A program made the position numbers and the translations under genes. Under the pieces are notes generated by a model. It worked only from the letters and a program-made list of their open reading frames with translations. It did no database searches and was not told where the DNA came from. Positions 1 to 64,000 of a stretch of DNA of 64,000 nt are shown one piece after another. Positions within the stretch are counted from its first letter, which is position 1. Every line of letters starts with the position of its first letter. The stretch covers positions 1 through 64,000 of the forward strand of contig JAMCPD010000020.1 in the NCBI GenBank assembly GCA_023379935.1. Direction: 5' to 3'. The stretch comes from Actinomycetota bacterium. Its GTDB lineage: Bacteria > Actinomycetota > Acidimicrobiia > Acidimicrobiales > JAMCPD01.

Positions 1-912
1 AAGATAGCTGAGCGCCACGAGACGACTTTGGCCGAGTTGGTGGAGATTTCCAAACGCCACGAGACGACTTTGGCCGAGTTGGTGGAGATTTCCAAACGCC
101 ACGAGACGACTTTGGCCGAGTTGGTGGAGATTTCCAAACGCCATGAAAGCCGTCTCGATCGCATAGAAAAGATAGCTGAGCGCCATGAAGCGACTTTGGC
201 CGAGTTGGTGGAGATTTCCAAACGCCATGAAAGCCGTCTCGATCGTATAGAAAAGATAGCTGAGCGCCACGAGTCGACTTTGGCCGAATTGGTGGAGATT
301 TCCAAACGCCACGAGAGCCGTCTTAGCCGCATAGAAAAGATAGCTGAGCGCCATGAAGCGACTTTGGCCGAGTTGGTGGAGATTTCCAAACGCCACGAGG
401 CGACTTTGGCCGAATTGGTGGAGATTTCCAAACGCCACGAGAGCCGTCTTAGCCGCATAGAAAAGATAGCTGAGCGCCACGGGAATGATATCGGTCAACT
501 CAAAGGTGGTTACTTTGAATCGCAATGGCGAGAGAAAGCAACCGCATACCTTGGCAGTCGAGGATTTCGTCAAGTACACCTTATCAATAGAGGAGATCTC
601 GACAGTTTACTTACCAAGGCCGGCGCTGAGGATGATTTCCGTTGTGACATCTTGCTTGCAGATGCGGTGCATTCCGCTATTGGCAAAGACGATAAAGTTT
701 CGGTTTATATTCTAGCTGAGGTTTCATCGAGAATTGATGTAAACGATATTGAGCGTTCTTTACGCAGAGCCGAGCTTTTAGGACAAGCTACGGGAGGAGT
801 ATGCGTGGCTTGTGCAGTGGGAGCATCTATTGATGAGTTAGCTCAAAAACTGGCGATTCAAAAGAATGTAGTTGTGGTGACACCTACGGAATGGAACACA
901 CAAGCGGCTTAA
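1..912 (+). CDS. 14-residue-repeat coiled-coil protein with PD-(D/E)XK-like C-terminal domain (5' end missing)
   Basis: The frame is open from base 1, so the start lies outside the window; the first TTG inside it is only a Leu codon of a repeat. Residues up to base 480 are near-identical 14-residue units (two heptads each) of two alternating kinds, ETTLAELVEISKRH and ESRLDRIEKIAERH, giving a long charged coiled coil. The unique C-terminal ~144 residues contain DILLADAV, then VYILAEVSSRID and a helix RSLRRAELL. This pattern is familiar from DUF3782-type proteins thought to have a restriction-endonuclease-like fold; the usual ExK is E-V-S here. Function is unknown. A decayed paralogue lies at 61394-61999. 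The gene stands alone, with 241 bp before the next gene. Confidence 0.75.
   Translation, partial: KIAERHETTLAELVEISKRHETTLAELVEISKRHETTLAELVEISKRHESRLDRIEKIAERHEATLAELVEISKRHESRLDRIEKIAERHESTLAELVEISKRHESRLSRIEKIAERHEATLAELVEISKRHEATLAELVEISKRHESRLSRIEKIAERHGNDIGQLKGGYFESQWREKATAYLGSRGFRQVHLINRGDLDSLLTKAGAEDDFRCDILLADAVHSAIGKDDKVSVYILAEVSSRIDVNDIERSLRRAELLGQATGGVCVACAVGASIDELAQKLAIQKNVVVVTPTEWNTQAA
19..480 (+). repeat. Eleven 42-bp tandem coding repeats
   Basis: Eleven consecutive 42-bp units follow a partial one, in the order A A A B A B A B A A B, where A encodes xxTLAELVEISKRH and B encodes ESRL(D/S)RIEKIAERH. Copies of one kind differ at only a few, mostly synonymous, positions, so the array has expanded or been homogenised recently. 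Because 42 is a multiple of 3, gain or loss of units would only change coiled-coil length. Confidence 0.95.
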
Positions 913-1153
913 GGTATATTCAGGTAAACTGATCATAGTTCCATTTCAGAATCTCTGTTACCTCCGGCAAAGTGATTGGTGGGTCCCGTAGTTGGCACTC
1001 AGCTCATAGTGGTTCCCCAATGGTTCTTACAGAGACAGGTACAAAGTAGATAAGAGCACGGTATAGGACATTTAAAATTGCGCAGGTTACCTTTGGTGTT
1101 GCTAAAGTAGGTAACAGTGAAGTTAGCAAATAATCAAGGATGTAAGTAAGAAC

Positions 1154-1888
1154 GTGGTGAGTATAACAGTATTAGGGTGTGATGGTGGATTTCCGGGTAT
1201 CGGTGGAGCCTGTAGCGGTTATCTGCTCCAGTGTGTGAATGATTCCGCTGAAGGTACTCGAATATGGATTGATGCGGGATCAGGTAGTATGTCTAACTTG
1301 CAACGACACATAAGTCTTGACGATGTGGATGCAGTCGTGATAAGTCATGAACACCCTGATCATTGGGGGGATTTAGAAGGTTTTGCTGTAGCATCTCAGT
1401 ACGAATTAGAGAGAATGTCCGTACCGGTCTATGCACCCAGTGGACTGAAACCCCTCGTTTATCATGGAAGCACAGGCGTGTTTGACTGGAGGATTATTGC
1501 CGATTCCGACAGGGTGATAGTTAAAGATATAACACTGACCTTTTCACGAACAGACCATGGTCCGGAAACCTTAGCCGTAAGAGCGGATGCACTGGGAAGA
1601 AGTTTTGCTTATTCAGCGGATACAGGTCCAAACTGGTCGTTTGAAGCACTAGGCTCAGGCTTTGACCTGGTCCTATGTGAGGCAACATTTACAAAAGAAA
1701 GAGAGGGCAGAACACAACACCTTAGTGCACGCCAAGCTGCTGAAATGGCCCAAGCAGCCAAAGCAGCCAGGCTAGTGCTTACCCATAAGTGGCCGTTTAT
1801 GAACAGTTCCTCCATTTTTGATGAGGGATCTTCTGCATTTGGTTCGCAAGTTTCGATGGCGGAAGCGAACAAGGTGTTTCAGTTTTGA
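1154..1888 (+). CDS. Metallo-beta-lactamase-fold phosphodiesterase (Rv1339-like)
   Basis: 244 residues from a GTG start (a second GTG follows at once). The MBL-fold metal motif HEHPDH is at residues 65-70; further likely ligands are His135 (TDHGPE), Asp156 (YSADTGP) and His211 (LTHKWP). The N-terminus ITVLGCDGGFPGIGGACSGYLL is typical of the RNase Z/phosphodiesterase branch. It is followed with a 4-base overlap by rph and then rdgB, the order of mycobacterial Rv1339-Rv1340-Rv1341, where the first gene is reported as an atypical class II cAMP phosphodiesterase. cAMP hydrolysis is inferred from that synteny; another phosphodiester substrate is possible. Confidence 0.85.
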   Translation: MVSITVLGCDGGFPGIGGACSGYLLQCVNDSAEGTRIWIDAGSGSMSNLQRHISLDDVDAVVISHEHPDHWGDLEGFAVASQYELERMSVPVYAPSGLKPLVYHGSTGVFDWRIIADSDRVIVKDITLTFSRTDHGPETLAVRADALGRSFAYSADTGPNWSFEALGSGFDLVLCEATFTKEREGRTQHLSARQAAEMAQAAKAARLVLTHKWPFMNSSSIFDEGSSAFGSQVSMAEANKVFQF

Positions 1889-2658
1889 ACGACAACACCA
1901 TTTCGCGTAGTTACAATCGTAAGTTGGATGAACTGCGCCCCGTCGAGTTTATAAGAGATTTTACCCAGTTTGCATTGGGTTCAATTCTTATCTCAATTGG
2001 ACGCACAAAAGTACTCTGCACTGCATCCATACAAGAACGTGTCCCCCCTTGGTTACATGGCAGTGGCAAAGGCTGGATTACTGCGGAGTACTCCATGTTG
2101 CCCGGCTCAACCTTGCAAAGAACCGATCGTGAGGCTGCAAGGGGTCGTCAATCCGGGCGCACTCAAGAGATACAAAGATTGATAGGACGTTGTCTTCGGG
2201 CTGTATGTGATTTGGACTCTATGGGAGAAATGCAAATAACCTTAGACTGTGATGTGTTACAAGCGGATGGGGGCACAAGGGTTGCTTCTATCTGTGGAAG
2301 TTATGTAGCTCTCCATGATGCCCTGACGCGCCTAGTAGCTGAAAAGAAGATTTCAGCCCATCCCATTAAGCAAGCATGTGCCGGTGTGTCAGTAGGGATT
2401 GTTGATGCGCTTTGCATGTTGGATTTAGACTATTTGGAGGATGCAAGAGCTGAAGTTGACATGAACATAGTAATGACATCCGAAGGCCGCTTTATTGAGC
2501 TGCAAGGCACTGCAGAAGGTAAGGCCTTTTCACATAGTGAGTTAACTGAGTTGTTACGACTTTCTGAAGTAGGCATTAACAGCTTGATGGCGGCCCAAGC
2601 GGAAGTTTTGTCTACGCCACCGCCGAACCGGCCATTAAATTCTTCTCCTAACCAATGA
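1885..2658 (+). CDS. rph: Ribonuclease PH
   Basis: 257 residues, a typical length for RNase PH, the phosphate-dependent 3'-5' exonuclease that trims tRNA 3' ends. Visible family blocks: FTQFALGSILISIGRTKVLC, WLHGSGKGWITAEYSMLPGST, the Arg-rich RQSGRTQEIQRLIGR, TLDCDVLQADGGTR, and the C-terminal DLDYLEDARAEVDMNIVMT. The start is TTG at 1885, sharing TTGA with the stop of the MBL gene; no other start lies before the conserved N-terminus. The stop overlaps rdgB by 4 bases, so the three genes are probably translationally coupled. Confidence 0.96.
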   Translation: MNDNTISRSYNRKLDELRPVEFIRDFTQFALGSILISIGRTKVLCTASIQERVPPWLHGSGKGWITAEYSMLPGSTLQRTDREAARGRQSGRTQEIQRLIGRCLRAVCDLDSMGEMQITLDCDVLQADGGTRVASICGSYVALHDALTRLVAEKKISAHPIKQACAGVSVGIVDALCMLDLDYLEDARAEVDMNIVMTSEGRFIELQGTAEGKAFSHSELTELLRLSEVGINSLMAAQAEVLSTPPPNRPLNSSPNQ

Positions 2659-3302
2659 AACCCATGACATTCGTAATGGCGACTGCCAATCCCGACAAGG
2701 TAGCCGAGATAACCGCAATTTTAGAAGGGTTTCCTATACATTTGGTTGCCAGACCGGCCACGTTGGGCGATACCCCAGAAACAGGAACAACTCTGGAGGA
2801 CAATGCCAGAGTGAAGGCCATGGCTGTATTTGAATCTACGGGAGAGCCTTGCTTGGCGGATGATACCGGGCTTGAGGTTGATGCATTAGGAGGTGCCCCC
2901 GGGGTTTTTTCCTCCAGGTATGCTGCCAACTATCCGGGCGAGAAGGTCACCTATGCTGATAACGTAGCAAAGTTACTTTTGGTGATGGAAGGTGTAACTA
3001 ACAGACGTGCCAGATTTCGTACTGTAGCCGTTGCATGTTTACCTGCCGGGGATGCATCCACCGGTTCTATGTCAACGGTTACCGAGGTATTGGCTGACGG
3101 TATTTTAGAGGGTGAAATAGCGGTGGGGCCTAAAGGTAACAATGGGTTTGGATATGACCCTGTGTTTATTCCAGACGGCTATGATGGGCTCAGTTTAGCT
3201 GAGATGACGACAACCTCAAAAAACCTTTGTTCGCACCGGGGTAAAGCTTTCAGACAGTTGGTTTCAATATTATTAAAAGATCATGAAAATTTTTTTCAGT
3301 AG
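2655..3302 (+). CDS. rdgB: dITP/XTP pyrophosphatase (RdgB/HAM1 family)
   Basis: 215 residues. The family hydrolyses non-canonical purine nucleoside triphosphates (ITP, dITP, XTP) to monophosphates and so keeps deaminated bases out of nucleic acids. Signature blocks: N-terminal ATANPDKVAEI, LEDNARVKA, the catalytic ADDTGLEVDALGGAPGVFSSRYA, and GPKGNNGFGYDPVF with SHRGKAF near the end. It overlaps rph by 4 bases. Ribonuclease PH and this sanitising enzyme are adjacent in many bacteria. The gap to hisD is 35 bp. Confidence 0.96.
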   Translation: MKPMTFVMATANPDKVAEITAILEGFPIHLVARPATLGDTPETGTTLEDNARVKAMAVFESTGEPCLADDTGLEVDALGGAPGVFSSRYAANYPGEKVTYADNVAKLLLVMEGVTNRRARFRTVAVACLPAGDASTGSMSTVTEVLADGILEGEIAVGPKGNNGFGYDPVFIPDGYDGLSLAEMTTTSKNLCSHRGKAFRQLVSILLKDHENFFQ

Positions 3303-3337
3303 AACTACTGCGCGTTAAACGATTAAGCTGGTTTATT

Positions 3338-4702
3338 GTGTTAAAAGTTTTGGATTTAAGAGGTAACTCAGTCATGAGCGATTGGAACGCTTTATTACCG
3401 TCCAGTCCAATTTTACCCCAAGACGGCAGCGGCTCAATTTTTGATGTTGTAAAGCAGATAGTTGGTGAGGTTAAAAATCGCGGTGATGGTGCGTTGAGCG
3501 AATTTTCCAGGCTGTTTGACGGAGTAGAACTTACCTTTGACAACGAAAACGCTGCAGCTGGTGTCCGCTCAGGTGCTGTCTCCATTAAAGTTTCACGCGC
3601 TGAGATGGAAGACTCCTTTGACAGCATATCCACCGAGACAAAACAGGCGCTTTATGATGCGTATGCGAAGATATGGGACTATCACCGGTTTAGGATGCCC
3701 TCTGCCGGCGATACTTATTCCAAAGATATTTTACGCGGCGGAAAGATAGAGGTAAGCGAACTTTTGCTCCCGCTAAGACGAGCAGGGCTGTATGCACCTG
3801 GAGGCAACGCCAGCTATCCTTCCAGCGTATTTATGTGTGCTATACCTCCGAAAGTAGCCGGTGTGGAAGAAATTGCACTCTGCACGCCTCCCGGACCAAA
3901 CGGAAAGGTGGCGGATGTTACCTTGGCCGCATGTGTGATAGCGGGGGTGGATGAGGTCTATCGTATAGGCGGCGCCCATGCTATAGCGGCAATGGCTTAT
4001 GGAACTGAAACGATATCGGCTGTGGACACCATAGTAGGTCCCGGCAATAATTATGTCGTACTTGCAAAGCTGCTGGTTTCCGAGGTTGTCGGAACTCCCG
4101 GCGCATATGCCGGACCTTCTGAAGTAGTTGTAGTGGCTGATTCGTCGGCTCCTGCTTCCTTTGTGGCAATAGACCTTATCGTGCAGGCCGAACACGGTCC
4201 TAATGGACTGGCATGGCTTGTATGTTGGGAGCCAGATATCGCTACTCAAGTCAACCGCGAGGTAGACAGATACCTCAACCGGTCATCCAGGAAGCAGATA
4301 CTTGAGTCCACCTTGGGTTCAAACGGTTATGCAGTCCTAGTGGATGGGGAAGCTGAAGCTGCCTGTGTAGTCAACACTGTAGCCCCCGAACACTTGGAGT
4401 TGATGGTGGCTTCTCCCTCATCCTTGCTTGGCTCAATCAAAAACGCCGGTGTCATTTTTTTGGGCCCTTATTCCCCTGCAAGTCTTGGGGACTATGTAGC
4501 AGGCCCGAATCATGTTCTGCCTACGGCAAGAACAGCACGTTTTCAAAGTGCATTGAGTGCAGGTGATTTTTTGAGGCGTATTAATGTGATATCGGCTGAT
4601 CGGGAGGGATTAGCTCAAGTATCTGATGTTATAAAAACATTAGCTGAGGCGGAAGGGCTCCAAGCTCATGGTGAGGCAATAAAGGAGAGGTTTTTAAAAT
4701 GA
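3338..4702 (+). CDS. hisD: Histidinol dehydrogenase
   Basis: 454 residues from a GTG start. The enzyme oxidises L-histidinol to L-histidine in two NAD-dependent steps, the last reactions of the pathway. Clear motifs: RRAGLYAPGGNASYPSSVFM, IYRIGGAHAIAAMAYGTE-like segment, DTIVGPGNNYVVLAK, the metal/catalytic region VQAEHGPNGLAW, and APEHLELM. It is the first gene of a tightly packed his run; its stop overlaps hisC by 4 bases. Length is slightly above the usual ~430-440 because of a short N-terminal extension. Confidence 0.97.
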   Translation: MLKVLDLRGNSVMSDWNALLPSSPILPQDGSGSIFDVVKQIVGEVKNRGDGALSEFSRLFDGVELTFDNENAAAGVRSGAVSIKVSRAEMEDSFDSISTETKQALYDAYAKIWDYHRFRMPSAGDTYSKDILRGGKIEVSELLLPLRRAGLYAPGGNASYPSSVFMCAIPPKVAGVEEIALCTPPGPNGKVADVTLAACVIAGVDEVYRIGGAHAIAAMAYGTETISAVDTIVGPGNNYVVLAKLLVSEVVGTPGAYAGPSEVVVVADSSAPASFVAIDLIVQAEHGPNGLAWLVCWEPDIATQVNREVDRYLNRSSRKQILESTLGSNGYAVLVDGEAEAACVVNTVAPEHLELMVASPSSLLGSIKNAGVIFLGPYSPASLGDYVAGPNHVLPTARTARFQSALSAGDFLRRINVISADREGLAQVSDVIKTLAEAEGLQAHGEAIKERFLK

Positions 4703-5829
4703 GTTCATCAACTTCACAACAGTTCCCCATACTGCCTGCTTTGCATGTTGCGGCTCTGGATTATTATACGTCCCCACAACCTGAGGCAGCGATACGTCTG
4801 AATACCAATGAGTCCCCGTTGCCTCCGCCAGCGGATTTTATTGAAGAGTTAAAAAGCCTACTTCCGACTGTTTCATCAAATCGTTACCCTGATAGGTATG
4901 TCGTCAAGTTGCGTCAAGCTCTGGCCGAGTTTCATGACGTTGAACCACAACAGATATTTTGCGCAAAAGGATCCAACGAAGTGCTCCAGTGTCTTATCAT
5001 GGCTTTTGGTGGTCGCGGCAGGCGAGTCGTTACATTTGAACCCACTTATCCTATGCACAGCCATATAGCCAGGATATGTGCGACTGAAGTAGTTTCGGCA
5101 AAACGCAAGGAGGATTTTACCTTGGATTTAAATGAAGTAACAAGGGTTTTTTTAAAGTTCGATCCATCCATAAGTTTTTTGTGTTCTCCGAATAATCCAA
5201 CCGGTATCTCAGAATCCCGCTCTGGTGTAGAGAAGGTACTTGAGTGTGCACCTGGATTAGTTATACTTGACGAGGCCTACGTACAGTTTGCATCCGGGAC
5301 TGAATATATGTTAAATCCAGATTCTAATTTAACATATTCTAAAACCCCCTCGATGGTTGACAAGTTGGTCAGAGTGCGGACCTTTTCCAAGACATGGGCT
5401 ATGGCTGGTTGGCGCTTGGGTTATATGATAGCGCCATCTTATGTAGTAGATGCATGTTTCAAGGTTGCGCTCCCTTACCACATGGATGCTCTGTCTCAGT
5501 TGGCTGGTTTGGTTGCATTGAAGTATGTATCCCAGATGGAGCAAAGGGTTGATATGATAGTTAAAGAACGTACGCGGGTCAAAGAGGAACTGGACAAGTT
5601 GCCACTTCAAGTGTGGCCGTCAGAAGCAAACTTTATACTGTTCAAATCGCTTGCAGTTGATGGAACAAAGCTGTGGGAGGCTTTATTGAGGCGTTCGGTG
5701 TTGATAAGAGACTGTTCTACGTGGAATCAGTTGCAAGGGTTTTTACGTGTTACGGTTGGGACAAGAGAAGAAAACGATACTTTCCTGGCTGCAATGAAGG
5801 ATAGCCTCGGAGAATTAGAAGGTTTATGA
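4699..5829 (+). CDS. hisC: Histidinol-phosphate aminotransferase
   Basis: 376-residue class II, PLP-dependent aminotransferase converting imidazole-acetol phosphate and glutamate to histidinol phosphate. Visible: RLNTNESPLPPP, NRYPDRYV, the PLP-binding SPNNPTGI, ILDEAYVQF, and RTFSKTWAMAGWRLGY with the Schiff-base lysine at residue 231. The ATG overlaps the hisD stop (ATGA), and the stop overlaps hisB in the same way. Operon position supports HisC over other family members such as aromatic aminotransferases. Confidence 0.95.
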   Translation: MSSSTSQQFPILPALHVAALDYYTSPQPEAAIRLNTNESPLPPPADFIEELKSLLPTVSSNRYPDRYVVKLRQALAEFHDVEPQQIFCAKGSNEVLQCLIMAFGGRGRRVVTFEPTYPMHSHIARICATEVVSAKRKEDFTLDLNEVTRVFLKFDPSISFLCSPNNPTGISESRSGVEKVLECAPGLVILDEAYVQFASGTEYMLNPDSNLTYSKTPSMVDKLVRVRTFSKTWAMAGWRLGYMIAPSYVVDACFKVALPYHMDALSQLAGLVALKYVSQMEQRVDMIVKERTRVKEELDKLPLQVWPSEANFILFKSLAVDGTKLWEALLRRSVLIRDCSTWNQLQGFLRVTVGTREENDTFLAAMKDSLGELEGL

Positions 5830-6440
5830 TGGAAAGACAACTTCGATCAGTAAAAGTAAAACGTGACACAAAAGAGACAAATGTAGAAGTCGAGTTGTGC
5901 CTGGATGCCGATGCTACGGGCAGTAGTGAGCTTATTTCCACAGGGTTGCCGTTTTTTGATCACATGCTTTCACAGTTGTCCAAGCATGGGGGGTTTTCAC
6001 TTAGGCTGTACGTAAAAGGGGATTTGCATGTTGATGCTCACCACAGCGTAGAAGATGCTGGACTCGCATTGGGCGAAGCTTTTTTGAAGGCACTTTCCAA
6101 CAAGCAAGGTATACGCAGATTTTCATCCATAGCGGTTCCCTTGGATGAAGCGTTGGTCGAAGCGGCGCTGGATATTTCCGGTCGCCCGTATCTCCACTAC
6201 GAATTAAACATGCCACCTGATCTCCCGCCACTCGGTGATCCCCCCTTCGATCCGCAACTTGCTGAGGAGTTCTGGAGGGCTTTTACGACCAAAGCTGGAA
6301 TTTCTTTGCACTTGCAGAGGGTCAGAGGTCGTAATGTTCACCATGTCTTAGAAGCTTCATTTAAAGCGGTAGCTAGGGCTTTGCATGATGCCGTTCGTAT
6401 AGAAAACAGTTCAATACCTTCCACAAAAGGAAAACTTTGA
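5826..6440 (+). CDS. hisB: Imidazoleglycerol-phosphate dehydratase
   Basis: 204 residues, the monofunctional actinobacterial form without the N-terminal phosphatase of enteric HisB. It dehydrates imidazole glycerol phosphate to imidazole acetol phosphate using two Mn ions. The metal-binding His-rich motifs are present: FFDHMLSQLSKHGG, DAHHSVEDAGLALGEA and HHVLEASFKAVARAL. Two ATG codons in tandem (5826, 5829) could start it; the first overlaps the hisC stop. The stop overlaps the TTG start of hisH. Confidence 0.96.
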   Translation: MMERQLRSVKVKRDTKETNVEVELCLDADATGSSELISTGLPFFDHMLSQLSKHGGFSLRLYVKGDLHVDAHHSVEDAGLALGEAFLKALSNKQGIRRFSSIAVPLDEALVEAALDISGRPYLHYELNMPPDLPPLGDPPFDPQLAEEFWRAFTTKAGISLHLQRVRGRNVHHVLEASFKAVARALHDAVRIENSSIPSTKGKL

Positions 6441-7117
6441 CCGAGCTTACCGTCAATCAAATGAGCCCAGCCAACCAGGATGACTTCTTCATAGCTGTAC
6501 TCGACTATGGGATAGGCAACCTTCGTTCCGCACAAAAGGCTTTTGAATTCGTCGGCGGGCGGGCCTGTCTGGTTGAAAGCCCTGCTCAAGCCAGAGGCGC
6601 TGGCGGTTTCGTGCTTCCGGGAGTTGGAGCGTTCGGACATTGTTTGAAAGCCTTGCGCGAAAGCAAGCTCGATAGAACCGTAGTTGAAGCCATTGACGCT
6701 TCTCTGCCGTTTCTGGGGATATGTGTCGGTCTCCAAATGCTATATGAAGGATCAGAAGAAACACCGGATGTCAAAGGTCTTGGAGTCATAGAGGGTGCGG
6801 TAAAGCAACTGTCGGGTACTCAAAAGCGGCCTCAAATGCAGTGGAATTGCATATCACGTACAGATGGGCGAAGACCGGCACTCCTTCAAGGTGTTGGAGA
6901 AAACCCCTGGGTTTACTTCGTGCACTCATATGCACCACCTCTGAGTGACGTAGTTGTAGCTACTTGTAATTATGGCGGTGATGTCACAGCCGCAATAGAA
7001 AGGGACAACCTGTGGGGAACACAGTTTCATCCTGAAAAATCCGGCGCCGTAGGACTGTCCATATTGGCCAATTTCGTTGCCTTGTGCCGGTCTCTAAATT
7101 TTCATTGGCATCTGTAG
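6437..7117 (+). CDS. hisH: Imidazole glycerol phosphate synthase, glutaminase subunit
   Basis: 226-residue class I glutamine amidotransferase that hydrolyses glutamine and channels ammonia to HisF. The nucleophile is Cys96 in GICVGLQMLYEGS; the partner His/Glu are in GTQFHPEKSG. Also visible are the N-terminal LDYGIGNLRS and NPWVYFVHSYAPP. It begins at TTG 6437 and carries about 17 residues before the conserved core, so a later start (ATG at 6461, MSPANQ) is possible. A 170-bp gap separates it from hisA, the only real gap between the six his genes. Confidence 0.95.
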   Translation: MTELTVNQMSPANQDDFFIAVLDYGIGNLRSAQKAFEFVGGRACLVESPAQARGAGGFVLPGVGAFGHCLKALRESKLDRTVVEAIDASLPFLGICVGLQMLYEGSEETPDVKGLGVIEGAVKQLSGTQKRPQMQWNCISRTDGRRPALLQGVGENPWVYFVHSYAPPLSDVVVATCNYGGDVTAAIERDNLWGTQFHPEKSGAVGLSILANFVALCRSLNFHWHL

Positions 7118-7127
7118 TAATTTTTTT

Positions 7128-7136
7128 TGCTACAAT
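7128..7136 (+). promoter_or_regulatory. Extended -10 promoter candidate within the his run
   Basis: TGC-TACAAT fits an extended -10 element (TGnTANAAT) just after the hisH stop. The same nine-base form recurs before xseA (8970-8978) and, as TGCTATAAT, before relA (48408-48416). No convincing -35 box is seen. It could give hisA-hisF their own transcript. Confidence 0.4.
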
Positions 7137-7150
7137 TGTCACTGTGCAAT

Positions 7151-7318
7151 ATGGTTAATAACGAAGGCGCTGATATGTTCCGGGAAATTTCAAATATGAG
7201 AACAGCCTGCTGCGAAAAGGCTTATGAAAATAACGACTTCAACAACCTTTACAGCTTGTTTTTGTACCAAGTGATAGCAGATTTTAAATGGACGTTTATC
7301 CCGCGATTGACATATTAG
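7151..7318 (+). CDS. Possible small ORF between hisH and hisA (55 codons)
   Basis: ATG at 7151 opens a 55-residue frame (MVNNEGADMFREISNM...) that lies ~15 bp downstream of a good -10 box and ends 31 bases inside hisA. It has no Shine-Dalgarno sequence and no recognised similarity; it contains a Cys-Cys pair and no histidine run, so it is not a classical his attenuator peptide. It could be a coupled leader peptide for hisA or chance. Low confidence. Confidence 0.2.
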   Translation: MVNNEGADMFREISNMRTACCEKAYENNDFNNLYSLFLYQVIADFKWTFIPRLTY

Positions 7319-8124
7319 ACGGTAGTTGTGTGAGGTTGGCGCAGGGCGATTTCAATCGCGTTACCGTTTATGGTGATCCTGTTGCCAAGGCATTGGAGCT
7401 ACAAGCGTTGGGGGCAAAATGGATCCATGTGGTGGATTTAAACGCGGCACGTTCTAAAGGAGAGAACAGGGAAGTTGTGTTTGACATAGTGGGGCGGGTA
7501 AAGATACCTGTCCAGGTGGGAGGAGGAATAAGAGATGAGGCTTTCGCTGCGGAACTGTTGAATGGGGGAGTGGCAAGGATTGTGTTGGGTACAGCTGTGG
7601 TGGAGCAACCTGGTTTAATTGCATCTCTTTTAGCTAAATACCCTAAACGAATAGCGCTCGGGCTCGACTTTCGGGATGAGAAGTCCGGGGCGCAAGGCGA
7701 GGTCAGGCAAAATCCCAAGGCGGAGGTTAAAGCCACCATGGTGCATAGGTTGGTCACGAGGGGCTGGGCGAATACTTCCAGTTTAACTCTGGAAGGCGCC
7801 CTTGATAGTGTGACAAACTGGGGAGTTTCTGTCGTAGTTGTGACCGATACAAGCAAAGATGGGATGATGAGCGGGCCAAACATCGATACACTAAAGGATG
7901 TGTTGCGAGTAGCAGGACCTAACGGAGTTGGCGTGATTGCTTCGGGCGGTGTGCGTTGTATAGAAGATATTGCCAACTTAACGGCAGTTGATGTAGGGGG
8001 GTATAGTTTGCTTGGCGTTATCGTAGGTAGGGCTTTGGCTGAAGGAGCTGTAGACTTGTCGGATGCAATGGACGCAACCCTGGGAGTGAATATGTCCGGA
8101 TCCAAACAGCGACAGTTACCATGA
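7288..8124 (+). CDS. hisA: Phosphoribosylformimino-5-aminoimidazole carboxamide ribotide isomerase
   Basis: 278 residues, longer than the usual ~240-250. A (beta/alpha)8 barrel catalysing the Amadori rearrangement before HisH/HisF. Key features: [17 protein letters not shown] with the catalytic Asp near the N-terminus, [30 protein letters not shown] with the second Asp, and [11 protein letters not shown]. The extra length comes mainly from an insert around residues 130-150 and a C-terminal tail. In actinomycetes this enzyme can double as PriA (TrpF activity); that cannot be decided here. The stop overlaps hisF by 4 bases. Confidence 0.93.
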
Positions 8125-8915
8125 GATGCATACGCCTGATACCGTGTCTGGATGTAGACAATGGCAGGGTTGTAAAAGGGGTCAATTTCGTCGGGCTTAG
8201 AGATGCTGGCGATCCCGCTGAATTAGCTGCCGCCTATGCAGATCAGGGTGCAGATGAGATTGTCTTTTTGGATATCAGTGCATCTGTAGAGGGACGTAAT
8301 ACAATGGTTGAAACTGTAACCACAACGGCAGAGAGACTGTTTATCCCCTTATGTGTTGGCGGTGGTGTGCGAAGCGTAGATGATGCCCGACGACTTCTTA
8401 GGGCAGGTGCCGACAAGGTGGCTGTTAATACTGCTGCAGTTGAACGCCCCTTTTTAATATCTGAAATTGCCGGGGAGTTCGGTTCCCAATGCGTGGTTGT
8501 GGCGATAGATGCCAAAAGAAGTACAAATGGCGAGACGAAACTGTCTGCGCCTGTAAAGTCGTGGCGGGTTTACACACATGGAGGACGTATTCCTACGGAT
8601 CTGGATGTGTTCAAGTGGGCACACAAGTGCCAAGAGCTTGGGGCAGGTGAGATATTACTTACCTCAATGGATGCGGATGGGACCAGGGAAGGCTTTGATA
8701 TTGAACTTACAAAAGCCGTTAGTACTACCTGCTCCATACCGGTTATAGCCAGCGGGGGAGCAGGCAATTTAGAACATTTAAGTCGGATTGTGTTGGAGGG
8801 GGCGGCGGATGCAGTACTGGCGGCATCAATCTTTCATGACGGAGACTATACCATTGTACAGGCTAAGGAGTATTTAGCTGCCAGTGGCGTATGCGTCAGA
8901 CCATATATTTGTTAA
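8121..8915 (+). CDS. hisF: Imidazole glycerol phosphate synthase, cyclase subunit
   Basis: 264-residue barrel partner of HisH, forming imidazole glycerol phosphate and AICAR. Conserved blocks: [19 protein letters not shown] with the catalytic Asp, [56 protein letters not shown] with the second Asp, and [13 protein letters not shown]. Overlaps hisA by 4 bases. It ends the his run: hisG and hisI/hisE are not in the window. A short inverted repeat (TCCGTT/AACGGA, 8916-8936) follows the stop, without a T-tract. Confidence 0.97.
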
Positions 8916-8969
8916 TCCGTTACGCTCTGGAACGGAATTATTCAAAGACAAGCACATTTCAAGAAGTTG

Positions 8970-8978
8970 TGCTACAAT
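8970..8978 (+). promoter_or_regulatory. Extended -10 promoter candidate for xseA-xseB
   Basis: TGC-TACAAT, the same nine bases as at 7128-7136, lies 43 bp before the xseA start in the only gap between hisF and xseA. No clear -35 box. Confidence 0.45.
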
Positions 8979-9021
8979 AAAAAAATGCGTCATGAACATC
9001 ACTCTATGATATAGGTCTTCG

Positions 9022-10398
9022 GTGCTTTCCAATTCCCGAGATATGCCCTTGTCAGTTGGGGATATTTATGAACAAATCAAACGTATGGTTCGTGAAGGGT
9101 TTCCCAAGTGGGTATGGGTTGTAGGTGAAATAGCCAAAGTTGAGGTACGTAGGGGAAATTGCTGGATAGATCTTGTGGAATCGAAGATGCCCGCTGTTTT
9201 GCATAACAGTCGTGAGCGCCAGCGTATGTTAAAACTGGTGGCATTCTCTTTTCAGGGCGGTGAGCTTTCAAAGAAGTTATCCGATTCCAATTTAGAACTT
9301 GCAAACGGAATGTTTATAAAGGTTTTAGGTGAGGTTTCCCTATGGGAGGGAGGTTCAATGTTACAGCTTGTTGTCCATGACATAGATGTTGAAGCCTTGC
9401 TTGGAGAACTTGCCGCGAGGCGCGAACGGTTGCGAAAGGCGCTCATTGCTGAAGGCTTACTGGGGGTGGGTAAGGGCAACAAAGCGTTGTTACTGCCTAA
9501 GCTGCCTCTCAAAGTCGGGCTGGTGGCATCTTACGGTACTCAAGGGTGGCATGACTTTTTAGGGCAAATCAGGGACTCGGGCTTTGGGTTTCATGTGAAT
9601 TTTGTGGATACACCCGTTCAAGGGAGTGAAGCCGCCGCCGGTATTGTTCAAGCTGTTAGATCGTTGGGCATGCCAGAGGTGGACATTGACGTGATTGTTA
9701 TTGTAAGAGGCGGTGGATCCAAGTCTGATCTTGCAGTGTTTGATTCCGAGGATGTGGTAAGGGCTGTGGCAAGTTCCTCAAAATGTGTTTGGACCGGCAT
9801 AGGGCATACCCAAGATGTTTCTTTGACGGATGAAGTTGCCCATACATCCTTCATAACCCCCACCGAATGTGGACAGGGACTTGCCAGGGAGGTAAGTGGG
9901 TTTTGGGATGAAAGTGTTCAAAAGATGAACTATATATTCCAAACAGTTAATACTTGTCTGGAACGTTCTATAGGCGAGCTTTCCTCCCAAGCCGGAGTGC
10001 TTCGTACAAGAGGACTGGGTAGGTTGGAGGCAGCAACAGGTAATGTAAGTTCGCAAGTTAATACCATTGTTCGTCAATCGCGCTCGAATTTGGATGCCAA
10101 CAGACGTGAGATCCTAAACAAAGCTGGCTTACTTCGATCAAGTTGGCTTCATTTCTCTAAGATGTTAGAAACACAAGTTTTGAATAAAAAAGCTCTTCTT
10201 TTTGCACATAATCCCACCCAGCAACTGATGAGAGGATGGTGCATGGTTAGGGATTCAAACGGAAAACTACTGCGTTCTGTAAATAATGTTAAGATTGGGG
10301 ATAAGATCTCGACCAAGTTTTTCGATGGAATTCTCGACAGCGAGGTTTGCAAAGTTTATGAGGTGAAATATAACAGTGACAGCGAAGGAAACAGGTGA
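9022..10398 (+). CDS. xseA: Exodeoxyribonuclease VII large subunit
   Basis: 458 residues, usual length, from GTG 9022. Exonuclease VII degrades single-stranded DNA in both directions. An N-terminal OB-fold (VGDIYEQIKRMVREGFPKWVWVVGEIAKVE) is followed by the catalytic domain with VGLVASYGTQGWHDFL, VIVIVRGGGSKSDLAVFDSEDVVRAVASS, and TGIGHTQDVSLTDEVAHTSFITPTE, then a long helical region. The RGGGS and GHxxDxxLxDxVA signatures identify it well. Its end overlaps xseB. Confidence 0.96.
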   Translation: MLSNSRDMPLSVGDIYEQIKRMVREGFPKWVWVVGEIAKVEVRRGNCWIDLVESKMPAVLHNSRERQRMLKLVAFSFQGGELSKKLSDSNLELANGMFIKVLGEVSLWEGGSMLQLVVHDIDVEALLGELAARRERLRKALIAEGLLGVGKGNKALLLPKLPLKVGLVASYGTQGWHDFLGQIRDSGFGFHVNFVDTPVQGSEAAAGIVQAVRSLGMPEVDIDVIVIVRGGGSKSDLAVFDSEDVVRAVASSSKCVWTGIGHTQDVSLTDEVAHTSFITPTECGQGLAREVSGFWDESVQKMNYIFQTVNTCLERSIGELSSQAGVLRTRGLGRLEAATGNVSSQVNTIVRQSRSNLDANRREILNKAGLLRSSWLHFSKMLETQVLNKKALLFAHNPTQQLMRGWCMVRDSNGKLLRSVNNVKIGDKISTKFFDGILDSEVCKVYEVKYNSDSEGNR

Positions 10399-10729
10399 AG
10401 TAATGGAAGCGGCCGAAACGGGAGAAGTGACTGAACAGGTTGACCTGTCTGACTTGAGTTATTTGGCAATTGCACGCCAGTTGGATCAGATTATCCAAGA
10501 GTTGGATAAAGGACAAGTTGATGTAGATACACTTGACATCAGATTTAGCCAAGCCGTAGAGCTGGTCGAGGAGTTGAATCGTCGTATCAACAGGGCTAAA
10601 ATGAAAGTCGAAGAGCTGACCCCCAGGCTGAAATCTGTGTTTGACACCCCTGCGGGTGATGATACCCCGACAACTTATGACATTTCGGCAACTTCCGATA
10701 CCCAACCAACCAATGATCCTCCGTTCTAG
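10376..10729 (+). CDS. xseB: Exodeoxyribonuclease VII small subunit
   Basis: 117 residues; the family core is LSYLAIARQLDQIIQELDKGQVDVDTLDIRFSQAVELVEELNRRI, a helical hairpin that binds the XseA helices. It has an acidic N-terminal stretch and a Thr/Pro-rich tail beyond the usual ~70-80 residues. The indicated GTG start overlaps xseA by 23 bases; ATG 10403 (MEAAETGE) would also leave the core intact. Confidence 0.88.
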   Translation: MTAKETGEVMEAAETGEVTEQVDLSDLSYLAIARQLDQIIQELDKGQVDVDTLDIRFSQAVELVEELNRRINRAKMKVEELTPRLKSVFDTPAGDDTPTTYDISATSDTQPTNDPPF

Positions 10730-10759
10730 CTATAGGACCCCAACCATTGGGAAGTTTGA

Positions 10760-11893
10760 ATGCGTATAGCAGCAGTTGGTGACGGGCACTTGGGACGCTC
10801 CTACTATCCGAGTGTTACAGACGAAGGGGTAAATACACGCGAAAGAGATTTCGAGATATCTTTCCTCAAAGCTATAGACAAAATATGTGAAAGTCAAGTT
10901 GATCTCGTCGTATGGCTTGGAGATATATTTGATCATCCGCGTCCCACCTATCGTTCTTTTCGGGTTGCCCAAGCCGGTCTCGTCAAGCTGCGTCAGTCGG
11001 GACTTCAATGTATTCTCATAAGCGGCAACCATGATACCCCGAGACTCCCCGGCACGGGCAACCCTTATTTAGTGTTGGCTGACCGCTTTGAAGCTGACCC
11101 AACACGCAGCTCAGGGATGGGTTTTGCTACCACTTATTCCTATGAATGTTTCGACTTGGGCGATGTTGTTATACATGCTGTTCCCCAAATGTTATGTGTT
11201 GAAGATACGTTGAATGCTCTTGAGCAAGCCAAAACCAATCGTGCGGCAGATAAAGTAAATTTGTTGATAACTCATCCCCGTGTTCCTCAGGTCCAGCCCA
11301 GGTATTCAGATATAAATGAAATAGAGATAGATGCGGCCAAGTTGCAGTTTTGGGATTTTGTGCTCCTGGGACACTATCATACGTTTACCACAGTGTATGA
11401 GCGTATGTGGTATGCAGGCGCGACTGATACCTTTAGTTTTGCTGATGACCCGACTGCTGCAAAAGGCTTTGTTATTCTTGACACCGACACAGGTGTGTGT
11501 AGCCATTATCCCCTGGATAATCAGCGTCCTCTTATCACCGTGAACATCCCAGCCCTGGGGTGTTCTGCGAGTGAACTTACCCAACTTATTGCTAAGCAGT
11601 TGGAACCGCTGGACGAAGGGGCGGTAGTCAGGTGTTACTTAGATGGTGTACAAGCTCAGGACTACCGCTTGATTGATTCTGAGGTTGTACATGAAGCATC
11701 CAGGCACCTTTTACACTTAAAGTTGGATCCCAATTTTTTAGAGGTTAAAAATCAAGTAGAGTTGCCTACTCTTGATTCCATGCAGGCAAGGTGGTCAAGG
11801 TATCTGCAACACCAGGACTTGAGCAGCTTTGACAAGTCTCAATTGGAAGAACTTGGCAATAAGTATTTAATTGAAGCTGTTGAGCGGGAATAA
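10760..11893 (+). CDS. sbcD: DNA repair exonuclease SbcD/Mre11
   Basis: 377-residue calcineurin-type metallophosphoesterase, nuclease subunit of SbcCD, which opens hairpins and DNA ends. All five phosphoesterase motifs are visible: VGDGHLG, WLGDIFDHPRPTY, ISGNHDTPR, LLITHPRV and LLGHYHTF. The capping region follows. SbcC is 13 bp downstream in the same direction, so the two make one unit. With xseAB upstream the segment is a cluster of nucleolytic repair genes. Confidence 0.95.
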   Translation: MRIAAVGDGHLGRSYYPSVTDEGVNTRERDFEISFLKAIDKICESQVDLVVWLGDIFDHPRPTYRSFRVAQAGLVKLRQSGLQCILISGNHDTPRLPGTGNPYLVLADRFEADPTRSSGMGFATTYSYECFDLGDVVIHAVPQMLCVEDTLNALEQAKTNRAADKVNLLITHPRVPQVQPRYSDINEIEIDAAKLQFWDFVLLGHYHTFTTVYERMWYAGATDTFSFADDPTAAKGFVILDTDTGVCSHYPLDNQRPLITVNIPALGCSASELTQLIAKQLEPLDEGAVVRCYLDGVQAQDYRLIDSEVVHEASRHLLHLKLDPNFLEVKNQVELPTLDSMQARWSRYLQHQDLSSFDKSQLEELGNKYLIEAVERE

Positions 11894-11906
11894 AGGTTGA
11901 GATCGC

Positions 11907-14054
11907 ATGAGGATTTTGCGATTACAGCTTGAAAACTACCGTGTTTATCAAAAACCTTTGGAACTTGATCTGCCAAGCGGCTTGGTCGGAGTATACGGAC
12001 CAAATGGGGCAGGGAAGTCTTATTTAATCGAATCAATACCGTGGACATTATTTGGCAGATCTCGTACGTTGATGGCGGAGATCAGAACTTCAGGGGTAAC
12101 CGCTCCATGTGTAACAGAAGTGACTTTTGAACATGAAGGTCATCTTTACGTGGTCAAGCGTATACTGTCCGGCTCATCATCAGGTCACTCGCTTACGGTT
12201 AGAGCGCAGGTTTTTGCAGATGACAAACAAGTTTGTGAAGGAGCACGAGATACCGCAACTTACTTACAATCAATTCTTGGAATGGATGACGTTTCATTTA
12301 GGGCAAGCGTATTTGCAGAGCAGAAGCAGTTGGATGCCTTTTCAAGTAGTCCCCCCGCTGTTCGGCGTCAACTAATTCTCGGGCTTTTGGGTATAACACC
12401 GCTAAACACCGCACGTGATACAGCGAGACGGGATGCCCGTGAGCTTATGGCTACTTTGTCCCATCAAAAGGAGCTTCTTCAAATGTTGGAGGATGGTTTG
12501 GCCGAACGCGATCTTGAAACGCTACAGGCAGAGTTGCATAGTGCAAACCTTCGCCTTAAATCATTTGAACAGGCGGAACTGGCTAAGCAGCAGTTGTTCC
12601 AACAATCAGAAGAACGTCTCAACGCTTACCAGGAACTACGTGTTAGATATGAGCGGTTGGTTTCAGAGGGCAAAGCAAAGGTTGCCCAGCTTGAAAAGCT
12701 CAGAGGTGAACACCGAAAAGCTTTGGCCGAATTAGATGAACTCAACAAGCTGGAGAGTTCTCTTACACCCGAGTTAGAAGAGATTGAGGGATCTAAAATG
12801 GTGGGACCACAGATGGCGCTTCGGGGAGTGATGCAACCGAATGAGGAAAGCTATAATCATTTGCAAGCTATGGTAGTGGACGCTCAAAAGCAGCTGTCGG
12901 TTGTTGAGGGGCAACTTACTTGGCAAAAAGCACATGCCGCGGAGCTTGATAAGATGGTTGACAAGTCACTTTATGCCACATCTAAAGAGACTCTTGAACC
13001 AAGTACAATGCCATCTTCAGAACCCATAGCCAACCGACGCTGCCCCCTCTGCGGGCAAGAGCTCGGCCAGTCTTATCTAAAGGTGCAAAGGCATCATGCC
13101 GAGGAGCTGGCGCTCGCTCGGCAAAAGATTTCTGAATTGGAAGAAGATTACTCCAAAGCGGCGAAGATACTAAGCGAACTTAGCAGCCAAAGGGACATTG
13201 AGAAACGCTCTTTGGATAAGCAAAAGGATGCTTTTTTGAAGTTTCAAAAACGTATTTCAGAGTTGGAGGGGATGAGGAATCGTTTGGAAAAGGTGATAAA
13301 AGAGTATGAGTCATTGACTTTGGAGATGGAAAAAGAGGTTGCAAGTTTACGGCAACAGACTAGAGACTTACAGTTTAGCAACTCCCAGCTTGATCTACTC
13401 AAAGAGGAAGTTGACAACATGGCCGGTGAACTGAAGAGGAGAAGATTCGAAACCGCAGAGGCTGCGAAGCTGGTGGCCGGCTTGGCTGCAACATTGTCGG
13501 AGAAGGAAAGGCAAAAGGCTCAAGCAGATGCGATAACTCAAAAGGTCGCTTTGTTGGAGGAAAAAGCCAGGTGTGTTGCTAAGACATCGGAGCTGTTATC
13601 TGATTTTCGTGACATGGTTGTAGCCAGTGTGGGACCACGTCTTGATGCTATGTCCAGTGAGCTGTTTTTGGAACTTACAGATCAGGAGTATGATGCTTTG
13701 CATATTGATCCGGAGACCTATGAGATTCAAATTTCTGATCATGGCTCCACATACGGTTTGGACAGGTTTTCAGGTTCAGAGGTTGACTTGGCCAACCTGG
13801 CGTTGCGCGTTGCGGTTTCCGAGCAAATTAGAATGTTTTCGGGAGGCTACGTGGGGCTACTTGTATTGGATGAGGTCTTTGGGTCATTGGATCATGATCG
13901 TAAAGAACGTATGCTGCTGGCGCTTGAACGCCTGAAAGCCAGGTTTGCACAAGTTCTGGTTGTAACCCATGATATGGAGATAAAAGAGCAGCTTAGTCAT
14001 GCCATAGAGGTAGTGAAGCTTCGCGGACGAAGGGCGACAGCTGTTTGCTCCTAG
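11907..14054 (+). CDS. sbcC: DNA repair ATPase SbcC/Rad50
   Basis: 715 residues. N-terminal Walker A GPNGAGKSYLIESIPWTLFG, long coiled coils on both sides of a zinc hook (CPLCGQELG, about residue 375), C-terminal ABC signature region DRFSGSEVDLANLALRVA and Walker B LLVLDEVFGSLDHD. The protein is shorter than E. coli SbcC (about 1050) because of short coiled coils, as usual in actinobacteria. It tethers DNA ends and gates the SbcD nuclease with ATP. Confidence 0.95.
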   Translation: MRILRLQLENYRVYQKPLELDLPSGLVGVYGPNGAGKSYLIESIPWTLFGRSRTLMAEIRTSGVTAPCVTEVTFEHEGHLYVVKRILSGSSSGHSLTVRAQVFADDKQVCEGARDTATYLQSILGMDDVSFRASVFAEQKQLDAFSSSPPAVRRQLILGLLGITPLNTARDTARRDARELMATLSHQKELLQMLEDGLAERDLETLQAELHSANLRLKSFEQAELAKQQLFQQSEERLNAYQELRVRYERLVSEGKAKVAQLEKLRGEHRKALAELDELNKLESSLTPELEEIEGSKMVGPQMALRGVMQPNEESYNHLQAMVVDAQKQLSVVEGQLTWQKAHAAELDKMVDKSLYATSKETLEPSTMPSSEPIANRRCPLCGQELGQSYLKVQRHHAEELALARQKISELEEDYSKAAKILSELSSQRDIEKRSLDKQKDAFLKFQKRISELEGMRNRLEKVIKEYESLTLEMEKEVASLRQQTRDLQFSNSQLDLLKEEVDNMAGELKRRRFETAEAAKLVAGLAATLSEKERQKAQADAITQKVALLEEKARCVAKTSELLSDFRDMVVASVGPRLDAMSSELFLELTDQEYDALHIDPETYEIQISDHGSTYGLDRFSGSEVDLANLALRVAVSEQIRMFSGGYVGLLVLDEVFGSLDHDRKERMLLALERLKARFAQVLVVTHDMEIKEQLSHAIEVVKLRGRRATAVCS

Positions 14055-14388
14055 CCCAAGTTTTCTTACGGCTTCGGGTCGATTGATTTAGCCATGTGGA
14101 AACTCCCCATAAAATGCTCGCTCTGCCTGCGGTTCTATTCGCGCACATTTTCTTACATCAATGCTGAATATGATATGGCGACTAAGTATGGAATCTATCA
14201 TATCCAAAAAAATAGATGGTTCCTCGGCGGACGTATGGGAAACTTCCGCCAAAAATCTGTTGACATACTATATTTGAATGGCATTTTGAGTTAAACCCAA
14301 GCATCACGAAGAAGTGACCATAAGAGGCTAGGCAGAAGCAGGTAATACAACGGGAGTGGCAACGATCAGTGTATGCTATGGTTATAAT
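14055..14388. other. Non-coding gap between sbcC and the helicase gene
   Basis: 334 bp with no convincing gene. It contains a 6-bp inverted repeat GGCGGA/TCCGCC (about 14226-14250) and a TTGACA hexamer at 14260-14265 without a good -10 at the normal distance. It marks the change from A+T-richer backbone to the G+C-richer helicase pair. The longest frame here has no recognisable similarity. Confidence 0.5.
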
Positions 14389-17300
14389 ATGATTGCACTT
14401 CATGCTCAGTGGGTCCCTGCTCGGAAGCTTTTTCTCTGGGCTGAAGACGCTGTTGCTATGGCATCGCCGTCCAAGAGCCAGCCTCGCCGCAAGGGTAAGT
14501 CTGGTGGTGTGCCAAGGCATCCGTTCTCTGTATCTTCAGACGATCTTATTGTAACGCTTGGCATGCAGGCTCTCGGTGATCCCGCCGAAGTGGAGCTTTT
14601 ACTGCCGGGTGCTTCCTCTCGCCCTTTTGCATCTCCGAGCGCCAAGCATATTGGCGACGAGCCACGTATCACCGCCAAACCGTCGCTGCGCCCGTGGCGG
14701 GTACCTGGTCTTTCCTATGATGCCCGGGCTGCACTGGAGGTTGCGTCCTTTCTCGCAACGCTTTTAGATCCTCATATTGCCCTTGATGACACTGTGAGAT
14801 TCTTTGCTCAAGAGGTGGATGTGGCACTTGATCTTGTCGGGCGTGGTCGTGTCCTTCCGGGCATCGTACAACTTGATGATGGTGCCCCAGAGGCGCGGTG
14901 GATACCTATGCCCGCCGTCACGGATATGGTACGTGCGGTGAAACTGGCCGAGGCCATGCCCCCCCTGTACCGTGCTTGTGCGGGCGAGGCAGGCAATCCT
15001 GCAGCAATCGTGGCGGATACTTTGGCTGCACTTGTGGATGGTGCAGCGAGACTTGCGTGTGGGAATCTAAGTCTTCGCCGATCATCGCGGCGTCTCCCCA
15101 AGCAAGACAAGAGTTTTGCTGATCGGCAACTTATCGAGGCATGGGTGGCAGGACTCAGCGGCAACAATCCTACAATCAATATCGAATCCGCCGGGAGCGC
15201 TAAGGCGAGCAAGCAAGGCAGGATCGCCAAGGGCAAAAAGGCTGTTAAGTCGAGTGAGGTCGGTAAGGTGGGTGGTGCAAGCGAGGCAGCTGATATAGCC
15301 AAGATTGCGGGGATGATCCACGAGTGGCATCTAAGGGGCCGTGCCGGGGCGGCGATGCTGCGAACATGTTTTCGCCTTGTGGAACCGGTGGATGATCCAG
15401 AGGTCTCGGATCCTCCATGGAAGGTCGAGTTCCTTCTCCAGCCCGGCAGTGATCCAAGCGCCCTTGTACCAGCCGGAGAGGTCTGGAATGCCGGCCCTGC
15501 GGCCAAGGCGATTGAGGCAATCGATTATGGCGGTGAGAATACAGTACTACAGTTACTCACCGGTCTCGGCAGGGCTTCCCGGCTACTGCCGATGTTGGAA
15601 AGCGCTCTTCAGGTGGCACATCCTGAACAGCTTGAACTGGATACCGCCGGAGCGCTCGCCTTTCTGTCGGAGTATGCGCCAGTGCTTGAACAGGCTGGCT
15701 TCGGGGTGTTCGTACCGCAATGGTGGAGAACCAGATCGGCCCGTATCGGTGTCCGGATGCGAGCTTACCCGCGTGATTTCGATGGCGATGGTGGTAGTAG
15801 TACGAGCCTGGTGGGGCTGGATGGACTCTGCAGCTACGATTATGAGGTGGCGCTCGGTGATGAGACGCTATCCATTGATGAATTGCGGGCGCTGGCAGAA
15901 ACGAAGATGTCTCTTGTTCAAGTGAGGGGGAAATGGGTTGAGATCAGCCACGACGATCTTAAACTCGCGATACACGCGTTGGAAGACCGCAGCCGGGGTA
16001 TCGAGCCTTTCCAGATGGCACTCGGTGATTTGATACGTGCCGGTCTCGGGCTTGAGGATAGCAAGGTAGGTCTGCCGGTGGTGGATATCGTGGCTACGGG
16101 ATGGTTGGGCAATCTGCTTGGTGCCTCCGATGCGGGTGAAGGGTGCCACTTTGAGTCGAGGGATACTCCGGGTGGTTTCGCGGGAAGCCTGCGCCCGTAC
16201 CAAGAACGCGGCCTTGGGTGGTTATGGTACCTGGATCGACTGGGGTTGGGGGCATGCCTTGCTGATGATATGGGCCTTGGCAAGACCGCCCAACTTTTAG
16301 CACTGCTGCTGGCCGAGCGCGAAGACGGCAGTGAGCCAGAATGCTTTCATCCTACCCTGCTGGTCTGCCCGATGTCCGTTGTCGGCAACTGGCAACGCGA
16401 GGCGGCCCGCTTTGCGCAATCGCTTGCAGTGCATGTCCATCATGGTGGAAAGAGAGAGACCGGTAAGTCCTTCGCCAGAGTTGCAAAAAAAGCTGATCTC
16501 GTAGTAACTTCGTATTCACTCGTGGCACGTGACAGTGAGTTGTTGAAAGGCATTAAGTGGAGACGGGTGGTACTGGACGAGGCCCAGAACATTAAGAATC
16601 CCGGGACGAAACAGGCTCAGGCAGTAAGGATGCTTGATACGCCCCGGCGTGTTGCGCTCACAGGAACGCCTGTGGAGAACCGGCTTCGGGAGCTCTGGTC
16701 TATCATGACTTTCCTCGCTCCCGGGCTGCTCGGGAGCGAGGAGGCATTTCGAAAACAGTTTGCGGTTAAGATTGAGCGGTACCATGACAATGAGGCAGCA
16801 ATGAAGCTCAAGAAGATTACGGGACCCTTCATCTTACGGCGACTGAAGACTGATAAGTCCATCATTACCGATCTCCCTGAGAAGAACGAGATGAAAGTGT
16901 ACTGCAACCTCACTAAGGAGCAAGCCACTTTGTACCAGGCGACTGTTTACGATATGCTCAGGCGTCTGGAAACGGCCATCGGTATGCAGCGCAAGGGAGT
17001 GATCCTTTCCTCCATCATGAAACTCAAGCAGGTCTGCAATCATCCGGCGCACTTTTTAGCAGATGGATCGCGACTTGCTGACCGATCAGGCAAGCTTGCT
17101 CGGCTGGAGGAAATCGTAGAGGAGGCCGTATCAGAGGGTGACAGGATGCTGTGTTTCACTCAGTTTTCGGAGATGGGCCACTTGTTGGTGCAACATCTTG
17201 AAGAACGACTGGGGTGCCGGATACCCTTCTTGCACGGAGGGAAGTCGAAACGTGATCGCGACGCCATGGTGGAGGAGTTTCAATCGGGTACCGGCTCACC

Positions 17301-17628
17301 GGTGTTTATTCTGTCTCTCAAGGCTGGTGGTGTCGGGCTGAACCTCACAGAGGCAAATCACGTGATCCATTACGATCGCTGGTGGAACCCGGCAGTGGAG
17401 GATCAGGCCACAGACCGGACCTTCCGGATTGGCCAACGCAAGGACGTACAGGTACGGAAGTTTATCTGTGTAGGTACCCTGGAGGAGAAGATAGATCAGA
17501 TGATTGATCAGAAACGCGAACTCAGTGAGCTTATAATCGGTTCCGGTGAAGCGTGGCTTACCGAACTGTCGACGGATCAGATTCGTGATATGGTTGCCCT
17601 GTCCGCCGATGCGGTTGCTGAGGCATAG
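14389..17628 (+). CDS. SNF2-family helicase/ATPase (HelZ/RapA-like)
   Basis: About 1079 residues if it starts at ATG 14389 (MIALHAQWVPARKLFLWAED), which matches how actinobacterial homologues begin; the frame is open from GTG 14356. The N-terminal half (~600 residues) is the accessory region of large bacterial SNF2 proteins. The ATPase core has LRPYQERGLGWL, Walker A ADDMGLGKTAQ, LDEAQNIKN, ALTGTPVENRLRELW, LKAGGVGLNLTEANHVIHYDRWWNP and TDRTFRIGQ. It is expected to be a double-stranded DNA translocase, perhaps remodelling nucleoprotein. The SWIM-domain gene follows 45 bp later, a common bacterial pairing. G+C content is visibly above the flanking genes, suggesting transfer. Confidence 0.93.
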   Translation: MIALHAQWVPARKLFLWAEDAVAMASPSKSQPRRKGKSGGVPRHPFSVSSDDLIVTLGMQALGDPAEVELLLPGASSRPFASPSAKHIGDEPRITAKPSLRPWRVPGLSYDARAALEVASFLATLLDPHIALDDTVRFFAQEVDVALDLVGRGRVLPGIVQLDDGAPEARWIPMPAVTDMVRAVKLAEAMPPLYRACAGEAGNPAAIVADTLAALVDGAARLACGNLSLRRSSRRLPKQDKSFADRQLIEAWVAGLSGNNPTINIESAGSAKASKQGRIAKGKKAVKSSEVGKVGGASEAADIAKIAGMIHEWHLRGRAGAAMLRTCFRLVEPVDDPEVSDPPWKVEFLLQPGSDPSALVPAGEVWNAGPAAKAIEAIDYGGENTVLQLLTGLGRASRLLPMLESALQVAHPEQLELDTAGALAFLSEYAPVLEQAGFGVFVPQWWRTRSARIGVRMRAYPRDFDGDGGSSTSLVGLDGLCSYDYEVALGDETLSIDELRALAETKMSLVQVRGKWVEISHDDLKLAIHALEDRSRGIEPFQMALGDLIRAGLGLEDSKVGLPVVDIVATGWLGNLLGASDAGEGCHFESRDTPGGFAGSLRPYQERGLGWLWYLDRLGLGACLADDMGLGKTAQLLALLLAEREDGSEPECFHPTLLVCPMSVVGNWQREAARFAQSLAVHVHHGGKRETGKSFARVAKKADLVVTSYSLVARDSELLKGIKWRRVVLDEAQNIKNPGTKQAQAVRMLDTPRRVALTGTPVENRLRELWSIMTFLAPGLLGSEEAFRKQFAVKIERYHDNEAAMKLKKITGPFILRRLKTDKSIITDLPEKNEMKVYCNLTKEQATLYQATVYDMLRRLETAIGMQRKGVILSSIMKLKQVCNHPAHFLADGSRLADRSGKLARLEEIVEEAVSEGDRMLCFTQFSEMGHLLVQHLEERLGCRIPFLHGGKSKRDRDAMVEEFQSGTGSPVFILSLKAGGVGLNLTEANHVIHYDRWWNPAVEDQATDRTFRIGQRKDVQVRKFICVGTLEEKIDQMIDQKRELSELIIGSGEAWLTELSTDQIRDMVALSADAVAEA

Positions 17629-17673
17629 GTGGAGAGATATCCATGCGTGATAGAGATATTAGGTACGATATAG

Positions 17674-18720
17674 ATGTCCAGGTATAACCGGTCTTATGAA
17701 TGGTACCCCCAGCCGTCCCGGCCAAAGCCGGCCGATGGGTTGCGCGCCCGTAGCCAGCGGGGAGCCATAGGGGAGACTTGGTGGTCAAAGCGCTTCATTG
17801 ATGTACTGGAGTCATTCCATATGGGTACTCGTCTCACCCGGGGGCGCACTTACGCCAGGGCGGGCCAGGTGCTCGGAGTGGAGGTGATGTCAGGAGAGGT
17901 TGCGTCACGTGTACAGGGTTCACGTTCCAAGCCCTACACAGTTTCCATCCGGCTATTGCCACTTTCTGCAAAGGACTGGGCGAAGGTGGAGAAGGCCATG
18001 GAGGAACGGGCGGTGTTCCTGGCAAAGCTGCTTGCCGGTGAGATGCCCCACGACATAGAAGAGGTCTTCTCGGCATGTCAGCTAAGTCTGTTCCCGGAAT
18101 CCCTTCGCGATCTGGTAACGGATTGCTCCTGCCCCGATTGGTCCAACCCGTGTAAGCACATTGCGGCAACATTTTACCTGCTTGCAGAGACTTTTGACGA
18201 AGATCCCTTCCTTGTATTTCAGTGGCGAGGGCGCACCAAGAAGGAGCTTCTTTCCAGGCTGGCTTCGCGTGGCGGTATGCAAGACTATGCATCATATACA
18301 ACCGAGCGCGTACCGTTTGACGGCGTGAAGTCTTGCGTTTCATCGGGTTCTCCTCAGACTTTCAGATTAGCCCAAGGGTCTGAGCAATACGGAGAGTCTC
18401 GCGACTCAAATAGTCTGTCCATGTCTGGCGGAGGGTTTGCCGTGACCCAAGAGCCGCCATCTACACTCTGGCCTATGCCACTGTGCGGGATCCCGCCGCC
18501 TCTGGACGAGTGCATCGATACCTTTTACGAATGCGCCAAGGATATCGACGGCGTAAACTTTCACAATCCTGAAGGGATGCCGCACGATACAATATTGAAC
18601 GAACTTGATGAGCTCCCACTCGAACTGGATGGCGTTCTCATCACTGATTTGCTGAGACCTGCCTACGACGCAATGGCGGAGTTGGTGGCGGGTTACGTAG
18701 CAAAGAGCACACCTGGTTAA
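17674..18720 (+). CDS. SWIM zinc-finger protein
   Basis: 348 residues. The SWIM finger CSCPDWSNPCKH (CxCx6CxH, around residues 150-161) is intact, followed by IAATFYLLAETFDEDPF. The N-terminal part includes GAIGETWWSKRFIDVLE and ARAGQVLGVEVMSGEVASRVQGSR, features of proteins encoded next to SNF2 helicases in actinobacteria. SWIM domains bind DNA or proteins, so it probably works with the helicase upstream. The C-terminal ~120 residues are not recognised. It shares the raised G+C of the helicase gene. It converges with the next, minus-strand gene with only 2 bp between stops. Confidence 0.85.
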   Translation: MSRYNRSYEWYPQPSRPKPADGLRARSQRGAIGETWWSKRFIDVLESFHMGTRLTRGRTYARAGQVLGVEVMSGEVASRVQGSRSKPYTVSIRLLPLSAKDWAKVEKAMEERAVFLAKLLAGEMPHDIEEVFSACQLSLFPESLRDLVTDCSCPDWSNPCKHIAATFYLLAETFDEDPFLVFQWRGRTKKELLSRLASRGGMQDYASYTTERVPFDGVKSCVSSGSPQTFRLAQGSEQYGESRDSNSLSMSGGGFAVTQEPPSTLWPMPLCGIPPPLDECIDTFYECAKDIDGVNFHNPEGMPHDTILNELDELPLELDGVLITDLLRPAYDAMAELVAGYVAKSTPG

Positions 18721-18722
18721 TC

Positions 18723-19850
18723 TCAGCTGGACTGGGTGAAGCTGGCTACGTTCGGCACTTCTCCGGCGGTTGCCATTTCGGAAATCTGGGCGGTTTGTTG
18801 TTTTAAATAGGCATTCAAGAAATCGGTGGTTACCTGCCCGACAACTGATTCTGCTTGAGTTTGGGTGGTGTAAGGGGAGTAATGACCTGCATTTAGCAGT
18901 TCCAGTAGGTATTTTGTGCCCGGATCCTCTTGGTATAGCTGGTTTGTAAATACAGGAGGGTTGATCTCGTCTTCCATCCCTTGCACCGCAAGCAAGGGCA
19001 CAGGGGATGGCACATAGTATGAGCCGCTGCCTAAGTTAAGCTCTTGTCCCGACATTATTATGGCAGCCTTGATAAGGGAATCACTGCAGCATGTGTCGTA
19101 TGTGATGGCCATGGCGGTTTCCGCCCCGTCAGAGTGCCCCGCAACCGCTATTTCGGAAGGATTGATAAGGTTATACAAGAGGTTTGAAGGTGTAGAGTTT
19201 ATTTTGAGGAGGCTTTGGATGACAAACGATATGTCGTAAGGTTGGTTCACAATATCATTTTCATAAGGACCGCCAGGCGTATTCGGGTTGGTAAGGGGGA
19301 AAACCACCCCCGCTACCACATAGCCAGCTCTTGCCCAAGTCCGTAACAGGTGAGCATAGTCGTTTGGTACAAGGTCATACCCTGGGGCAAATACGACCAA
19401 GGGGTAGCCACCCTTTATATGCTCGGGTTTGGCACCTTGGTTATCTCCCGCACCGGGACTGCCGACTGCCGGGTAACGTATATAAGTGACTATCACTCTG
19501 GGCTCAGGGTTACCGGTTGAAGTATGAGGTGGGTATATCAAGCGATTTTCCGTGAAGTTCATTACGGACAGTCCCACGGCAAAAGGACCATTTGGATTAA
19601 TCGGCGCCGTGCTAGTCGTTGTTGTTGGCGCAGTAGTTGACGAAGATGATATGGGCATTGATGGTTTAGTGGTGCCGCCTACAGTGTTGAAAACATTCTT
19701 ATAGTGCACAAGCAGTATAGTAAGTCCTATCAGAACTATAAGCAGTAGAAAACTGAACGAACGCAAAAGCCTTACCGGTCGTGAAGGGTATACCTTCTGT
19801 TTTTTGGTTGGCTTTTTACTTTTATCGCCTGCTTTACGACTTTTATTCAC
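18723..19850 (-). CDS. Membrane-anchored alpha/beta hydrolase (dienelactone hydrolase/lipase-like)
   Basis: 375 residues. A basic N-terminus and one membrane segment (about residues 29-48, FSFLLLIVLIGLTILLVHY) are followed by a Ser/Thr-rich linker and an extracytoplasmic alpha/beta-hydrolase domain. The nucleophile elbow is GHSDGAETAM, with PLVVFAPGYDL before it; a late His in NAGHYSPYT completes a plausible triad. The substrate is unknown; the fold resembles PAF-acetylhydrolase/chlorophyllase-like enzymes. It is transcribed alone, divergent from the gene at 20021. Confidence 0.8.
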   Translation of the reverse strand: MNKSRKAGDKSKKPTKKQKVYPSRPVRLLRSFSFLLLIVLIGLTILLVHYKNVFNTVGGTTKPSMPISSSSTTAPTTTTSTAPINPNGPFAVGLSVMNFTENRLIYPPHTSTGNPEPRVIVTYIRYPAVGSPGAGDNQGAKPEHIKGGYPLVVFAPGYDLVPNDYAHLLRTWARAGYVVAGVVFPLTNPNTPGGPYENDIVNQPYDISFVIQSLLKINSTPSNLLYNLINPSEIAVAGHSDGAETAMAITYDTCCSDSLIKAAIIMSGQELNLGSGSYYVPSPVPLLAVQGMEDEINPPVFTNQLYQEDPGTKYLLELLNAGHYSPYTTQTQAESVVGQVTTDFLNAYLKQQTAQISEMATAGEVPNVASFTQSS

Positions 19851-20020
19851 TTTTTATAGGTTATCAAACAGCTGGCGGGTTGTTGTGGTTACATTGGATA
19901 TACAACAAAAATGCCCTTGTTAAATTTGCGAAACTTGGTACAAATATAGAAGACTAGTGACAACAAACAGTTAGGATACCGACTGGACAACAGTTGGAGT
20001 AAAAAAAGGAGTGTAAAACA

Positions 20021-20371
20021 ATGGCTGGTCTTTCAGCTATAGGTATAATAGTCTACTTAGCGGTAGTTGTCTTTTATATAGCTACTCTGTGGCGCATATT
20101 TGAAAAAGCCAACGAACCGGGTTGGGCTGCTATCATACCTATTTATAATACCTATATTCTTCTAAAAATAGTTAATCGTCCTGGATGGTGGCTTATATTA
20201 TTATTCATTCCAGTTGTCGATATTGTAGTTTGGATTATCGTAACTAATGATCTGTCGAAAAGTTTCAATCATGGCACAGGATTTACATTTGGGCTACTGC
20301 TTCTTGGCTTTATTTTCTATCCGATGTTGGCATTTGGCGAATCTCAATATACCAACATTGCCACCGCTTAG
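20021..20371 (+). CDS. Small multi-pass membrane protein (DUF5684-like)
   Basis: 116 residues with three to four hydrophobic segments: IGIIVYLAVVVFYIATLWRI, the amphipathic PGWAAIIPIYNTYILLKI, GWWLILLFIPVVDIVVWII, and TFGLLLLGFIFYPMLAFG. The pattern EPGWAAIIPIYN...RPGWW is characteristic of DUF5684 membrane proteins, often annotated as signal-peptidase-I-adjacent; no catalytic residue is evident. A good Shine-Dalgarno (AAAGGAG) precedes the ATG. Function unknown. Confidence 0.75.
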   Translation: MAGLSAIGIIVYLAVVVFYIATLWRIFEKANEPGWAAIIPIYNTYILLKIVNRPGWWLILLFIPVVDIVVWIIVTNDLSKSFNHGTGFTFGLLLLGFIFYPMLAFGESQYTNIATA

Positions 20372-20429
20372 ATTGGGAAAGTTTGCTCAATGAAGTGTAG
20401 GCAACTGATCCAGCGTCTAAACTCAATGC

Positions 20430-21200
20430 GTGGATAAAAACAACAAAAATCACGAAACCCCAAAACCAACCGCCTTTTTGTCCTCAGCGAAATCATTGTC
20501 AAAGTCTATCGGCATTGCTCACCAGCGGAGGGTGTGGTCAAGGCGTTCGGAGTCGTGGGATCATGGAGACTTTCCAGGTATTGACAAGTTGGTGGAACAG
20601 GTATTAAAGCTGGCGTGTCCGCAGTTAGATATGGTGGCAGTGGACTTAGGCTGTGGAAGCGGGCGCCTGAGCATTGCGTTGGCGCCCTTGGTATCACGAG
20701 TGATTGGAGTTGATGTCAGTTCAGCAATGTTGGATAGGTTGAACGAAAAAGCTCTGGAACAGGGAGTAGGTAACCTGGAGACTAGGTTGGCGGCAATTGA
20801 AGACCTATCCTTTCAGTCTGGCAGTATCAGTTTGGTGGTTTCAAGTTATGCTCTCCACCACCTTAGGGATGACGATAAACAACGGTTGGTTAAAGAAGCT
20901 GTTAGATGGTTACGGCCCGGCGGGCGCCTTGTGATAGGAGATATGATGCTTGGCAGAGGAGCAAGCAGGAAAGATCGCGAGATTATTGCTTCAAAAGCAG
21001 CAGCTTTTTTGAAAAAAGGTCCTGGTGGATGGTGGAGACTTGTGAAGAATGCCGGACGCTTTCTGTTTCGGTTTCAAGAACGGCCGATATCCGCGGATGC
21101 TTGGGTGAGACTGTTCAAGGAGAATGGTTTGGTCGATGTCCAGTCACATCCTGTTGTTGCTGAGGCCTGCGTGGTTTGCGGGAAGGTGCCAACCGGTTGA
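20430..21200 (+). CDS. Class I SAM-dependent methyltransferase
   Basis: 256 residues. Rossmann-type methyltransferase with motif I VDLGCGSGRLSIALAP, motif II IGVDVSSAMLD, motif IV LVVSSYALHHLRDDDK and post-motif WLRPGGRLVIGDMM. This is the UbiE/type-11 group; the substrate cannot be read from sequence. The indicated start falls inside a polar N-terminus; a start at a later codon is possible. It converges with the exporter gene, 2 bp between stops. Confidence 0.85.
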   Translation: MDKNNKNHETPKPTAFLSSAKSLSKSIGIAHQRRVWSRRSESWDHGDFPGIDKLVEQVLKLACPQLDMVAVDLGCGSGRLSIALAPLVSRVIGVDVSSAMLDRLNEKALEQGVGNLETRLAAIEDLSFQSGSISLVVSSYALHHLRDDDKQRLVKEAVRWLRPGGRLVIGDMMLGRGASRKDREIIASKAAAFLKKGPGGWWRLVKNAGRFLFRFQERPISADAWVRLFKENGLVDVQSHPVVAEACVVCGKVPTG

Positions 21201-21202
21201 TT

Positions 21203-22651
21203 TCAAGTGAACCTTATTTTACTGCTGAAACTTCTTGAGGCAGACAAGATGCCGGCGATGACGAGAAACACCATGCAACCATAAAAAGCGGAGTTCAGCC
21301 CATGGGTGAAAGGTGTAGACAGATCCTTGGAGAGATGGGTAGTGCCCACGAATATGGCAAATGCTAATCCCTTTGATATGGTTTCAGCAGATATCAACAA
21401 AGCTACCGAGAACGACATTACCATTCCAATATTTGAAAATGTCCGCAGCATTCCTGAAGCTATGCCGAACGATTCCGATGGCGAGGCTTTCATAACAGCG
21501 GAGTTGTTGGATGGGAAAAACAGTCCGCCGCCAATGCCGACCAGAGAGCTTCCCACTACAACAACAAATAAAGGAGTGCCAATATGTAACTGGGCATAGA
21601 CCAATAGTCCAACAGCTTGCAGACCCAACCCAACAGTCGCGGGAATGACGGGACCTATGCGATCAACCAACCGTCCCCCCATTGGAGCTATGAACATTGT
21701 AAGCAGATAGCCGGGAACCAGTAAAAGCGAGGCATCCATGGGTGTTAGTTGGCGCACCCCCTGTAAGTACATGAGGACCAGAAAGAGGACTGCAAAGTTT
21801 GCCAGTCCCTGAAAAAAGCTGGCAAGGAGCGAAGGGGTCATGGTTGGTATCTTGAATAGAGACAGATGCAGCATCGGCTCAGACAGTACTCTCTCAAACA
21901 GGACAAACGCTCCGATCGAGATTGCACCACCTATGAATAGCAACAGAATTGTCAGGTTGAACGAGGAAGAGGAGGTGGTCATCTTAGTCATAGCCCAAAG
22001 CAGGCAGAATAGCCCGACACCCAAAGTTATCATTCCTCCCCAATCAATTGAGTGAGAGCGCTGTTCGACTTTATCATGCAGTATTCGTATTGACAGCGCT
22101 ATTACAGCTATGCCGATCGGAACGTTAATCCAAAATATCCACCGCCATGAGATATAGGTTATTATCACACCTCCTATCAGTATTCCCAATATGGAGCCGA
22201 TCGTCCACCCCATAGCTAAAAAGCCGTATGCCCGTCCGCGTTTTTGGATGGGGAATGTGTCCGCAATGATAGCGGAACTGTTTGCGGATACCAGTGCTCC
22301 CCCAATACCTTGAATAATTCTGAATAAGATAAGGAAACCTACTCCCCAAGACAGCGCACAGAGAAATGAAGCGGCAATGAAGATAATAAAACCAGTTTGA
22401 TATATTCGCACTCGCCCAAACATATCCCCAAGTCGCCCTACCTGGGCAGCCAAGATAGTTACAACAAGCAGATAGCCAATGATGACCCAAATAATTGTCG
22501 TTACCCCCGTTTGAAGAGCACGTTCAATGGTCGGTAGTGCCAGCACTACGATAGTGGTGTCAATGGCTACCATGAGTACTCCGGTCATAATGATCGCAAG
22601 AACCATGCCGGGGTGGGATGTCTGAACAGAGGCGGATTGTTTACTTTTCAT
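21203..22651 (-). CDS. MFS transporter, DHA2 family (drug efflux-like)
   Basis: 482 residues, strongly hydrophobic throughout with about 14 predicted membrane spans, the DHA2 topology. Typical marks are MVAIDTTIVVLALPTIERAL in helix 1 (motif D1), QVGRLGDMFGRVRIYQTG (motif A between helices 2 and 3), and IIQGIGGALVSANSSAIIADTFP (motif B/C area). Such proteins export drugs or metabolites by proton antiport. There is no adjacent regulator gene. A short A+T-rich gap with the luciferase-like gene lies upstream. Confidence 0.88.
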   Translation of the reverse strand: MKSKQSASVQTSHPGMVLAIIMTGVLMVAIDTTIVVLALPTIERALQTGVTTIIWVIIGYLLVVTILAAQVGRLGDMFGRVRIYQTGFIIFIAASFLCALSWGVGFLILFRIIQGIGGALVSANSSAIIADTFPIQKRGRAYGFLAMGWTIGSILGILIGGVIITYISWRWIFWINVPIGIAVIALSIRILHDKVEQRSHSIDWGGMITLGVGLFCLLWAMTKMTTSSSSFNLTILLLFIGGAISIGAFVLFERVLSEPMLHLSLFKIPTMTPSLLASFFQGLANFAVLFLVLMYLQGVRQLTPMDASLLLVPGYLLTMFIAPMGGRLVDRIGPVIPATVGLGLQAVGLLVYAQLHIGTPLFVVVVGSSLVGIGGGLFFPSNNSAVMKASPSESFGIASGMLRTFSNIGMVMSFSVALLISAETISKGLAFAIFVGTTHLSKDLSTPFTHGLNSAFYGCMVFLVIAGILSASRSFSSKIRFT

Positions 22652-22717
22652 TGTTACCTTTCATAATATGTTTATTATCTACTATAGCCGGATTGCCTTG
22701 AACTATTACAGCAGGAT

Positions 22718-23740
22718 TCAATGCGATAGTTTTAACAGTTTTTCAAGTGCCTCGGCGGCCATAATTATTGGTTCTAAGCGATAGACATTGTGAATGGAGA
22801 ATATCATTCCGTCCAGCCCCGTCGCCAAGTACTCTGCTACTTGTTCACTAACCTGATTTAGATCACCGGCTATTAAAGTTCCAGAGGTTTGTTGTGGCGG
22901 TACTCCTCGATCAGCTGCTTGGGCAATCAGTTTGGTACTTTCTCGCTTTGCATCAGCATTGGTATCCGCTATAACCAGTACTCCAAGTCGGGTCTTGGTT
23001 ATTTCACTCGGATCCCTTGCCACTTGCTCGCAGTGGTGATTCAAGACGCTCAGTTTGTGAGCGATAGTTGGAACATCTCCAAACAGGTTGCATGCATTTG
23101 CATATTTAGCCACCAGTTTTAAGGTTTTTCTTTCTCCGCTTCCGCCTATCAGGATTGGGGGACCCCCGGGGCGCAAAGGTTGTGGCAGATTCATGGCATC
23201 AACCAACCGGTAGTGATTACCGAGAAAAGTAGTGGATGGCGATTTAAACATAGAGCGACAGATTTGCAAGGCTTCTTCCAACATCTCAAACCTTTGCTTT
23301 ACAGGAGGAAAGGCGATACCCATGCTTTCATGTTCTTGTTGGTTCCAGGCAGCCCCAATTCCAAGTATGGCTCTTCCTGACGAAATTACATCCAGCGTTG
23401 TTACGGTTTTTGCCACCAAGGCGGGGTTTCTGTGTGTGACACCTGTGACCAATGCACCGAGATTGATTGATTTAGTATGTGGTACAAGCGCGCTAAGTAA
23501 GGTATACGCCTCCATCATAGGGTCAGTACTGGGACCCACCATCGGTATTTGTTGAAAATGATCCATAACCCATATTGAATCAAACCCTGTTTCTTCAGCA
23601 GTTTTGGCTATTTTGACAATCCTGTCAAACAACTGGCTGTCGGAGACATTGCTGTATGTAAAGTTTGGTATCTGCAGTCCGAGGCGGGTCAAAGGTTTTG
23701 GGGATTGGGCGGTTTTTGGAGATGTTGTAGGTTCAGCCAT
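22718..23740 (-). CDS. LLM-class F420-dependent oxidoreductase
   Basis: 340 residues of the luciferase-like monooxygenase fold: LGLQIPNFTY, GFDSIWVMDHFQQIPMVG, NLGALVTGVTHRNPALVAKTVTTLDVISSGRAILGIGAAW, and GGPPILIGGSGERKTLKLVAKYAN. The N-terminal and GIGAAWN features match the F420-using subgroup; an F420:NADP reductase at 25164 supports the cofactor. Substrate unknown. It is divergent from 23810 across a 69-bp A+T-rich gap and co-directional with the exporter. Confidence 0.87.
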   Translation of the reverse strand: MAEPTTSPKTAQSPKPLTRLGLQIPNFTYSNVSDSQLFDRIVKIAKTAEETGFDSIWVMDHFQQIPMVGPSTDPMMEAYTLLSALVPHTKSINLGALVTGVTHRNPALVAKTVTTLDVISSGRAILGIGAAWNQQEHESMGIAFPPVKQRFEMLEEALQICRSMFKSPSTTFLGNHYRLVDAMNLPQPLRPGGPPILIGGSGERKTLKLVAKYANACNLFGDVPTIAHKLSVLNHHCEQVARDPSEITKTRLGVLVIADTNADAKRESTKLIAQAADRGVPPQQTSGTLIAGDLNQVSEQVAEYLATGLDGMIFSIHNVYRLEPIIMAAEALEKLLKLSH

Positions 23741-23809
23741 ATTATAAAAAAAGTATACTATTTTATTTTGACTATTGACTTACAACTAAAAATATGATAA
23801 AGTTGATCT

Positions 23810-24325
23810 ATGAAGTCATATATAATAAAACTGTTCTCCTTTCCGAGTTCGGTAAATGAAGTGGCATCGCGTGTGGTAGCGGGATGTGTTGCAGCACTGT
23901 CTCTTGGGGCGGTTTTTCTGGCGCAGCCTTGGATAGTTATCCTACTTGCTTATGGGTTTTGGGCTCGCGTCCTTACCGGCCCGTCTCTTAGCCCGCTTGC
24001 CCAGCTTGCGTTGCGTGTAGTGTCACCCAGGATAACTTCACATCCGCGTCTTGTCCCCGGTCCTCCGAAACGTTTTGCGCAAGGAATCGGCGTCGTCTTT
24101 TCAAGTTTAGCTTTGTTGTCATACTACGGGCTTGGGTCAAGGCCGCTTACTTGGACACTGCTCATTTTACTTGGGTGTGCTGCTTTTTTGGAGGCTGCTT
24201 TTGCCTATTGCCTTGGTTGCAAAATCTTCGGTTTTTTGATGAGGCATGGGTTTGTTCCTGAAAAAGTTTGTGAGGAATGTGCCGATCTTAGCTCACGTTA
24301 TGCCGGTCATGCTCCCATGGCATGA
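23810..24325 (+). CDS. DUF4395 membrane protein
   Basis: 171 residues. DUF4395 features: an N-terminal VNEVASRVVAGCVAALSLGAVFL helix, a second membrane helix, the central FWARVLTGPSLSPLAQLALRVVSPRI, FAQGIGVVFSSLALL, and a C-terminal CLGCKIFGFLMRHG. The paired cysteines (CLGC) near the end are typical of the family, which is often found near thioredoxin-like or sulfurtransferase genes; none is adjacent here. Its 3' end overlaps the 3' end of fabI on the other strand by 19 bp. Confidence 0.8.
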   Translation: MKSYIIKLFSFPSSVNEVASRVVAGCVAALSLGAVFLAQPWIVILLAYGFWARVLTGPSLSPLAQLALRVVSPRITSHPRLVPGPPKRFAQGIGVVFSSLALLSYYGLGSRPLTWTLLILLGCAAFLEAAFAYCLGCKIFGFLMRHGFVPEKVCEECADLSSRYAGHAPMA

Positions 24326-25098
24326 AATCCACCATCGACATGGATAATTTCGCCTGTGGTTGCAGGGAATAGATCTGAAAACAGTGCAACACAAGCACGC
24401 GCTACCGCTTCGGTTGCTGTTTGTGTGTCCCAGACAAGTGGTGAACGGGCTTGCCATATATCGTCTAAGTTTTCAAAACCCGGAATCCCTTTAGCCGCCA
24501 TTGTTTTTACCGGGCCGGCAGCCACTAAGTTAACTCGGATACGGTCTTTACCCAGATCACGGGCAAGGTAACGGGCCAAGGATTCCAGAGAGGCTTTCGC
24601 CACCCCCATCCAGTCGTATATAGGCCAGGCTATTTGAGAATCAAAGTCCAAGCCTACTATCGATGCGCTGTTAGCGGCGCGAAGAAGAGGTAAAAAGGCT
24701 TCTACTAAGGCCTTTAGGGAGTATGCTGAAATATGTAGAGCTTGAGATACCCCATCCCAGTTTGCCTTCATAATGTCTCCGCCGAGACATTCTGAGGGAG
24801 CAAATGCAATAGCATGCAGTATCCCGTCAAGACATTCCCACTGTTTTTGAATTTGATCTGCGCACTCTTGCAGTTGTTCTGGTTTGGTTACATCCAGTTC
24901 GAGAACCTGAAGAGGCTTGTTGCCATTCATCAACCTCTTCGCGCTGCGTTTTGTAATAGATAAACCTCTTCCGGCACCGCTCAACACTATCTCGGCACCT
25001 TCTTGTTGGGCCAGCTTAGCTACGCCAAAAGCTAAAGACGCATCTGTGAGCACACCTGTTATAAGTAAACGCTTTCCATCTAAAAGGTTCATAAGCAA
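24307..25098 (-). CDS. fabI: Enoyl-ACP reductase (FabI/InhA-type)
   Basis: 263 residues, short-chain dehydrogenase fold. N-terminal LLDGKRLLITGVLTDASLAFGVAKLAQQEGAEIVLSG matches InhA-type enzymes (the GVLTDxSIAF motif). The catalytic Tyr/Lys are in YDWMGVAKASLESLARYLARDLG, and IHVDGGFHAMGA ends the protein. It reduces the enoyl-ACP double bond with NADH in fatty acid elongation. Two starts, 25098 and 25092, are possible (MLM). It is divergent from the F420 reductase gene. Confidence 0.92.
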   Translation of the reverse strand: MLMNLLDGKRLLITGVLTDASLAFGVAKLAQQEGAEIVLSGAGRGLSITKRSAKRLMNGNKPLQVLELDVTKPEQLQECADQIQKQWECLDGILHAIAFAPSECLGGDIMKANWDGVSQALHISAYSLKALVEAFLPLLRAANSASIVGLDFDSQIAWPIYDWMGVAKASLESLARYLARDLGKDRIRVNLVAAGPVKTMAAKGIPGFENLDDIWQARSPLVWDTQTATEAVARACVALFSDLFPATTGEIIHVDGGFHAMGA

Positions 25099-25163
25099 GT
25101 TTTTTGCTGTTTTTGTAGCATTGGAGTCGGTTGCATTACTATTAGAGGATAGTATATAGAACT

Positions 25164-25844
25164 ATGATAACACAAATATCCAACGTTGGAATTTTGGGAG
25201 GAACAGGTCCCGCCGGACGCGGTTTGGCTTTGCGGATTGCTTTAGCCGGTATTCCGGTTGTGTTGGGGTCTCGTTCCGCAGAAAAGGCCCAAGGAGTCGT
25301 AGGTGAGATGTTAAAATCGTGGAGTGAATTCGAACTTGCGATAACCGGTGCCGACAACCCTACTGCCGCACTTGGGGAGGTTGTTGTAGTGGCAACACCC
25401 TGGGAGTCAGCTGCATACACCGTCGGAGCACTTAGACAACAGCTGAACGGTAAGGTTGTTGTATGTATGGCAAATGCTTTGGCAAAGGTAGGCACACCCG
25501 GGGGCGGCTCAGAAATACAGGCCCTCGGTGTATCTGAGGGGTCAATCGCTAATGCTGTCCAAGGTGGGTTACCGGAATCTAAGGTAGTCGGAGCGTTTCA
25601 TCACCTCCCTGCTGAAGGGTTGGTCAAGTTAGATGCTCCGCTGGACTCCGATGTCCTGCTCTGTTCTGATCATTTAGATGCCATAGAAGTTGTTGAGGGG
25701 CTGGTGGAAAAGATACCGGGACTTAGGCCTCTTCGCGCGGGAAGTCTGGCGCAATCAGCTGCCATAGAAGCTTTTACCGCTGTGCTGGTAGCTTTGAACA
25801 GAAACTATAAGGCATACACCGCACTTAGAATAACAGGAATATGA
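25164..25844 (+). CDS. npdG: F420H2:NADP+ oxidoreductase (NpdG/Fno)
   Basis: 226 residues. The N-terminal dinucleotide-binding ISNVGILGGTGPAGRGLALRIALAGIPVVLGSRS is the NpdG signature. VVVATPWES, VCMANALA and the later VVGAFHHLPAE follow. The enzyme moves hydride between F420H2 and NADP, supplying F420-dependent oxidoreductases such as the one at 22718. The region before the ATG is a 65-bp divergent gap shared with fabI. Confidence 0.88.
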   Translation: MITQISNVGILGGTGPAGRGLALRIALAGIPVVLGSRSAEKAQGVVGEMLKSWSEFELAITGADNPTAALGEVVVVATPWESAAYTVGALRQQLNGKVVVCMANALAKVGTPGGGSEIQALGVSEGSIANAVQGGLPESKVVGAFHHLPAEGLVKLDAPLDSDVLLCSDHLDAIEVVEGLVEKIPGLRPLRAGSLAQSAAIEAFTAVLVALNRNYKAYTALRITGI

Positions 25845-25899
25845 CAGAATGGGAATATCAAGACAAGAGGACGGTTGGCAATGTGTTTGGGCATAGGCA

Positions 25900-27045
25900 A
25901 TGCGGCTGTTTGATACTGCTCGCCAAGCTGTAGTTCCGTTTGAACCGCATACTCCGGTGGTTACAATGTATACGTGTGGCATTACTCCTTATGATGCAGC
26001 ACATATGGGGCATGCGGCGGTTTATATAATCTATGACGTCTTACAAAGGCGTCTCTACGACATGGGTTTCAAGGTTCAATGCGTGCGCAACATAACCGAT
26101 GTTGATGATGATATTCTTGCAAAGTCTCGTGAATTGGGTGTTCATTATCTGGACTTAGCGGCTGAAGAAATAGCGCGTTTTGATGCAGATATGTCTGCTT
26201 TAGGTCTGCTGCCCCCTTTTTCTGAACCGAGAGCGACATCCGCCATTCCTGACATATTAGGATTTATCGGGATGGTATTAGATTCGGGCCATGCTTACTA
26301 TTCCGACGGGGGTGTTTATTTTGATGTTTCCTCCTTTTCCCGCTTTGGGCAGATAAGCCATTTGGACAGGGACGAAATGCTTCGTCTTGCCGAGGAAAGA
26401 GGCGGACATATCGACGATCCGGCTAAAAGAGACCCCCTTGACTTCGTACTATGGCAGCCTTCACGCCAAGATGAGCCTTCGTGGGACTCTTTATGGGGGA
26501 AGGGAAGGCCGGGGTGGCACATAGAATGTTCTGCCCTTGCTTTGAGGGAGTTGGGCAAGACTATAGATCTGCATGGAGGTGGTCAAGACTTGATCTTTCC
26601 TCATCATGAATGCGAAACCGCACAATCGGAGGCGGCAACCGGTGAGGAGTTTGTACGTCACTGGATGCATATAGGTATGGTGCATTTTGAGGGTGAAAAG
26701 ATGTCAAAATCTCTCGGAAATCTGGTTTTTATACATGACTTATTAAAAGATTGGGATCCGGATGTGATTCGCCTTGAGATACTGTCTCATCACTATAGAT
26801 CCAACTGGGAATGGGACACCAATCAACTGGAGGTTGCCCGGGCTCGTTATATGGCTTGGAATGTGCCGGGCGCTAAGGCAGATACCGGCGATGATACTTT
26901 AAACGAGGTGCGCAGTTGTTTGGATGATGACTTGAATACACCGGAGGCGCTCCTAGTACTCGATGAAGCGGCCAAAAAAGGTTATGACATTTCCAAAGCA
27001 GTAGCGTTGTTAGGATTTATATTTCACGATAGTGTTGGTGATTAA
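25900..27045 (+). CDS. mshC: Cysteine:glucosaminyl-inositol ligase-like protein (MshC), CysRS homologue
   Basis: 381 residues, shorter than CysRS (~460) and close to MshC. The entry motif is YTCGITPYDAAHMGHAAVY, the MshC form (GITPYDA) rather than the CysRS form (GPTVYD). Zinc ligands are visible in CGI, ECSALALRELG and HHECE. The KMSKS loop is EKMSKSLGNLVF; then DPDVIRLEILSHHYRSNWEWD, also MshC-like. MshC ligates cysteine to GlcN-inositol in mycothiol synthesis. No other mycothiol gene is in the window, so a truncated CysRS paralogue remains possible. thrS follows 2 bp later. Confidence 0.75.
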   Translation: MRLFDTARQAVVPFEPHTPVVTMYTCGITPYDAAHMGHAAVYIIYDVLQRRLYDMGFKVQCVRNITDVDDDILAKSRELGVHYLDLAAEEIARFDADMSALGLLPPFSEPRATSAIPDILGFIGMVLDSGHAYYSDGGVYFDVSSFSRFGQISHLDRDEMLRLAEERGGHIDDPAKRDPLDFVLWQPSRQDEPSWDSLWGKGRPGWHIECSALALRELGKTIDLHGGGQDLIFPHHECETAQSEAATGEEFVRHWMHIGMVHFEGEKMSKSLGNLVFIHDLLKDWDPDVIRLEILSHHYRSNWEWDTNQLEVARARYMAWNVPGAKADTGDDTLNEVRSCLDDDLNTPEALLVLDEAAKKGYDISKAVALLGFIFHDSVGD

Positions 27046-27047
27046 TT

Positions 27048-28817
27048 ATGATATCTGCTTCCGCGGTTAATTCTGAAAACAGTCTTGATACACTACGTCA
27101 TTCCACCGCCCATGTACTCGCACAAGCCGTACTTGATCTGTGGCCAGGCACTTTTATCGCCATAGGCCCTCCCGTCGAAGACGGCTTTTACTATGATTTT
27201 TATCTGCCTGGCGGCAAGCATTTCACCCAAGAAGATTTAGCGCTAATAGAAACTAAGATGCGCGATATCGTTGCTCAAGATCAACCTTTTATACGAAAAG
27301 AGTGCAGCACGAAAGAAGCTCTGAATCTTTTCAAAAACCAGCCTTTCAAACAAGAAATTATAGAAACTATCCAAAATGAAAATACCGGGGACAAAAAGGT
27401 CAGCTTATACTACAATCCACCCGGGGAGTTTGTGGACTTGTGCCGAGGTCCACATGTGGAATCCACAGGCAAACTCGGGGCTTTTAAGTTGATCAGGATC
27501 TCAGGTGCTTATTGGCGGGGGGACGAGCATCGCGAACAGTTACAACGTATATACGGTACGGCGTTCAACACGCGAGAAGAGTTGGAAAGCTACTTGGCCC
27601 AACTTGTGGAGGCTGAAAAGAGAGATCACAGGAAGCTTGGGGCAGAACTGGACATGTTTTATTTTTTGCCTGAAATAGGTGGGGGACTTCCCGTGTTCAG
27701 TCCAAAAGGCGCGCTGGTGCGGCATTTGATGGAAGCATACTCCGTCGAAAAGCATTTGGCATCAGGCTATCAGCTGGTATGGACACCCCATTTGGCCAGG
27801 TCGGAGCTTTTCGAGACTTCCGGGCATTTGCAATGGTATCAGGAAAATATGTATCCGCCTATGGAAATGGAGGGCGTCACTTACTATCCAAAGCCAATGA
27901 ACTGTCCTTTGCATATCTCGCTTTACGCTAATAAGCTCCATTCCTATAAGGAACTGCCCTTGAGGCTGTTTGAATTTGGTACCGTTTATCGTTTTGAGCG
28001 CTCAGGTGTGCTCCATGGACTGACGCGGGTAAGGGGGTTGACGCAAGACGATTCACATATTTTTTGTGCCCCAGAGCAACTTGGACATGAGTTGACGGGT
28101 GTGCTTGAGTTCGTAGTTCAAATGCTTGGCGCATTCGGGCTACGAGAGTTTGATGCCGAACTCGCAACCAGACCTGACAAGTTTGTTGGGGATATTGCGG
28201 AATGGAATTTTGCCGAAGAAGCCTTAAGGCAAGCGCTTGGCGCAAGTGGAATTGACTACTCGGTAGCTGAAGGTGAAGGCGCCTTTTATGCCCCAAAGAT
28301 TGATATTCATCTAAGAGATGCTATCGGTAGGCGTTGGCAGGTTTCCACCATACAGGTAGATCTGCAACTGCCACAGCGTTTTGATCTCTCTTATATAGGC
28401 CCAGACAATACCAAACACCGGCCTTTCATGTTACATAGGGCCCTTTTTGGTTCAGTTGAGAGGTTCATGGCTATCTTAATCGAACACTATGCAGGTGCTC
28501 TTCCAACCTGGCTTTCCCCTGTGCAGGTCAAGGTTTTAGCGGTAAGAGATACCCACGAAGAGTATGCCAAGTACGTCGTCTTCCATCTGCGCGAAAGATC
28601 TTTCAGGGCGGAGGTTTCTTTGGCAGATGAGCCCCTTGGAGCTAGGGTGCGTTCTGCTAAGTTGGAGAAGATACCTTATGTGTTGGTGGTGGGGGATGAT
28701 GATGTCAATGGTCATACTGTGGGGGTGAATGCCAGAGGTTCCTCCAAAGCTCTTCGCGGAGTAGGGTTGGAGGAGTTTTATCAGCGCTTGGAACAGGAAG
28801 TGGTTTCACATGGGTGA
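27048..28817 (+). CDS. thrS: Threonyl-tRNA synthetase without TGS domain
   Basis: 589 residues. The protein starts directly at the editing domain (LRHSTAHVLAQAVLDLWPG, with the paired His of HxxxH, and DLCRGPHVEST). The class II core has motif 2 FGTVYRFERSGVLHGLTRVRGLTQDDSHIFC, MNCPLHI, and HRALFGSVERFMAILIEHYAGALPTWLSP, then the anticodon-binding domain. The N-terminal ~60-residue TGS domain of ordinary ThrRS is missing. The editing residues are present. It lies between mshC and the HIT gene, as thrS-HIT-pgsA in mycobacteria. Confidence 0.96.
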   Translation: MISASAVNSENSLDTLRHSTAHVLAQAVLDLWPGTFIAIGPPVEDGFYYDFYLPGGKHFTQEDLALIETKMRDIVAQDQPFIRKECSTKEALNLFKNQPFKQEIIETIQNENTGDKKVSLYYNPPGEFVDLCRGPHVESTGKLGAFKLIRISGAYWRGDEHREQLQRIYGTAFNTREELESYLAQLVEAEKRDHRKLGAELDMFYFLPEIGGGLPVFSPKGALVRHLMEAYSVEKHLASGYQLVWTPHLARSELFETSGHLQWYQENMYPPMEMEGVTYYPKPMNCPLHISLYANKLHSYKELPLRLFEFGTVYRFERSGVLHGLTRVRGLTQDDSHIFCAPEQLGHELTGVLEFVVQMLGAFGLREFDAELATRPDKFVGDIAEWNFAEEALRQALGASGIDYSVAEGEGAFYAPKIDIHLRDAIGRRWQVSTIQVDLQLPQRFDLSYIGPDNTKHRPFMLHRALFGSVERFMAILIEHYAGALPTWLSPVQVKVLAVRDTHEEYAKYVVFHLRERSFRAEVSLADEPLGARVRSAKLEKIPYVLVVGDDDVNGHTVGVNARGSSKALRGVGLEEFYQRLEQEVVSHG

Positions 28818-29409
28818 CTTGGAGCGTTTATGGGCGGGGTGGCGAATGCCTTACGTAACCGAAGCTGCGATAAACCAAGATAAGGGGGAGGCTGGCGGGG
28901 GAGGAACTGAGGTTGTCATCGGAATCGGAGATGGGGAGAAAACAGGTGATGATAAGGACGGTTGTGTATTTTGTGCTATTGGTGCCGATTCCGACAGGAT
29001 GAATATTGGCGCTGTTTCCGACCGTGACGTTATGCACTATGTTTTATGGCGAGGGGAGTACTGTTTTTGTGTGCTGAATGCTTATCCATATGCCAGCGGG
29101 CATATGTTGATTATGCCGATACGTCATGTTGCAGGATTGGAGGAGGTGGTTGGTGATGAGGCGTTGGAGCTGTGGGGAGGACTGCAAAAGGCGATTGTGG
29201 CAATCAAGAAAGCCTATAAGCCCGAAGGACTCAATGTCGGGGCTAATCTAGGAAGGGCAGGTGGAGCTGGTATACCTGGACATGTCCATCTGCACCTGCT
29301 TCCACGCTGGTGCGGAGATACCAACTTCATGACTGCGGTAGCGGGAGTAAGAGTTATGCCGGAATGTCTTGATGATACCTATAAACGCTTGAGGGAGGTT
29401 TGGGAGTGA
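28810..29409 (+). CDS. HIT-family hydrolase/AP4A phosphorylase-like (Rv2613c-like)
   Basis: 199 residues. The histidine triad is in GHVHLHLLPRWCGDTNF (HxHxH), preceded by NVGANLGRAGGAGIPG; a conserved CVFCAI lies near residue 60 and YASGHMLIMPIRHV before the triad. Mycobacterial Rv2613c, in the same place between thrS and pgsA, is a diadenosine tetraphosphate phosphorylase; that activity is inferred. There is a Gly/Glu/Asp-rich insert around residues 20-45. The ATG overlaps the thrS stop by 8 bases. Confidence 0.88.
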   Translation: MGDLERLWAGWRMPYVTEAAINQDKGEAGGGGTEVVIGIGDGEKTGDDKDGCVFCAIGADSDRMNIGAVSDRDVMHYVLWRGEYCFCVLNAYPYASGHMLIMPIRHVAGLEEVVGDEALELWGGLQKAIVAIKKAYKPEGLNVGANLGRAGGAGIPGHVHLHLLPRWCGDTNFMTAVAGVRVMPECLDDTYKRLREVWE

Positions 29410-29449
29410 GTGCAATTATGAAACTGGTTCCTCAGCCATTACGCTCTTT

Positions 29450-29878
29450 TCAACGGTTGGCAACCCCTATGAAGCTAAAGCGCACCCGTCTTTTTTGATT
29501 GTCCCTGTTGCAGTCGACTAGTACCAAGCTCTGCCAGGTTCCAAGCATGACCTTATCACCAATAACTGGCAAGGTGAGGGAAGGACTGATGAATACCGGC
29601 AGAAGATGATCTGCACCGTGCCCTTTGCTCCCATGAGCATGAACATACCTGTCATCCTTCGGAAAAAGTCGGTCGAGAAGTTGGTTGAGGTCAGTTTCAG
29701 AACCTGAACCTAACTCCATAAGTGCAAGTCCGGCGGTAGCATGAGGAGCAAATACATGCAAGATCCCATCACCTTTCCCAACACAGAATTCAGTTGCATA
29801 AGGTGTCAGGTCGGTAACGGGTTGTTTTCTACCATCCGCAACTTTTTCGGTAACTATGTTGATCTCCAAAGTTTCCAT
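29450..29878 (-). CDS. YjbQ/UPF0047 family protein
   Basis: 142 residues from ATG at 29878 (METLEINIVTEK); an upstream in-frame start at 29926 would overlap the EF-G2 gene by 32 bases and adds unrelated residues. UPF0047 blocks: ILHVFAPHATAGLALMELGSGSETDL, the His-rich YVHAHGSKGHGADHLLPVFI, and LGTWQSLVLVDCNRDNQKRRVRFSFIG. Family members bind metal and some have weak thiamin phosphate synthase activity; the true role is not known. It follows EF-G2 closely on the minus strand and both interrupt the thrS-pgsA backbone. Confidence 0.85.
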   Translation of the reverse strand: METLEINIVTEKVADGRKQPVTDLTPYATEFCVGKGDGILHVFAPHATAGLALMELGSGSETDLNQLLDRLFPKDDRYVHAHGSKGHGADHLLPVFISPSLTLPVIGDKVMLGTWQSLVLVDCNRDNQKRRVRFSFIGVANR

Positions 29879-29894
29879 GCTATTTCCGAGCGGA

Positions 29895-32042
29895 TCACAG
29901 ATGTGTTCCGGCTTCCGCCAACTCACCTCGTTTTGGTAGCTTTTGTGCTATCTGTTGTGGAACTACATCGTAGTGGTCATGGCGCAAGGTAAATTTTCCT
30001 CTTCCCCGCGTAAGTGCTCGCAGATCAACAGCATATCTGAGTACTTCAGCTTCGGGCACCAATGCTATAACAACCTGTTGTCCGTCTTCACCACTTTCTG
30101 TGCCAACTATTCTGGCACGCCGTGAATTGAGGTCCCCAAGCACCTCTCCTTGATAGACAGAGGGAATAGTGACCTCAATACGAGATATAGGTTCTAATAA
30201 AACAGGGGCCGCAGCACCAACAGCCTCCTTAAAGCCCAGCAACCCAGCCATTTTGAAACTCATTTCTGAAGAATCAACAGGGTGATACTTACCGTCATAG
30301 CATATGGCTTTCACGTCTACCACTGGATAGCCGAATATCGGACCTTGTTCCATCGCTTCACGGATTCCTTTTTCAACTGCCGGTATGAACTGCTTGGGTA
30401 TGGCACCTCCAACTACCTGATCCACAAAGACAAAGCCTTCACCTCGTTTAAGTGGCTCAACCTTTAAGTTGGCAACTCCGAATTGCCCATGTCCGCCGCT
30501 CTGTTTCTTATACTTACCTTCTCCTTGGCCTTTGATTGTTATAGTCTCTCTGTAAGCAATTTGAATCTCTTCTGTAACTATCTCAACTGAAAACTTTGTC
30601 TTTAGCCGTTCACAGGCTATAGCTAAGTGTGTTTCTCCGCTACCGTATATGACTGTTTGTTTTGTTTCATCGTTTCTGTTTACTACAAGGTATGTATCTT
30701 CTTCACACAGCCGGTGTAGTGCGGTCATCAACTTGTCATCGTCTCCTTTTGCTTTCGGATGTATGGCTATCCCGATTACAGGAGGTTCGTGCTGGACTAC
30801 AGGGATTATTGCCGGGGTATTCTTAGGTGCCAGTGTATCACCTGTTAGTGTATTGCCCAGTTTTGGCAACGCAACTATTTCACCTGCAGTGGCCTCGGAT
30901 ATATTGATGTGCTCTTTCCCGCGCATGGTGGCCAGAGCATGTATGCGTTCTTCATGATGAGTACGAGGATTGATGAATGTACTGTCGGGCTTCAATGTTC
31001 CGGTTACGACTTTCAGCAATGATACTTTTCCCATGTAAGGATCTACTATAGTTTTGAAAACCTTGAGCAAGGGGTTTGCTGTCGCGTCTGGTGATATCTC
31101 GTGAAGGGTGTCGCCTGCTTGCACTAAGGTAGGCTTAGCCTCCAGCTGACAAGGCATTGTCTCGCATATCAAAGAAGCAAGCCTGTCTATTCCAACCAGT
31201 TTGGTTGCCGATCCACATACGACAGGGAATATACTGCCGGCGACTATACCTTTTGAAAGTGCATGGCGAAGTTGTTCTGCAGGTAATGGGTTGCCTGCCA
31301 GGTAGTTTTCCATCAAAGTGTCATCGGCTACTACCACTCCTTCGACAAACATATCCTTGAGTTCTTCAAAGTCTGCCGAAGTTGCCAACTCTTCCGGTAT
31401 TGGTTCGCCGGTAATTTTGTTTGTACCTCCTTTTCCACCCGTATTTCCCTTCCCGTCCGTACCTCTTAGACTGTTGAAAAACGCTTTGTTTTGGAGTAAA
31501 TCGACTATCCCTGCTAAGTTTTCGAAATTGCCGATTGGTATTTGAAGGGGTACCACATTGGGACCGAAGGCTGCTCTCAACTGCTTTAAAGCTTGGCTGA
31601 AGTCGGCATTTTCTCTGTCAAGTTTGTTGACAAATATCATTCTAGGCAGCTTTAATTTTTCAGCTAACTTCCAAACCGCCTCAGTCTGCACTTCTACCGC
31701 ATCAACTGCACTTACCACCACCAGAGCCGACTCGACCACGCTTAATGCCGTGGCGACTTCTCCGATAAAATCCGCATAGCCGGGGGTGTCGAGTAGATTA
31801 ATCTTACAGTTGTCGACTTCTGGCTGAGCAACTTCAATGGGTGCCAGTGACATTGATACCGACATATGCCGTTTGATAGCTTCAGGTTCAAAGTCGCAAA
31901 CAGTTGTACCATCTTGAATGTTACCCATCTTTGTAGTGGCTTTTGACACAAAAAGCAGTGCCTCGACCAAAGTGGTTTTTCCTGTTCCGCCATGGCCTAT
32001 AACAGCTAAATTACGAATATTCCCAGAAGGGTAATTTTTCAT
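29895..32042 (-). CDS. EF-G-like translational GTPase (EF-G2)
   Basis: 715 residues from ATG 32042, chosen because GGGAGCGA sits just upstream; the frame is open 25 codons further. G1 is GHGGTGKTT (not AHIDAGKTT as in EF-G), G3 DTPGYADFIGE and G4 NKLDRE. The G3 Tyr replaces the catalytic His of true EF-G (DTPGH). Domains II-V are recognisable, with HGQFG and EMSFKMAGLLGFKEA near the end. This is the EF-G2/FusA2 group seen beside ordinary FusA in actinobacteria; its ribosomal role is unclear. The gene is reversed relative to the backbone. Confidence 0.88.
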   Translation of the reverse strand: MKNYPSGNIRNLAVIGHGGTGKTTLVEALLFVSKATTKMGNIQDGTTVCDFEPEAIKRHMSVSMSLAPIEVAQPEVDNCKINLLDTPGYADFIGEVATALSVVESALVVVSAVDAVEVQTEAVWKLAEKLKLPRMIFVNKLDRENADFSQALKQLRAAFGPNVVPLQIPIGNFENLAGIVDLLQNKAFFNSLRGTDGKGNTGGKGGTNKITGEPIPEELATSADFEELKDMFVEGVVVADDTLMENYLAGNPLPAEQLRHALSKGIVAGSIFPVVCGSATKLVGIDRLASLICETMPCQLEAKPTLVQAGDTLHEISPDATANPLLKVFKTIVDPYMGKVSLLKVVTGTLKPDSTFINPRTHHEERIHALATMRGKEHINISEATAGEIVALPKLGNTLTGDTLAPKNTPAIIPVVQHEPPVIGIAIHPKAKGDDDKLMTALHRLCEEDTYLVVNRNDETKQTVIYGSGETHLAIACERLKTKFSVEIVTEEIQIAYRETITIKGQGEGKYKKQSGGHGQFGVANLKVEPLKRGEGFVFVDQVVGGAIPKQFIPAVEKGIREAMEQGPIFGYPVVDVKAICYDGKYHPVDSSEMSFKMAGLLGFKEAVGAAAPVLLEPISRIEVTIPSVYQGEVLGDLNSRRARIVGTESGEDGQQVVIALVPEAEVLRYAVDLRALTRGRGKFTLRHDHYDVVPQQIAQKLPKRGELAEAGTHL

Positions 32043-32183
32043 TTCGCTCCCATCTTCTAATAAGTGTAGACTACTTGATAATGTGCTAGTATAACAGTAG
32101 TATAGTACAAAGGACATAATGGAAGTTTTGGATAGTTTAAATAACCTGTTTTACCGTAGGTTTTATCGGGAGTACTAGAGCGC

Positions 32184-33254
32184 ATGTTTGACGGTCACTG
32201 GAGATCCTCAGTGAACAAGGGAACTGAACCTATTGGGAGAGTATTGAAGCGTTGTGGCATAAAGCCCAATGTTTTAACTTTGGGAGGGCTTGTTTTAGCC
32301 GGAATATCCGCTTTTTATATAGCTAACGGTGATTTGCATATCGGCTTGATTTTCTTGGTGCTATGTGGGTTCTCTGATCTCTTGGATGGCCCATTGGCAA
32401 AGGCATGGGGCACAGCTTCGGCCCAGGGTGCTTTTTTGGATTCCGTTGTTGATCGTGTCTCTGATGCGTTTCTATTGGGCGGTGTTGGGTGGTACCTGAT
32501 TATCACCAAAGCCGGGTTGTACTTGAGCACATACCATAGTGTGGCCGGTGGTGCTGTTGGCGCAAAAAGCCGACTTGCACTTGATGGCGTATTACCGTTG
32601 GCAGTTTTGGGAATTACCTTTCTAGTTTCTTATCAACGGGCAAAAGCGGAATCACTTGGATTCAATGCCAAGGGCGGGTTAATGGAACGAGCTGAGAGGT
32701 TTGTACTGTTGGGGTTTGGCCTACTGGTCGGATCATTGTTGCTTTGGGTGTTATGGATACTGCTCATACTTACTCTGGTTACTGCGTTACAGCGTTTTTT
32801 TGTTGTATGGAAACAGGCCGGTATGTCCCAAGGAAGCCGGACATCTAAATATCAGATATCCAAATACTGGACACCTAAACTTCAGATACTGAAATACCAG
32901 ATGCCGGATATCTCTCAGATGAAGAGGTTTGAGATGCGCTTTGTTGCTTGGCAAGCCAAGACGCAAGCCAGGCAAGCCAAAGCAGAAGAACGCAGGGCGG
33001 CAAGGAGGCGCTCAAGAGAACTGGCAAGGCATACCAGGGTAAGGCATTTGCCTAGGCGAAAGGAGCTGTTTTCATTTAAGCGTTCCGCCAGACTAAGTAG
33101 TTCTGCCAGTTCCAGTTCTGCCACTTCCAGTTCTGCCAGTTCCAGTTCTGCCAGTTCCAGTTCTGCCAGTTCCAGTTCTGCCAGTTCCAGCAAGTTAGCC
33201 GAGCACGACCGGTTTGATGACTCCAGTCATTTCAACACCGATAATTTTGGATAA
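32184..33254 (+). CDS. pgsA: CDP-alcohol phosphatidyltransferase (phosphatidylinositol phosphate synthase-like)
   Basis: 356 residues. The CDP-alcohol phosphatidyltransferase motif is SDLLDGPLAKAWGTASAQGAFLDSVVDR (usual DG..AR reads DG..AK). Five to six membrane spans fill residues ~25-210. A long basic, Arg/Lys-rich cytoplasmic tail (KTQARQAKAEERRAARRR) and a Ser/Ala repeat tail follow, both unusual for the family. Synteny with thrS-HIT-pgsA-acyltransferase-pimA points to PI phosphate synthesis from CDP-diacylglycerol and inositol phosphate. Its 3' end overlaps the acyltransferase frame by up to 41 bases. Confidence 0.85.
   Translation: MFDGHWRSSVNKGTEPIGRVLKRCGIKPNVLTLGGLVLAGISAFYIANGDLHIGLIFLVLCGFSDLLDGPLAKAWGTASAQGAFLDSVVDRVSDAFLLGGVGWYLIITKAGLYLSTYHSVAGGAVGAKSRLALDGVLPLAVLGITFLVSYQRAKAESLGFNAKGGLMERAERFVLLGFGLLVGSLLLWVLWILLILTLVTALQRFFVVWKQAGMSQGSRTSKYQISKYWTPKLQILKYQMPDISQMKRFEMRFVAWQAKTQARQAKAEERRAARRRSRELARHTRVRHLPRRKELFSFKRSARLSSSASSSSATSSSASSSSASSSSASSSSASSSKLAEHDRFDDSSHFNTDNFG
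33099..33188 (+). repeat. Six 15-bp tandem repeats in the pgsA tail
   Basis: Six units of AGTTCTGCCAGTTCC in perfect 15-bp phase (one unit has CCACTTCC), encoding the Ser/Ala tail of the pgsA product. The core CCAGTTCTG recurs, in reverse complement, in the 15-bp repeats of secF at 48046-48105. Confidence 0.95.
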
Positions 33255-34227
33255 ACAACCGGCAGTTTTGGATAAACAACCGACGAAATCCCATAAACAA
33301 CGGTATAGCTACCTGACTTATCGTTGTATATCAACTCTGATAGAACATTCACCGCGGCTTTTAAACTTGGCGGTGGCAAAAGTATCAGGTTTAATCATGT
33401 ACCTATCCCGCCCTTCACAACATAGAGTTGTTCGCAATAATATGATTGCGGTTGTCGGTTCAAAATCCTCCTGTGATGGGCTTGGCGGCAAGTTGATCTT
33501 GGAGCTTACCGTTCTTAGAGCTTACCTTTCTTACGCACGCTATTGGGTTGAATCAGCTCAAATTAGATCGGATGATACGGCGACAATAAATAGCTCCATG
33601 AGCTATGTGGAGGGTTTCAGTTACATAACTCAAGGTGTACTCAAGGGTAAAGGAGTTATACTTGCTCTTCCCCACTTGGGAAACTGGGATTTTGGAGGAG
33701 CATGGTTCGCTCTCCAGGGATATCCTTTAACAACGGTTGGCGAGATACTTGAACCTTATGAACTGTTTGAGTGGTTTGTAGAAAAGAGGCGATTGAATGG
33801 CATAGATGTTCTTCCTCTGGACTCTAAGGCTGGAAAAGCGCTGTTGAATGTTTTGGAATCGGGAGGAGTAATCGCACTGGTATGCGACAGGGATTTGGTT
33901 GGTAATGGTGTAGAGGTCAGCTTTTTCGGTAAGAAAACAACCGTTCCGGCAGGACCTGCAGTGTTAGCTCTTAGAACAGGAGCGGCGTTGATACCCGTAG
34001 CTGTTTATACCGGCACGAGTACTCACCACTATGCCACTATAAGAGCACCTTTAGAAGTTTGTCGAACCGGTTCATTCCGTTTGGATGTAACACGTTTGAC
34101 TCAAACCCTTGTGCACGAGCTTGAATACCTTATATATAAAGAGCCTCACCAATGGCATGCATTTCAGGAGATTTGGGATGGGAGCGAGACAAAAGCGGTG
34201 GAAGACTCAAATGGCACTAAACGATGA
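33214..34227 (+). CDS. Phosphatidylinositol mannoside acyltransferase (HtrB/LpxL-like)
   Basis: 337 residues. Lysophospholipid acyltransferase fold; the HX4D catalytic motif is in ILALPHLGNWDFGGAW. Also VLPLDSKAGKALLNVLESGGVIALVCDRDL and VPAGPAVLALRTGAALIPVAVYT, which match the HtrB/PatA group. Between pgsA and pimA it corresponds to mycobacterial Rv2611c (PatA), acylating the 6-position of the mannose in PIM. The start is uncertain: ATG 33214 overlaps pgsA; the first ~20 residues contain a twofold LDKQP repeat and may be untranslated. Confidence 0.85.
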   Translation: MMTPVISTPIILDKQPAVLDKQPTKSHKQRYSYLTYRCISTLIEHSPRLLNLAVAKVSGLIMYLSRPSQHRVVRNNMIAVVGSKSSCDGLGGKLILELTVLRAYLSYARYWVESAQIRSDDTATINSSMSYVEGFSYITQGVLKGKGVILALPHLGNWDFGGAWFALQGYPLTTVGEILEPYELFEWFVEKRRLNGIDVLPLDSKAGKALLNVLESGGVIALVCDRDLVGNGVEVSFFGKKTTVPAGPAVLALRTGAALIPVAVYTGTSTHHYATIRAPLEVCRTGSFRLDVTRLTQTLVHELEYLIYKEPHQWHAFQEIWDGSETKAVEDSNGTKR

Positions 34228-35479
34228 CGGCGAGGTGATTTCAAAGTTGCGTATCGCCATGGTATGTCCTTATAGCTTAGATGTTGCAGGCGGTGTGCAG
34301 TCTCAGGTTCTTGGGCTGTCTCGCCTATTGCAGGACAAAGGTCACTTTGTCGCACTGCTAGCTCCGGGTGCCAAGAGCGATCAAGATCAGGAACCAAGAG
34401 GTGTTTATGCGCCAATCTTAGATGAGCTGGGTAAGAACGGAAGAGTTGAGTTTTTTGGACGGACTGTAAAAGTTCCGGCTAACGGTTCTGTTGCTCCTGT
34501 AAGTTTGAGTCTGAAAGCTTCCAAGAAGTTGCTTACCATACTCCACGACGGCAACTTTGATGTAGTGCACTTTCATGAACCGTTAGTACCCGGTCCGACC
34601 CTGATAGCTTTTTGGCGTTCCGGGTTGCCCACGATAGCAACCTTTCATCGTTGTGGAGTAAGCTTGGCATATCGCTTCCTTGGTATTTTTGCCCGTTTTA
34701 TGTTGCATGATTCCAACATATATGTTGCGGTTTCACAACATGCCAGTGACACGGCTCATACGATCGTCGGAGTAGATTGTAGAATTGCTTTCAATGCTGT
34801 TGATGTGGATCAGTTTAATGGGGAATCTCATGTCAAACTTCCTCTTCTCCTACAAACCCCTTTGAATGGCGACAAATCCGACAATCAGCCCGGCAAGACT
34901 CGTCGAAACAGCATACTGTTTTTGGGCCGTCATGAACAACGCAAGGGGCTGGAGTATCTGTTGGAAGCATTTGATATTTTGACGGATACCTATAGCTGGA
35001 GTGTTGAAACCGAAGTCTATAAAGAACCCGAGCTGTGGATAGCCGGCGAGGGACCGCAAACCTTGAAGTTGCAACAACGCTATCAACACAACCGGGCAAT
35101 CAAATGGCTTGGAGTAATAGACGAACGTGAAAAAGTGGAGTGCCTCTTACGAGCTAAAGTGGTATGCGTTCCTTCCCTGCACGGTGAATCTTTCGGGCTT
35201 GTTTTGTTGGAGGCATTAGCTGCAGGTGCGCTAGTGGTTGCCAGCGATATTCCTGCATACCGGGAGGTTTTAGGCGGTTACGGGGTTTATGTTCCCCCGA
35301 AAGATACCCACAAGCTTGTTGGTGCATTGAGAGAAGCTCTAAAAACCGAGAAGGCAGCTGGACTTGAGGAAACAACCGAAAGTAAGCTTCAGCCGGCTAA
35401 AGCGTATGTTGAGAAGTTTTCCTTTAATGCTTTGAGCAACTACTATGCGGACCTTTATGAACGACTGTTGGGTTTGTAA
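34211..35479 (+). CDS. pimA: GT4 glycosyltransferase, phosphatidylinositol mannosyltransferase PimA-like
   Basis: 422 residues from ATG 34211 (MALNDDGEV...); the frame is open further upstream into the acyltransferase gene. The GT-B start LRIAMVCPYSLDVAGGVQSQVLGLSRLLQ is typical of PimA, as are DVVHFHEPLVPGPTL, RHEQRKGLEYLLEA and the C-terminal PSLHGESFGLVLLEALAAGALVVASDIPAYREVL with the EX7E motif. The enzyme adds mannose from GDP-mannose to phosphatidylinositol at the membrane. Overlap with the previous gene is 17 bases. Confidence 0.9.
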   Translation: MALNDDGEVISKLRIAMVCPYSLDVAGGVQSQVLGLSRLLQDKGHFVALLAPGAKSDQDQEPRGVYAPILDELGKNGRVEFFGRTVKVPANGSVAPVSLSLKASKKLLTILHDGNFDVVHFHEPLVPGPTLIAFWRSGLPTIATFHRCGVSLAYRFLGIFARFMLHDSNIYVAVSQHASDTAHTIVGVDCRIAFNAVDVDQFNGESHVKLPLLLQTPLNGDKSDNQPGKTRRNSILFLGRHEQRKGLEYLLEAFDILTDTYSWSVETEVYKEPELWIAGEGPQTLKLQQRYQHNRAIKWLGVIDEREKVECLLRAKVVCVPSLHGESFGLVLLEALAAGALVVASDIPAYREVLGGYGVYVPPKDTHKLVGALREALKTEKAAGLEETTESKLQPAKAYVEKFSFNALSNYYADLYERLLGL

Positions 35480-35606
35480 GGATTTGAGCAGCGATTTGGC
35501 TGGGATTGGCGCGAATTGGATAAGTGTGACGGACAGTCAGCGTATTAGTGAATTTGTTGGGCGGGTTTTGTCAAACTGTTTTATAATAGAGGTTAAGGAG
35601 TGAAAT

Positions 35607-36446
35607 ATGCATAAAGCTGTCAAGGCAACACCCAAAAAACTCAAGCAAACCTCCCGCACTACATATCTGTGGGAGCAAGGTCTCCCGCGATTAGTTAAGT
35701 CCAACAAACGCGCGGCATTAACTCCCGCCGTTCTACTGGCGGTGGTTACCGGTTGTGTGGTGGGTGCGGTTTTGCTGGCTATTTTTGGCAACATCCCTAT
35801 CGCTGTCTTGGTTGGATTTTTTATAGCCCTCTGCTTAGCTGGCATTATTGTTTTTTACAGTACCCCACTTCTTTTCAATGCTGTGGATCGAGCCCTACGC
35901 TTGGAGCCCGGGTCAGAACATGAACAACCCGGGTTATACAACTTTTTGAACTACTTATGCCCATCATTGGGGCTTCCAGTTCCCACTGCTTATATAGCGA
36001 AAACGTCAAAGATGAATATATGTGCCATAGGCCGTACTCCCGCTACGGGTGTGTTAATTGTAACTACCGGACTACTTGAACAACTGAGTATGATAGAGCT
36101 TGAAGCCGTGTTGTCTCATGAGTTGATGCATATAAAGAGAAACGATATATTTCCTGCAACGGTACTGGCTTTTTTGAAAACCTTTTTACACTTGACGATG
36201 TTGAGGGTATTTCCCAGTTCGGATCGGGAGATCATGGTAGACATTTCAGCCGTATCCCTTACGCGTTATCCACCTGCATTACGTATGGCACTTGATAATC
36301 TGCAAAAAGGTGACGGACATACCTTGTTGGCTGACTGCCCTCGTCTATATGGCCCAATGAGCTCACTTTGGATTATTCCTCAGTTGCCAAAGGAGCAGAT
36401 GGTGCACGATTTGAATCTTAGAATGCAGGTATTGGATGAAATTTAG
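35607..36446 (+). CDS. M48-family (HtpX/Ste24-like) membrane metallopeptidase
   Basis: 279 residues. Two adjacent membrane helices (about residues 38-85), then PSLGLPVPTAYIAKTSKMNICAIGR and the zinc motif HELMH in LEAVLSHELMHIKRND; the third ligand is probably the Asp/Glu in DREIMVDISAV (the usual E..AD reads EIMVD). Peptidase M48 members act on membrane or misfolded proteins. The ATG has a good Shine-Dalgarno (AAGGAG). A TATAAT hexamer at 35582-35587, 19 bp before the start, is too close for a usual UTR. A PimA-M48-PdxS order is seen here. Confidence 0.8.
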   Translation: MHKAVKATPKKLKQTSRTTYLWEQGLPRLVKSNKRAALTPAVLLAVVTGCVVGAVLLAIFGNIPIAVLVGFFIALCLAGIIVFYSTPLLFNAVDRALRLEPGSEHEQPGLYNFLNYLCPSLGLPVPTAYIAKTSKMNICAIGRTPATGVLIVTTGLLEQLSMIELEAVLSHELMHIKRNDIFPATVLAFLKTFLHLTMLRVFPSSDREIMVDISAVSLTRYPPALRMALDNLQKGDGHTLLADCPRLYGPMSSLWIIPQLPKEQMVHDLNLRMQVLDEI

Positions 36447-36468
36447 TTAGTATTAAAGTGGTGAAAAG

Positions 36469-37356
36469 ATGAAACAAAACAGTTTTGATGATAATTTCAG
36501 AGTTAAGCGTGGCCTGGCGGAAATGCTAAAAGGTGGGGTAATAATGGATGTAGTTACGGTAGAGCATGCAAAGATAGCTGAAGATGCCGGTGCCGTATCT
36601 GTAATGGCGCTTGAAAGAGTACCTGCTGATATTCGTCGTTCTGGCGGAGTGGCGCGTATGGCGGATCCCGCTTTGATCGAGTCGATAAAAAACGCGGTAA
36701 CCATACCCGTAATGGCAAAAGTGAGGATTGGTCATTTTGCGGAAGCTCAAATATTAGAAGCTTTACAGGTTGATTTTATCGATGAAAGCGAAGTATTGAC
36801 CCCTGCGGATGAGGAGTATCATATAGATAAGACCCCATTCAAGACGCCTTTTGTCTGTGGTGCCACCAACTTAGGTGAAGCACTCCGGCGCATTTCGGAA
36901 GGTGCCGCTCTTATACGCTCAAAAGGTGAAGCCGGAACCGGTGATATAGTCGAAGCCGTAAGACATTTGCGTTCCATTACATCGGATATAAAGGCTTTGT
37001 CATCTGCAGGGCCACAAGAACTTTTTGGTTTTGCAAAAAGATTACAAGCTCCATTGGAACTGGTGCAAGAGGTCGCAGCAACCGGATGGTTGCCGGTTCC
37101 GCTGTTTTGTGCAGGGGGTATAGCTACTCCTGCAGATGCAGCTTTGGTCATGCAACTCGGCGCCGAGGCTGTCTTTGTAGGCTCAGGGATTTTCAAAAGT
37201 GAGAATCCCGCCAAAACAGCAAAGGCGATAACAGAAGCTGTAGCTCACTTAGAACAACCTGATATCTTGGTGAAGGTTAGCAGCGGACTTGGGACGCCAA
37301 TGGAGGGTAAAACTGTACAGTCTTTAGATGTTCACATGGCGAGTCGTGGTTGGTGA
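36469..37356 (+). CDS. pdxS: Pyridoxal 5'-phosphate synthase, PdxS subunit
   Basis: 295 residues. A (beta/alpha)8 barrel making PLP from ribose 5-phosphate, glyceraldehyde 3-phosphate and ammonia. Conserved: [68 protein letters not shown] with an active-site Lys, [17 protein letters not shown], and [17 protein letters not shown]. Very high family conservation. pdxT overlaps its end by 7 bases, so the two subunits are coupled. Confidence 0.98.
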
Positions 37357-37964
37357 GTCCAAAAAAGGATGCAACTTATATAGGTGTACTTGCACTCCAA
37401 GGTAACTTTAGGATGCATGAATATGCAGTTGAACGTCTTGGTGCAACACCTATCGAAGTTAAACTACCAAGTGACTTGGACATAGTTCAAGGTTTAATTA
37501 TTCCGGGCGGTGAGTCGACGACCATGTCCATCCTGCTCGCAACTTCGGAGCTTATCGAACCAATGTCAAAACTGATTGAAGATGGACTGCCGGTTTTCGG
37601 CACTTGTGCGGGAATGATTTTATTGGCATCAAACCTATCAGATGGGCGCAGTGATCAGATATCCTTGGGTGCAATAGATATTTCCGTACAACGCAATGCA
37701 TTCGGTCGCCAGCCCAACTCTTTTGAGTGTGATCTTTCTGTTGCGAAAATCGGTTTACATCCTTTTAGGGGAGTGTTTATCAGAGCTCCCCTTGTCTATT
37801 CCGTCGGACGGGATGTAGAAGTGTTGTCTAGGCTTTCTGATGAGCGGGGAGCAAGCCCTGTGTTGTGTAAACAAGATAATATATTGGTTGGATCGTTTCA
37901 TCCGGAATTAACGGGAGATGATAGAATACATAAACTGTTTTTGTCGATGGTATATTCACAGTGA
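37350..37964 (+). CDS. pdxT: Pyridoxal 5'-phosphate synthase, glutaminase subunit PdxT
   Basis: 204 residues. Class I glutaminase partner of PdxS. Key motifs: [37 protein letters not shown], the nucleophile region [11 protein letters not shown] (Cys), and [17 protein letters not shown] with the His of the triad. It starts at TTG 37350 or GTG 37353, both overlapping the pdxS stop. Its stop codon lies in the first of two 23-bp direct repeats. Confidence 0.96.
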
Positions 37965-38006
37965 GTTTATAAGTTAAATCACGGTGAGTTCTATAAGTCA
38001 ATCATG
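37961..38006 (+). repeat. Two imperfect ~23-bp direct repeats between pdxT and yebC
   Basis: Two units beginning GTGAGTT, TATAAGT and ending ATCAC/ATCAT lie end to end (37961-37983 and 37984-38006), aligning with a one-base shift. A similar GTGAGTTAATC string is seen before yajC (about 44699). They could be a small regulatory motif or a simple duplication. Confidence 0.55.
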
Positions 38007-38026
38007 AATTAAAGTAGGTAAAAGAT

Positions 38027-38785
38027 ATGTCAGGTCATTCTAAGTGGGCTACAACCAAGTACCGCAAAGGTGCCCAAGATAAAGCAAGGGCGAAGCTGTT
38101 TGCAAAGTTAATTCGGCAGTTGGAGGTTGCTGCCCGTGAAGGCGGTACGGATATGGAGGTCAATGCTACATTGCGTACGATGTACGAGAAAGCCCGCGAT
38201 GCTTCTGTTCCTTTAGATACTATAGAGCGGGCGATCAAGAGGGGATCGGGTGAGTTAGAAGGCGTCAACTACGAAGTCGTTACATACGAAGGGTATGCTG
38301 CAGATGGGGTAGCGGTAGTAGTAGAATGCATGACCTCAAACAGGAACAGGACTGCCGCCGATGTACGAAATATATTTTCCAGAAATGGCGGCTCAATTGC
38401 TTCACCCGGTTCGGTGCTGTGGCAGTTTGACCGCAAGGGTATTTTGAGAGTGGACGGTAAAGTACCGGAAGAAGATTTATTGTCTGTGGCTGTCGATGCG
38501 GGAGCTGAAGATATATCCAATCAACAGGATCATTGGCTCATAACCTGTTCAGCGAAGGAGCTTCCAGCATGCAAAGCGGCTTTGGAGGCAGCAGGCATAA
38601 AGGTCATCGCTGCTGAACTTGATATGCTTGCCACCACTGAAGTAAAGGTAGACCAAGAAGTTGAGGCTCGTAAAGTATTGAGGGTGTTGGATGCATTGGA
38701 TGATCATGAGGATGTGCAAAATGTCTACTCCAATTTCGACATTCCTGATGAGATCTTAGAAAAGATTACATCTGAAGACAGCTAA
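38027..38785 (+). CDS. yebC: YebC/PmpR-family translational/transcriptional regulator
   Basis: 252 residues. The family opening SGHSKWATTKYRKGAQDKARAKLFAKLIRQLEVAAREGG is unmistakable. YEKARDASVPLDTIERAIKRGSGELEG, VECMTSNRNRTAADVRNIFSRNGGSIASPGSVLWQFDRKG and the C-terminal DHEDVQNVYSNFDI follow. YebC-family proteins were long called transcription regulators and are now linked to translation of proline-rich stretches. Position before ruvC is conserved across bacteria. Confidence 0.97.
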   Translation: MSGHSKWATTKYRKGAQDKARAKLFAKLIRQLEVAAREGGTDMEVNATLRTMYEKARDASVPLDTIERAIKRGSGELEGVNYEVVTYEGYAADGVAVVVECMTSNRNRTAADVRNIFSRNGGSIASPGSVLWQFDRKGILRVDGKVPEEDLLSVAVDAGAEDISNQQDHWLITCSAKELPACKAALEAAGIKVIAAELDMLATTEVKVDQEVEARKVLRVLDALDDHEDVQNVYSNFDIPDEILEKITSEDS

Positions 38786-38797
38786 AGACAGAACAGG

Positions 38798-40297
38798 CTA
38801 GCCATTGGATCTCACTGCCGCACCAACCATTTTCACCACCGACCAAGTTCCCGGTATCCGTTGTTCATTTTCTGCCAAAACTCTGTACCAGAGTGATGTT
38901 GCGGGAGCGTTTCGATCTGTCCAAGGCGTACTGTCATCAGTGGCGCAACGGTTGCACACTGTAGACCAGGGGCCGCTTGGTCCCGCAGTTGAACGTTCAA
39001 TGCTATATGTAGCTGCATCCGTTGTTCCGCGCCAAGCGATCTCTACAGAAGAACTACGGTGTTTGTCTGTTTTGGCTATCCGCCGGGCAAGTGTTATGAG
39101 CGGCTCGCCCGGAGGAGGCTCAAGCGGTTCATAACCACCCCCGATTCCTCGTGTTTTTTGAATAGCATAGTCGAATTTACGGATAAGGTGATCTCGCTTG
39201 CGCATTAGGGGGGATATACCCGGATAATGGAGTGTTTCTCCGTCGTTATGCTGTTCGTAGCCGTAAGTGTCAAGGTGGGCAAATAAGGACCAAAATGCCC
39301 AACCCGCAATCTTATGATCTTTTTCTATCGTTCTGAACAGTTGCGCATTAGCGAATATTGATCCGTACTCTCCGGCAATGAAAACCTTGCCTGCGTTCGT
39401 TACTTGGTTGGCATCCGCTATTACGTTTGGGATAATTGGTGGGTAAAAGTGTGCGTCAACGATATCGATAAGAGGAGCGGTTAGCGTTGCAGGATTAATG
39501 CCGAACTGTTCTCCGGCAGCTATCAGTTGATCTGGTGCCAGGTGGTGTATGAATGCAGCGATTGTGTCAATCCATGATGGAGTCATACCGTTCAGCTCAT
39601 TGCCAAGTTCCCACGCCATGATTGTCGGATCGTTTCGGAGCTCAAGTCCGGTATAAGGGTTTTTATGATCAAGTAATACGGTTATATACTGTTCAAAGGC
39701 CGAGATTGCCTGTTGATCGGTGTAAAAGGCTTGAGAGGGAATCTTGAGCCAGTGTGTGAAGTCATGATAACTCCCTTCGTAATAATGCCAGTTGTCTGTC
39801 AGTGGAATTATCAATCGAATTCCAAGATGACAGGCTTGGTCAACAGCGTAGTCAACTGTTCGAAATGCTTGGCTGTTGAAGTGTCCGAGAGATGGTTCAA
39901 GGCTGTCCGGATTGCCGGTAGAAATACCCAAGGTATGCGATCTAACTACGGTTACACCCATGTCCAAAGCGGTTTTTAAAGCATCGCGAATTCTAAAATC
40001 TGTAGGATATGCTATTCCCCCTACATTTTCATCCAGCCCAAGCCAGTAGATGTTAGCTCCCCCGAAACGAAATGGATGGTCATTGAGCACCAATGTCGAA
40101 CCTTTGCGTGTTATGTAAGCATTTGTTGGCGGTATCTGGCCGGTGGATGGCGTTGGAGAGCAATCAATAGGAGGGTTTGGTGCGGGGAAATGTCTTGGCA
40201 CCAGAGCCATGTTGGAGTGTGGTGCACAGCTTGTGCTAAGAAGTATAATGGCAAACAGTACACACCACAGTAGAAGTCTTAGATGTCTTGGGCGCAT
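38798..40297 (-). CDS. Secreted lipoprotein glycoside hydrolase (GH5 mannanase/cellulase-like)
   Basis: 499 residues from ATG 40297 (MRPRHLRLLLWCVLF...), chosen because it opens a signal peptide with lipobox LSTSC; the frame is open 20 codons further. The GH5-like barrel has RFGGANIYWLGLDENVGG, the acid/base Glu in IMAWELGNELNG and the nucleophile Glu in VFIAGEYGSIF; WAFWSLFAHLDTYG fits the +1 wall of mannanases. The last ~100 residues look like a fibronectin-III module (SSSVEIAWRGTTDAATYSIERST). Both catalytic Glu are present. It is reversed, inserted between yebC and ruvC, and so accessory to the backbone. Confidence 0.82.
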   Translation of the reverse strand: MRPRHLRLLLWCVLFAIILLSTSCAPHSNMALVPRHFPAPNPPIDCSPTPSTGQIPPTNAYITRKGSTLVLNDHPFRFGGANIYWLGLDENVGGIAYPTDFRIRDALKTALDMGVTVVRSHTLGISTGNPDSLEPSLGHFNSQAFRTVDYAVDQACHLGIRLIIPLTDNWHYYEGSYHDFTHWLKIPSQAFYTDQQAISAFEQYITVLLDHKNPYTGLELRNDPTIMAWELGNELNGMTPSWIDTIAAFIHHLAPDQLIAAGEQFGINPATLTAPLIDIVDAHFYPPIIPNVIADANQVTNAGKVFIAGEYGSIFANAQLFRTIEKDHKIAGWAFWSLFAHLDTYGYEQHNDGETLHYPGISPLMRKRDHLIRKFDYAIQKTRGIGGGYEPLEPPPGEPLITLARRIAKTDKHRSSSVEIAWRGTTDAATYSIERSTAGPSGPWSTVCNRCATDDSTPWTDRNAPATSLWYRVLAENEQRIPGTWSVVKMVGAAVRSNG

Positions 40298-40499
40298 AGA
40301 TGTAAAATGTTCACAGTCAGCCTTAGCATGATTGGCGCTACAGGCATATGTCTTCATAGGCAGCTATTATAGCCGTCTTGGGAGTGGTTGGGTTGACCAA
40401 GGCGGGAAGGCAAGGGAAAAACCTGTTTTTGTGAGTTATTGATAAAATTTTAAAAGGATATCCACCGGTTAATTGATTTAATGCACTAAACTCAAACAT

Positions 40500-41036
40500 A
40501 TGTTTGTATTAGGTATAGACCCCGGACTATCACGATGTGGTTATGGGTGTGTTGATGACGGTTGGGTGTTGGCGGATGCAGGCGTAATCTCTACCCACCA
40601 CAGGTTAGAGTTGCCAAAGCGACTTGAATACTTATTTGAGGAGTTGAAACGGCTTATGTTACGGTTGCAACCGCAAGTCGTGGCAGTGGAAAGAGTGTTT
40701 TTTCAAGTAAATGCCCGCACCGCCATGCCAACAGCCCAAGCAGGAGGGTTGGCTTTGTTGGCCGCTCAACAGGCAGGCTGTAAAGTAGTTCAATATACCT
40801 CCAATGAAGTGAAAATGGCTGTTGTAGGTTATGGTGGTGCCACCAAGGCTCAAGTTCAGAATATGGTAATGATGTTGTTGAGTTTGGATGAGATACCACA
40901 ACCGGCTGATGTTGCGGATGCTCTTGGTTTGGCAATCTGCCACTTAAGTTCGCTACCGCTGCAAAGGGCGTTGTCGAAGTCAACTACCCCGCCCTCACGG
41001 ACGGGGCTTGCGGAAGGTTCCGGAAGCCCAGGTTGA
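40500..41036 (+). CDS. ruvC: Crossover junction endodeoxyribonuclease RuvC, 3' end altered by an IscB element
   Basis: 178 residues. RuvC cuts Holliday junctions after branch migration by RuvAB. Catalytic blocks: GIDPGLSRCGYG (Asp7), VVAVERVFFQVNARTAMPTAQAGGL (Glu), VKMAVVGYGGATKAQVQNMV and DVADALGLAICH (Asp). From about residue 162 onward the sequence (TTPPSRTGLAEGSGSPG) comes from the left end of the element and is not RuvC-like. All catalytic residues lie before that point, so the protein may still work. ruvA, which should follow directly, is now 1.74 kb away. Confidence 0.93.
   Translation: MFVLGIDPGLSRCGYGCVDDGWVLADAGVISTHHRLELPKRLEYLFEELKRLMLRLQPQVVAVERVFFQVNARTAMPTAQAGGLALLAAQQAGCKVVQYTSNEVKMAVVGYGGATKAQVQNMVMMLLSLDEIPQPADVADALGLAICHLSSLPLQRALSKSTTPPSRTGLAEGSGSPG
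40988..41007 (+). repeat. Left-end imperfect palindrome of the IscB element
   Basis: CCCCGCCCTCACGGACGGGG: 8-bp arms with one mismatch around a TCAC loop. It lies in the reading frame of the ruvC tail. Matches the right-end copy at 18 of 20 positions. Confidence 0.8.
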
Positions 41037-41338
41037 CCAGACCGAGATATTAAAGAAAGAAGGTGAGACAGATATCTACGTTACATGCAAGTAAGAAGAC
41101 CTATCCTGGGATGCTTCCTCAGTCCCAGGCTCTAGAATCCGCGTCAGTAGACAACCGTAAGGGCAAGGACGAAACGGGGCGTGGAGGTTGTGGATACACA
41201 ACAACTGGCATGCAACATGGTCGAGGGGATCGTTCTTTGGAGTTCACCTCTCTAAAGAACAGTCACCCCGTGACTTCGGAGAAATCCGGGGGAGCAGGAG
41301 CAAGGAGCGTTGTTGCTCCATTTAGTACCCAATCACGG
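41008..41338 (+). ncRNA. Probable omega-RNA (IscB guide RNA scaffold) leader
   Basis: 331 bp before iscB, rich in inverted repeats on the + strand: CCTGGGA/TCCCAGG (41105-41129), GTTCTTT/AAAGAAC (41232-41260), AGTCAC/GTGACT with a 3-nt loop (41261-41275) and GGAGCAA/TTGCTCC (41297-41319). IscB loci encode the omega-RNA just upstream of iscB, guide at the 5' end reading out across the left end. The frame is open through here but the residues have no IscB similarity. Boundaries are inferred. Confidence 0.65.
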
Positions 41339-42772
41339 GTGTTTGTGGTTGACAGCCACGGCAACCCTCTCGTTCCCTGTCATCCAGCCAGGGCACGGAA
41401 ATTGCTAAAGTCCAGGCGAGCCAGAGTCCACCATTTGGCTCCGTTTGTCATTAAATTGGTGGATAGGGAAGTAGAGCAGTGTGAGGTTCCGGGAGTTGTC
41501 GTGAAGATTGACCCTGGCTCCAAATACACCGGTATTGTTTGCGCTCGCGTGGATGAGGCCGGTATAACTCATGGGCTGGTGTCGATCCAGCTTGATCATC
41601 GCGGGCAGTTGATTCACAAAAAGATGGGACAGCGGTCCAGCTATCGCCGACGCAGACGGTCAACCAATTTACGTTATCGTGCACCACGATGGAGAAATCG
41701 CCACCCACAGGCTTGTCGGACATGTGGAAAAAATGCAAAACATGGAAGTCGATATTGTGGAACGTGTCTTGAGAGTCGTAATTTCATAGATAATGGATAT
41801 CGCCAATACCGACTTCCACCAAGCCTTTTCCATCGAGTTGCGACCTCCATATCATGGATAAATCGTTTGTCCAGGTGGGCTCCGGTTACAAGATTGGCGA
41901 TGGAGCTGGTGAGCTTTGATACCCAGGTGATGCAGAACCCTGAGATATCCGGTGTTCAGTATCAACAAGGTACCCTGGCGGGCTACGAGGTACGGGAGTA
42001 TCTTCTTTGTAAGTGGGGGAGGAGGTGTGCATACTGTGGAGATGCCAACACACCTCTACAAATTGAGCACATTCTGGCTCGCTCCAAAGGTGGAACGAAT
42101 CGAATCTCAAATCTTACCCTTGCCTGTAGGAAATGTAACGAATCCAAAGGCTCTCTAGCTGTAGATGCTTGGTGCAAGCGATATTTCGGAGAACAAAAGG
42201 GAAGGAAAATTGTTGCCAGAGTCACCGGCCAGGCCAAAGCTCCCTTGACGGATGCAGCGGCGGTCAATTCCACCCGTTGGGCATTGTGGCGGGAGCTTGT
42301 TAAGACAGGGCTACCAGTTGAGACCGGTACGGGTGGGCGAACTAAATGGAATCGTAGTCGGCAGAACATCCCTAAGTCTCATACATTGGATGCTCTGTGT
42401 GTAGGTGTGACCGATATCGTCGGTGCAGTGCCAAGCAGTGCACTAACTGTCACCTGCACAGGACGAGGCCAACACCAGAGGACAAGACCCAATAGATATG
42501 GTTTTGTCCGTCTAAGACTACCTCGACAAAAGACCCATCACGGCTTACGTACAGGTGATTATGTGCGGGCAGTGATGCCAAAAGGCAAATACAAAGGAGT
42601 TCATGTTGGACGTATAAGTGTGCGATCATCTGGAAGCGTTCGAGTAGGAAAGACAGACGGCATTTCTGCGAAGAATTGCACGGTTTTGCAACGAGCAGAT
42701 GGTTATGGATATGAGAGAAAGGAGGAAACGCCTCTCCTCCCCGCCCTTACGGACGAGGTATCCGAGGCGTGA
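41339..42772 (+). CDS. iscB: IscB RNA-guided nuclease (Cas9 ancestor family)
   Basis: 477 residues from GTG 41339. The N-terminal PLMP domain reads VFVVDSHGNPLVPCHPARARKLLKSRRARV. RuvC-I IDPGSKYTGI (Asp58), Arg-rich bridge helix SSYRRRRRSTNLRYR, a CxxC..CxxC zinc knuckle (RTCGKN..YCGTC), RuvC-II LAMELVSFD (Glu189), HNH CAYCGDANTPLQIEHILARSKGG (His244) with CRKCN, and RuvC-III SHTLDALCVG (His348, Asp351). All catalytic residues are present, so it should be active. The stop lies 6 bp before ruvA. The frame is open to 41063, but those residues overlap the structured leader. The family cuts DNA under omega-RNA guidance and helps keep the element in its site. Confidence 0.93.
   Translation: MFVVDSHGNPLVPCHPARARKLLKSRRARVHHLAPFVIKLVDREVEQCEVPGVVVKIDPGSKYTGIVCARVDEAGITHGLVSIQLDHRGQLIHKKMGQRSSYRRRRRSTNLRYRAPRWRNRHPQACRTCGKNAKHGSRYCGTCLESRNFIDNGYRQYRLPPSLFHRVATSISWINRLSRWAPVTRLAMELVSFDTQVMQNPEISGVQYQQGTLAGYEVREYLLCKWGRRCAYCGDANTPLQIEHILARSKGGTNRISNLTLACRKCNESKGSLAVDAWCKRYFGEQKGRKIVARVTGQAKAPLTDAAAVNSTRWALWRELVKTGLPVETGTGGRTKWNRSRQNIPKSHTLDALCVGVTDIVGAVPSSALTVTCTGRGQHQRTRPNRYGFVRLRLPRQKTHHGLRTGDYVRAVMPKGKYKGVHVGRISVRSSGSVRVGKTDGISAKNCTVLQRADGYGYERKEETPLLPALTDEVSEA
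42739..42758 (+). repeat. Right-end imperfect palindrome of the IscB element
   Basis: CCCCGCCCTTACGGACGAGG, 18 of 20 identical to the left copy and in the same orientation. It overlaps the last codons of iscB. A further GCCTC/GAGGC pair flanks it. Confidence 0.8.
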
Positions 42773-42778
42773 AAATTG

Positions 42779-43633
42779 ATGATAGCATTCCTTGACGGTA
42801 GATTGATCTCCAAGTTAACACTTGCCGATAATGTCTCCGAAGTTGTAGTCGATGTCGGTGGAATAGGTTATCAAGTATTTGTCGCTGATCAGACCTTTGC
42901 CAAATTACCGGCTTCAACGGACAGAGTGCAGTTATGGATACATACCTATGTCAGAGAAGAAACCTTTGCGCTTTATGGATTTCTTGATCCAATAGAGAGA
43001 AAGTTTTTCCAAATTTTATTGACGGCCCGCGGTGTCGGTCCTTCGCTTGGGCTTTCATTGTTGTCGCTGCATTCGCCACTTACGATATGGGAGGCGGTAA
43101 CGGTAGAAGATGTGGATTTGTTGTCCTTGGTGCCAGGCATTGGACCTAAGACTGCCGCCCGGTTGTGCTTGGAGTTGAAGAATCGTTTGCCGGATCGCCA
43201 TGTGTTGGAGAGTTGGTCGGTAGGTTTATCGGCTTTGGGCTATGAAGCAGATGAGGGGAAAACGAATAAGGACGCAACAGACGAAGGTGCGCCAAGCACG
43301 GACAAGGCGGTTCTTGTTCCGAAGCCAGCCGGGGACAAGAATGAAAAGAGCGGATCAGTGATTCTTGGGGTGGACGGGCCGGGGAATGGTTCTGCACTGG
43401 TAGATCTAAAGGGCGCCTTAGAGGAGTTGGGATATACACCAAAGGAGATTCGGTTTGCACTCTCGGCTATTTATTCATCACAACTGAATGCAAGTATGCT
43501 AAATGGTGGAAAACAAGGCAGTGATTCTATGGATAGCCGCCAAAGCAAAGCAAGCCTGCAAGAGTTGTTGCGTTTTGCACTAAGTGAATTGAGACAGAAA
43601 AACGGAAATATAGAAAGGAACAGATCATGGTGA
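42779..43633 (+). CDS. ruvA: Holliday junction DNA helicase subunit RuvA
   Basis: 284 residues from ATG 42779 (TTG 42776 is in frame just before). RuvA tetramers bind the four-way junction. Domain I: MIAFLDGRLISKLTLADNVSEVVVDVGGIGYQVFV; domain II with two helix-hairpin-helix motifs, RGVGPSLGLSLLS and VPGIGPKTAARLCLELKNRL. It is longer than the usual ~200 residues: an acidic, Lys/Gly-rich linker of about 70 residues (around 145-215) precedes domain III (LKGALEELGYTPKEIRFALSAI). Now separated from ruvC by the IscB element. ruvB overlaps its end by 7 bases. Confidence 0.95.
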   Translation: MIAFLDGRLISKLTLADNVSEVVVDVGGIGYQVFVADQTFAKLPASTDRVQLWIHTYVREETFALYGFLDPIERKFFQILLTARGVGPSLGLSLLSLHSPLTIWEAVTVEDVDLLSLVPGIGPKTAARLCLELKNRLPDRHVLESWSVGLSALGYEADEGKTNKDATDEGAPSTDKAVLVPKPAGDKNEKSGSVILGVDGPGNGSALVDLKGALEELGYTPKEIRFALSAIYSSQLNASMLNGGKQGSDSMDSRQSKASLQELLRFALSELRQKNGNIERNRSW

Positions 43634-44661
43634 GCGAGTTCAATGACAGTGAGGTTTCGTTAGTACGTACTTTGGATCCCCACTCCGACCTTGAAGAGTC
43701 TTATCAAGAAATAGCTTTAAGACCCAAATATCTGAGAGATTTTGTGGGACAAACTTCGCTAAAAGATCATCTTGATATCATGTTAACGGCAGCCAAGCAG
43801 CGTGAGTTATCCCTTGACCACCTTTTGTTTGTCGGCCCTCCCGGTCTTGGTAAGACCTCCTTGGCTCACATCGTTGCCACTGAACTTGGCGTGGGGTTTC
43901 ATGTTACTTCAGGCCCTGTTCTGGTGCGAGGTGGGGATTTGGTGTCCATACTTACCGGGCTACAACCAGGCGATGTCCTGTTTATAGATGAACTGCATCG
44001 TCTCAGTAGAGCAGTAGAGGAGATTTTATATCCTGCCATGGAGGACTTTCAAGTTGACCTTCTTATAGGCAAAGGCCCGACAGCTCGCTCTATACGCTTG
44101 GATGTGCCTCCGTTCACTTTGATCGGCGCTACTACCCGTACGGGGCTTATAACGGGTCCTTTGAGAGATCGTTTCGGTTTCGTGTCCCGCCTTGATTATT
44201 ACAGTATTGGCGAGTTAAAAGATATCATACTGCGCTCTGCGCAGATATTGAAGGTGTCCATTAAACCTGAAGCGGCCCTGGAAATTGCTACACGAAGTCG
44301 GGGAACTCCTAGGATAGCAAACCGGCTTCTTAGGAGGATAAGAGATTTTGCTGAAGTACGCGCTAACGGTTGCATAACCACTCAAGTGGCCGAAACGGGG
44401 TTGGATCTTTTTGAAGTAGACAAACTTGGACTTGACAAGTTGGATCGTGCTATACTTGAAACTCTTATCCTGCGTTTTGAAGGACGTCCGGTAGGACTGA
44501 CTACTTTGGCGCAGTCTGTAGGAGAAGAGATGGATACTCTTCAGTATGTTTATGAACCTTTTCTACTCCAACAAGGGCTGTTGATAAGAACTGGAAAGGG
44601 AAGAGTTGCTACCTCGGCTGCTTTTAGGCACTTGGGCGTAGACTATGATCTTGATAAGTAG
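43627..44661 (+). CDS. ruvB: Holliday junction branch migration ATPase RuvB
   Basis: 344 residues, the usual length. ALRPKYLRDFVGQ opens the AAA+ domain; Walker A FVGPPGLGKTSLAHI, Walker B VLFIDELHRLSR, sensor-1 TLIGATTRTGLI, arginine finger region GPLRDRFGF, and the C-terminal winged helix GRPVGLTTLAQSVGEEMDTLQYVYEPFL. Hexameric motor of the RuvAB complex. GTG-less ATG start overlapping ruvA. Confidence 0.98.
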   Translation: MVSEFNDSEVSLVRTLDPHSDLEESYQEIALRPKYLRDFVGQTSLKDHLDIMLTAAKQRELSLDHLLFVGPPGLGKTSLAHIVATELGVGFHVTSGPVLVRGGDLVSILTGLQPGDVLFIDELHRLSRAVEEILYPAMEDFQVDLLIGKGPTARSIRLDVPPFTLIGATTRTGLITGPLRDRFGFVSRLDYYSIGELKDIILRSAQILKVSIKPEAALEIATRSRGTPRIANRLLRRIRDFAEVRANGCITTQVAETGLDLFEVDKLGLDKLDRAILETLILRFEGRPVGLTTLAQSVGEEMDTLQYVYEPFLLQQGLLIRTGKGRVATSAAFRHLGVDYDLDK

Positions 44662-44771
44662 TTAAATAAATAGTTAAACGGTGACAGTTAGTTAATGGTG
44701 AGTTAATCGAATGATTAGTCAGATGATGAAAAATTTTTCAAAATATCTGGTAGTCTTCATTGAGGTGATTT

Positions 44772-45239
44772 ATGTTTGAAGCTTTATTCTTTATTGCAGC
44801 GGCTAGTAAAGGGTCGTCAACTGCGTCTTCAGGGAGTGCTGTTGGCAGTATACTGTTTTTTGTCCTCATCTTTGCCGTTGGCTACCTGCTGTTTATCCGC
44901 CCCCAACAGCAAAAGGTAAAGCGGCAACGCTCCTTGGCGCAAGCTGTTGATGTAGGCGATAAAGTTGTGACATCAGGAGGGATAATTGGGGAGATTGAGC
45001 GGTTTGAAGACGACATCGCTATCCTAGAAATAGCACCCAATATCTCCATAGAGGTTGCCCGCGCTTACATAGTACAGAAACTGCTTCCCCCTGCGGCGGA
45101 TTGGAATGAGGATGATTTACCGGATACGGATGAATCATTCGACGATGAGGTGGATGATATGACAGATGAACAAAAGGACGCAGATCCACAAGAAGACAGC
45201 GCTAGATCAAGCGGAGAAGATGAAGATCAGAATGGATAA
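44772..45239 (+). CDS. yajC: Preprotein translocase subunit YajC
   Basis: 155 residues. One N-terminal membrane helix (VGSILFFVLIFAVGYLLFI) and the family block RPQQQKVKRQRSLAQAVDVGDKVVTSGGIIGEIERF. An acidic C-terminal tail of about 45 residues is extra. YajC joins SecDF at the translocon. The Shine-Dalgarno is GAGGTGA. Upstream (44662-44771) is A+T-rich with repeated GTTAA words. Confidence 0.92.
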   Translation: MFEALFFIAAASKGSSTASSGSAVGSILFFVLIFAVGYLLFIRPQQQKVKRQRSLAQAVDVGDKVVTSGGIIGEIERFEDDIAILEIAPNISIEVARAYIVQKLLPPAADWNEDDLPDTDESFDDEVDDMTDEQKDADPQEDSARSSGEDEDQNG

Positions 45240-45279
45240 GTCTAATAGCAAGTATACGGTTAGTGGAGGAAACGGTTAG

Positions 45280-46779
45280 TTGAAAAAGGGACCTCTTATT
45301 ATATCGACGGCTATTGTAATAGCTGTCTCCTTTGGGTTTTTACTCTCTGCCGTGCTTGCCAACTGGTCACCCCTTTTGGGCCTTGACCTTCAGGGCGGAC
45401 TTTCAGTGGTCTATCGTCCATCGCATAAGGTTACCTCCAGTACGCTTACTGAGGTGATAAATATTATGAACAACCGTGTGAATGGTTTGGGAATATCCCA
45501 ACCAAACATCACAACCCAGTCAGGTGACGTACTTGTACAGTTACCCGGCATCAAAGACCCCCAAAAAGCACTTTCTGTTATCGGTGAAACTGCTCAAATG
45601 CTATTTCGCCCCGTACTATGCCTGGCTCCTCCATATACGCCGCCTGTTGCCAAGAAAAACACTACGACTACTACAATCCCTCCTACGGCGCCACTACCGT
45701 CTTGTGGAACTTACACAGAGACCTCATCCAATACGATCAACAATACGGCAGGCATTGATCCTGCATTTGCCACATATCCCTCTACTCCCCGTTCAGCTGA
45801 TGTTGCCTCCAAAACCGTACTTTTGCCTGCTTCCTCCTCCTCGGGGGTAACCGGATTGCGATATGTTTTAGGTCCCGCTCCCTTGACGGGTAAGGCTATA
45901 ACGACTGCCAGTGCAGCCATCAATCCCACAACCGGCCAATGGTTTGTAAATTTCAACCTTACCGGCTCTGGGACCGGACAATGGAATAGCCTTGCACAGC
46001 AGAACTTTCATAAGGAAGTTGCAATGGATTTGGATGCCCAAGTTGTATCTGCTCCCATTATTGACAAAACCAATTCCACGTTTACACCGTTCAATGGCAG
46101 TGGTCAAATAACGGGTACGTTTACCTCTGCTCAAGCTAAATCGCTGGCTTTAGCGCTGCGTTATGGTGCTTTGCCGGTTCGCCTGGTTAAGTTAACAGTC
46201 CAGACGGTTTCTGCCACTCTTGGTAAGTCTTCACTGAGAGCCGGGTTGGCAGCAGGCTTGCTTGGACTGCTTCTTGTTATGCTTTATGTGGTACTGTATT
46301 ATAGGGCATTGGGTTTGGTGGTGGTTTTTGGGCTTGTAACAACTGCGGCACTGCTATGGGGAGTTATATCTACCTTAAGTCATACATATGGGCTTACACT
46401 GGATCTTTCGGGAGTTACCGGGATTATAGTATCTATTGGTATTACGGTTGATTCCTATATAGTCTACTTTGAACGCCTCAAAGATGAAGTTCGCGCTGGA
46501 CGTTCTATCCGTTCTTCGGTCGATAAGGGTTTCACGCGAGCATTCCGTACAATAGTTGCGGCAGACTTGGTGTCATTAATCGGTGCAATACTACTCTATT
46601 TCTTGGCAATAGGGGCGGTAAAAGGATTCGCTTTTTTCTTGGGACTTGCAACAGTAATAGATGTGTTCACTGCTTATTTTTTCACCAGACCAATAGTTAT
46701 TTTGGTGGGAAGAACCGAACTGTTTACCAATGCTCGCTGGTTAGGAGTGGCCAGGGGGCTGGCTGCGGAGAGAGCCTAG
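45280..46779 (+). CDS. secD: Protein translocase subunit SecD
   Basis: 499 residues from TTG 45280, supported by GGAGGA upstream. SecD uses the proton gradient to help pull proteins through SecYEG. Features: N-terminal helix, LGLDLQGGLSVVYRP, NRVNGLGISQPNI, a Thr/Pro-rich periplasmic insertion (TTTTTIPPTAPLP), GSGQITGTFTSAQAKSLALALRYGALPV, and five C-terminal membrane helices with GIIVSIGITVDSYIVYFERLKDEVRAGRS. Confidence 0.95.
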   Translation: MKKGPLIISTAIVIAVSFGFLLSAVLANWSPLLGLDLQGGLSVVYRPSHKVTSSTLTEVINIMNNRVNGLGISQPNITTQSGDVLVQLPGIKDPQKALSVIGETAQMLFRPVLCLAPPYTPPVAKKNTTTTTIPPTAPLPSCGTYTETSSNTINNTAGIDPAFATYPSTPRSADVASKTVLLPASSSSGVTGLRYVLGPAPLTGKAITTASAAINPTTGQWFVNFNLTGSGTGQWNSLAQQNFHKEVAMDLDAQVVSAPIIDKTNSTFTPFNGSGQITGTFTSAQAKSLALALRYGALPVRLVKLTVQTVSATLGKSSLRAGLAAGLLGLLLVMLYVVLYYRALGLVVVFGLVTTAALLWGVISTLSHTYGLTLDLSGVTGIIVSIGITVDSYIVYFERLKDEVRAGRSIRSSVDKGFTRAFRTIVAADLVSLIGAILLYFLAIGAVKGFAFFLGLATVIDVFTAYFFTRPIVILVGRTELFTNARWLGVARGLAAERA

Positions 46780-46819
46780 ATATGCTGGGTGTAGAACAAG
46801 TGTCGGAGGAAGTTTAATC

Positions 46820-48325
46820 GTGGATTCAACTATGGTGGAAGAGAAAAACAGTACGGATTCAACTCAGCACCGTTCTATGGCATCGTTGTTGAAATCCTCG
46901 CTGGCTCCGTGGGTTAGGTTGTATAGGGGTGGGACATCCTTCGATTTTGTCGGCAAGCGCAAACGATGGTTTGTCTTTTCAAGTGTTGTTATCATGGCCG
47001 GTCTTGTTTCTTTAGGAGTCAAGGGGCTCAATTTCGGGATTGACTTTAGTGGCGGAACTTCTTGGCAGGTATCGGCACCGGGTGTCAGTGTAGCTAAAGC
47101 TCGCAGTGTACTTACTCCCATCGGACTCGGAGGATCCCAGATTGTAATACTTGGCGGGCGTACTTTAAGTGTAGAAACGAACTTGAACAGCTTATCAAGC
47201 ACAAAGAGGTCTCAACTGGAGAGCGAGGCTACTACCGCATTGGCTGCCCTCGCTCACGTGCCTTCCTCTGAGGTCAGTATTACCGATATCGGACCTACTT
47301 GGGGGGGGCTGATTACTCAAAAGGCGCTGATAGCTTTAATCGCCTTCTTTTTAGGGATAACTCTTTATATAACACTGCGTTTTGAGTGGAAGATGGCAAT
47401 GGCGGCTTTAATAGCTGTGGTTCACGATATTTTAGTTGCTGTTGGCATCTATTCAATATCCGGTTTTCAAGTTACACCTGACACAGTTGTAGCCTTTTTG
47501 ACCATTTTGGGGTACTCACTTTATGACACTATTGTCGTGTTTGACAGAGTAGAAGAAAATGCCAAAGGACTGGGGGCAACAGGAAAGTTCACTTATTCTG
47601 ATACTGTAAATCTATCGATGAACCAGGTATTGGCCCGATCAATCAACACTTCACTGGCTGCAATTTTGCCGATAATGTCAGTGTTAGTACTTGGTGCGTA
47701 TATTTTGGGAGCTATTACGTTGCAGTATTTTGGTCTTGCATTGTTGATCGGACTGCTTTCGGGTGCGTATTCATCAATCTTTATAGCCTCTCCTCTCTTG
47801 GCAGTTTTCAAGGAACATGAGCCTCGCTATGCCACCATAAGACAACGTCTGAGCGCCAAAGGTGAGCTTACCGGTATTTTAACTCCAAAGTCGGCAGCTT
47901 TGGCAACAGGCGGAGTTTCCGGTTCTCTAGGTATTGGCGGGGTCGCAGGAGGCGGCGGTTCTCGCGGTGGATTGTCGCGCAGTGGGGGAGCTGGTGTACT
48001 TAGACCACAAGCTAGAACCAAGATCGGTGTTGCCAAGACCAGCACTACCGCCAGAACTGGTACCGCCAGAACTGGTACCGCCGGAACTGGTACCGCCAGA
48101 ACTGGCGTACGAAATACACAAGGTACACAGAAAACGGAGGTGCAACCGGGGACTCAAACGATATCCCCCTCGGGAAACTCCCAGCCGGAGAACTCCCCCT
48201 CGGGACAGTCTCTTGGGGGCATTAGCGCCAGTAGGGCAGCCAGTAGGCCTAATCGATCTGGAGGCAGTTCAAAGGCAAAAGCCCGTAGTAAGTCAACGCG
48301 TAAAAAGAGCAAAAAACACCGCTAA
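46820..48325 (+). CDS. secF: Protein translocase subunit SecF with long repeat tail
   Basis: 501 residues from GTG 46820. SecF core (about 1-350): FDFVGKRKRWFVFSSVVIMAGLVSLGVKGLNFGIDFSGGTSW, the membrane region with AFLTILGYSLYDTIVVFDRVEEN and RSINTSLAAILPIMSVLVLG. The C-terminal ~150 residues are a Gly/Thr/Arg-rich, basic tail with four TG(T)ART-type repeats, ending KKSKKHR; this is far beyond the family's usual end. The tail is probably cytoplasmic and disordered. Confidence 0.94.
   Translation: MDSTMVEEKNSTDSTQHRSMASLLKSSLAPWVRLYRGGTSFDFVGKRKRWFVFSSVVIMAGLVSLGVKGLNFGIDFSGGTSWQVSAPGVSVAKARSVLTPIGLGGSQIVILGGRTLSVETNLNSLSSTKRSQLESEATTALAALAHVPSSEVSITDIGPTWGGLITQKALIALIAFFLGITLYITLRFEWKMAMAALIAVVHDILVAVGIYSISGFQVTPDTVVAFLTILGYSLYDTIVVFDRVEENAKGLGATGKFTYSDTVNLSMNQVLARSINTSLAAILPIMSVLVLGAYILGAITLQYFGLALLIGLLSGAYSSIFIASPLLAVFKEHEPRYATIRQRLSAKGELTGILTPKSAALATGGVSGSLGIGGVAGGGGSRGGLSRSGGAGVLRPQARTKIGVAKTSTTARTGTARTGTAGTGTARTGVRNTQGTQKTEVQPGTQTISPSGNSQPENSPSGQSLGGISASRAASRPNRSGGSSKAKARSKSTRKKSKKHR
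48046..48105 (+). repeat. Four 15-bp tandem repeats in the secF tail
   Basis: Four perfect-phase units of TACCGCCAGAACTGG (one with CCGGAACTGG), encoding repeated TARTG. The reverse complement contains CCAGTTCTG, the core of the pgsA repeats. Confidence 0.95.
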
Positions 48326-48407
48326 GAAGTTTGTCGCTGCCAAGATCTTTGTTCAAATAAGCTGAGGTTAATCCTAAACTCGTTCTAGTCGTTTCTATGC
48401 TGATATG

Positions 48408-48416
48408 TGCTATAAT
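48408..48416 (+). promoter_or_regulatory. Extended -10 promoter for relA
   Basis: TGC-TATAAT is a perfect extended -10. It lies 160 bp before the relA start in the 251-bp gap after secF. No -35 match stands at 17 bp, as expected for an extended -10 promoter. Transcription would begin near 48423. Confidence 0.6.
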
Positions 48417-48445
48417 GAAAAAAGGTGAAGTATGCAAGTATTTAA

Positions 48446-48484
48446 ATTGCACTGTGACATTGGACTGTAACATTGCACTGTGAC
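48446..48484 (+). repeat. Three abutting 13-bp repeats in the relA leader
   Basis: ATTGCACTGTGAC, ATTGGACTGTAAC, ATTGCACTGTGAC end to end (48446-48458, 48459-48471, 48472-48484). The outer two are identical, the middle differs at two positions. They lie just downstream of the predicted relA start point, in the untranslated leader. Confidence 0.9.
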
Positions 48485-48576
48485 AAGAGTTTTTCTGGGT
48501 GCATTTCGATGTATAGCTGTGAACGGTTACCCGGGTTCTCGGATATGACTAAAGCGGGTTCTCTCGTCCAAAGGCC

Positions 48577-50982
48577 ATGACCCAAGTTCAACTTTCGAAA
48601 CCATTGAAACCCCCCCCGGGGGCTGTTTCGCCGGATGATAAGCTGGTTGATGAACTGCTTGATAAGGTCGTCTCGACTTTTCTCCTCCATTATCCAAGCG
48701 GTGATGTTTCTTTGATAGTCGGGGCAACCCGCTTGGCAGCCAAAGCCCACAGCGGGCAGTTTCGGAGATCGGGTGACCCTTACATAACCCATCCCGCTGA
48801 GGTCGCATTTATCGTAGCCGACTTGGGTTTAGATGCTGTTTCTGTAGCCAGTGCGATGTTACATGATGTTTTAGAAGACACAAACCTTGCCAAGTCTGAG
48901 TTGTTGAAGCAACTGCCTGCCAATGCCGCTCCGGCTATAGTTGCAATAGTTGAGGGAGTCACCAAGCTGGATGCTTTACACTTTGATTCTCAAGAGCTAC
49001 GCCAAGCTGCAACTATGCGCAAGATGTTGGTTGCTATGGCAAAAGATTGGCGGGTATTGATAATAAAACTTGCAGATCGTCTTCATAATATGCAAACCTT
49101 GTCGGCTATGCCTGTTGAAACACAGAGGCGTATCGCAAGGGAAACAATGGATATATATGCCCCCTTGGCGCATCGTCTCGGTATGAGCCAGGTCAAATGG
49201 CAACTGGAAGACTTAGCTTTTGCCACTCTTCAACCCAAACGCTATGAAGAGATAGCCAAGATGATTTCAACCAGAGTTTCAACCGAAGTTGTAACCGGAG
49301 CCACCACCGCGGACTCCTCCCCGCTTTGCGACCACCTTACGCCTCCAACTCATCAGCTCGAACGTCAGGAGCAGTTGACGCAGATAATTGATCAAGTTAA
49401 GCAACGGCTTGATCTTGCCGGTATCAGTGCTGAAGTAACGGGAAGACCGAAACACCTTTGGAGTATATACGAGAAGATGGTGTTAGCGGCAAAAGAGTTT
49501 GATGAAATATATGATTTGCTTGGTATAAGGGTTATTGTGGAAAGTGAGAAAGGCTGTTGGGAAGTTCTCGGGATTATTCACGGAATGTGGCAGCCGGTTC
49601 AAGGTCGTTTCAAGGACTACATAAGCAGCCCAAAATTCAATCTGTATCAGTCGTTACACACTACTGTTATGGTTGGGTCAAAGCCATTGGAGGTGCAAAT
49701 ACGTACTCAACAAATGCACAAAATAGCTGAATACGGCATAGCGGCACATTGGGGTTACAAAGAGAGTGGGCAAACCCCCTTACCCCAAGAGGTTGCCTGG
49801 GTGTCGCGTATGTTGCAATGGCAAAATGATACCGAAGGGCCACTGGAGTTTCTGGAGACTTTGAAGTCTGACCTACAGACTGATGAAATATACGTCTTTA
49901 CCCCAAAAGGCAAAGTTATTACCCTCCCAACCGGAGCTACTCCCATAGATTTTGCTTATGCAGTTCATACAGAAATTGGACATCACTGCATAGGTGCTAA
50001 ACTCAACGGACGCTTGGTTCCGCTGCAAACTCCGCTTTCTTCCGCTGATACTTTGGAGATAATCACCACTAAGTCTGTAGTGGCCGGACCTTCTGCAGAT
50101 TGGATACATTTCGTGGCAACCCCCAAAGCTCGCAGTAAAATACGCCAGTGGTTTAATGTTCGTCATAAAAAAGACGTGAAAGATCTCGGCAGAGAAGAAC
50201 TGATAAGAGAACTGCACAGGCAGGGAATCCCGCTTTCAAAACAAACGGCCACCGAAGAGCTGACCAAGCTGGCTGAATTGTTGAAGTATGAAACGTTGGA
50301 CGGGATGTATGTCGATGTAGCGGATGGGCATATTACGCCTCGTGTTATCGTGGATCGCTTGGCAAAACTACTGCGCGAAGGCAAGTCAAACTCTGAAGAG
50401 CAACTACCGGCGGTTGTGCAGCCTTTTGGACGTGCCGGTATGGCACGCGGCACTTTTGGTGGCACGGCAAAGAGACAGTCAAGAAAAACTTCTGATATTG
50501 GTATATGGGTAGAGGGGCTTGATGATGTTATGGTGCGTCTTGCACGTTGTTGTGCGCCGGTGGCGGGGGATGAGATAGTAGGTTTTGTTACCAAAGGACG
50601 TGGGATATCGGTACATCGTTCGGACTGTGCTAATGGGATATGGCTTGGGGCGAAGTCCAACCAACAACTAATAGAGGTTGAGTGGAACAGAGAAGCTAAA
50701 GGGGTATTTCCGGTTCAAATAGAGGTTGTTGCTTTTGATCGTTCACATTTGTTGGCTGATGTTACAACATCTCTATCCGACCACCACCTAAACATTATTT
50801 CAAGTCATACCTCTACCAATACCAATCGTATTACCAAGATGCGTTTTGAATTTGAACTGGCTGACTTGGATCATTTAGGGGCATTGATTTCATCATTGCA
50901 ACATATAGACAGTGTTTTCGACGTTTATAGGATAATGCCAAGAAGCTTACCCAAGGTAGTTACCCCCAAAGCTATTACTTGA
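48577..50982 (+). CDS. relA: Bifunctional (p)ppGpp synthetase/hydrolase Rel
   Basis: 801 residues. Order of domains: HD hydrolase (AHSGQFRRSGDPYITHPAEVAFIVADLGLD, ASAMLHDVLEDT), synthetase (EVTGRPKHLWSIYEKM, YDLLGIRVIVESEKGCWEVLG, FKDYISSPKFNLYQSLHTTV), TGS (IYVFTPKGKVITLPTGATPIDFAYAVHTEIGH), and a C-terminal zinc-finger/ACT region (RLARCCAPVAGDEIVGFVTKGRGISVHRSDC, FDRSHLLADVTTSL). Both the HD residues and the synthetase loop are intact, so it should make and degrade the alarmone. A Ser/Asp-rich insert lies before the synthetase. As in mycobacteria it precedes hisS, here with an 11-kb accessory block between. Confidence 0.97.
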   Translation: MTQVQLSKPLKPPPGAVSPDDKLVDELLDKVVSTFLLHYPSGDVSLIVGATRLAAKAHSGQFRRSGDPYITHPAEVAFIVADLGLDAVSVASAMLHDVLEDTNLAKSELLKQLPANAAPAIVAIVEGVTKLDALHFDSQELRQAATMRKMLVAMAKDWRVLIIKLADRLHNMQTLSAMPVETQRRIARETMDIYAPLAHRLGMSQVKWQLEDLAFATLQPKRYEEIAKMISTRVSTEVVTGATTADSSPLCDHLTPPTHQLERQEQLTQIIDQVKQRLDLAGISAEVTGRPKHLWSIYEKMVLAAKEFDEIYDLLGIRVIVESEKGCWEVLGIIHGMWQPVQGRFKDYISSPKFNLYQSLHTTVMVGSKPLEVQIRTQQMHKIAEYGIAAHWGYKESGQTPLPQEVAWVSRMLQWQNDTEGPLEFLETLKSDLQTDEIYVFTPKGKVITLPTGATPIDFAYAVHTEIGHHCIGAKLNGRLVPLQTPLSSADTLEIITTKSVVAGPSADWIHFVATPKARSKIRQWFNVRHKKDVKDLGREELIRELHRQGIPLSKQTATEELTKLAELLKYETLDGMYVDVADGHITPRVIVDRLAKLLREGKSNSEEQLPAVVQPFGRAGMARGTFGGTAKRQSRKTSDIGIWVEGLDDVMVRLARCCAPVAGDEIVGFVTKGRGISVHRSDCANGIWLGAKSNQQLIEVEWNREAKGVFPVQIEVVAFDRSHLLADVTTSLSDHHLNIISSHTSTNTNRITKMRFEFELADLDHLGALISSLQHIDSVFDVYRIMPRSLPKVVTPKAIT

Positions 50983-51047
50983 GATAAACCTCGTCCGCCC
51001 CTAAAGAGTATGCCGGCTTTTTGGGTATATCATCCATTTCTTTACCT

Positions 51048-54000
51048 TTAGACATACCAACCGGTTACATCCACAACCAGGTTTGCAGAACCTTGATACA
51101 GTCCGATACTTATATCGCCTGAAGCAGAAAGTGCAACTGTAACAGAGTTTGCTATTACCTCACCTGCTACAAAGTTCAGGTTTGATACGGTTGGTTGAGA
51201 TAAACCTTTAGGCCAAACAGTTATATATCCTGATGCAGTTGGATCTATAGCCGTTACGTTGACTACTACAGCTTTGGCATTAGAAGGTATTGGTCCTATA
51301 CCGGCTAAGCTAAGCGTAAGTGGGGTAGAAGAGACAAGGGGAGATCCCGAACAAGGAGTCGCATAACCTACCATTGTTGCATCTCTTGTATCGCATGCTC
51401 TATATGGAGCTGTTCCTACAAAACTTACTCCGGTTGTCGAAGCAGAAAAGTACCCTGTTACATCAACGGTTACATCTGTGTTTCCGTAGAAGTTGTAGAT
51501 AGATATTTCACCCGGAGATGAACCTGTAGATAAAGGCACTACAACAGCGTTTGGAACGGTTTCACCACTTGTAAAGTTTAGATTTGATGCGGTTGGTTGA
51601 GATAAACCTTCAGGCCAAACAGTCAGATAACCCGATGTAGTTGGATCTATTGCCGTTACGTTCAGTACTACAGCGCTAGCAGTTGTAGGAACAGGGGTTT
51701 GTCCTGAAGGTAGATATGGACTGTTATACCCTGAAACTTCTACATTTAGGGTCTGTTTTGCTCCAATTGGAGATGCACCGTTTATATTGCACTGGTTTTG
51801 TAAGATTGAACTGGTTTTGGGTACTCTTGTGTCACATATTCTATAAGGGGTAATTGGGGAAAAGGTAGCTCCACCAGAGGGTGGTCCATAGTATCCTTCA
51901 ACATCAACCACAACATCTGATGAGGCATAAGAGTATATAGAGATACAGCCCGTACACGAAGTTGTTGTACCAAGTGCAACCTCACTCAGATTGGGAACGG
52001 TTTCACCAGATGTGTAGTTGAGTGAAGAAGCGGTAGGTTTAACTTCTCCCGCAGGCCAAACAGTCAGATAACCCGATGCAGTTGGATCTATAGCCGTTAT
52101 ATTCAGTACTACAGCGCTAGCAGTTGTTGGGATTTCGGCAAGCCCCGCAACTTCTACACTTAGGGTCTGTTTTGCACTGAGTGTACTAAGTGAAGAGTTG
52201 GCATTTGGCAGGTTTTCTCCGGTACAAAGCCCCGGTTGTGGGTACGTAGAGCAGCGAGTGTCAACTATACGGGCAGGGGTTAACGGGATATATGCAGATC
52301 CAGCATATGTAGTTGTACTGACAAGATGGGTATCGAAAAATGACAGGGTTGAGGGGAACTCTGTGGGGTAGTAAGCAAATGCATGAGCACAGAGGTTATT
52401 TATATCCATTTGCACCGTCAATATCTCAGAGTTTGCTCTTTGCTGAACCTCCTCAGCTTGGCGGGGTGGCACTATTTCACAAGTACCAACTCCTGTGAAA
52501 TCAGACGATGCGGCAACTAAGATAGGGGGATCACTAGGCGATTGCGAAGGAGATGGATCGATGAATTGAGCGGGTGATGCCTCTTCAAATCGGTTAAGAC
52601 AGATATTTGCTGTCAGATTCCATGTTTGACTCCAAGGGTCGCTGCAGCCAATATACTCGGCCCAGCTGGTATTTGCCAAGTTAAATCCACTGTTTTGCTG
52701 ATACTCTCCAATAAGCTCGAACGTATCTGTTGTTCCAGACCAACTTGCCACCGCCTGTACGATGGCTGAGGGTTGTATAAACGGCGCAGACAAAGCAGCA
52801 GAAAGTGCCAGATTCCCGCCGGCTGATCCACCCCAGAGACCGATTTCATTGGGGTTGATTTTATAGAGGTTTGCATTGGAGCGTACCCAACTGACAGCGT
52901 TCATAACGTCGTAAACTGGGTTTGGAAAGGTGGGCTGGGTTTGAGTGGCGAGTGGATAATCGACCGCGAATGCTGCGATACCATGTTGGGCAAGGGCGAT
53001 TGACTCGGTTGCCACATCGCACTTGTCGCCGCTGATATGACCACCGCCATGAACGACTACTACGGCCGGGATAGAGGCGGATATTGTTTGTGGCAAATAA
53101 GCATCAAGGTAGAGAGGGCTGTTGAAGTCATTACCATATACTATATTCGGTGTATAAGTTACAGCCGATCCTGCCGGAGGCAAACATGTAGATGGCGGGG
53201 TTATGAGTGTAACTCCTGTTATTGGCGGAGGAAGTGGTGATGGTGGAGGAGCTGAGATTGGATTACCATCAAGTTGTTGCTCTAACCATGTCGTTGTATT
53301 TTCAAGCATGGTTCCGCTTCCCGGAGGAGATATAGGGTCGTTCGCATAGGCTAATGAATGAGCACACGCGCTTGTTGTCTGTACTGTAACTGCTACACCA
53401 TGGGTTGTCAGAGCAGTTGCCATTTCAACAGTGTTCTGGGGATTGATTATTTCACACTGACCCGGAGAAGTTCCTGCATCTGTACTTGTAACGAGGAGGG
53501 ATGGTGGGTCGCCTCTAGTGACATGGGTTATGGGTGATGAGCCAAGGAGATTTCCAAAACAGGGGCTGTCAGTCATGTTACTGCAGCCAATGTACTCTTC
53601 CGCCGCTTGAGTAGCAGCCGGTTGTGCGGCAGCATCCGCATAATAAAAGGTGACCCAATCATAAGGACCCGACCATCCGGCTATAGCCTGTACCCGAGCC
53701 GGAGCATCTGAGAGCTGTGCTTCATATGCAGCATCAAAAGCTATGGGAGCACCGGCAGAAGTTCCCCACAATGCCAGCTTATTTGCCATTACGCCTAAGC
53801 TTGATGCATAGGTTCGTACCCATTGTACCGAAAGCTGAGTATCGGCTGGAGCTTCGGTAAAGGTGGGCTGAGTTGTAGTAGCCAGCGGATAGTCAATTGA
53901 GAATACGGCCAAGCCATGCTGGGCCATGTATATTTGCTCTGTCCCGCCGTTACACTTGCTGCCTCCGATAAAGGCACCACCATGGACATAGATGACAGCG

Positions 54001-54344
54001 GGAACAGGACCATTTGTACTTTGTGGTAAGTATGCATCAAGATAGAGATTTGTATTTAGATTTATATCATGTCCGTATAGCAGGTTGCCGTAGAAATTGA
54101 CACCGGGACTAGAGGAAGGACAGCATGTTGGCGTGAGAGGTCCTGAATTACATGTACCGGCAGTTGGTAAGTTAGGTGCAGGACCTAAGAGTGGGGGACT
54201 GTCGGCTTGCAGATTAGCCCCGGTTGTACCGGTAGTAATCTCTGCCGAAGTGAACTTTCCAACCCCGATCCCCGCTATAGTTATCACACTCAACAACATC
54301 ATCAGGATGAAACTTTTGATCATGGTGCTTTCAAATTTTCTCAT
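51048..54344 (-). CDS. Large secreted tandem esterase with three C-terminal beta-repeat modules
   Basis: 1098 residues. Signal peptide at 1-34 (SFILMMLLSVITIAGIGV). Two alpha/beta-hydrolase (carboxylesterase/BD-FAE-like) domains: the first has VYVHGGAF at 119-124, GTSAG with Ser196 and CAHS His329; the second VVHGGGH, GGSAG with Ser507 and CAHA His654. Both triads look complete. Residues ~688-1098 hold three copies of an actinobacterial extracellular module (RIVDTR ... ASAVVLNVTAIDPTASGYLTVWP ... NLNFTSGETVPN ... VVVDVTGYY). Substrate unknown; plausibly a cell-surface or polysaccharide-linked ester. GAGG lies before the ATG. A fragment of a sister gene is at 61179-61232. Confidence 0.82.
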   Translation of the reverse strand: MRKFESTMIKSFILMMLLSVITIAGIGVGKFTSAEITTGTTGANLQADSPPLLGPAPNLPTAGTCNSGPLTPTCCPSSSPGVNFYGNLLYGHDINLNTNLYLDAYLPQSTNGPVPAVIYVHGGAFIGGSKCNGGTEQIYMAQHGLAVFSIDYPLATTTQPTFTEAPADTQLSVQWVRTYASSLGVMANKLALWGTSAGAPIAFDAAYEAQLSDAPARVQAIAGWSGPYDWVTFYYADAAAQPAATQAAEEYIGCSNMTDSPCFGNLLGSSPITHVTRGDPPSLLVTSTDAGTSPGQCEIINPQNTVEMATALTTHGVAVTVQTTSACAHSLAYANDPISPPGSGTMLENTTTWLEQQLDGNPISAPPPSPLPPPITGVTLITPPSTCLPPAGSAVTYTPNIVYGNDFNSPLYLDAYLPQTISASIPAVVVVHGGGHISGDKCDVATESIALAQHGIAAFAVDYPLATQTQPTFPNPVYDVMNAVSWVRSNANLYKINPNEIGLWGGSAGGNLALSAALSAPFIQPSAIVQAVASWSGTTDTFELIGEYQQNSGFNLANTSWAEYIGCSDPWSQTWNLTANICLNRFEEASPAQFIDPSPSQSPSDPPILVAASSDFTGVGTCEIVPPRQAEEVQQRANSEILTVQMDINNLCAHAFAYYPTEFPSTLSFFDTHLVSTTTYAGSAYIPLTPARIVDTRCSTYPQPGLCTGENLPNANSSLSTLSAKQTLSVEVAGLAEIPTTASAVVLNITAIDPTASGYLTVWPAGEVKPTASSLNYTSGETVPNLSEVALGTTTSCTGCISIYSYASSDVVVDVEGYYGPPSGGATFSPITPYRICDTRVPKTSSILQNQCNINGASPIGAKQTLNVEVSGYNSPYLPSGQTPVPTTASAVVLNVTAIDPTTSGYLTVWPEGLSQPTASNLNFTSGETVPNAVVVPLSTGSSPGEISIYNFYGNTDVTVDVTGYFSASTTGVSFVGTAPYRACDTRDATMVGYATPCSGSPLVSSTPLTLSLAGIGPIPSNAKAVVVNVTAIDPTASGYITVWPKGLSQPTVSNLNFVAGEVIANSVTVALSASGDISIGLYQGSANLVVDVTGWYV

Positions 54345-54411
54345 GGTGTTTCCTCGTCTTCCTGGTGGACTACATTTGTTCTCTTCATATATTGGTTAAC
54401 AATTTTTATGG

Positions 54412-54504
54412 CTACTCAGATATCCTGTCTTTACAGTTAGAAGGAGTTTTCGCTCTTGAAATCTGATGACACTTAGAATAAAGTCATACAGGATATCTGA
54501 GTAG
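54412..54504. repeat. 17-bp perfect inverted repeat flanking 59 bp
   Basis: CTACTCAGATATCCTGT at 54412-54428 and its exact complement at 54488-54504. It lies between two minus-strand genes, in the leader of the large esterase gene. It could be a MITE-like remnant, a long hairpin acting as terminator of the upstream gene, or a protein site. No T-tract and no clear target duplication is seen. Confidence 0.85.
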
Positions 54505-54523
54505 TTGTGCCGTAGTTAGCCGT

Positions 54524-55369
54524 TTATGACTTGCGAATATCTTTTATGATCTCCCAGAAATCGTTGCGTACGGTATGCAGATACCCAACACCACCCACGA
54601 GATTGTTTCTGGCTTGCACAAATATCGTCTTGTTGCCCGGGTATCCTTGTGGGGTTGCTTCAAGCACATTGTTTGTTGCGCTAGCTGTGTCAGAATCTGC
54701 TTGAGATAATGCCGAGTTTAGGTTCTGGAGGGTTGCTTCTGCTGAGCCAACGTTTAAACCTTGTTGTTGTGCAGTGGTGATAGCAGCTTGGATTTCTGGA
54801 ATAACTGCGGCTATCTGCAGCTCGACATAGCTTTCCCTGTCTTTAGCCATGGTCAGTTCCACTTGAGGTGACATTACCATAAAAACTCGGTAGTTTTCTA
54901 TCATTGAGCGAGCATATACCTGAAGCTGATAACGATCAGTAGTTGCTTGCACTTCCCCCAGTAGTGTTTCCATGCCGGATGTCTCATTGCTCAAAAGATT
55001 ATCCAAAGCGGACTTATCGGTGGTCGTAAGAGTTGCAGATGCATTTACCCTTGCAGTTAGTTTACTCAGTTGCAAAAGGCGAATGTTTATCTGTTGTTCG
55101 ACTCTTTGTTGCAACTCCATACAAGGTGTAGTTGTCGACGAACCGCTTACACTTGAACTCTGCGGGACGACATTACTTGAAACCGATGTACTACTCGTAG
55201 CAGCATTCGGCAATGTAGATGCAGTTACGCATGGGCCTAAATGGGGAACTCTGGGAACCCTTGGAGATAGCTGTGCGCCTGCCGCAGATGGGGTAAGTCC
55301 TATTATGGTTGCAATAACCAGCACCGACGATAATAAGACTACGTTTTTTTTAAATATAAAAGTTTTCAT
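54524..55369 (-). CDS. Secreted protein of unknown function, helical
   Basis: 281 residues from ATG 55369, chosen for the Shine-Dalgarno AAGGAGAA just before it; an alternative ATG at 55429 overlaps the previous gene by 4 bases (ATGA). A signal peptide (NVVLLSSVLVIATIIGLTPSAAGAQ) is followed by a Ser/Thr-rich stretch and then long amphipathic helices (LQQRVEQQINIRLLQLSKLTARVNAS ... IPEIQAAITTAQQQGLNVGSAEATLQNLNSAL). No catalytic motif is seen. The upstream lipoprotein is probably its operon partner. Confidence 0.7.
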   Translation of the reverse strand: MKTFIFKKNVVLLSSVLVIATIIGLTPSAAGAQLSPRVPRVPHLGPCVTASTLPNAATSSTSVSSNVVPQSSSVSGSSTTTPCMELQQRVEQQINIRLLQLSKLTARVNASATLTTTDKSALDNLLSNETSGMETLLGEVQATTDRYQLQVYARSMIENYRVFMVMSPQVELTMAKDRESYVELQIAAVIPEIQAAITTAQQQGLNVGSAEATLQNLNSALSQADSDTASATNNVLEATPQGYPGNKTIFVQARNNLVGGVGYLHTVRNDFWEIIKDIRKS

Positions 55370-55425
55370 GATTGTTCTCCTTGTTCTTTTGACTCTTCCT
55401 GTTTTCATAGCTGTTTTCATAGTTA

Positions 55426-55746
55426 TCATCCTTCCTTACCCGACATGTCGTTTGCAGCATTGTTCAAGTGCTGGGTTATCGAAGAAAGCTCAGAATCAAT
55501 TTGAGCCAGCCCGATAGAATTGATTGGCAATGCCGATGGGGGAGTTGAAAAGCTGGATTTTGTTACAACTCCAGAACCTTGCCTACGAGAGGTTATGGTT
55601 TTTGCAACTGTGGTAACCGTAGAACTACCAGCTGATGCTTGTTTGGATACCCCGGCACAACCACTCAGCGTTGTTCCAACTATCATTATGACTATAGGCA
55701 GCATAATCAAGAATGATTTTTTCATGTTCCTAAATTTTTTATTCAT
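55426..55746 (-). CDS. Small lipoprotein, unknown function
   Basis: 106 residues. AAAAAGGAG lies before the ATG at 55746. Signal peptide KKSFLIMLPIVIMIVGTTLSGC with a classic lipobox (LSGC), then a Ser/Thr-rich linker and a short helix (IGLAQIDSELSSITQHLNNAANDM) similar in style to the helical protein encoded next. The start codon lies inside repeat module R1, so R1 supplies the promoter and Shine-Dalgarno. Confidence 0.75.
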   Translation of the reverse strand: MNKKFRNMKKSFLIMLPIVIMIVGTTLSGCAGVSKQASAGSSTVTTVAKTITSRRQGSGVVTKSSFSTPPSALPINSIGLAQIDSELSSITQHLNNAANDMSGKEG

Positions 55747-55900
55747 TTTGTCTCCTTTTTAAATAAACTGCTGTTTTAGCAACTGTAATTAATTATCGAG
55801 TAGGAAAGTTAACATATGATGATCAGTTTGTTAGGGTATTGTTAGCAGTTTTGTCTGCTACAAGCAATACAATTTACTGAGCAGTTATAGTTAGATAACG
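55727..55900 (-). repeat. Promoter module R1
   Basis: First of three related ~130-180 bp segments. It contains the start of the lipoprotein gene (minus strand), its Shine-Dalgarno, GTTTTAGCAACTGTAATTAA, GTTAACATATGATGATCA and the TTGTTA-GGGTA-TTGTTA box. R2 (56304-56484) matches along its whole length with scattered differences; R3 (58792-58923) matches the upstream part. Confidence 0.9.
55828..55844. promoter_or_regulatory. Direct-repeat operator candidate in R1
   Basis: TTGTTAGGGTATTGTTA: two TTGTTA hexamers 11 bp apart, the spacing bound by OmpR/PhoB-type dimers. Identical in R2 and R3. Confidence 0.6.
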
Positions 55901-56076
55901 GTAACTACAGAGCTCAAAGAGAAACTAAAGCTAGATCTGACACGTAAATTTATCACCTTGGGCGAAATTAAAAAATTATCGGACAAACAAAAAAAGGTCC
56001 TTATCCACAATGACTTTTATCACAAAATAAAACCGTAAGATCCTTATGCCAACAGGCTAAAGGAGGAGTTTTATAA

Positions 56077-56280
56077 ATGTTAACTGCCAGAGTTAATATA
56101 GATGACAACATCGTGACATACCTGTACAACCTGGCAAAAAGGGAAAAGCGGGTGATGAACCTAAAAGGGGGGCGAACAGTTCATCATCCGCTTTCCAACG
56201 CCAACTTAATCGGTAGGTTGCCGGAACATTTCAACGATTGTCTACTGGCGCTCGAGGATCATCAAAAAATATCCTCCTAG
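56077..56280 (+). CDS. Small ORF with strong ribosome site, unknown
   Basis: 67 residues. A full AAAGGAGG Shine-Dalgarno stands at the right distance before the ATG, which argues that it is translated. The protein is basic with no recognised motif (ends LPEHFNDCLLALEDHQKISS). Just upstream, about 55900-56037, another stretch reads openly in frame (LTRKFITLGEIKKLSDKQKK) with no start codon, so this may be the remains of a longer gene. It is flanked by repeat modules R1 and R2. Confidence 0.5.
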   Translation: MLTARVNIDDNIVTYLYNLAKREKRVMNLKGGRTVHHPLSNANLIGRLPEHFNDCLLALEDHQKISS

Positions 56281-56323
56281 AGCTCTTACGACGCCAGGCC
56301 CACTTCCTAAATTTTTTATTCAT
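56231..56323 (-). pseudogene. Truncated copy of the lipoprotein gene start
   Basis: R2 carries the same Shine-Dalgarno and first codons (MNKKF) as the lipoprotein at 55746; after these the frame diverges (WAWRRKSSRRIFF...) and stops after 30 residues. It has no lipobox. This shows that R2 arose by duplication of the lipoprotein promoter region and lost the gene body. Confidence 0.6.
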
Positions 56324-56484
56324 TTTGTCTCCTTTTTTAAATAAACTGCTGTTTTAGCAACTGTAATTAATTATCGAAGAAGAAAGTTAACATATGATGA
56401 CCATTTTGTTAGGGTATTGTTAAAGCTTTGCCTGTTACAAGCAATAAAATTTACTGAGCAGTTGTAGTTGGGCAACGAAAGCTT
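56304..56484 (-). repeat. Promoter module R2
   Basis: Second copy of the module, in the same orientation as R1, 577 bp away. It is followed on the minus strand only by a truncated gene start; its other edge touches the 3' end of the esterase at 56484. Confidence 0.9.
56406..56422. promoter_or_regulatory. Direct-repeat operator candidate in R2
   Basis: TTGTTAGGGTATTGTTA, identical to the R1 and R3 boxes while flanking bases differ. Confidence 0.55.
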
Positions 56485-57515
56485 CATGATTTGACATATT
56501 TTAAAGCGAAGTTAATCGAATCTTGCATTACGGTTTTGTTGACAGGTGCACTCGGAATTGATTCTTCCGGAGATTGATCCGTAAATTTATAAAAAGCGTA
56601 ACCGCTGGCATGACGGTCGGTATCGGGAATTCTCAGCCAGTTAACAATCCCGTTTTGGGTGAGCGCACCTGCATAGTCAATTGCATTCAGGGGGCTGATA
56701 AATTCACTGAGTCCGTTTGCTATGTACTGAGGTGCCATAGCCGAATTAATCCGGTGCATGGGGTCGCCAAATTTTTCGACGTCAGATCCCGGAGAAGCTC
56801 TCATATATCGGTCAAAAACAGAATTTGGGTAATTTCCTGCTTCACTTACATCAGGCAGCCCTGACCAACCTACAACTGCACTGATAGGAACTCCGGCAAT
56901 TTGGGTAGCACCAACCATATATGCGTTGTGAGCGCCCGACGATGCGCCAAAAATTACAACGCCTAATGTCGGATCGGCACCGTACTTTGCGGGATCGTTG
57001 CTCAAAAAATATCTGATTGCCGGTTTGATGTCAATCTGAACCGTTCCGTCGGCAATATTCTTCCATTTTCCCGCACCGGGATAGCTAACGTTGCCATAAA
57101 GACCGTTTGCAAATCCGTGATATTCGATATTTACAGCCACAAAACCTTTTTTTGCCCAGTTGGCCATTATGCCGTTAAAGCCCAAATACTCAGGATAGCT
57201 GCTTCCCTGTGAACAGCCGGCAGACCCTTGAAACCCTGTACCGCCCATCCCAAACACTATCGGATGCAGTCCAGTTGTATCTGGAGAAATAACCGTATAG
57301 CTAAGAGCATCGGTCCCGCTACAGGTCTGTTGACTGTATCCATCGTGCTCATAAGTAACCTCCGGCCAAATGTGTACCGCTGAGGATATACCTGCTCCCG
57401 TAGTCGTTGTTGAGACAGAACTGCCGGTAGATTGGGTCGATTTTGTGCATGAGGAAAGAGATACACTGCAGTACACCAAAATCATGACAATAGCAGCAAT
57501 CTGTTTGAAGATCAT
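56484..57515 (-). CDS. Lipoprotein alpha/beta hydrolase (esterase-like)
   Basis: 343 residues from ATG 57515 (MIFKQIAAIVMILVYC...), chosen because it opens a signal peptide with lipobox LSSC; the frame is open 49 codons further, inside the preceding gene. The fold shows HPIVFGMGGTGFQGSAG and the nucleophile GASSGAHNAY; a late His in DRHASGYAFYKF is a triad candidate. Substrate unknown; similar in style to cutinase/polyester hydrolases. It starts 2 bp after the glycosidase stop, so the two form an operon. Confidence 0.78.
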   Translation of the reverse strand: MIFKQIAAIVMILVYCSVSLSSCTKSTQSTGSSVSTTTTGAGISSAVHIWPEVTYEHDGYSQQTCSGTDALSYTVISPDTTGLHPIVFGMGGTGFQGSAGCSQGSSYPEYLGFNGIMANWAKKGFVAVNIEYHGFANGLYGNVSYPGAGKWKNIADGTVQIDIKPAIRYFLSNDPAKYGADPTLGVVIFGASSGAHNAYMVGATQIAGVPISAVVGWSGLPDVSEAGNYPNSVFDRYMRASPGSDVEKFGDPMHRINSAMAPQYIANGLSEFISPLNAIDYAGALTQNGIVNWLRIPDTDRHASGYAFYKFTDQSPEESIPSAPVNKTVMQDSINFALKYVKS

Positions 57516-57516
57516 C

Positions 57517-58737
57517 TCAGGTCCCTTGTGCGATGTTCCGGTATGCCTGGTATGAAGCCTTTGTTTCATAGTTTGAATATGCCAATCCTGCTCCGAATCC
57601 TTCAGAAAAAGTCTTATTGTATGAGGAATCTGGAGGCGGAGTTTGAGCAGTGTTTGGATCAATCATAAACGTCCAGTCGATTCCGGTTACATTGGAGTCT
57701 TTAGCCAAAGCATTAAACGTATCGGTGAGGAAATCTGCCTGACCTACCTCGCCCCCCCTATACTTCCCCCCCAGTTCGATACTGTAAACAGCTGAATTCT
57801 GAAGCGAAGGAGTTGAAGGGTATCCTACTTCGGTTACCCAAACAGGCAAATGACGGCCGCCGTCACAGCTTGTAACAGCCTTTTCGGAAGCATCAACTAT
57901 CTGGGGCGAATAAATCGGTCCGTGATCTCCAACATGGATATCCAATATATCTATAGAATCGCACCACTGAGGATTGGAATACAAAGACCGTGCAAATGCG
58001 CTCACCTCATTTTCATAGGGAGTGATCGGGCCTAAGCGTGACCGGATGGCTTCAAGCGAGAGCGGAACAGCTTCTGTTCCTCCGTTTAATATTTTGATGC
58101 CAGGGTCTGCCGTATGTGCTGTTTGAAAAACAACCTGTTGAAAATGGGCAAATGTCGCCGCGCTTCCGCCCACCCAGTTCTTATTAAAATTTTGAGGTTC
58201 ATTACGCGTAATTATATACTGAAGGCCCTCTGACTTACAGTGGTTAACAAGTGCGGTTACATAATTTTTCACTGAGCTGCATGAAGCAGTTGTACTGTTG
58301 CAGTCTATCGGAGGCGCACTGGTGTTCCCTCCCGTTGCATCCCACACAGGCTCATTTCCGAGTTCAAACAGTACAGTCAATTTGTCTGCTTGCGCCAATG
58401 AAAATAATCTGTCGATTGCCGTCCAATTAAACATACCGTTTGACGGCTCAGTACCTGCCCAATTGCCTCCGATCCTTACTGCAGCTCCCCCGGCCTCCTC
58501 GATAAGCTTTAGGACTTTTGCCAGATTGGAAGCGCCGATATCGCTGTCAAACTGGTTAACGTCGATACCATAAACAGTTTGGAGCGGCGGATTTGGATTT
58601 GTGACCGTTGCTGGCGAGGTACTTGGTGAAGTGCCTGTTGTTGCATTGACAGTGACGTTAGGAGAGGTTGAACGCCCGCATGCCGACATTGTTAACAGTA
58701 ACGCTATGGATAAACAAAAAATTATATGCTTTCTCAT
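57517..58737 (-). CDS. Lipoprotein glycoside hydrolase (clan GH-A, GH39/GH5-like)
   Basis: 406 residues. Signal peptide with lipobox (IALLLTMSAC). (beta/alpha)8 glycosidase features: GNWAGTEPSNGMFNWTAIDRLFSLAQ, LFELGNEPVWD, acid/base Glu in IITRNEPQNFNKNW and nucleophile Glu in LPVWVTEVGYPS. Family assignment is uncertain: GH39-like by the NEP...TEVG pattern. Promoter module R3 lies 54 bp upstream, and the response regulator gene is divergent across the same gap. Confidence 0.78.
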   Translation of the reverse strand: MRKHIIFCLSIALLLTMSACGRSTSPNVTVNATTGTSPSTSPATVTNPNPPLQTVYGIDVNQFDSDIGASNLAKVLKLIEEAGGAAVRIGGNWAGTEPSNGMFNWTAIDRLFSLAQADKLTVLFELGNEPVWDATGGNTSAPPIDCNSTTASCSSVKNYVTALVNHCKSEGLQYIITRNEPQNFNKNWVGGSAATFAHFQQVVFQTAHTADPGIKILNGGTEAVPLSLEAIRSRLGPITPYENEVSAFARSLYSNPQWCDSIDILDIHVGDHGPIYSPQIVDASEKAVTSCDGGRHLPVWVTEVGYPSTPSLQNSAVYSIELGGKYRGGEVGQADFLTDTFNALAKDSNVTGIDWTFMIDPNTAQTPPPDSSYNKTFSEGFGAGLAYSNYETKASYQAYRNIAQGT

Positions 58738-58791
58738 AATTTCTAACTTAAATCAAATCCCTGAGTTTTAATACGAAGTGCAACACTTCTC

Positions 58792-58923
58792 GTTTTAGCA
58801 ACTGTAATTAATTATTGAGGAGGGAAGTTAACATATGATGATCATTTTGTTAGGGTATTGTTAAAGTTTTGTCTGTTACAAGCAATACAATTTACTGACA
58901 GTTATAGTTGGGTAATAAAAGCT
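58792..58923 (-). repeat. Promoter module R3
   Basis: Third copy, shared from GTTTTAGCAACTGTAATTAA to AGTTATAGTTGGGTAA. It lies between the divergent glycosidase and response-regulator genes and so could serve both. It lacks the gene-start part of R1 and R2. Confidence 0.85.
58847..58863. promoter_or_regulatory. Direct-repeat operator candidate in R3
   Basis: TTGTTAGGGTATTGTTA, 91 bp before the response-regulator ATG and 110 bp before the glycosidase ATG. It is a natural autoregulatory site. Confidence 0.6.
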
Positions 58924-58953
58924 GCAATGAAGAACTAGGAATGTACCGATATC

Positions 58954-59643
58954 ATGACACCAAAAGCATCACCAAAATCATTAGGGACTATTATTGTCGT
59001 GGAAGATGATCACAACATATCTGATTTAGTGGCAACTTATCTTAGAAATGAGGGTTACAGAGCTGTTCAGGTAGAAGAAGGGGAGAAAGTTTTACAAATT
59101 TTCGAACGTGAAACTCCGCGTCTTGTTGTCTTAGATATAGGTCTAAGTGGGACACTGGATGGCTTGGATGTTTGTCGCAAGTTGCGTTCAATTAATTCAA
59201 CGCCAATTTTGATACTTACCGCACGCGACAGCGAACTTGATCGTATTATTGGTTTGGAACTTGGTGCAGACGATTATGTTACCAAGCCATTTTCTCCCAG
59301 GGAGTTAGTTGCGCGCATCAAGGCTATTTTACGTCGTAGTGACCCAGATCTGCAAACTTCTATATTGGTATCGGGAGATATAGTAGTAGATGTTACAAGG
59401 CACCAAGTTCGGGTAGCTGAAGAAGTAATAGATCTTGCTGCCCAGGAGTTTGATCTGCTAACCTATTTACTCCGACACAAAGGTGTAGTCCTTAGCAGAC
59501 GTCAGATATTAGATGGAGCTTGGGAGTTTGGTTGGTTTGGTGATGAGCGTACTGTTGATGTTCATATTCGCCAGCTTCGTAAAAAACTAGGGGATGCACT
59601 TCTGATACATACTGTATGGGGAGTGGGATATAGGTTAGGATAA
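58954..59643 (+). CDS. OmpR/PhoB-family response regulator
   Basis: 229 residues. Receiver domain with acidic pair EDDH, phospho-acceptor Asp61 (VVLDIGLSG), TARD and the conserved Lys in DDYVTKPFSPREL. The C-terminal winged helix has LAAQEFDLLTYLLRHKGVVLSRRQILDGAWEF and RTVDVHIRQLRKKLGD, ending VWGVGYRLG. It is followed 3 bp later by the sensor kinase. Its promoter region is module R3; winged-helix regulators of this class bind 11-bp-spaced direct repeats, as found in R1-R3. Confidence 0.96.
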   Translation: MTPKASPKSLGTIIVVEDDHNISDLVATYLRNEGYRAVQVEEGEKVLQIFERETPRLVVLDIGLSGTLDGLDVCRKLRSINSTPILILTARDSELDRIIGLELGADDYVTKPFSPRELVARIKAILRRSDPDLQTSILVSGDIVVDVTRHQVRVAEEVIDLAAQEFDLLTYLLRHKGVVLSRRQILDGAWEFGWFGDERTVDVHIRQLRKKLGDALLIHTVWGVGYRLG

Positions 59644-59646
59644 AAC

Positions 59647-61152
59647 TTGATCACTTCCGGTGCTCGCTCTTTACGTATGCAGCTTAGCCTATGGTCTATT
59701 GGAATCGCCTTTGTAGGTTTTATTTTAATCGGTTTTGTATCGATTTTTTTAGAACATAAGGCAGTAGTGGCTAATGAGCAGTCGGAACTACTTGCTCAGA
59801 CTAAGACAGTTGCTTCAGATATGCATCTTATTCGCTCGCCATCAATACTTAAGCCTATAGCGCGAACCTTGAAGGTTACAGGATATTCCCTCATGTTCTA
59901 TCGTTGGAATGGAACTATTATAGTTGGCGCACAGTCAACTCTTCCCGCTCCTTTAGTCCCCTCCGACATACCTCCACAGGCGGTTTTAGATGCAACCCCC
60001 ATAAGCGCCACTGTAGGCAAGGTGATATTTGCTGCAGTTCCGGCACAGATCAGCTTGCATAATATCTTCTCTATTGCAATTACCAAGTGCGCAGCTATTC
60101 CATCGGCTAAAGCTCGTCGCAATTGCCAAGTGGCGCTTAAGAAAAAATCCTCCTTTCTAAGTACGGTGGAAGGAGTAGTAGTTGTTTTTGCACGACAAGA
60201 AAGTGGTTTTGGCGACAGCATTATTTATTTTTTAGTTGCCTCATCCCTGGCGCTTATTGTTGTCATAGCACTGGTGCTGACCTTTAGCAGACGGATTACC
60301 AGATATCTAACCAACGCAGCCCGCGTTACAGTACAAATAGCCAATGGTGATTTAACAGCCAGGGTTCCTCTGGAGGATAGCCGGTATTCAGAGATCGTTT
60401 CACTTGCTCACTCAATCAATATAATGGCTGACTCCCTCAGTAATGCCCAAGCGGCTCAACATAACTTTTTGCTTTCAATATCTCATGACTTACGCACCCC
60501 ACTGACCTCCATTCGCGGTTTCACAGAAGCAATTATTGACGGTGTTGTTGACGATGTTGTAAAAGCAGGAGAAGTAATACTGGATCAGGAGCAGCGCCTT
60601 GAGCGTTTAATTGGTGACTTACTTGATTTGACGAAACTGGATACCAATCAGTTTACCCTTGATATGAAGCCCATAAATATCTCTCAAGTTGTTTCAAATA
60701 GTGTTAGAGGATTTCAGCAAGCTTTTGACACAGAGGGTTTGAGATTGTCGCTTGGGATTGCGGATGAAAACCTTTGGGTTAATGCCGACACTGATCGCCT
60801 CAGCCAGGTATTTTCGAATTTAATTGAAAATGCTTTTAAGTTTGCTCGTAACTATGTAGACATTCGGGTTGAGCGTAATCAAAGTGATGCAGTGGTATCT
60901 ATTGAAGATGACGGCCCGGGAATACCCGCTAAAGATCTACCCTATATTTTTGAACGTTTGTATTCTTCATCATCAACTCCCGCCAGACAAATAGGGACTG
61001 GGCTTGGTTTGACGATAGTTTTAGAACTATTGAATGCAATGGGAGGGAGCATACGGGCAGTTTCTCCACCTGATGCCAATGGTTATGCCACCAGGGAAGG
61101 TGTCGCTAAGGGTGGTACTCTTATGGTAGTCAAGATGCCTTTGTTGGGTTGA
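59647..61152 (+). CDS. Sensor histidine kinase
   Basis: 501 residues from TTG 59647. A first membrane helix (about 12-33), an extracytoplasmic sensor of ~150 residues containing two Cys (TKCAAIPSAKARRNCQ), a second helix (about 193-215), HAMP, HisKA with His280 (SISHDLRTPLTSIRGF) and the ATPase with NLIENAFKFA, DDGPGIPAKDLPYIFERLY and GTGLGLTIVLELL. No known ligand. The pair sits beside secreted esterases and glycosidases, its likely regulon. Confidence 0.95.
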   Translation: MITSGARSLRMQLSLWSIGIAFVGFILIGFVSIFLEHKAVVANEQSELLAQTKTVASDMHLIRSPSILKPIARTLKVTGYSLMFYRWNGTIIVGAQSTLPAPLVPSDIPPQAVLDATPISATVGKVIFAAVPAQISLHNIFSIAITKCAAIPSAKARRNCQVALKKKSSFLSTVEGVVVVFARQESGFGDSIIYFLVASSLALIVVIALVLTFSRRITRYLTNAARVTVQIANGDLTARVPLEDSRYSEIVSLAHSINIMADSLSNAQAAQHNFLLSISHDLRTPLTSIRGFTEAIIDGVVDDVVKAGEVILDQEQRLERLIGDLLDLTKLDTNQFTLDMKPINISQVVSNSVRGFQQAFDTEGLRLSLGIADENLWVNADTDRLSQVFSNLIENAFKFARNYVDIRVERNQSDAVVSIEDDGPGIPAKDLPYIFERLYSSSSTPARQIGTGLGLTIVLELLNAMGGSIRAVSPPDANGYATREGVAKGGTLMVVKMPLLG

Positions 61153-61178
61153 GGCTACTTACAGGGTTTTTGTCTTTA

Positions 61179-61232
61179 TCATATATACTAACCGATTACA
61201 TCCACAACAACATTCGTTGTCTTGGCTGTTGC
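61179..61232 (-). pseudogene. 3' remnant of a beta-repeat secreted protein gene
   Basis: On the minus strand these bases read TNVVVDVIG, then a TAG where the large esterase gene at its 3' end has TGG (VDVTGWYV). The DNA also matches (TTACATCCACAAC in the + strand). This is a relic of a sister of the 51048-54344 gene. Confidence 0.6.
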
Positions 61233-61393
61233 CGAAGTTCACAGTAGTTTTCAAGCTATTTATAAAGATGGAGATGAACCACACAAGGCTATTGCTCCGT
61301 TCAACAAATGACTACAACAAGAAAGCAACCGTTTTGATATGGTTGCATCAACCGTCAAGGTGGTAGTACAATGTACAAAAGGAGAACTAAATA

Positions 61394-61999
61394 ATGAATA
61401 CCTTAGAGACTATTACTGAGATGAGACAAAACCAAAGTTTAGCAAAAACGGTGTGCTGTTTTGGGTTGGTCAAGAGGCCTTTGGAGTTTGGTGCAAAAGT
61501 TGTACACACAGATAAGAGTCTCGAGAGACTAACAGAGCTATCCAAACGCTACGAGAGCCATCTTGATCGCATAGAGAACCTGGCTGAGCGCCACGAGAAG
61601 TCCTTGGCTAAATTGCCGGAGATTTCCAAACACTGTAAAAGACAGTTTGTTTACGTAAAGAACGATACTGCTCAGGCGAAAGGCAGATTTTTTGAAGATA
61701 AATGGAGCAAAAATGCGATCTCTTACTTAGGCTGCAAAGAACCGGGATCAGCGCGTTTTATTGATAAGGAGGCTTTAGCCGATTTGCTTGATAAAACTGA
61801 GGTTGAAGATGGTATCCTCCTTGTGGACGTGGTTCATTCGCCAATTCCGATTCTGCACCATGCCGAGCTTTTAGAGCCGGTTGCGAAGAGAGAAACCATC
61901 TCTTGTGCACCAGGTGTGACGATTGATACATCAGCTCAAAGGCCGGTAGATCAACAGTGGGGCGGCAGAAGTTCAACAGAGCGATCAAATAGCTTATAA
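61394..61999 (+). CDS. Decayed paralogue of the 14-residue-repeat protein
   Basis: 201 residues with an AAAGGAG Shine-Dalgarno. Only three degenerate repeat units remain (SLERLTELSKRY, ESHLDRIENLAERH, EKSLAKLPEISKHC) against eleven in the first gene. The C-terminal domain aligns (KGRFFEDKWSKNAISYLG, VVHSP) but an in-frame gap removes the segment corresponding to VYILAEVSSRIDVNDIERS, that is the putative catalytic core, and the end is unrelated. It may be an inactive remnant or a partner coiled coil. hisS begins 15 bp later. Confidence 0.7.
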   Translation: MNTLETITEMRQNQSLAKTVCCFGLVKRPLEFGAKVVHTDKSLERLTELSKRYESHLDRIENLAERHEKSLAKLPEISKHCKRQFVYVKNDTAQAKGRFFEDKWSKNAISYLGCKEPGSARFIDKEALADLLDKTEVEDGILLVDVVHSPIPILHHAELLEPVAKRETISCAPGVTIDTSAQRPVDQQWGGRSSTERSNSL

Positions 62000-62014
62000 G
62001 AAGCTCCTAGCTGA

Positions 62015-63301
62015 ATGAATCCATTATCTGCGCCAATAGGAACAAAAGATATACTGGCGCCCGAGTCCGGGTATTTAGAGTTGCTCATCCACCACTTTCA
62101 AAAAATTGTGCGTAGAGCGGGATATCGCCTCGTGGTTACACCAGTTTTTGAAGATGTGCAGTTGTTTACCAGAGGAATTGGATCAGACAACGAGCTTGTG
62201 ACAAAAGAGATGTATGAATTTTTGGATAAGTCCGGGCGAAACATGGCGCTTAAGCCGGAGGGGACTGCTTCTGTGATTAGAGCGTTTATCCAGCATCACC
62301 TGTCCGAAGAATCAAAGGTATTTAAGGCGTGGTACTGCACACCGGTTTTTCGTTACGAGAGGCCTCAAGCCGGACGGCTCCGCCAACACCATCAACTGGG
62401 ATTGGAAGCACTGGGAACCGCTGATCCAGAATTGGACATAGAGGTAGTGGGGCTGGCAGCATCATATCTCGGCTCACTTGGGCTTAAAAACTACACTTTA
62501 AATATCAATTCGATGGGTGACTTGGAGTGCCGGATGGGCTTTATAAAGTTACTAAACCGGTTCTTGGATCACCATGCCGACGAGTTGTGCAACCAGCATT
62601 GCAAGCGTTACAGGCTTAATCCGTTGAGAGTTTTTGATTGCAAAAAACAAGAGTGTGTGGACGTTATGTCAACTGCACCCAAGCTTAAAGAACATCTTTG
62701 TGATAAGTGTGGGGAGCATTTTGCGACGGTCACACAAGGGTTGACAGATTTGGGATTTGTTTACGAAATATCTGACAAACTGGTCAGGGGGTTTGATTAC
62801 TATACGAGAACCACCTTTGAGTTCAACTCCAATGCCTTGAACACTGCACAAAATGCAATTGGTGGCGGTGGGCGTTACGACGGGCTGGTAGAGGCTTTGG
62901 GCGGTCAATCAACTCCCGGGGTTGGATTTGGTATTGGACTGGAAAGGTTACTTTTAGCTTCTTCTGCTGAAGGCATATGGAGCGATACCACCCCTTCGGC
63001 TTTTAGCTCTGTAGATATTTTTGTGATTGGATTGGAATCCGGCAGTGATAAGGCCGTGAGAGAAGTGGTGTTTTCCTTGCGTAATGCCGGCTATCAAGTA
63101 GATCAAGCTTTTGGTTCGCGCTCGTTGAAGGCTCAACTCCGTACGGCAGATCGCTCCGGTGCTCTTGTGGCGCTTATCATTGGGCCCAAAGAGGTTGAAG
63201 AGTCGAGTGTAACATTGAAACCACTACGCAGTTCAGAATCACAATCTCAACTGCCACGTGAAAAGTTGTTAGAGAAGATGTCGGAGATATACTCCAAATG
63301 A
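62015..63301 (+). CDS. hisS: Histidyl-tRNA synthetase
   Basis: 428 residues, class II. Opening PIGTKDILAPESGYLELLIHHF; motif 1 PVFEDVQLFTRGIG; motif 2 PVFRYERPQAGRLRQHHQLGLEALG; HisA-type LVRGFDYYTRTTFEF; motif 3 GVGFGIGLERLLL. The anticodon domain ends the protein. A Cys-rich stretch (CNQHCKRYRLNPLRVFDCKKQEC...CDKCGEHF) resembles a zinc knuckle in the insertion domain. aspS follows with a 4-base overlap. Confidence 0.97.
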   Translation: MNPLSAPIGTKDILAPESGYLELLIHHFQKIVRRAGYRLVVTPVFEDVQLFTRGIGSDNELVTKEMYEFLDKSGRNMALKPEGTASVIRAFIQHHLSEESKVFKAWYCTPVFRYERPQAGRLRQHHQLGLEALGTADPELDIEVVGLAASYLGSLGLKNYTLNINSMGDLECRMGFIKLLNRFLDHHADELCNQHCKRYRLNPLRVFDCKKQECVDVMSTAPKLKEHLCDKCGEHFATVTQGLTDLGFVYEISDKLVRGFDYYTRTTFEFNSNALNTAQNAIGGGGRYDGLVEALGGQSTPGVGFGIGLERLLLASSAEGIWSDTTPSAFSSVDIFVIGLESGSDKAVREVVFSLRNAGYQVDQAFGSRSLKAQLRTADRSGALVALIIGPKEVEESSVTLKPLRSSESQSQLPREKLLEKMSEIYSK

Positions 63302-64000
63302 TGCGAACTGATTTTTGCGGCGAACTGCGCTTGAGCGATGTTGAAAAAAAGGTGAGCTTGTGCGGATGGGTGTCGCACTATCGTGAGCATGGTGAGCATC
63401 TTGTTTTCGTGGACTTGCGTGATCGCAGCGGGATAGTCCAATGTGTAGTTGACGCCTCAATCCAACTTAGGGTAGAGCATGTCCTCTTAGTCCATGGAAC
63501 TGTAAAACGAAGACCAACCGGTACTGAGAATCCAACCTTACCCACAGGGGAGATTGAGGTGACAGACTGCGAGATAAGTGTATTATCTGAGTCCGATCCT
63601 ATACCTTTCGTGTTGTCGGAATATACGGGCACGGATGAGGCGTTGCGACTTAAGTATCGTTTCTTGGACCTGCGACGTCCTCGCCTTTACGCCAACCTAG
63701 CCCTTAGAGCTAAGGCAATTTCTGCCTTGCGTTCTTCAATGGAGAGACAGGGATTTATGGAGGTTGAAACTCCGTTGTTATGGACGCCAACTCCCGAGGG
63801 TGCAAGAGAGTTTACAGTTCCGTCTCGGCTCAACCCCGGTTCGTTTTATGTACTTCCTCAAAGCCCGCAGTTGGCAAAGCAGCTCTTGATGGTTGCCGGG
63901 ATTGATCGCTACTACCAAGTAGCCAAGTGCTTGCGCGATGAGGACTTAAGAGCTGATCGTCAGTTTGAGTTCACCCAACTTGATCTTGAAGCGTCATTCG
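63298..64000 (+). CDS. aspS: Aspartyl-tRNA synthetase (3' end beyond window)
   Basis: About 234 codons to the window edge with no stop. Two ATGs in tandem (63298, 63301) could start it; the first overlaps the hisS stop. N-terminal OB-fold anticodon domain: VSLCGWVSHYREHGEHLVFVDLRDRSGIVQCV. Catalytic domain: LRLKYRFLDLRRPRLYANLALRAKA, VETPLLWTPTPEGAREFTVPSRLNPGSFYVLPQSPQLAKQLLMVAG, DRYYQVAKCLRDEDLRADRQFEFTQLDLE. The FxxEG/Q...PQSPQ and motif 2 DEDLRADR are bacterial-type AspRS; discriminating or not cannot be said. Confidence 0.96.
   Translation, partial: MMRTDFCGELRLSDVEKKVSLCGWVSHYREHGEHLVFVDLRDRSGIVQCVVDASIQLRVEHVLLVHGTVKRRPTGTENPTLPTGEIEVTDCEISVLSESDPIPFVLSEYTGTDEALRLKYRFLDLRRPRLYANLALRAKAISALRSSMERQGFMEVETPLLWTPTPEGAREFTVPSRLNPGSFYVLPQSPQLAKQLLMVAGIDRYYQVAKCLRDEDLRADRQFEFTQLDLEASF

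What the first reader, a model, noticed from the sequence alone, without database searches (positions are those of the whole stretch)
55727..58923. A promoter module repeated three times beside its probable two-component regulator
R1, R2 and R3 share ~130 bp; R1 and R2 share more. All keep TTGTTA-GGGTA-TTGTTA exactly while neighbouring bases drift. Two 6-bp half-sites 11 bp apart is the pattern read by OmpR/PhoB winged-helix dimers. R1 drives a lipoprotein and a secreted helical protein, R3 a glycosidase/esterase lipoprotein operon and, divergently, the regulator itself. I infer a small surface-hydrolase regulon built by promoter duplication, controlled by the 58954-61152 pair.
Basis: partly seen in the sequence, partly recalled or inferred. 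Interest (0 to 1): 0.68.

Follow-up and report, generated by a model that had tools for sequence, protein, structure and literature searches.

The report
Conserved two-component regulon for surface proteins
Three near-identical promoter copies in an uncultured actinobacterium carry a DNA box that related species place in front of the same regulator gene and the same kinds of secreted-protein genes, so a small, undescribed sensor-controlled set of surface proteins is probably real, although its mechanism is of a well-known type.

Summary
The repeats are real: R1, R2 and R3 are 89-91% identical over 133-175 bp and all carry TAACAATACCCTAACAA on the minus strand. That exact conservation proves little, because a 24-nt stretch beside it is just as invariant. 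Comparative genomics decides. Orthologs of the adjacent response regulator (mostly 58-66% identical, order Acidimicrobiales) carry TTCACACTTtCCTCAC in their own promoters. A matrix trained on those promoters, without the window, ranks the R boxes 4th, 5th and 11th of about 128,000 positions. The same 11-bp direct repeat precedes homologs of the helical protein, two glycosidase clusters and further secreted proteins elsewhere in the order; half-sites are enriched only at 5-nt spacing (16 hits, at most 2 at any other). Genomes with the helical protein nearly always have the kinase (22 of 24, against 48 of 174). Lipoprotein plus helical protein is a conserved operon. It is an ordinary OmpR/PhoB-type regulon, apparently undescribed. 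DNA binding is untested.

The parts
55727..55900 (-). R1: promoter repeat of the lipoprotein + helical-protein operon
55829..55845 (-). R1 box CTAACAATACCCTAACA, two half-sites 11 bp apart, 99 bp before the lipoprotein ATG
56304..56486 (-). R2: promoter repeat with a 30-codon stub behind it; hybrid of R1-like and R3-like flanks
56407..56423 (-). R2 box TTAACAATACCCTAACA
58785..58926 (-). R3: promoter repeat between the glycosidase-like operon and the regulator gene
58848..58864 (-). R3 box TTAACAATACCCTAACA, 127 bp before the ATG of the glycosidase-like gene
55426..55746 (-). Small lipoprotein (106 aa), conserved partner upstream of the helical protein
   Evidence: lipobox and C-terminal motif; alignment of 10 homologs
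54524..55429 (-). Secreted, predicted helical protein (301 aa); overlaps the lipoprotein gene by 4 bp
   Evidence: homologs in 24 of 198 order genomes; no Pfam family
57517..58737 (-). Lipoprotein with a glycosidase-like domain (406 aa)
   Evidence: sub-threshold Pfam Glyco_hydro_cc and PDB GH10 matches; 60% identical homologs in the order
56484..57527 (-). Esterase-like lipoprotein (BD-FAE family, 347 aa), overlaps the glycosidase-like gene
   Evidence: PF20434 above cut-off; 63-66% homologs next to glycosidase homologs in L041 and L043
58954..59643 (+). Response regulator, receiver + winged-helix domain
   Evidence: PF00072, PF00486; orthology
59647..61152 (+). Membrane histidine kinase (HAMP, HisKA, HATPase_c)
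   Evidence: homologs at E <= 1e-60 in 70 of 198 order genomes

Best explanation
R1-R3 are copies of one promoter that carries a tandem (head-to-tail) binding site, consensus about YTMACR-N5-YTMACR, for the response regulator at 58954-59643. When the kinase at 59647-61152 phosphorylates it, the regulator binds the two half-sites 11 bp apart as a tandem dimer and, as at PhoB-type promoters, helps RNA polymerase at a -10 element roughly 23-29 bp from the box start. It thereby drives the lipoprotein + helical-protein operon (R1) and the glycosidase-like + esterase operon (R3); R2 is a copy that has lost its gene. Shown: the repeats, the box, orthology of the regulator, recurrence of the box in the regulator's own promoter and before homologs of the same targets in other genera, the 11-bp period, co-occurrence of kinase and target. 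Inferred: binding, activation rather than repression, the signal (some envelope condition), and autoregulation in this genome.
For: Regulator orthologs carry TTCACACTTtCCTCAC before their start with a -10-like hexamer at constant distance. A matrix from 14 such sites, without the window, ranks the R boxes 4, 5 and 11 of about 128,000 positions; shuffled boxes reach the score in 13-102 of 20,000. The stringent pattern hits 6 places in 198 genomes, control 0; 4 precede this regulator, 1 a secreted protein. The 1-mismatch pattern in 19 genomes: 21 hits, control 4; further hits precede secreted proteins in G145, G065 and G119 at 90-96 bp. In G145, G065 and G119 the regulator site and the target site are similar to each other. 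Helical-protein homologs: 8 of 19 upstream regions at p <= 0.05, all on the coding strand. Spacing scan: 16 hits at 5 nt, 0-2 at others. Three half-sites in register before the glycosidase clusters of G072 and G108. Kinase/helical protein co-occurrence 22 of 24 against 48 of 174, Fisher 1.5e-9; glycosidase 8 of 8. Lipoprotein-helical protein operon next to the pair in G003 and G061.
Against: In the window the box points away from the regulator, unlike most relatives. About half of the regulator orthologs and of the helical-protein homologs show no box. The closest regulator relatives (G108, G020, G072) lack it at the regulator. The 60% glycosidase homologs in G119 and G096 have no box before that gene. 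In the own genome the degenerate pattern gives 3 hits, no more than its reversed control. Genomes share ancestry, so the co-occurrence p-value is too small. No binding data.
Confidence: 0.78

Rival explanations
1. The box is read by another OmpR-type regulator of the cell, for example the MtrA-like one at G000:C12:28572 or the RegX3-like one at G000:C7:6008, and the neighbouring pair is only one of its targets.
For: MtrA and PHO boxes have the same layout: 5-7 nt direct repeats on an 11-bp period (PMC5650626; PMC4415409). The genome has five further OmpR-type regulators. About half of the helical-protein homologs with a box are far from the pair.
Against: The box recurs before this regulator rather than before random genes; target and kinase co-occur; in G003 and G061 the box, its target operon and the pair are adjacent.
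Confidence: 0.13
2. R1-R3 are just a recent local duplication; the box is unchanged because the copies are young, and it has no regulatory meaning.
For: Invariance of the box within the repeats is not exceptional; R2 heads no gene; the box occurs only in the repeats.
Against: The relatives' matrix, trained without the window, finds these very boxes, and homologous genes elsewhere carry the same direct repeat.
Confidence: 0.06
3. R is a small mobile element or a structured leader RNA.
For: Three dispersed copies; the R1-R2 spacer holds a fragment of a multi-copy element, other copies of which lie at contig ends.
Against: No copies outside this 3.2 kb in 1.9 Mb, all in one orientation; leaders fold no better than shuffles (z 0.08, -0.49, 0.33); no Rfam match.
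Confidence: 0.03

Closest known systems
PhoB/PhoP PHO-box regulons (E. coli PhoB, Streptomyces PhoP; SenX3-RegX3 of mycobacteria)
   Same: Winged-helix regulator; operators are 11-nt direct repeat units bound head-to-tail; Streptomyces unit GTTCACC resembles TTCACA (PMC4415409). RegX3 is the best solved relative of the regulator.
   Different: Not the RegX3 ortholog: another regulator of this genome is 56% identical to RegX3, this one 45%. The only PhoU genes found lie on another contig; no phosphate genes next to the pair.
MtrAB of Actinobacteria
   Same: Two 5-6 nt direct repeats separated by 5 nt, ending in AC (PMC5650626); OmpR-family regulator.
   Different: This regulator is 40% identical to MtrA, while another regulator of the genome is 45%; score below the MtrA curated cut-off (204.8 against 300).
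CpxRA-CpxP-like envelope stress systems (from general knowledge)
   Same: A membrane kinase whose regulator controls small secreted, helical proteins and, in relatives, probably itself.
   Different: No family match of the lipoprotein or the helical protein to CpxP/Spy; feedback on the kinase is not shown.

Membership tests
OmpR/PhoB-type two-component system | Receiver domain plus C-terminal winged helix, with an adjacent membrane histidine kinase | tested here: met
   PF00072, PF00486; HAMP, HisKA, HATPase_c
OmpR/PhoB-type two-component system | Operators made of direct repeats on an 11-bp period | tested here: met
   Spacing scan, enrichment at 5 nt between 6-nt half-sites only
OmpR/PhoB-type two-component system | Regulator binds the operator | not testable with these tools
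   Only footprint by comparison
PhoB/PhoP/RegX3 (phosphate) | Ortholog of RegX3/PhoB | tested here: not met
   Own paralog L249 56% to RegX3, this regulator 45%; PhoB model score 216.5 below cut-off 296.2
PhoB/PhoP/RegX3 (phosphate) | Phosphate genes among the targets | tested here: inconclusive
   No box elsewhere in the genome; PhoU on contig C7; genome 91% complete
MtrAB | Ortholog of MtrA | tested here: not met
   40% identity, another own regulator 45%; below MtrA cut-off
CpxP/Spy-type secreted feedback protein | Homology of the secreted target to CpxP/Spy | tested here: not met
   No Pfam family for the lipoprotein or helical protein or for homologs above cut-off
CpxP/Spy-type secreted feedback protein | Secreted target inhibits the kinase | not testable with these tools
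   needs an experiment

The most novel reading that the evidence does not exclude
An envelope-sensing module of Acidimicrobiales not described so far: a two-component pair plus its conserved target operon, a small lipoprotein and a secreted helical protein, in which the secreted pair reports on the cell surface and feeds back on the kinase, while local promoter copying brings surface hydrolases under the same control.
Probability: 0.2. Interest if true: 0.6.

Novelty: new member of a known kind. Interest (0 to 1): 0.45.

Why it matters
It gives a testable regulator-box-target assignment for an order of bacteria known mostly from metagenomes, points to a conserved lipoprotein + helical-protein operon with no known family as the core target, and predicts targets in many genomes from one 11-bp direct repeat. 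The type of mechanism itself is well known.

Tried and rejected
Genome-wide regulon by the exact 17-mer: no further copies, and 3-mismatch hits do not exceed the reversed control. Conservation of the box within the repeats as evidence: rejected. Leader RNA or riboswitch: no unusual fold, no Rfam match. Mobile element: no copies elsewhere. Pho or MtrA membership: rejected by orthology. The 33-column matrix that includes the GC-rich -10 region of the relatives did not put the window boxes among its top 15; the box alone was then scored. AlphaFold of the helical protein without an alignment was unusable (pLDDT 44), so no fold search was made. Generic sigma-70 scan: no excess of promoters over shuffles. 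Literature on such a system in Acidimicrobiales: three papers held all search words, none on this topic by title or abstract.

Full report
Setting. The window is part of contig C20 of a 1.9-Mb, 25-contig genome, about 91% complete. The best match of the kinase among named genomes is an Acidimicrobiales bacterium (L097) whose contig is the same length as G020:C1, a genome offered as 'same order'; so the order is Acidimicrobiales. No other genome of its family is held.

The repeats. R1, R2 and R3 are genuine local direct repeats and occur nowhere else in the genome. R2 is a hybrid: on the gene side it matches R1 up to codon 6 of the lipoprotein gene; on the other side it matches R3 about 11 bp further than R1 does. 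The reading frame after R2's ATG is a 30-codon stub. The 17-bp box is invariant, but so are a neighbouring 24-nt run and a 17-nt run, and the longest-run statistic is unremarkable (P = 0.75). Judged by the three copies alone, the box is not singled out.

The regulator. The response regulator at 58954-59643 has clear orthologs in the order, mostly 58-66% identical. The reverse search with one of them gives 61% to this protein and at most 43% to any other regulator of the genome. In several relatives it lies divergent from an indole-3-glycerol-phosphate-synthase-like gene (sequence reading). It is neither the RegX3 nor the MtrA ortholog of this genome.

Phylogenetic footprint. Upstream of many of these orthologs a box TTCACACTTtCCTCAC recurs, usually 55-60 bp before the conserved start of the protein, with a -10-like hexamer 26 bp from the box start. 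The window box read on the minus strand, TTAACAATACCCTAAC, differs from the G047 site TTCACACTTCCCTAAC at 3 of 16 positions. A matrix from 14 such sites, trained without the window, ranks R3, R2 and R1 at 4, 5 and 11 of about 128,000 positions of the window. The stringent pattern TTCACACTTNCCTMAC hits six places in 198 genomes and its reversed control none: four before this regulator, one before a secreted protein, one apparently inside a coding region. The one-mismatch version in 19 genomes hits 21 places against 4 for the control. Hits away from the regulator precede signal-peptide proteins in G145, G065 and G119, 90-96 bp from box to ATG, as R1 is 99 bp from the lipoprotein ATG. The secreted proteins in these three genomes look related to each other by eye; no Pfam family reaches its cut-off.

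Targets. Homologs of the helical protein occur in 24 of 198 genomes. Their upstream regions carry the box on the coding strand in 8 of 19 loci at p <= 0.05 by the regulator-trained matrix. In 213 other upstream regions of the same and related loci only six score 13 or more on the coding strand: three regulator-linked (part of the training set), two glycosidase clusters and one other. With a looser half-site pattern, 14 of 15 hits in the helical-protein loci lie on the same strand within about 470 bp upstream of the gene or at its annotated start, with up to four half-sites in 11-bp register. The looser pattern was chosen after seeing hits, so its clean control is the spacing scan: 16 hits at 5 nt against 0-2 at every other spacing from 0 to 15. 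A small lipoprotein with a lipobox, a Ser/Thr-rich linker and a short C-terminal motif stands directly before the helical protein in 10 of 19 loci, as in the window: a conserved operon. In G003 and G061 (one genus) box, lipoprotein, helical protein, regulator and kinase are all adjacent. The first genes of the glycosidase clusters of G072 and G108 have three half-sites in register, but the 60%-identical homologs in G119 and G096 have none. Genomes with the helical protein have the kinase (E <= 1e-60) in 22 of 24 cases, against 48 of 174 others; shared ancestry makes the p-value too small.

How it most likely works. The kinase senses an unknown, probably envelope-related condition and phosphorylates the regulator, which binds the tandem half-sites and activates genes for secreted proteins and lipoproteins. 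The position of the box before the -10 fits an activator of the PhoB kind; this is inference. In the window the R3 box points to the glycosidase-like operon; whether the regulator gene is also controlled from R3 is open.

Origin. Since homologs of both target operons carry the box in other families, regulon membership is probably older than the R repeats. The R repeats look like local copying of one promoter over others, with R2 left behind.

Limits. No binding or expression evidence; related genomes are not independent; the glycosidase label is weak; the pattern count in the own genome equals its control, so the case rests on location and on relatives; the genome is about 9% incomplete.

Noticed in passing
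window 40500-43633: An IscB RNA-guided nuclease gene (41063-42772, RRXRR and HNH domains) with its HEARO/omega-RNA (40979-41236) sits exactly between ruvC and ruvA.
   Followed up: partly
window 55972-56022: In the R1-R2 spacer, a 51-bp piece of a multi-copy sequence; other copies lie at the very ends of contigs C21 (both ends) and C7 and inside C3, as expected of an insertion-sequence end. The spacer also holds a 67-aa ORF (56078-56281 region) with a good ribosome-binding site and no Pfam match.
   Followed up: partly
window 51048-54344: A 1098-aa secreted protein with two BD-FAE esterase domains and three C-terminal repeats of about 130 aa; a relative of its C-terminal part lies near a helical-protein homolog in L177.
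   Followed up: partly
window 54412-54505: A perfect inverted repeat of about 15 bp (ACTCAGATATCCTGT / ACAGGATATCTGAGT) with a loop of about 60 nt between the helical-protein gene and the esterase gene, seen in the raw sequence.
   Followed up: no
L203 7427-8179 (genome G047): A different secreted protein, convergent with the kinase gene, has a direct-repeat box (ATAACAGAGCCCTAACG) about 100 bp before its ATG.
   Followed up: partly
L205 around 1198 (genome G102): The box before the regulator points the other way, toward a divergent gene for a secreted, apparently membrane-fusion-like protein, as in the window.
   Followed up: no
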